Assembly: GCA_949292445.1 (NCBI GenBank)
Contig: CASEZU010000076.1
Coordinates: 1-12,130 of the forward strand
Length of the DNA stretch: 12,130 bases
From: an uncultured Spirochaetales bacterium
GTDB taxonomy: Bacteria; Spirochaetota; Spirochaetia; Sphaerochaetales; Sphaerochaetaceae
Reading direction: 5' to 3'
The translations under genes were made by a program, and so were the position numbers. The notes under the pieces are model-generated. The model made no database searches, was not told where the DNA came from, and saw nothing but the letters and a program-made list of their open reading frames with translations. Below, piece after piece: positions 1 through 12,130 of this stretch; positions within the stretch are counted from its first letter, which is position 1; every line of letters starts with the position of its first letter.

Positions 1-959
1 GCGACGTTTCCGCCGCCGAAGACGGCAACTTTATGCGAATGGAAGAACGGGGTGAGCGCTTCATTCTCATCATAGGCCTTCATCAGGTTGGAACGTGTCA
101 GATACTCGTTGGCGGAGAAAACTGAGACAAGATCCTCTCCGGGGATTCCCATGAACTTGGGAAGTCCTGCTCCTGTTCCCACGAACACGGCATCAAAACC
201 ATCCTCCTCCATGAGCTCCTTTATCGTCCTCGTGCGTCCGACGAGAACGTTCTTCTCAAAGTCGATGCCCATCGCTGATAGCTTGGAAATCTCCTTGTCG
301 ACAAGGCGCTTCGGAAGCCTGAACTCGGGAATGCCGTAGCTCAAGACTCCGCCCATCTTGTGAAGGGCTTCAAAAACAGTGACACTGTGCCCCGCACGGC
401 GCACATCCGCGGCGCAGGCTATGGATGCCGGACCAGAGCCTACTATGGCAACCTTCCTGCCTGTTGACGGAGCGATCTCCGGAACTGATGTATTCTCTGC
501 CTCATGATCGGCAACGAACCTCTCAAGACGGCCGATTCCCACCGCCTGATCAACATCCTTGAGCATCTTTCCCACAGTGCAGAATTTCTGGCACTGGTTC
601 TCCTGCGGACAGACGCGGCCGCAGATGGATGGAAGAAGGCTCGACTCCTGTATCACGGACATGGCGCCGCTGTAATCCTTCTCTGTTATTTTATGGATGA
701 AGGCGGGAATATCGATCCCGACAGGGCATCCGGCAACGCATGGCTTGTTGCGGCACTGCAGGCATCTCGAGGCCTCGACCAGTGCCTCATCCTCAGTGTA
801 TCCGAGGGCTACCTCCGACATGTTGTGGATCCTTTCCTTCGGGTCCTGCACAGGCATATCCATATGCGGGATAGCAGCCCTGTCCTTGGGAGTAAGAGTC
901 TCCGGCAGCGAGCCAAGGATCTCCTTCGCTTCCTTCTCGATCATTTCAGGTGTTTTCAT
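1..959 (-). CDS. NfnL/GltA-type NADPH-binding flavoprotein, large subunit (3' end off window)
   Basis: Partial: 319 complete residues from the N-terminus are visible and the rest lies beyond base 1. Seen: two cysteine clusters, C66/C69/C74/C78 and C113/C117/C123/C127, then a Rossmann FAD-binding stretch around residues 170-180 (VAIVGSGPAS) and a second nucleotide-binding GGGN near 315. This is the architecture of glutamate-synthase small-subunit-like proteins, including NfnL (NfnB) of ferredoxin:NADP+ oxidoreductase. In that family the two N-terminal [4Fe-4S] clusters carry electrons and the NADPH site is in the C-terminal half. The ATG (957-959) shares one base with the stop of the upstream small-subunit gene (TGATG), so the two are translationally coupled. 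Pairing with an NfnS-type protein favours the bifurcating Nfn complex, or the related sulfide dehydrogenase SudAB, over a stand-alone glutamate synthase. The exact partner chemistry is inferred. Confidence 0.88.
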   Translation of the reverse strand, partial: MKTPEMIEKEAKEILGSLPETLTPKDRAAIPHMDMPVQDPKERIHNMSEVALGYTEDEALVEASRCLQCRNKPCVAGCPVGIDIPAFIHKITEKDYSGAMSVIQESSLLPSICGRVCPQENQCQKFCTVGKMLKDVDQAVGIGRLERFVADHEAENTSVPEIAPSTGRKVAIVGSGPASIACAADVRRAGHSVTVFEALHKMGGVLSYGIPEFRLPKRLVDKEISKLSAMGIDFEKNVLVGRTRTIKELMEEDGFDAVFVGTGAGLPKFMGIPGEDLVSVFSANEYLTRSNLMKAYDENEALTPFFHSHKVAVFGGGNV

Positions 960-1807
960 CACTTCAGCCCCAGCTTTCCGCAGATACCGCCGCGGCATCT
1001 GTCATTCTCTTCCTTCTCCTGCGTCTTGTACGTCCTCTGCCTCATCATGAGGTTGTCCCAGTTGACGAGATGTCCGTCGAACTCAGGTCCGTCAACGCAG
1101 ACGAATTTCATCTCTCCCCCGATATCCACACGGCAGCCGCCGCACATTCCCGTACCATCGATCATTATCGAATTGAGCGAGACGGTTATCGGCACATTGT
1201 ATGCCTCTGCTGTCTTTGTGCAGAATTTCATCATTATGGCTGGTCCGATCGCAACAATATGCTGGACTCCGCCTTCCTTGAGCATCCTCTCAAGCGGCAC
1301 TGTCACGACACCCTTCTCACCATAGGAACCATCATCTGTGACAATAGTAAGCTGAGGATCGAGTTCCCTCATCCTGTCTTCCTCGATGATGAGCTCCTTG
1401 TTCCGCGCTCCGATAATGATCCTCACATCATTTCCGGCAGCCTTCATCGCCTGGGCGATCGGATAGAGCGGAGCAACTCCGATACCGCCTCCTACACAGA
1501 CCACGCGGCCGTAGTTCTCTATATGGGTCGGCGTCCCGAGCGGCCCCAGGACATTCTCAATGGCATCGCCTTCCTCAAGTCCTGCAAGAAGGAATGTTGA
1601 TGCACCAACGCGCTGGAATACGATTGTTATTGTACCCTTTTCAGGGTCAGCGTCCGCAATTGTCAGCGGGATACGCTCATTGAAGTCGCCGCCTTTCTGG
1701 ACGATTACGAACTGCCCTGCCTTCCTCTCGCGGGCTATCATAGGAGCTTCGATCTCCATCAGGAAGACTTCCTGGGAGAGCTGCTCTTTCTTGACGATCC
1801 TGTACAT
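959..1807 (-). CDS. NfnS/SudB-type FAD and NAD-binding [2Fe-2S] small subunit
   Basis: 282 residues, normal length for the sulfide/dihydroorotate-dehydrogenase-like FAD/NAD-binding family. Seen: an N-terminal ferredoxin-reductase-like barrel with the FAD-contact motif RIPLTIAD (45-52), an NAD-binding loop GGGIGVAP (106-113), and a late cluster with C222, C225 and C237. D217 sits just before the CxxC. In the known Thermotoga NfnAB structure the [2Fe-2S] cluster of this subunit uses three Cys and one Asp, so D217/C222/C225/C237 fit that unusual set. Further cysteines C271 and C276 lie in the tail. The start is supported by AGAGG about 6 bases before the ATG. Known for the family: with NfnL it couples NADH and reduced ferredoxin oxidation to NADP+ reduction in the cytoplasm (electron bifurcation in reverse). 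A SudB role in sulfide/polysulfide chemistry cannot be excluded. Confidence 0.88.
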   Translation of the reverse strand: MYRIVKKEQLSQEVFLMEIEAPMIARERKAGQFVIVQKGGDFNERIPLTIADADPEKGTITIVFQRVGASTFLLAGLEEGDAIENVLGPLGTPTHIENYGRVVCVGGGIGVAPLYPIAQAMKAAGNDVRIIIGARNKELIIEEDRMRELDPQLTIVTDDGSYGEKGVVTVPLERMLKEGGVQHIVAIGPAIMMKFCTKTAEAYNVPITVSLNSIMIDGTGMCGGCRVDIGGEMKFVCVDGPEFDGHLVNWDNLMMRQRTYKTQEKEENDRCRGGICGKLGLK

Positions 1808-1824
1808 AGCTACCTCTCGTAACG

Positions 1825-1853
1825 AGTATAGCCAAAAGCGGGCAGCAGATGAA
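1825..1853 (-). promoter_or_regulatory. Possible sigma-70 promoter of the nfn pair
   Basis: On the minus strand TATACT (1830-1825) is a good -10. The hexamer 17 bases upstream, TTCATC (1853-1848), is a weak -35. Predicted start near 1818, leaving a short leader with the AGAGG ribosome binding site before 1807. A promoter here is needed if the hairpin at 1893-1915 ends upstream transcription. The call rests mostly on the -10 and position. Confidence 0.35.
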
Positions 1854-1892
1854 AGACCGGAGAACCGGCCTCAGATGAAACACAGGGACAGA

Positions 1893-1915
1893 GAAAAGGG
1901 GCCTCACCAGCCCCT
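1893..1915 (-). terminator. Rho-independent terminator after the hsp20 pair
   Basis: Read on the minus strand: GC-rich six-base stem AGGGGC/GCCCCT (1915-1910 with 1902-1897), seven-base loop, then TTTTCTC. It begins 18 bases past the stop of the second Hsp20 gene and insulates that operon from the nfn pair. Confidence 0.7.
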
Positions 1916-1932
1916 CTCCTGCATCAAAATGA

Positions 1933-2364
1933 TTATTTTCCGATCTTCACTTCAATTCTGCCGGGCTCAACCTTGCGGATTCTCGGGATTCTCACCGTAA
2001 GGACGCCATTCTGGCTCTCAGCCTCGATCCTTCCTGTATCCGCATCATCGGGAAGGCGGAATGATCTTGAGAACTCAGGAAGCCTTATCTCGGAGACTAT
2101 CATGCTCTTCTCCTCGCGCTCCCTTGCCTTTCTCTCCCTCCATGTCTCCTCAGTTGAGATCGTCAGGACGCCGTCCTTCGTTGTCACCTCGACATCCTTC
2201 TCGCTGTACCCGGCTATTTCAGCCTCGATTGAATAACCGTTCTCATCCTCCCATACATCCACGGGAGGGATCTTCCTTGCTGAGGTATCTCCGAAGAAAT
2301 CGCTGAAGAATGTATCGAATCCGCCTATCCTTGGTGCTCTTGTCCTTGTTACCACATATCTCAT
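1933..2364 (-). CDS. hsp20: Hsp20/alpha-crystallin small heat-shock protein, second of pair
   Basis: 143 residues with the chosen start. An upstream in-frame ATG at 2400 exists, but the ATG at 2364 has a strong TAAAGGAG ribosome binding site 8-9 bases before it, and the 12 extra residues resemble no family N-terminus. Seen: a short N-terminal arm with phenylalanine-rich FDTFFSDFF (16-24), an alpha-crystallin domain from about residue 34 (PPVDVWEDENGYSIEAEIAG) to the closing NGVLTVRIP (119-127), and a C-terminal I-x-V element (IEV, 137-139). A charged insertion rich in Arg/Glu (75-87) lies in the dimer-loop region. Known role: ATP-independent holdase that oligomerises and keeps unfolding proteins soluble. 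It follows another Hsp20 gene after 68 bases and shares its promoter. The pair differ enough to suggest an old duplication and possible hetero-oligomers, which is inference. Confidence 0.93.
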   Translation of the reverse strand: MRYVVTRTRAPRIGGFDTFFSDFFGDTSARKIPPVDVWEDENGYSIEAEIAGYSEKDVEVTTKDGVLTISTEETWRERKAREREEKSMIVSEIRLPEFSRSFRLPDDADTGRIEAESQNGVLTVRIPRIRKVEPGRIEVKIGK

Positions 2365-2390
2365 AGTCTTCTCTCCTTTAATGTACGCGG

Positions 2391-2423
2391 AAAAGGGCAA
2401 AGTCCGGCTGGGCCCTGCCCTTT
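2391..2423 (-). terminator. Intercistronic hairpin between the two hsp20 genes (leaky terminator or mRNA processing site)
   Basis: Perfect eight-base inverted repeat AAAGGGCA/TGCCCTTT (2423-2416 with 2399-2392) with a 16-base GC-rich loop. On the minus strand the 3' arm runs into TTTTCC. The T run is short and the loop long, so I read it as an attenuator or stabilising hairpin that would make the first Hsp20 more abundant than the second. Confidence 0.5.
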
Positions 2424-2432
2424 CCAGAGGAT

Positions 2433-2873
2433 TTACTTATTGATCTTTACCTCAATCTTCCTCGGCTGCTCCTCCGGCATCTTCGGAAGTGTCACTGTAA
2501 GGATTCCATTCTCGAATCCTGCAGAAATCTTCGACTCATCAAGTCCGTCAGGAAGACTGAAGGACCTCTCGAACGACTCATGGCGTCTCTCCTTTATGAG
2601 ATACTTCTTTCCCTTGCCGTCCTTCTCTGTTTCATCCACGCTTCCGCTGATATGAAGCACATGCTTGTCAACAGTGATCTTCACATCGTTCTCGCTGAAT
2701 CCCGGCATCTCCGCCTTGATGATGAACTCCTCAGGTGTTTCCTCTACATCAACTGCAGGAACTCTCGAAGAGTAGTTGTCCCACGCTCCAAGCATCGAAT
2801 CGAAGAAATCATCGAAAAGGGAAAGATCCCTTCTTCCAGTCCTGTCATTGTATCTAGTTACATCGTTTGCCAT
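2433..2873 (-). CDS. hsp20: Hsp20/alpha-crystallin small heat-shock protein, first of pair
   Basis: 146 residues, typical bacterial class A Hsp20 size. Seen: N-terminal arm with LSLFDDFFDSML (17-28), alpha-crystallin domain beginning near PAVDVEETPEEF (39-50) with the conserved AEMPGF (54-59), FERSFSLP (101-108) and ENGILTVTLPK (121-131), then a C-terminal KIEV (139-142) anchor used in oligomer assembly. AGGAGG lies 8 bases before the ATG, so the start is firm. It is the first gene of a two-gene operon preceded by a sigma-54-like promoter at 2930-2945. No CIRCE element is visible, and I see no clear thermosensor structure in the short leader. Function as a cytoplasmic holdase is family knowledge; conditions of induction are not readable from the sequence. 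Confidence 0.95.
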   Translation of the reverse strand: MANDVTRYNDRTGRRDLSLFDDFFDSMLGAWDNYSSRVPAVDVEETPEEFIIKAEMPGFSENDVKITVDKHVLHISGSVDETEKDGKGKKYLIKERRHESFERSFSLPDGLDESKISAGFENGILTVTLPKMPEEQPRKIEVKINK

Positions 2874-2929
2874 ATCAAAGCCTCCTGTAAACGTCTATTT
2901 CAATGTCCCTTGCGGAACACAAACAATTA

Positions 2930-2945
2930 TGCAGAAGGCGTGCCA
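2930..2945 (-). promoter_or_regulatory. Sigma-54 (-24/-12) promoter of the hsp20 operon
   Basis: Minus strand TGGCACGCCTTCTGCA matches the RpoN consensus TGGCACG-N4-TTGCA with one mismatch (C for T before TGC). The invariant GG and GC are exactly ten bases apart. Expected start near 2920 gives a leader of about 47 bases before the ATG at 2873, with AGGAGG properly placed. The DNA just upstream (2946-2990) is very AT-rich, as for a bending or IHF-type region. No competing sigma-70 pair of similar quality was seen on this strand. Confidence 0.7.
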
Positions 2946-3010
2946 ACTTTTATAATTATTTACAATACAAATAAATAATAAATTCATCGGAAATTTTCAC
3001 AAAACTCTGA

Positions 3011-3053
3011 ATGTCCCATTGTGTCCGGAGATGTGCCGAGGACACCAGGACAT
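3011..3053. promoter_or_regulatory. Nested inverted repeats, candidate enhancer (activator) site
   Basis: Two nearly concentric dyads: outer ATGTCC (3011-3016) with GGACAT (3048-3053), inner GTGTCC (3021-3026) with GGACAC (3040-3045). Their centre lies about 89 bases upstream of the -24 GG of the sigma-54 promoter, a usual distance for a bacterial enhancer-binding protein site. No T run follows in either direction, so it is not a simple terminator. The assignment to hsp20 control is inference. Confidence 0.5.
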
Positions 3054-3092
3054 GGGTCAAAATGACCCGCCGGGCCAGGAATCTGGAATAAA
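3054..3092 (+). promoter_or_regulatory. Possible promoter and operator of the YbaK-family gene
   Basis: A perfect dyad GGGTCA-AAA-TGACCC occupies 3054-3068. It overlaps a possible -35 (ATGACC, 3062-3067). Further on, TGG-AATAAA (3084-3092) resembles an extended -10, placing a start about 20 bases before the ATG at 3119. The dyad is certain; the promoter reading is modest. Confidence 0.35.
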
Positions 3093-3118
3093 ACGGGCCA
3101 TGGCGGTAGAATCCGGCC

Positions 3119-3595
3119 ATGTCACTGGAAAAAGTCAGAGAACATCTGGGTAAATACGGGAAAGCTGAGGATGTGATCCTCTTCGATCAGTCAAGCGCTA
3201 CGGTGAAGGAAGCTGCTGCCGATCTCGGCACGGAGGAAGGAAGGATAGCGAAGACCATGTCCTTTCTCCTCTCATCCGGTCCTGTAGTCATAGTTGCCGC
3301 CGGAGATGAGAAGATAGACAACAGGAAATTCAAGGACACATTCCACGAGAAGGCCAGGATGATAGGCCCCGGAGAAGTAGAGGAGCTCACCGGCCACCCA
3401 GTCGGCGGAGTGTGTCCTTTCGCGGTAAAGGATGATGTGAAAGTCTACCTCGACGAATCTCTCAGGCGTTTCGATTTTGTCTACCCTGCCGCGGGCACTC
3501 CAAACAGCGCCATCAGACTGACAATTCCTGAACTGGAAGAGACATCGGAAGCAGATGGCTGGGTTGATGTGACTAAACTTCCGCAGGCAGAGTGA
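3119..3595 (+). CDS. YbaK/EbsC-family aminoacyl-tRNA deacylase
   Basis: 158 residues, full length for the free-standing YbaK/EbsC/ProX-like family that hydrolyses mischarged aminoacyl-tRNA in trans. Seen: SSATVKEAAADLG (25-37), the segment GRIAKTMSF (41-49) with K45 at the position of the family's essential lysine, DNRKFK (67-72), GHPVGGVCPF (92-101) with the GGV(S/C)P loop, and VYPAAGTPNSAIRLT (121-135), which forms the rest of the pocket. The start codon has no convincing Shine-Dalgarno sequence. An upstream ATG at 3100 is in another frame, and the next in-frame ATG is well inside the fold. It is divergent from the hsp20 operon and its last 23 bases overlap the 3' end of the minus-strand YkgJ-like gene. 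Which tRNA it edits (Pro, Cys or other) cannot be told from motifs alone. Confidence 0.9.
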   Translation: MSLEKVREHLGKYGKAEDVILFDQSSATVKEAAADLGTEEGRIAKTMSFLLSSGPVVIVAAGDEKIDNRKFKDTFHEKARMIGPGEVEELTGHPVGGVCPFAVKDDVKVYLDESLRRFDFVYPAAGTPNSAIRLTIPELEETSEADGWVDVTKLPQAE

Positions 3596-4217
3596 AGTAA
3601 GCTCCGGCAAGCTCATCGCTCTCCGGAAAGAGAAGATTGAGTGCGCAGCCTATCCTGTCAATAGCTCTGGATACAGCCGCAGGAAGGAGCTCGGTAGAGG
3701 CTGAATTGCCCTGCAGCACTTCCAGCATCTCACCATAGTCATCCATTGTGCGCACATCGCCGCCGAGAAGATTATCATCCGGCACAGAACCGGGAACAGC
3801 ATTGAAATGGCAGCGGCAGAATCTTCTGTTCCCTTCTTTGTCGGCAGTTGCGCACGAATAGAAGAGACGGCACACAAGCGGGCGGGAAGAGTATATCATA
3901 CAGTGATGGGGGTTCCAGGCATCATAGAACGGACAAACCAGCTTGGGAAGGCTGTCCTCTTTGAGCCTCTCCTGAAGAAGGTCCTTCTTTGCGCCGAAGA
4001 GCACCTCCAGAGCTATGAGAAGGGCCTCGGAAGGTGTCACATCCGGAATGAAATGGGCACAGCATTCACCGCATCCTGACTGGCATTCAAGCCCATACCG
4101 CTCCATGAATCCATCGAAGTCCGGCTGCACAGCATTGTAGAATCCGTAAATAGCCCTGAGCTCAGATGCAATCGCGGAATCTCCAAGCATCTCAATAGTA
4201 TTCTCAATGTACTTCAC
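3573..4217 (-). CDS. YkgJ-family cysteine-cluster protein
   Basis: 214 residues. Seen: an N-terminal cysteine group C45, C49, C52, C53 (CxxxCxxCC), then C95, C106, C116, C122, C134 and C136, with SRPLVCRLF (111-119) typical of the YkgJ/UPF0153 family, thought to bind an Fe-S cluster or zinc. The C-terminal third has no recognisable motif. The open frame starts at GTG (4217-4215). There is no Shine-Dalgarno sequence, and the predicted transcription start is at or next to this GTG, so either translation is leaderless or it starts at the ATG at 4190 (residue 10), which also lacks a good site. It overlaps the YbaK-family gene tail-to-tail by 23 bases, with no room for a terminator between them. 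Cellular role unknown; the family label is by cysteine pattern. Confidence 0.82.
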   Translation of the reverse strand: MKYIENTIEMLGDSAIASELRAIYGFYNAVQPDFDGFMERYGLECQSGCGECCAHFIPDVTPSEALLIALEVLFGAKKDLLQERLKEDSLPKLVCPFYDAWNPHHCMIYSSRPLVCRLFYSCATADKEGNRRFCRCHFNAVPGSVPDDNLLGGDVRTMDDYGEMLEVLQGNSASTELLPAAVSRAIDRIGCALNLLFPESDELAGAYFTLPAEV

Positions 4218-4224
4218 ACCGGGC

Positions 4225-4253
4225 TATATAACGATAATCGTTCACTTATGCAA
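4225..4253 (-). promoter_or_regulatory. Sigma-70 promoter of the YkgJ-family gene with an embedded dyad
   Basis: Minus strand TTGCAT (4253-4248), 17-base spacer, TATATA (4230-4225). Seven bases after the -10 is the GTG start, so the message would have little or no leader. The spacer contains a perfect dyad AACGAT-A-ATCGTT (4230-4242), and a second dyad CACTT-N4-AAGTG (4243-4256) covers the -35. Both are possible repressor or MerR-type activator sites. Confidence 0.6.
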
Positions 4254-4323
4254 GTGAGTGTATGCGAAATGAAATGACACAATTCCCATTCTCTGCCAGG
4301 ATTATGGCCAGAATCTATTCAAT

Positions 4324-4342
4324 CTGAATATTCAATATTCAG
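4324..4342. repeat. Perfect 19-base palindrome
   Basis: CTGAATATTCAATATTCAG reads as nine-base arms around one central base. It lies between the lipoprotein terminator and the YkgJ-family promoter. Operator-like size and symmetry; no regulator can be named. Confidence 0.6.
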
Positions 4343-4348
4343 CTGAAA

Positions 4349-4385
4349 ATGGGTCATGCCTCCAGCTGACGGGAGTATGACCCAT
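4349..4385 (-). terminator. Terminator of the beta-helix lipoprotein gene
   Basis: Minus strand: nine-base stem ATGGGTCAT/ATGACCCAT (4385-4377 with 4357-4349). An inner CTCC/GGAG stem extends it. The 3' arm is followed by TTTC, giving a four-T run with the arm's last T. It begins 21 bases after the TAG stop at 4407. The T tract is modest. Confidence 0.55.
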
Positions 4386-4406
4386 AATTATGAGAAAGGT
4401 AAAATT

Positions 4407-5702
4407 CTATTCTGCGAGAATAATGAATCTGTCAGCAGTATATCCTGTTTCCTGAACATCATTCAGGTTACGACCATTATAAGTATTGCCGGTGAATACA
4501 ACATTGATATTATCCTGCTTCTCAGAGCTTGTTCCGATATCTCCGAACTGAACAATGACAGGCTTATAATCCTCATCTTCATCCGGTGCAATATTATTGA
4601 AATCATTTCCGCTTATGTTGAAATCCGAATTAGAGAATCCAGAACGGCCGATCGCCTTTCCTGAAATATCATCAAAGAAACAGCCGCTGATTACATATTC
4701 TCCATTTACATTCTCATCCGTATTTCCCCTTAGCTCTACAGCATCATGCCCAGAAGATATGAAAGAACAGTTGCGTATTTCACAATCAACAATTGTCTCA
4801 AGCCTTATGTGCTGGAAATAATCCGAGAAAGTACAGTTAATGAAATCGATATTGTTGAATACAGTTCCATTCTTATGCATATAGAATCCATAGCAGGAAG
4901 CATTATTGGTATCTCTCATGGCTGTATTTCCGATAAAATGACAATTCTCAACTGTCACATTGCTGACAGGAGAGTCTGAATGCTGCAGCTCAAACCAGAT
5001 ATTGGATTCTTTTATTGTGAGATTTCTGAAATAAAGGCCATCGATATCATAGTACAGGAAGTAGGCTCCAGGAGCTCTTTCCGATATCGGATCTGTTTCC
5101 ACTGTATTGCTATCCAGAATGATGCCACCGTTCAGAATCGCTCCATCACATCCGATTATTTCCAGATTGCGGATTTCTCTTGTGTAATATGGATAGTAGG
5201 TGTCTTTTAATTCTGACAGATATATCTCCATAGGAACATTTCCACCTGGATACTTGTTCTGGTCTATGTCACCAGCCACACGGACCGAAGACTGCCATCG
5301 GGAATTTCTGATGCTCAGCTGATCGTACTGCCCATCAAGAAGAATAACAGTACTGTCAGATCCAATGCGATCAAGGACAGCCTGAGCAAGATCAGGCCCA
5401 ACTGCAATTACAGCTCTTGCCCCATCAGAATCAGCATTGTTGTCAATTTCCGCCAGCTGCGCCTCATTTGCAACCGCCACAACACCTGTGCGATATGCAA
5501 TTTCTATCACATCGCCACACTCACATTCATATTCCTTGTATAACGTCGATCCATTAAGAGAATAGCCGGAAGGATCAACACTATACTCATGCGTATGAGC
5601 AGTACCACCTCCGCCAGGAAATACGACAGGCGGAATTGCATAGTTGCGGCAGGAGGCCATCAACAACAGTACAAGAAATGAAAATGCCAAAATCTTTTTC
5701 AT
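4407..5702 (-). CDS. Exported beta-helix lipoprotein, putative surface protein
   Basis: 431 residues, not recognised as a named family. Seen: a lipoprotein signal MKKILAFSFLVLLLMAS with C18 as the lipidation site, a Gly-rich linker (30-33), then H36/H38 and C60/C62 (HTH...CEC), spaced like a small metal-binding fold. Next comes a globular stretch to about 150. From about 175 to 405 there are repeating turns of the form 'IxNLxIxGCxG', 'VSNVTVENCHFIGN', 'FNNIDFINCTFSD', 'VDCEIRNCSFISS', 'YVISGCFFDD' and 'FNISGNDFNN', with Asn/Cys ladders. This is a right-handed parallel beta-helix as in pectate-lyase-like and adhesin proteins. No catalytic set is evident. GAGGTGAT lies just before the ATG. The gene stands alone, with its own terminator and a promoter containing nine consecutive G. 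Location in the outer membrane or periplasm is inferred. Base composition is AT-richer than flanking genes, suggesting accessory origin. Confidence 0.8.
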   Translation of the reverse strand: MKKILAFSFLVLLLMASCRNYAIPPVVFPGGGGTAHTHEYSVDPSGYSLNGSTLYKEYECECGDVIEIAYRTGVVAVANEAQLAEIDNNADSDGARAVIAVGPDLAQAVLDRIGSDSTVILLDGQYDQLSIRNSRWQSSVRVAGDIDQNKYPGGNVPMEIYLSELKDTYYPYYTREIRNLEIIGCDGAILNGGIILDSNTVETDPISERAPGAYFLYYDIDGLYFRNLTIKESNIWFELQHSDSPVSNVTVENCHFIGNTAMRDTNNASCYGFYMHKNGTVFNNIDFINCTFSDYFQHIRLETIVDCEIRNCSFISSGHDAVELRGNTDENVNGEYVISGCFFDDISGKAIGRSGFSNSDFNISGNDFNNIAPDEDEDYKPVIVQFGDIGTSSEKQDNINVVFTGNTYNGRNLNDVQETGYTADRFIILAE

Positions 5703-5728
5703 GGATCACCTCAGTATCTTTCACTTCA

Positions 5729-5756
5729 AGACTACCCCCCCCCTGTATACTGTCAA
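5729..5756 (-). promoter_or_regulatory. Promoter with a nine-G spacer tract (candidate phase-variable promoter)
   Basis: Minus strand: perfect -35 TTGACA (5756-5751), a 16-base spacer made of GTATACA plus nine G (5743-5735), then TAGTCT (5734-5729). That -10 matches consensus at the three most conserved positions, T1, A2 and T6. Predicted start near 5722 leaves about 20 bases of leader containing GAGGTGAT. One extra G would make the spacer 17, one fewer 15. An alternative reading uses TTGAGA and TATACA with a 19-base spacer, which would put the G run at the transcript start. Confidence 0.6.
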
Positions 5757-6128
5757 GAAAATTTCATCTCTCAAATCTAACTTTAACAAAGGTCTCGCTA
5801 AAACACGCAAGACTATTCTGCTGATGAAAATTAGCAACTAGTATTACGCCAAAGATTGCAGAGGCAACGCATACAGCTTTCATTTATCAGTCACAAGGTG
5901 CAACAACTATAGAGAGTAATTGTACCGATTCATATTGAGTCATATGCCAAATTCTACTGGTGGATATTTACTCTTTGCTGAAAACGGTTTCATGTACTTC
6001 GATCGAGGAACTCTCAGCCATAATCATACTCAGAAACTTAATTCTTGGAACTACCAGTGAGATAAAACTGCCGGCCGGATATGACCAAGAAGAGCACTTA
6101 TAGAAATATTGCATACAAAAAAGTTTGC

Positions 6129-6158
6129 AACAATTTTGTTTGTAATAATTTTGTTTGT
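6129..6158. repeat. 15-base tandem duplication
   Basis: AACAATTTTGTTTGT (6129-6143) is followed directly by AATAATTTTGTTTGT (6144-6158), one mismatch apart, and then by a partial third start AATAA. Too short and AT-rich to assign a role. Confidence 0.75.
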
Positions 6159-6170
6159 AATAAATCGCAC

Positions 6171-6185
6171 AATAACGCCGTTATT
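6171..6185. repeat. Short perfect dyad
   Basis: AATAACG-C-CGTTATT, seven-base arms around one base, just after the tandem repeat. Operator-like, but no intact gene starts nearby. Confidence 0.5.
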
Positions 6186-6300
6186 AACCTCCATATGGCA
6201 ATACAACTCCCAAACGAAGCTGGCAATTCAATATCGCCGCATGTGCTTGAGATTCTTCAAATACAACACATGCAGCTGACGGCGACACTGCTTTGTTGAG

Positions 6301-6591
6301 TTGCTGCTTGAAATAATAAGGGACAGCCTGAAGGAACTGGAAGCTGTGGAAAACGGCAGCGATCAAGTCACCGATCAAGTTGAGGACCCTGTTGAAAGAC
6401 TTGTATCAGTGCTGGGAAACGGAACTCTTACTGCAGCGGAGCTTATGAAGCGCCTGCAGCTTTCCCATCGCCCGACATTCATGAAGAACTATCTCAGCCC
6501 AGCTCTCGAATCTGGACTCATAGAACGTACCATTCCGGATAAGCCTAAGAGCAGCAAACAGAAATACAGGAAAGCAAGGCACAGCAGCTGA
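6301..6591 (+). pseudogene. C-terminal remnant of a Fic-family or AlbA-type ATP-binding protein
   Basis: 96 residues readable from a TTG. The frame has no ATG, no ribosome binding site and is closed by a stop at 6277-6279. Seen: VTDQVEDPVERLVSVLG (a 'DQV' repeat leading into a helix), then LTAAELMKRLQLSHRPTFMKNYLSPALESGLIERTIPDKP with SKQKYR. This is the winged-helix tail found at the C-terminus of many Fic AMPylases and of AlbA-type 'ATP-binding' proteins. In the full proteins it follows a Fic or AAA/AlbA core of several hundred residues, which is missing here. I therefore call it a truncated leftover. Choosing between the two parent families needs a search. Upstream sequence shows no convincing remainder of the core in any frame, so loss was probably by deletion rather than a single frameshift. 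Confidence 0.65.
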
Positions 6592-6772
6592 TGAGATAGC
6601 CGCAAAGATAACATTCTACAGTGGCTATCAATGAGAAACGGTGCCTGATGAAAAACAAAGGCAACCTACTCCTGAGCCATTGCTCAGCCAGCAGATTGCC
6701 GCGTTTCATGATGGTCTGGAGACCCACATCCACCTTCAGCCTTTGCTTTCAGTGGCCCAGATTACATCTATT
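6592..6772. other. Spacer between the Fic-like stump and the tRNA 3' end
   Basis: No credible gene. One hairpin CTGAGC-CATT-GCTCAG (6672-6687) lacks a T run. There is no visible copy of the tRNA 3' end to mark an attachment site. Confidence 0.5.
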
Positions 6773-6845
6773 TAGCAGGGGCAGGACTCGAACCTGCGAC
6801 CTCCGGGTTATGAGCCCGACGAGCTGCCAACTGCTCTACCCTACG
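6773..6845 (-). tRNA. Initiator tRNA-fMet (anticodon CAT)
   Basis: 73 bases fold as a full cloverleaf on the minus strand. D stem GAGC/GCTC, anticodon stem TCGGG/CCCGG around loop CTCATAA, T arm GCAGG-TTCGAGT-CCTGC. Initiator hallmarks are present: three consecutive G-C pairs at the base of the anticodon stem (GGG/CCC), an A11-T24 pair, and an unpaired 1-72 position. Here that mismatch is C1 opposite T72 rather than the common C1-A72. Position 3-70 is a T-G wobble. The discriminator is A and CCA is not encoded. It has its own promoter just upstream and no tRNA neighbours. Its 3' end faces the accessory region at 4349-6772. Confidence 0.92.
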
Positions 6846-6859
6846 TCGATTTCTCACAT

Positions 6860-6888
6860 AATTTAGACATTTTCCAATAACGTGTCAA
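6860..6888 (-). promoter_or_regulatory. Promoter of the initiator tRNA gene
   Basis: Minus strand TTGACA (6888-6883), 17-base spacer, TAAATT (6865-6860). Predicted start about eight bases before the mature tRNA 5' end. It lies in the gap right after the bioY stop. A weak A/T hairpin there (6894-6908) may end bioY transcription. Confidence 0.75.
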
Positions 6889-6914
6889 GCAATAAAAACA
6901 CAGTTTTTGAAAAA

Positions 6915-7460
6915 TCACTCATCTTTTTCCAGCAGTTCCATCACACGGGGACGGATGACAGGTGCAATGATTACCGTGACAATGAACTTGATCGTATCGC
7001 CCAGAATGAAAGGAACAAGGCCGGTTGCGAGGGCTGCCGCAATTGAAATATCCATGCGGACAGCGAGCCATGGAATGCCGACAAGATAGATCAGCAAAGT
7101 CACTGCAAGCCCTGCTATGACAGCGGCAAGTCTCGCATGTTTACTGATGACCTTCATGATCAGTGCCCCGGCAAGAACTGCCGGTATAAGACCGATGAGA
7201 AAGCCGCCCGTCGGGCCGAGCAGCGCAGCCAGTCCTCCGCCCGATGTGAAGATCGGCAGACCTATGGCTCCGAGAAAGAGATAGACCGCGACACTCGAGA
7301 GTGCAAGCGATACAGGAAGGCAAGTGGCTGCAAGCAGGGCAAAGAGTGTCTGCAGCGTCATCGGGACAGGTGCAAGCGGTATCTTGGTGAAGGCTCCTGC
7401 TGCGATAAGCGCAGCGAAAAGAGCTACTATTACGATTCTCAGGATCTGCTTTCTTTCCAT
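6915..7460 (-). CDS. bioY: BioY, substrate-binding S component of the biotin ECF transporter
   Basis: 181 residues, family length. About six hydrophobic helices. Seen motifs: PLAPVPMTLQTLFALLAA (28-45), GAIGLPIF (64-71), GGGLAALLGPTGGFLIG (74-90), VGIPWLA (127-133) and LGDTIKF (153-159), all in the expected BioY order. It captures biotin at the membrane and works with the ATPase and T component encoded just upstream on the same strand, with 53 bases between ecfT and bioY. The ATG at 7460 has only a weak AGG, and that element falls inside the right half of a BirA-type operator (7466-7495). A promoter with -35 TTGACA spans the end of the ecfT gene, so bioY can be transcribed separately and repressed when biotin is plentiful. 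Being last in the operon and separately controlled fits a high-affinity biotin capture protein. Confidence 0.95.
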   Translation of the reverse strand: MERKQILRIVIVALFAALIAAGAFTKIPLAPVPMTLQTLFALLAATCLPVSLALSSVAVYLFLGAIGLPIFTSGGGLAALLGPTGGFLIGLIPAVLAGALIMKVISKHARLAAVIAGLAVTLLIYLVGIPWLAVRMDISIAAALATGLVPFILGDTIKFIVTVIIAPVIRPRVMELLEKDE

Positions 7461-7465
7461 TTTTA

Positions 7466-7495
7466 TGTAAACCTATTATTAACTTTAAGTTTACA
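7466..7495. promoter_or_regulatory. BirA-type biotin operator before bioY
   Basis: Inverted half-sites TGTAAAC (7466-7472) and GTTTACA (7489-7495), 16 bases apart, match the known BirA box (TTGTAAACC / GGTTTACAA, spacer of about 14-16 between nine-base arms). Biotinyl-5'-AMP-loaded BirA represses at such sites. It covers the leader and -10 of the bioY promoter. Confidence 0.85.
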
Positions 7496-7517
7496 TATAA
7501 TGATTCAATTTTGTCAA
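7490..7517 (-). promoter_or_regulatory. Promoter of bioY
   Basis: Minus strand TTGACA (7517-7512) overlaps the ecfT stop codon. With a 16-base spacer the -10 is TGTAAA (7495-7490), which is itself inside the BirA half-site. Start near 7483, leader about 23 bases. The -35 is consensus; the -10 is moderate. Confidence 0.55.
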
Positions 7518-8233
7518 TTAACTGCAGATAGGATCAATATCGTGGTGATTATGACATCGGATATGATAACAATGACATCAGATGTACGGTAAGAAGGAAC
7601 ATCCCTCCGCTTTGCCGCATCATAGCCTCTGGCATAAAGCGCATCGGTATACTCCTCCGCTTTGTCCAGGAGATCAGATATCACGGAAACAGCGAACTCG
7701 GATATTGAACGCATGGGGTGCGACACAAACGATGATGAACGTGAACGGCGTGCCTCATACATAGTGACAGTGCTGTCAACAATCAGCGGAATCATTGAGA
7801 CTGTAACCTCAACAACCGTTGCGATCACATAGGCCCTCCTGCCGATAACATGTGAGAGCGCGGCGCCAAGCGAACGGGCCATGTCATCAGGCATTGTCGT
7901 GTCGGTAAGAAGCATGGAGGCAAGTACCATCGCAAGGAATCCGATTCCGGATGCTGCTGCAGCGGAAACCTGCTCCGTGGAAAGATAAGCCGTAACGCTC
8001 ATGCAGACGGCAAGGATGATGAATAGAAAGCTCTCCCTTATATAAGCACCGAACGGCAGCTTTATGAGAAATGCCAGCAGGAGCACAAGGAAAGCGAGGA
8101 TGAAGACTAACGCATCGCAAACAGATGATACAGCAGCGGAGAAAACCAGCAGCGAAAGGAGCTTCGCATTAGGGTTCATCCGGGTAAGAATATTGTCATC
8201 AGCCCTGTAATGGAATATCACCCCCTCAGCCAT
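7514..8233 (-). CDS. bioN: BioN-type ECF transporter T component
   Basis: 239 residues. Seen: N-terminal helices with DNILTRMNPNAKLL (13-26), a common start for T components, several membrane spans (about 27-58, 68-83, 96-110 and 218-238), and the two coupling motifs Ala-Arg-Arg (161-163, in EARRSRSSS) and Ala-Arg-Gly (201-203, in ALYARGYD). In known ECF complexes these motifs lie in the cytosolic coupling helices that dock to the ATPase subunits. GAGGAG before the ATG supports the start. It overlaps the stop of the upstream ATPase gene by 16 bases (translational coupling). With the neighbouring ATPase and bioY this forms a dedicated BioMNY-type biotin importer. Only one ATPase gene is present, as in bioMN systems, suggesting an ATPase homodimer. 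Confidence 0.93.
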   Translation of the reverse strand: MAEGVIFHYRADDNILTRMNPNAKLLSLLVFSAAVSSVCDALVFILAFLVLLLAFLIKLPFGAYIRESFLFIILAVCMSVTAYLSTEQVSAAAASGIGFLAMVLASMLLTDTTMPDDMARSLGAALSHVIGRRAYVIATVVEVTVSMIPLIVDSTVTMYEARRSRSSSFVSHPMRSISEFAVSVISDLLDKAEEYTDALYARGYDAAKRRDVPSYRTSDVIVIISDVIITTILILSAVN

Positions 8234-8958
8234 GAGAGCTCCTCAAACGCCGCCCCGCGCGGAATGTAGATATCATGCTCCGGAAGGCTCCTGTAAATCA
8301 CGGATGACGGACCGGAAGACACCAGACGCCCATTCTCCATGATGAAAAGCATGTCAGTGTGCGCCAAGAATTTCTCTGCCTCATGAGAGACGACAAGTAT
8401 TGTATAGCCTTCCTCATGGAGTGAGATAAGTGATCTCATCACGGCCAGCGTCGAAGGGTAATCGAGATTCGCAAATGGCTCATCAAGGAGAATCACGCTG
8501 GGCTTCATTGCAAGGACACCGGCAATTGCAGTCTTCCTGAGCTCCCCGCCGGAAAGTGTCTGCGGCCCCTGCCTGGCCTTATCCTCAAGGCCCATCAGAT
8601 GCAGGGCCTCTTCCACTCTCCTTCTGACCTCGGCCCTGTCCAGTCCGAGATTCTCCGGTCCGAATGCGATGTCCTTCTCCACGCTCTGCGCCACTATCTG
8701 CATCTCGGCATTCTGGAACACCAGCGCGACCTTCTTCATCCGCTCTTTCGGACTGGTCTCCATTCCATCCATGAATATCCTGCCACCGGATGGTTTCCTC
8801 AAGCCCTTCAGACATCGCAGCAGCTGACTTTTTCCTGCACCGTTTCTTCCGCAGAGAGCAGCAAAAACGCCCTTCTCTAGGCTCAGCGAAAGATCGGAAA
8901 GAATCACTCTCCCGTTTATTTCCAGCATCAGGTTTTCCGTACTCAGCGCAGCTTCCAT
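8218..8958 (-). CDS. bioM: BioM-type ECF ATPase (start re-placed inside a longer frame)
   Basis: 246 residues from ATG 8958. Seen: Walker A GRNGAGKS (37-44), Q-loop FQNAEMQ (81-87), signature LSGGELRK (135-142), Walker B VILLDE (155-160) with D-loop FANLD, and switch VVSHE (189-193). This is complete for an ECF ABC ATPase. The open frame extends to ATG 9054, but those extra 32 residues (MIIQFCTSCKLF...) are not ABC-like and would be encoded across a BirA operator at 9002-9030, so I reject that start. ATG 8958 has no clear Shine-Dalgarno sequence. ATG 8928, preceded by ACGGAAAA, is an alternative but would trim the first strand. First gene of the ATPase, T component, bioY run. Powers biotin uptake by ATP hydrolysis at the inner face of the membrane. 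Confidence 0.9.
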   Translation of the reverse strand: MEAALSTENLMLEINGRVILSDLSLSLEKGVFAALCGRNGAGKSQLLRCLKGLRKPSGGRIFMDGMETSPKERMKKVALVFQNAEMQIVAQSVEKDIAFGPENLGLDRAEVRRRVEEALHLMGLEDKARQGPQTLSGGELRKTAIAGVLAMKPSVILLDEPFANLDYPSTLAVMRSLISLHEEGYTILVVSHEAEKFLAHTDMLFIMENGRLVSSGPSSVIYRSLPEHDIYIPRGAAFEELSWLRG

Positions 8959-9001
8959 AAAGCGGAGAGTAACATTTTCCGCCCTGAAATAGCTACCACT
9001 T

Positions 9002-9030
9002 TGTAAACATTCCCGTATGAAAAGTTTACA
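9002..9030. promoter_or_regulatory. BirA-type biotin operator before bioM
   Basis: TGTAAAC (9002-9008) and GTTTACA (9024-9030), 15 bases apart, with an extra T extending the left arm to TTGTAAAC. Same half-sites as the bioY operator. It lies about 44 bases upstream of the re-placed bioM start, where it can block its promoter. No clean -35/-10 pair is obvious around it. Confidence 0.8.
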
Positions 9031-9062
9031 GGAAGTACAAAATTGAATTATCATTTCATTTT

Positions 9063-9099
9063 TGCATAATTATACATTTTTACTGCATTAAAACTGCAT
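9063..9099. repeat. Three phased TGCAT boxes before the TAXI promoter
   Basis: TGCAT at 9063, 9084 and 9095, spaced 21 and 11 bases apart (two and one helical turns). The last two share ACTGCATTA/ACTGCATAA context and end just upstream of the -35. Candidate activator-binding sites. Confidence 0.5.
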
Positions 9100-9104
9100 A
9101 ATGC

Positions 9105-9133
9105 TTGACATCACTTTTGCCGGCTGAAAGAAT
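9105..9133 (+). promoter_or_regulatory. Promoter of the TAXI-TRAP operon
   Basis: TTGACA (9105-9110), 17-base spacer, AAGAAT (9128-9133). Start near 9140, leader of about 64 bases holding a small dyad TTCTG-GATAT-CAGAA (9157-9171) and the strong AAGGAGG before the ATG. Confidence 0.65.
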
Positions 9134-9203
9134 GAGAGTTATTAACGCTCTGCTGTTTCTGGATATCAGAACATCGTAAAACGTGGACACATAAGGAGGT
9201 AAT

Positions 9204-10166
9204 ATGAGAAAGTCACTTGCATTGACAGCCGTGGCATTGCTGCTTTCCGCCGCGCTCTTCGCAGGAGGATCGGGAGAGAGTGCTTCCGGCGAGCTCAGTT
9301 TCGGAACTGGCGGCGATCAGGGAACATACTACGGGTTTGGAAGCGTGCTTGCACAGCGCATCTCAGCCGAAACAGATACAAAGGTCACTGCAGTCGTCAG
9401 CAATGGATCACAGGACAACATCGAGATGATGGACATGGGTTACTATCAGCTCGGATTCGTCCAGTCTGATGTGATGAGCTACGCATATGACGGCACGAAC
9501 CTCTTTGAAGGGAATCCAATCGACTGCTTCTCAACATTAGGCGCCCTTTACATGGAACAGGTGCAGATCGTAACCCTCGATCCTGATATCAGGACAGTCG
9601 CGGATCTCGAGGGGAAGACCGTATCAATCGGTTCATCAGGCTCAGGCGTCTACTACAATGCGATAGATGTGCTTGGTGCATATGGCCTGACAGAGGAGGA
9701 CATCAATCCGACATATCAGAGCTTCGGAGACAGTGTCGATGCCCTTCAGGACGGAAAGATAGATGCCGCGTTCGTGGTAGCGGGAGCCCCGACAGTCGCG
9801 GTCTCAACGCTTGCAAGCACAAGGGACGTATACCTTGTATCCATCGATGATGAGCATATAAACGCGCTCATTGAATCCTCTCCGTACTACAGCAGATACA
9901 CCATCGGATCCTCCGTCTACGGGACGGATGAGGACTGCCAGACTGTAGCGATCGCAGCTGTCGTCATAGCCAGGGACGACGTGACAGAGGATGATGCGTA
10001 CAATGTGATCTCAACCATCTTCAACGACAAGGAGGCCATAGCGGCAAGCCACAACAAGGGAGAAGAGCTCGACCTCGGCTTCGCCTCCTCGATCACGAAC
10101 ATCCCTTACCATCCTGGTGCGGCTAAGTACTATGCGGAGCAGGGAATAACGGTACCAGTGAAATAA
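9204..10166 (+). CDS. TAXI-family TRAP transporter solute receptor
   Basis: 320 residues. Seen: signal peptide MRKSLALTAVALLLSAALFA followed by GGSGES, then the TAXI opening FGTGGDQGTYYGFGSVLAQRIS (33-54), SNGSQDNIEMMDMG (66-79), the central SIGSSGSGVYYNAIDVL (141-157), and DAAFVVAGAPTVAV (187-200), a region that closes the ligand cleft. There is no lipobox cysteine; 'LFAGGSGES' is a pattern I associate with spirochaete binding proteins. AAGGAGG sits 5 bases before the ATG. Known role: periplasmic receptor that hands an organic acid or amino acid to a TRAP permease driven by Na+ or H+ gradient. Characterised TAXI proteins bind glutamate or related acids; the ligand here is unknown. Downstream is its fused permease, after 42 bases holding two overlapping hairpins. 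Strong ribosome binding here versus a TTG start there fits receptor excess over permease. Confidence 0.93.
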   Translation: MRKSLALTAVALLLSAALFAGGSGESASGELSFGTGGDQGTYYGFGSVLAQRISAETDTKVTAVVSNGSQDNIEMMDMGYYQLGFVQSDVMSYAYDGTNLFEGNPIDCFSTLGALYMEQVQIVTLDPDIRTVADLEGKTVSIGSSGSGVYYNAIDVLGAYGLTEEDINPTYQSFGDSVDALQDGKIDAAFVVAGAPTVAVSTLASTRDVYLVSIDDEHINALIESSPYYSRYTIGSSVYGTDEDCQTVAIAAVVIARDDVTEDDAYNVISTIFNDKEAIAASHNKGEELDLGFASSITNIPYHPGAAKYYAEQGITVPVK

Positions 10167-10173
10167 AACATGA

Positions 10174-10203
10174 AGGAGGGGCCTAGCCCCCTCCTCAAGG
10201 GGG
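10174..10203 (+). promoter_or_regulatory. Mutually exclusive hairpins controlling permease translation
   Basis: Hairpin 1: AGGAGGGG (10174-10181) with CCCCTCCT (10188-10195), loop of six. Hairpin 2: CCCCCT (10187-10192) with AGGGGG (10198-10203), loop CCTCA. They share the C run, so only one can form. AGGGGG is the ribosome binding site of the permease TTG, so hairpin 2 would hide it and hairpin 1 would free it. Neither is followed by a T run, so this is not a plain terminator. Confidence 0.55.
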
Positions 10204-10208
10204 AATAA

Positions 10209-12130
10209 TTGGAAAAGGACAGAAAGGAACATAAGCACGGGCTGCACTTCCACGATACCGGCACAGGCACCGCGGCCGATGTGGAAGCCGTGATGAAGAA
10301 ATATGACAGGGAATCGAATGTCAGGATATGGACAGGCATTCCCAAGCTGGTCATCAGAGCCATAATGGTGGCCTTCTCGCTTTACTGCATAATAGATGCC
10401 GTTTTTCTGACGACACTTCCGGAAATAAGGCTTTCCGTCTTCATGGGGATGATAGTATTCCTGGGCTTTCTGACCTTTCCTGTGAGAAAAGGCGTGGAAA
10501 GGCCCAATCACATGCCCTGGTATGATATCATCCTGCTCGTACTGGGCTCCGGAGCCTTCTTCTTCTACGCGGCGAATGCGATGGAAGCCATAAGGCTTTC
10601 AGCCAGAATAATAAGGGAACCGGTCTTCATGATCGCCGGTGTCATAGCAATCCTAGCCCTCGCAGAGCTCTGCCGCCGCTGTGTCGGTCTTCCGATACTT
10701 TTTGTCGCGGGAGCCCTTCTCATATATACATTCTCCACAGGACTCGATGTCCTGCAGGTTGTGAGAACCCTCTTCTATACGACGAACGGCATATTCAGTG
10801 CACCTGTACAGGTCTGCGTCAAGTTCATCGTGATCTTCATCATCTTCGGCGCTTTCCTTGAACGGACGGGAGTCGCTGATTTCTTCATCCGTTTCGCCAA
10901 TGCCGCCGTGGGCAGATTCTCAGGCGGGCCGGCAAAGGTGGCTGTCGTCGCCAGTGCGCTCGAAGGCATGGCATCCGGGTCGTCAGTGGCCAATACGGTA
11001 GGCTCCGGATCAATAACGATCCCGATGATGAAGAGGATGGGATACCGCCCCGAGTTCGCTGCGGCAGTGGAGGCGGCAGCCTCTACCGGAGGACAGATCA
11101 TGCCTCCGATCATGGGAGCCGCGGCATTCCTGATGGCGGAATTCACTGGAGAGCCTTACGGGACGATAGCTGTCAGGGCAATCCTGCCAGCCATCCTCTA
11201 TTTCACAGGAATCTTCATAGCTGTGCATCTCGAGGCGAAGAAGCTGGGAATGAAAGGCATTCCAAAGGATGAGCTTCCGAAGGCAAGGGAACTGGTCAAA
11301 GAGATATACCTCCTCATTCCGCTGGTAGTGCTTGTATACCTCGTCGGTTCAAACACCTTCACGATGGCCTACTCCGCCACGATAGCCATTGTGGCCGCCG
11401 TGATAGTCGGAGCACTCAACAGAAGGGAGAGGCTGACCTTCACCCGCTTCCTGGATGCACTGGAGAATGGAGCACGCTCATCCATAACAGTCGTTGTGGC
11501 ATGCGGCATAGCCGGTGTGATCGCGGGATGCATCACTGTCACCGGGCTGGCCTCAAAACTTCTAGGAGCGATAGTCGCCCTCTCCGCCGGCCATGTGATA
11601 GTAGCCCTTTTCCTGACGATGATCTGCTGCATCATCCTCGGCATGGGAGTTCCGACGACAGCCAACTACTGCATCATGGCCGCAACCTGTGCCCCGATCC
11701 TGATGGATCCGTCTCTTGGGGTCACGAAGATGGCTGCGCATTTCTTCGTCTTCTACTTCGGAATAGTCGCCGACATAACCCCGCCGGTAGCACTGGCTGC
11801 ATATGCGGGAGCCGCAATAGCGAAATCGAATCCGATGAAGACCGGACTCACAGCGACAAAGCTCGCCATAGCCGCATTCATCGTCCCATATGTCTTCGCC
11901 TTCTCTCCGCAGATGCTCTTCATCGACGTCTCCGGTCCTGCTGAGATCATCCAGATATGCATAAGTGCGCTGTGCGGACTCTTCGGCGTCGCGGCTGCAC
12001 TGAATGGCTTCTTCATAAGGAAGATACCGATGCCGCTGAGGCTGATCCTTCTCATAGGAGGACTCTGCATGATCATCCCAGGGACAGTCACTGATCTCAT
12101 TGGCCTTCTGATGATAGCCTGCACTGCGGT
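10209..12130 (+). CDS. TRAP transporter fused permease (DctQM), 3' end off window
   Basis: 640 complete residues visible and still open at the edge; fused TAXI-TRAP permeases run to about this length or longer. Start is TTG at 10209, with an in-frame TAA just before it and AGGGGG five bases upstream. The next in-frame ATG (residue 29) has no such site. Seen: a hydrophilic His-rich beginning (H8, H10, H13, H15), a small DctQ-like helical part to about residue 180, then the DctM-like membrane domain. That domain carries SGSSVANTVGSGSITIPMM (256-274), GGQIMPP (294-300), GMGVPTTANY (478-487) and PPVALAAYAGAAIA (525-538), paired hairpin-loop regions that in the family line the Na+ and substrate sites. 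Cotranscribed with the receptor. It takes substrate from the receptor and imports it using an ion gradient. Substrate unknown. Confidence 0.93.
   Translation, partial: MEKDRKEHKHGLHFHDTGTGTAADVEAVMKKYDRESNVRIWTGIPKLVIRAIMVAFSLYCIIDAVFLTTLPEIRLSVFMGMIVFLGFLTFPVRKGVERPNHMPWYDIILLVLGSGAFFFYAANAMEAIRLSARIIREPVFMIAGVIAILALAELCRRCVGLPILFVAGALLIYTFSTGLDVLQVVRTLFYTTNGIFSAPVQVCVKFIVIFIIFGAFLERTGVADFFIRFANAAVGRFSGGPAKVAVVASALEGMASGSSVANTVGSGSITIPMMKRMGYRPEFAAAVEAAASTGGQIMPPIMGAAAFLMAEFTGEPYGTIAVRAILPAILYFTGIFIAVHLEAKKLGMKGIPKDELPKARELVKEIYLLIPLVVLVYLVGSNTFTMAYSATIAIVAAVIVGALNRRERLTFTRFLDALENGARSSITVVVACGIAGVIAGCITVTGLASKLLGAIVALSAGHVIVALFLTMICCIILGMGVPTTANYCIMAATCAPILMDPSLGVTKMAAHFFVFYFGIVADITPPVALAAYAGAAIAKSNPMKTGLTATKLAIAAFIVPYVFAFSPQMLFIDVSGPAEIIQICISALCGLFGVAAALNGFFIRKIPMPLRLILLIGGLCMIIPGTVTDLIGLLMIACTA

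What the first reader, a model, noticed from the sequence alone, without database searches (positions are those of the whole stretch)
5729..5756. Nine-G tract sits exactly between -35 and -10 of a surface lipoprotein gene: candidate phase-variable promoter
A consensus TTGACA is separated from a TAGTCT -10 by 16 bases, nine of which are one G run. Poly-G runs slip during replication, so one-base changes would move the spacer between 15, 16, 17 and 18 and switch or tune transcription. The target encodes an exported beta-helix lipoprotein, the kind of product cells vary. Poly-G promoter variation is known for Treponema pallidum tpr genes; this gene is a different family, so the system looks undescribed. 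The whole layout, including leader and ribosome binding site, fits.
Basis: partly seen in the sequence, partly recalled or inferred. Interest (0 to 1): 0.85.

Follow-up and report, generated by a model that had tools for sequence, protein, structure and literature searches.

The report
Slippery poly-G switch in lipoprotein promoter
A run of nine Gs sits in the middle of the promoter of a surface-type lipoprotein gene of an uncultured spirochete, and related genomes carry many such G-run promoters in front of lipoprotein genes, so this looks like one switch in a set that lets these bacteria turn coat proteins on and off at random.

Summary
In detail: on the minus strand TTGACA (5756-5751), 7 nt, G9 (5743-5735), TAGTCT (5734-5729), then a 431-aa lipoprotein starting at 5702; spacer 16 bp. 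It is not chance. The layout occurs 267 times in 47 of 139 genomes of the nearest relative's family; the reversed pattern gives 1 hit, a C-tract version 2. Of 149 G>=8 tracts tabulated, 76 are spacer promoters, and all 73 with a readable gene drive lipoproteins (and by eye). Near-identical promoter copies in one genome differ in G count (G9/G10, G8/G11, G9/G8). Relatives of this same lipoprotein carry the tract inside the coding sequence instead. Best reading: a slippage-driven phase-variable promoter, one unit of a lipoprotein phasome. The kind is known (meningococcal porA, Treponema pallidum tp0126; passages), so "undescribed" can hold only for this lineage, scale and cassette form. Length variation within a population and its effect on transcription could not be tested here.

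The parts
5751..5756 (-). -35 element TTGACA (exact consensus)
5735..5743 (-). poly-G tract, nine G, inside the -35/-10 spacer: the proposed slippage switch
   Evidence: same layout in 47 of 139 family genomes
5735..5750 (-). 16-bp spacer (GTATACA + G9)
   Evidence: tRNA-Met promoters of this window and five relatives have 17-bp spacers (alignment by eye; for the window)
5729..5734 (-). -10 element TAGTCT
   Evidence: TAGTCT in 7 of 76 class members
5713..5728 (-). untranslated leader
   Evidence: transcription start not mapped
5703..5712 (-). ribosome binding site GAGGTGATCC next to the start codon
   Evidence: by eye
4407..5702 (-). 431-aa lipoprotein, probably a right-handed beta-helix
   Evidence: 0 Pfam families; model mean pLDDT 81.8; weak PDB matches, mostly beta-helix proteins
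5649..5702 (-). signal peptide with lipobox MKKILAFSFLVLLLMASC (lipidated Cys18 by prediction)
   Evidence: read by eye

Best explanation
The G9 tract is a contingency switch in a sigma-70-type promoter. Replication slippage adds or removes G, which changes the -35/-10 distance in 1-bp steps and so raises, lowers or stops transcription of the lipoprotein gene in single cells. Shown: the architecture, its recurrence, its tie to lipoprotein genes, and different tract lengths in near-identical copies among relatives. Inferred: slippage within a population, the effect on transcription, surface exposure, and that the window's own tract behaves like its relatives'. If this clade prefers 17 bp, as its tRNA-Met promoters suggest, the assembled 16-bp state is a weak or off state. 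The switch is one of a set: by a loose test 99 of 149 tracts in relatives are lipoprotein spacer promoters or lie just before or inside a lipoprotein start.
For:: 267 hits in 47 of 139 genomes, up to 14 per genome; reversed pattern 1 hit; C-tract version 2 hits; 76 of 149 tracts are spacer promoters; 70 pass a regular-expression lipoprotein test, 3 more (L150, L184, L225) are lipoproteins by eye, 3 run off contigs, so 73 of 73 readable. A crude test finds only 22 lipoprotein-like ORFs in 640 kb. G/C-run counts fall to 1-2 at length 7 and rise again at 8-9 (G033, 400 kb: 14, 1, 1, 3, 1 runs of 6, 7, 8, 9, 10); 4 of 4 same-genome promoter pairs with at most one mismatch in 46 flanking bases differ in G count (G8/G11, G11/G9, G10/G9, G9/G10); 16 of 26 pairs with at most 8 mismatches differ; of six cassette pairs at least 97% identical, five differ in G count; a matching promoter region of two sister species, flanks 93.7% identical, G10 versus G8; relatives of the window's protein carry G7-9 inside the coding start (L001, L033, L034, L035, L044) or in a promoter spacer (L041). 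after three exclusions, plus L001: 11 of 12 intragenic lipoprotein tracts are out of frame in the assembly; the other four family members (L033-L035, L044) are in frame, so 11 of 16 in all; tract length is not correlated with the rest of the spacer (Spearman -0.16, p 0.16).
Against: No read-level, RNA or reporter data. Tract lengths are peaked: 47 of 76 spacer tracts are G9. The commonest spacer is 19 bp (35 of 76), so the length-activity relation may be unusual. Against a first-order Markov expectation the number of runs of 8 or more is not raised in G033 (5 seen, about 6 expected) and only somewhat in G045 (6 seen, about 3 expected); what stands out is the deficit at 6-7 and the second rise. 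A conserved A-C-C/T just before the tract could mean an extra factor. 73 of 149 tracts are not of the spacer class. In the sister-species G10/G8 pair the -10 also differs (CATGCT/TATGCT) and the proteins are only 58.6% identical; another matching pair shows no tract change. Seven of 13 family loci read show no G run of six or more on the coding strand.
Confidence: 0.86

Rival explanations
1. The G tract is a fixed structural or recognition element of a special promoter class (for a regulator, an alternative sigma factor or a DNA shape), and its slippage is incidental.
For: Lengths cluster at G9 (47 of 76); spacers of 18-19 bp are commonest, long for an ordinary promoter; a conserved ACC/ACT precedes the tract; -10 is TAG in 59% of 71 distinct members. 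In T. pallidum a CRP homolog also binds tpr promoters that carry poly-G (passage).
Against: Near-identical copies differ by 1-3 G; members of the same lipoprotein family use intragenic tracts, where a promoter element makes no sense; TTGACA and TAnnnT at both edges fit sigma-70.
Confidence: 0.1
2. The tract is inert and merely copied along, because the 5' ends of lipoprotein genes are duplicated and homogenised by recombination.
For: About 120-bp promoter-to-lipobox cassettes are 96-100% identical in front of diverged or undetectably related mature parts.
Against: The window and other members of the N7-N9 classes do not share these cassettes and still have the layout; intragenic tracts in other members of the window's gene family.
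Confidence: 0.03
3. The tract acts by frameshift inside a longer reading frame of the lipoprotein.
For: That is how L001, L033, L034, L035 and L044 look.
Against: In the window the frame of the ATG has stops between tract and ATG, including TGA two codons before ATG, so no tract length can fuse the frames (sequence).
Confidence: 0.005
4. Chance juxtaposition or assembly artefact.
For: One G9 run in 12 kb is only mildly unusual, and long G runs are not in excess of a first-order Markov model in G033.
Against: 267 hits against 1 and 2 in two controls over the same 139 genomes; lipoprotein targets in 73 of 73 readable cases.
Confidence: 0.005

Closest known systems
Treponema pallidum tp0126 (OmpW homolog) poly-G promoter
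   Same: Poly-G between -35 and -10 of a spirochete gene for an envelope protein; 17 nt optimal (passages of PMC7864442; the original paper is not held).
   Different: One outer-membrane protein gene; here a set of lipoprotein genes with spacers most often 18-19 bp, in other spirochetes.
Neisseria meningitidis porA poly-G promoter
   Same: Poly-G between -10 and -35 with 17-nt optimum (passage of PMC7864442).
   Different: Other phylum, porin, one gene.
T. pallidum tprE/G/J and tprL poly-G promoters
   Same: Poly-G in the promoter region; tprL tracts vary from 7 to 11 G in vivo, mostly 9 (passage).
   Different: Other gene family; [quoted passage not shown]
Intragenic poly-G contingency loci, such as meningococcal hmbR and hpuA (abstract start of PMC3786947)
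   Same: Homopolymer slippage; relatives of the window's gene seem to use this mode.
   Different: The window's tract is outside the reading frame.

Membership tests
Poly-G spacer phase-variable promoter (porA / tp0126 type) | G homopolymer located between -35 and -10 | tested here: met
Poly-G spacer phase-variable promoter (porA / tp0126 type) | Spacer close to 17 bp, so that single-G changes move it across the known optimum | tested here: met
   16 bp at G9; but 18-19 bp is commoner in the class (52 of 76), and the optimum in this clade was not measured
Poly-G spacer phase-variable promoter (porA / tp0126 type) | Tract length differs between otherwise matching copies | tested here: met
   for relatives, not for the window's own locus
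Poly-G spacer phase-variable promoter (porA / tp0126 type) | Tract length varies within one population | not testable with these tools
   no reads held
Poly-G spacer phase-variable promoter (porA / tp0126 type) | Transcription depends on tract length | not testable with these tools
   needs reporter or RNA data
Poly-G spacer phase-variable promoter (porA / tp0126 type) | Controls an envelope or surface protein | tested here: inconclusive
   signal peptide and lipobox; surface exposure unknown
Tpr family of Treponema pallidum | Target protein is a Tpr homolog | tested here: not met
   0 Pfam families at E<=0.001; predicted beta-helix rather than barrel; no direct comparison with a Tpr sequence was made
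Intragenic poly-G frameshift switch | Tract within the reading frame | tested here: not met
   stops between tract and ATG in the frame of the ATG
Right-handed beta-helix lipoprotein | Beta-helix fold | tested here: inconclusive
   AlphaFold2 mean pLDDT 81.8, many short strands; of the 50 PDB rows listed most are beta-helix proteins by name as I know them, but TM-scores are 0.11-0.40 and 1 of 231 matches has E<=0.001
Right-handed beta-helix lipoprotein | Lipobox after a signal peptide | tested here: met
   MKKILAFSFLVLLLMASC (by eye)

The most novel reading that the evidence does not exclude
A two-layer, genome-wide surface variation system in a group of uncultured spirochetes. About 5-14 lipoprotein genes per genome in the window's close kin are each under their own poly-G spacer switch, others under an intragenic poly-G switch, and a single lipoprotein family can move between the two modes. 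In a large subset a nearly identical 120-bp cassette (promoter, G tract, leader, signal peptide, lipobox) is grafted onto diverged or unrelated mature parts, so recombination swaps coat proteins under a ready-made switch while slippage turns each on or off.
Probability: 0.5. Interest if true: 0.78.

Novelty: new variant of a known kind. Interest (0 to 1): 0.64.

Why it matters
As far as I know, poly-G spacer promoters have been treated as a feature of a few genes in a few pathogens. Here the layout is a recurrent promoter class in a spirochete family (47 of 139 genomes) and is found in 81 of 392 genomes drawn across the phylum (reversed control 2 hits), aimed at lipoproteins in the genomes read in detail. 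It gives uncultured spirochetes a readable phase-variation repertoire that can be scored in existing metagenome reads, and natural series of near-identical promoters that differ in G count, useful for asking how spacer length and poly-G shape set promoter strength.

Tried and rejected
Chance and artefact: rejected by the reversed and C-tract controls. Frameshift mode at the window: rejected by stop codons. Known family for the target: no Pfam match; five proteins at E<=0.001 in a 5.8-billion search, one of them the window's own cluster. A selected constant total spacer: not supported, N and G uncorrelated, permutation 0.19. Orthologs by downstream protein across the tabulated tracts: only 12 pairs at 55% identity or more, one of them L001 with the window; 8 of the 12 differ in G count, but their flanks differ too, so they say little. 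Most length comparisons therefore rest on paralogous copies and one sister-species pair.

Literature: ten searches. None of the titles or abstract starts listed describes poly-G spacer promoters in spirochetes other than T. pallidum; one search listed 20 of 38 papers and five of six. I saw passages of one paper only (PMC7864442). The library holds open-licence papers, so this is weak evidence of absence.

Limits: the organism of the window is not held as a genome, so its own phasome is inferred from relatives. The 282-aa protein at 959-1807 (FNR-like by eye) is 91-94% identical in the nine best-scoring genomes. The display was cut; counts come from its stored table used. Five genomes were listed with 97 tracts; 96 entered the table, one G047 tract apparently dropped by the script's rule against identical 30-base flanks. 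G045 and G033 were read in part only. Lipoproteins were called by a regular expression and by eye, not by a trained predictor. Of 15 family loci, L045 and L046 were not read, and L032 is L001.

Full report
Observation. On the minus strand the window reads TTGACA, GTATACA, nine G, TAGTCT, a 26-nt stretch ending in GAGGTGATCC, then ATG of a 431-aa protein with signal peptide and lipobox MASC. Spacer 16 bp. It is the only run of six or more G in the window. The run alone is only mildly unusual; the run plus both promoter hexamers is not expected by base composition (about 3.5e-5 for a given run).

Target. The protein has no Pfam match. A search of 5.8 billion proteins gave five hits at E<=0.001, one of them the cluster of the window itself. 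AlphaFold2 gives a model rich in short strands (mean pLDDT 81.8). The 50 Foldseek rows listed are mostly proteins that I know as right-handed beta-helix lyases, glucanases and phage tailspikes, at weak scores (TM 0.11-0.40; 1 of 231 matches at E<=0.001). An exported beta-helix lipoprotein is therefore likely; surface exposure is not shown.

Relatives of the gene. One locus was found in the GTDB contig collection (L001, uncultured Spirochaetales); its genome (G001) opened a set of unnamed relatives. Of 119 relatives, 12 genomes have a match to the family. Of 13 loci read in context besides the window, six carry a run of 7 or more G near the gene start: L041 has TTGACG, 9 nt, G8, TAGAGT before a lipoprotein, the layout of the window; L001, L033, L034, L035 and L044 have the run inside the coding sequence, before or within the signal peptide. 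L033-L035 and L044 are in frame, L001 is not. The other seven (L036-L040, L042, L043) have no run of six or more G on the coding strand; several are partial matches. P0004 shows an in-frame GGG stretch shortly before its probable start, as expected of a G run about 30 nt upstream (inferred from protein only).

Family-wide class. The pattern TTGACN-N(7-13)-G7-TAnnnT gives 267 hits in 47 of 139 family genomes, up to 14 in one (its rows summed by hand). Read backwards it gives 1 hit; with C7 in place of G7, 2 hits in 2 of 139 genomes. Across the phylum 81 of 392 sampled genomes match, with 2 hits for the reversed pattern (this sample includes members of the same family).

Position of the window. 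Its 282-aa FNR-like protein is 91-94% identical to that of the nine best-scoring genomes; these nine have 5 to 14 hits of the pattern each.

Reading the tracts. From six genomes whose G>=8 tracts were fetched (G001, G007, G008, G016, G029, G047: 124 of 125 tracts listed), parts of G045 (17) and G033 (7) and the window, 149 tracts were tabulated. Seventy-six are spacer promoters (-35 at least 5 of 6, TAnnnT directly after the run). Seventy pass a regular-expression test for a lipoprotein start downstream, three more are lipoproteins by eye (L150, L184, L225), and three end at contig edges (L002, L015, L128): 73 of 73 readable. A crude search found 22 lipoprotein-like ORFs in 640 kb, so such genes are a small minority overall. 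Pfam searches of 20 of the 69 downstream proteins of at least 150 aa gave a match for six: Glug in two, Beta_helix or NosD in two, a borderline Big_3, and one low-complexity match far below its cut-off; 14 had none. They are thus not one conserved enzyme family.

The other 73 tracts are mixed. By the script's loose test 9 of them have a lipoprotein start downstream and 14 more a lipobox frame. One search, with a stricter set of rules, lists 18 with a lipobox frame downstream; 14 of these have an upstream start with a ribosome binding site. I set aside three: L024 and L127, where an ATG follows the tract, and L200, not a clear lipoprotein. Of the remaining 11, one is in frame and 10 are not. 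With L001 (by eye) that is 11 of 12 out of frame; with the four in-frame family members L033-L035 and L044, which lie outside that set, 11 of 16. The rest of the 73 include tracts in or near other genes with no clear role.

Length behaviour. In 400 kb of G033 there are 163, 14, 1, 1, 3, 1 runs of 5, 6, 7, 8, 9, 10 G or C; in 240 kb of G045 82, 10, 2, 2, 4, 0. A geometric decline does not give the second rise. Against a first-order Markov model, however, runs of 8 or more are not in excess in G033 (5 seen, about 6 expected) and are about twofold in G045 (6 against about 3); the clear departure is the deficit at 5-7. In the 76 spacer promoters the G counts are 8 (16), 9 (47), 10 (12) and 11 (1). 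Tract length does not compensate the rest of the spacer (Spearman -0.16, p 0.16; permutation 0.19). Among 26 promoter pairs with at most 8 mismatches in 46 flanking bases, 16 differ in G count; of the four with at most one mismatch all differ: G8/G11 and G11/G9 (G001), G10/G9 (G045), G9/G10 (G033). Of six cassette pairs at least 97% identical over about 120 bp, five differ: G9/G8 twice in G048, G10/G9 in G028, G9/G10 in G033, and G10/G9 between G033 and G019; one pair between G033 and G019 is G9/G9. Between the sister species G019 and G033 four matching loci were found in what I fetched: one G10 versus G8 with 22 identical bases before the tract (but -10 CATGCT against TATGCT, and proteins only 58.6% identical); one with G9 in both but spacer 18 versus 17 and proteins 99.4% identical; one intragenic G7 versus G8 with different bases before the tract and proteins 95.3% identical; one unchanged. 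These are species-level assemblies; variation inside a population was not seen.

Cassettes. In G048 five lipoproteins share an 88-99% identical stretch from TTGACA to the lipobox codon, while their mature parts have no match or 25-42% identity, some significant and some not; the G033/G019 pair L159/L233 has a 100% identical cassette and no significant mature match (18 loci chosen by me). Recombination below a common 5' end is the simple reading; it is an inference. The window does not share these cassettes.

Direction of the switch. The tRNA-Met promoter in the window and five relatives reads TTGACA-17-TAnnnT in all six (alignment by eye; for the window). If 17 bp is best here as for tp0126 and porA (passages of PMC7864442), the window's 16-bp state is weak, and most class members (18-19 bp, 52 of 76) would also be off the optimum, in line with the out-of-frame majority of intragenic tracts. 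This is a prediction; a different optimum caused by the shape of a G tract cannot be excluded.

Known and new. Poly-G spacer promoters are known from porA and tp0126; homopolymer tracts as a general switch from a survey (PMC2831843, abstract start only). Ten open-library searches listed no account of such a set in other spirochetes (details under Tried and rejected). I rate it a new variant of a known kind: same mechanism, but a lipoprotein-directed class across a family, with two interchangeable tract positions and shared 5' cassettes.

Noticed in passing
window 6655-6775 (-), next to tRNA-Met 6773-6845 (-): A 200-266-bp block with a tRNA-Met gene is 87-94% identical in 10 of 11 relatives searched; the 120 nt directly 3' of the tRNA (86% mean column identity in six sequences) fold into two helices ending in a terminator-like hairpin and T run, with 4 of 35 pairs showing changes on both sides. 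No Rfam match except the tRNA. Possibly an undescribed small RNA co-transcribed with the tRNA.
   Followed up: partly
L052, L113, L116, L206 (G001, G029, G007, G047): A non-lipoprotein of 244-245 aa (MAYQLSPLNVTYDP...) has a G8-G10 tract 67-84 nt upstream of its start in four genomes although the sequence next to the tract differs; a conserved tract position without the spacer layout.
   Followed up: no
L271-L284 (G506, G484): Two other genomes of the phylum sample have spacer promoters with longer runs (G12-G17), including TTGACTTTTGA-Gn-TATTAT copies with n from 12 to 15 in one genome, and often GGAAGA or AGAAGA after the -10.
   Followed up: partly
window 6301-6591 (+): A 96-aa ORF matching only the Fic-like C-terminal domain family, perhaps a remnant, divergent from the lipoprotein gene.
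   Followed up: no
contig ends in G048, G028, G005, G019, G001: Several contigs end within or next to these promoter cassettes, as expected if near-identical 5' ends break short-read assemblies; the true number per genome may be higher.
   Followed up: no
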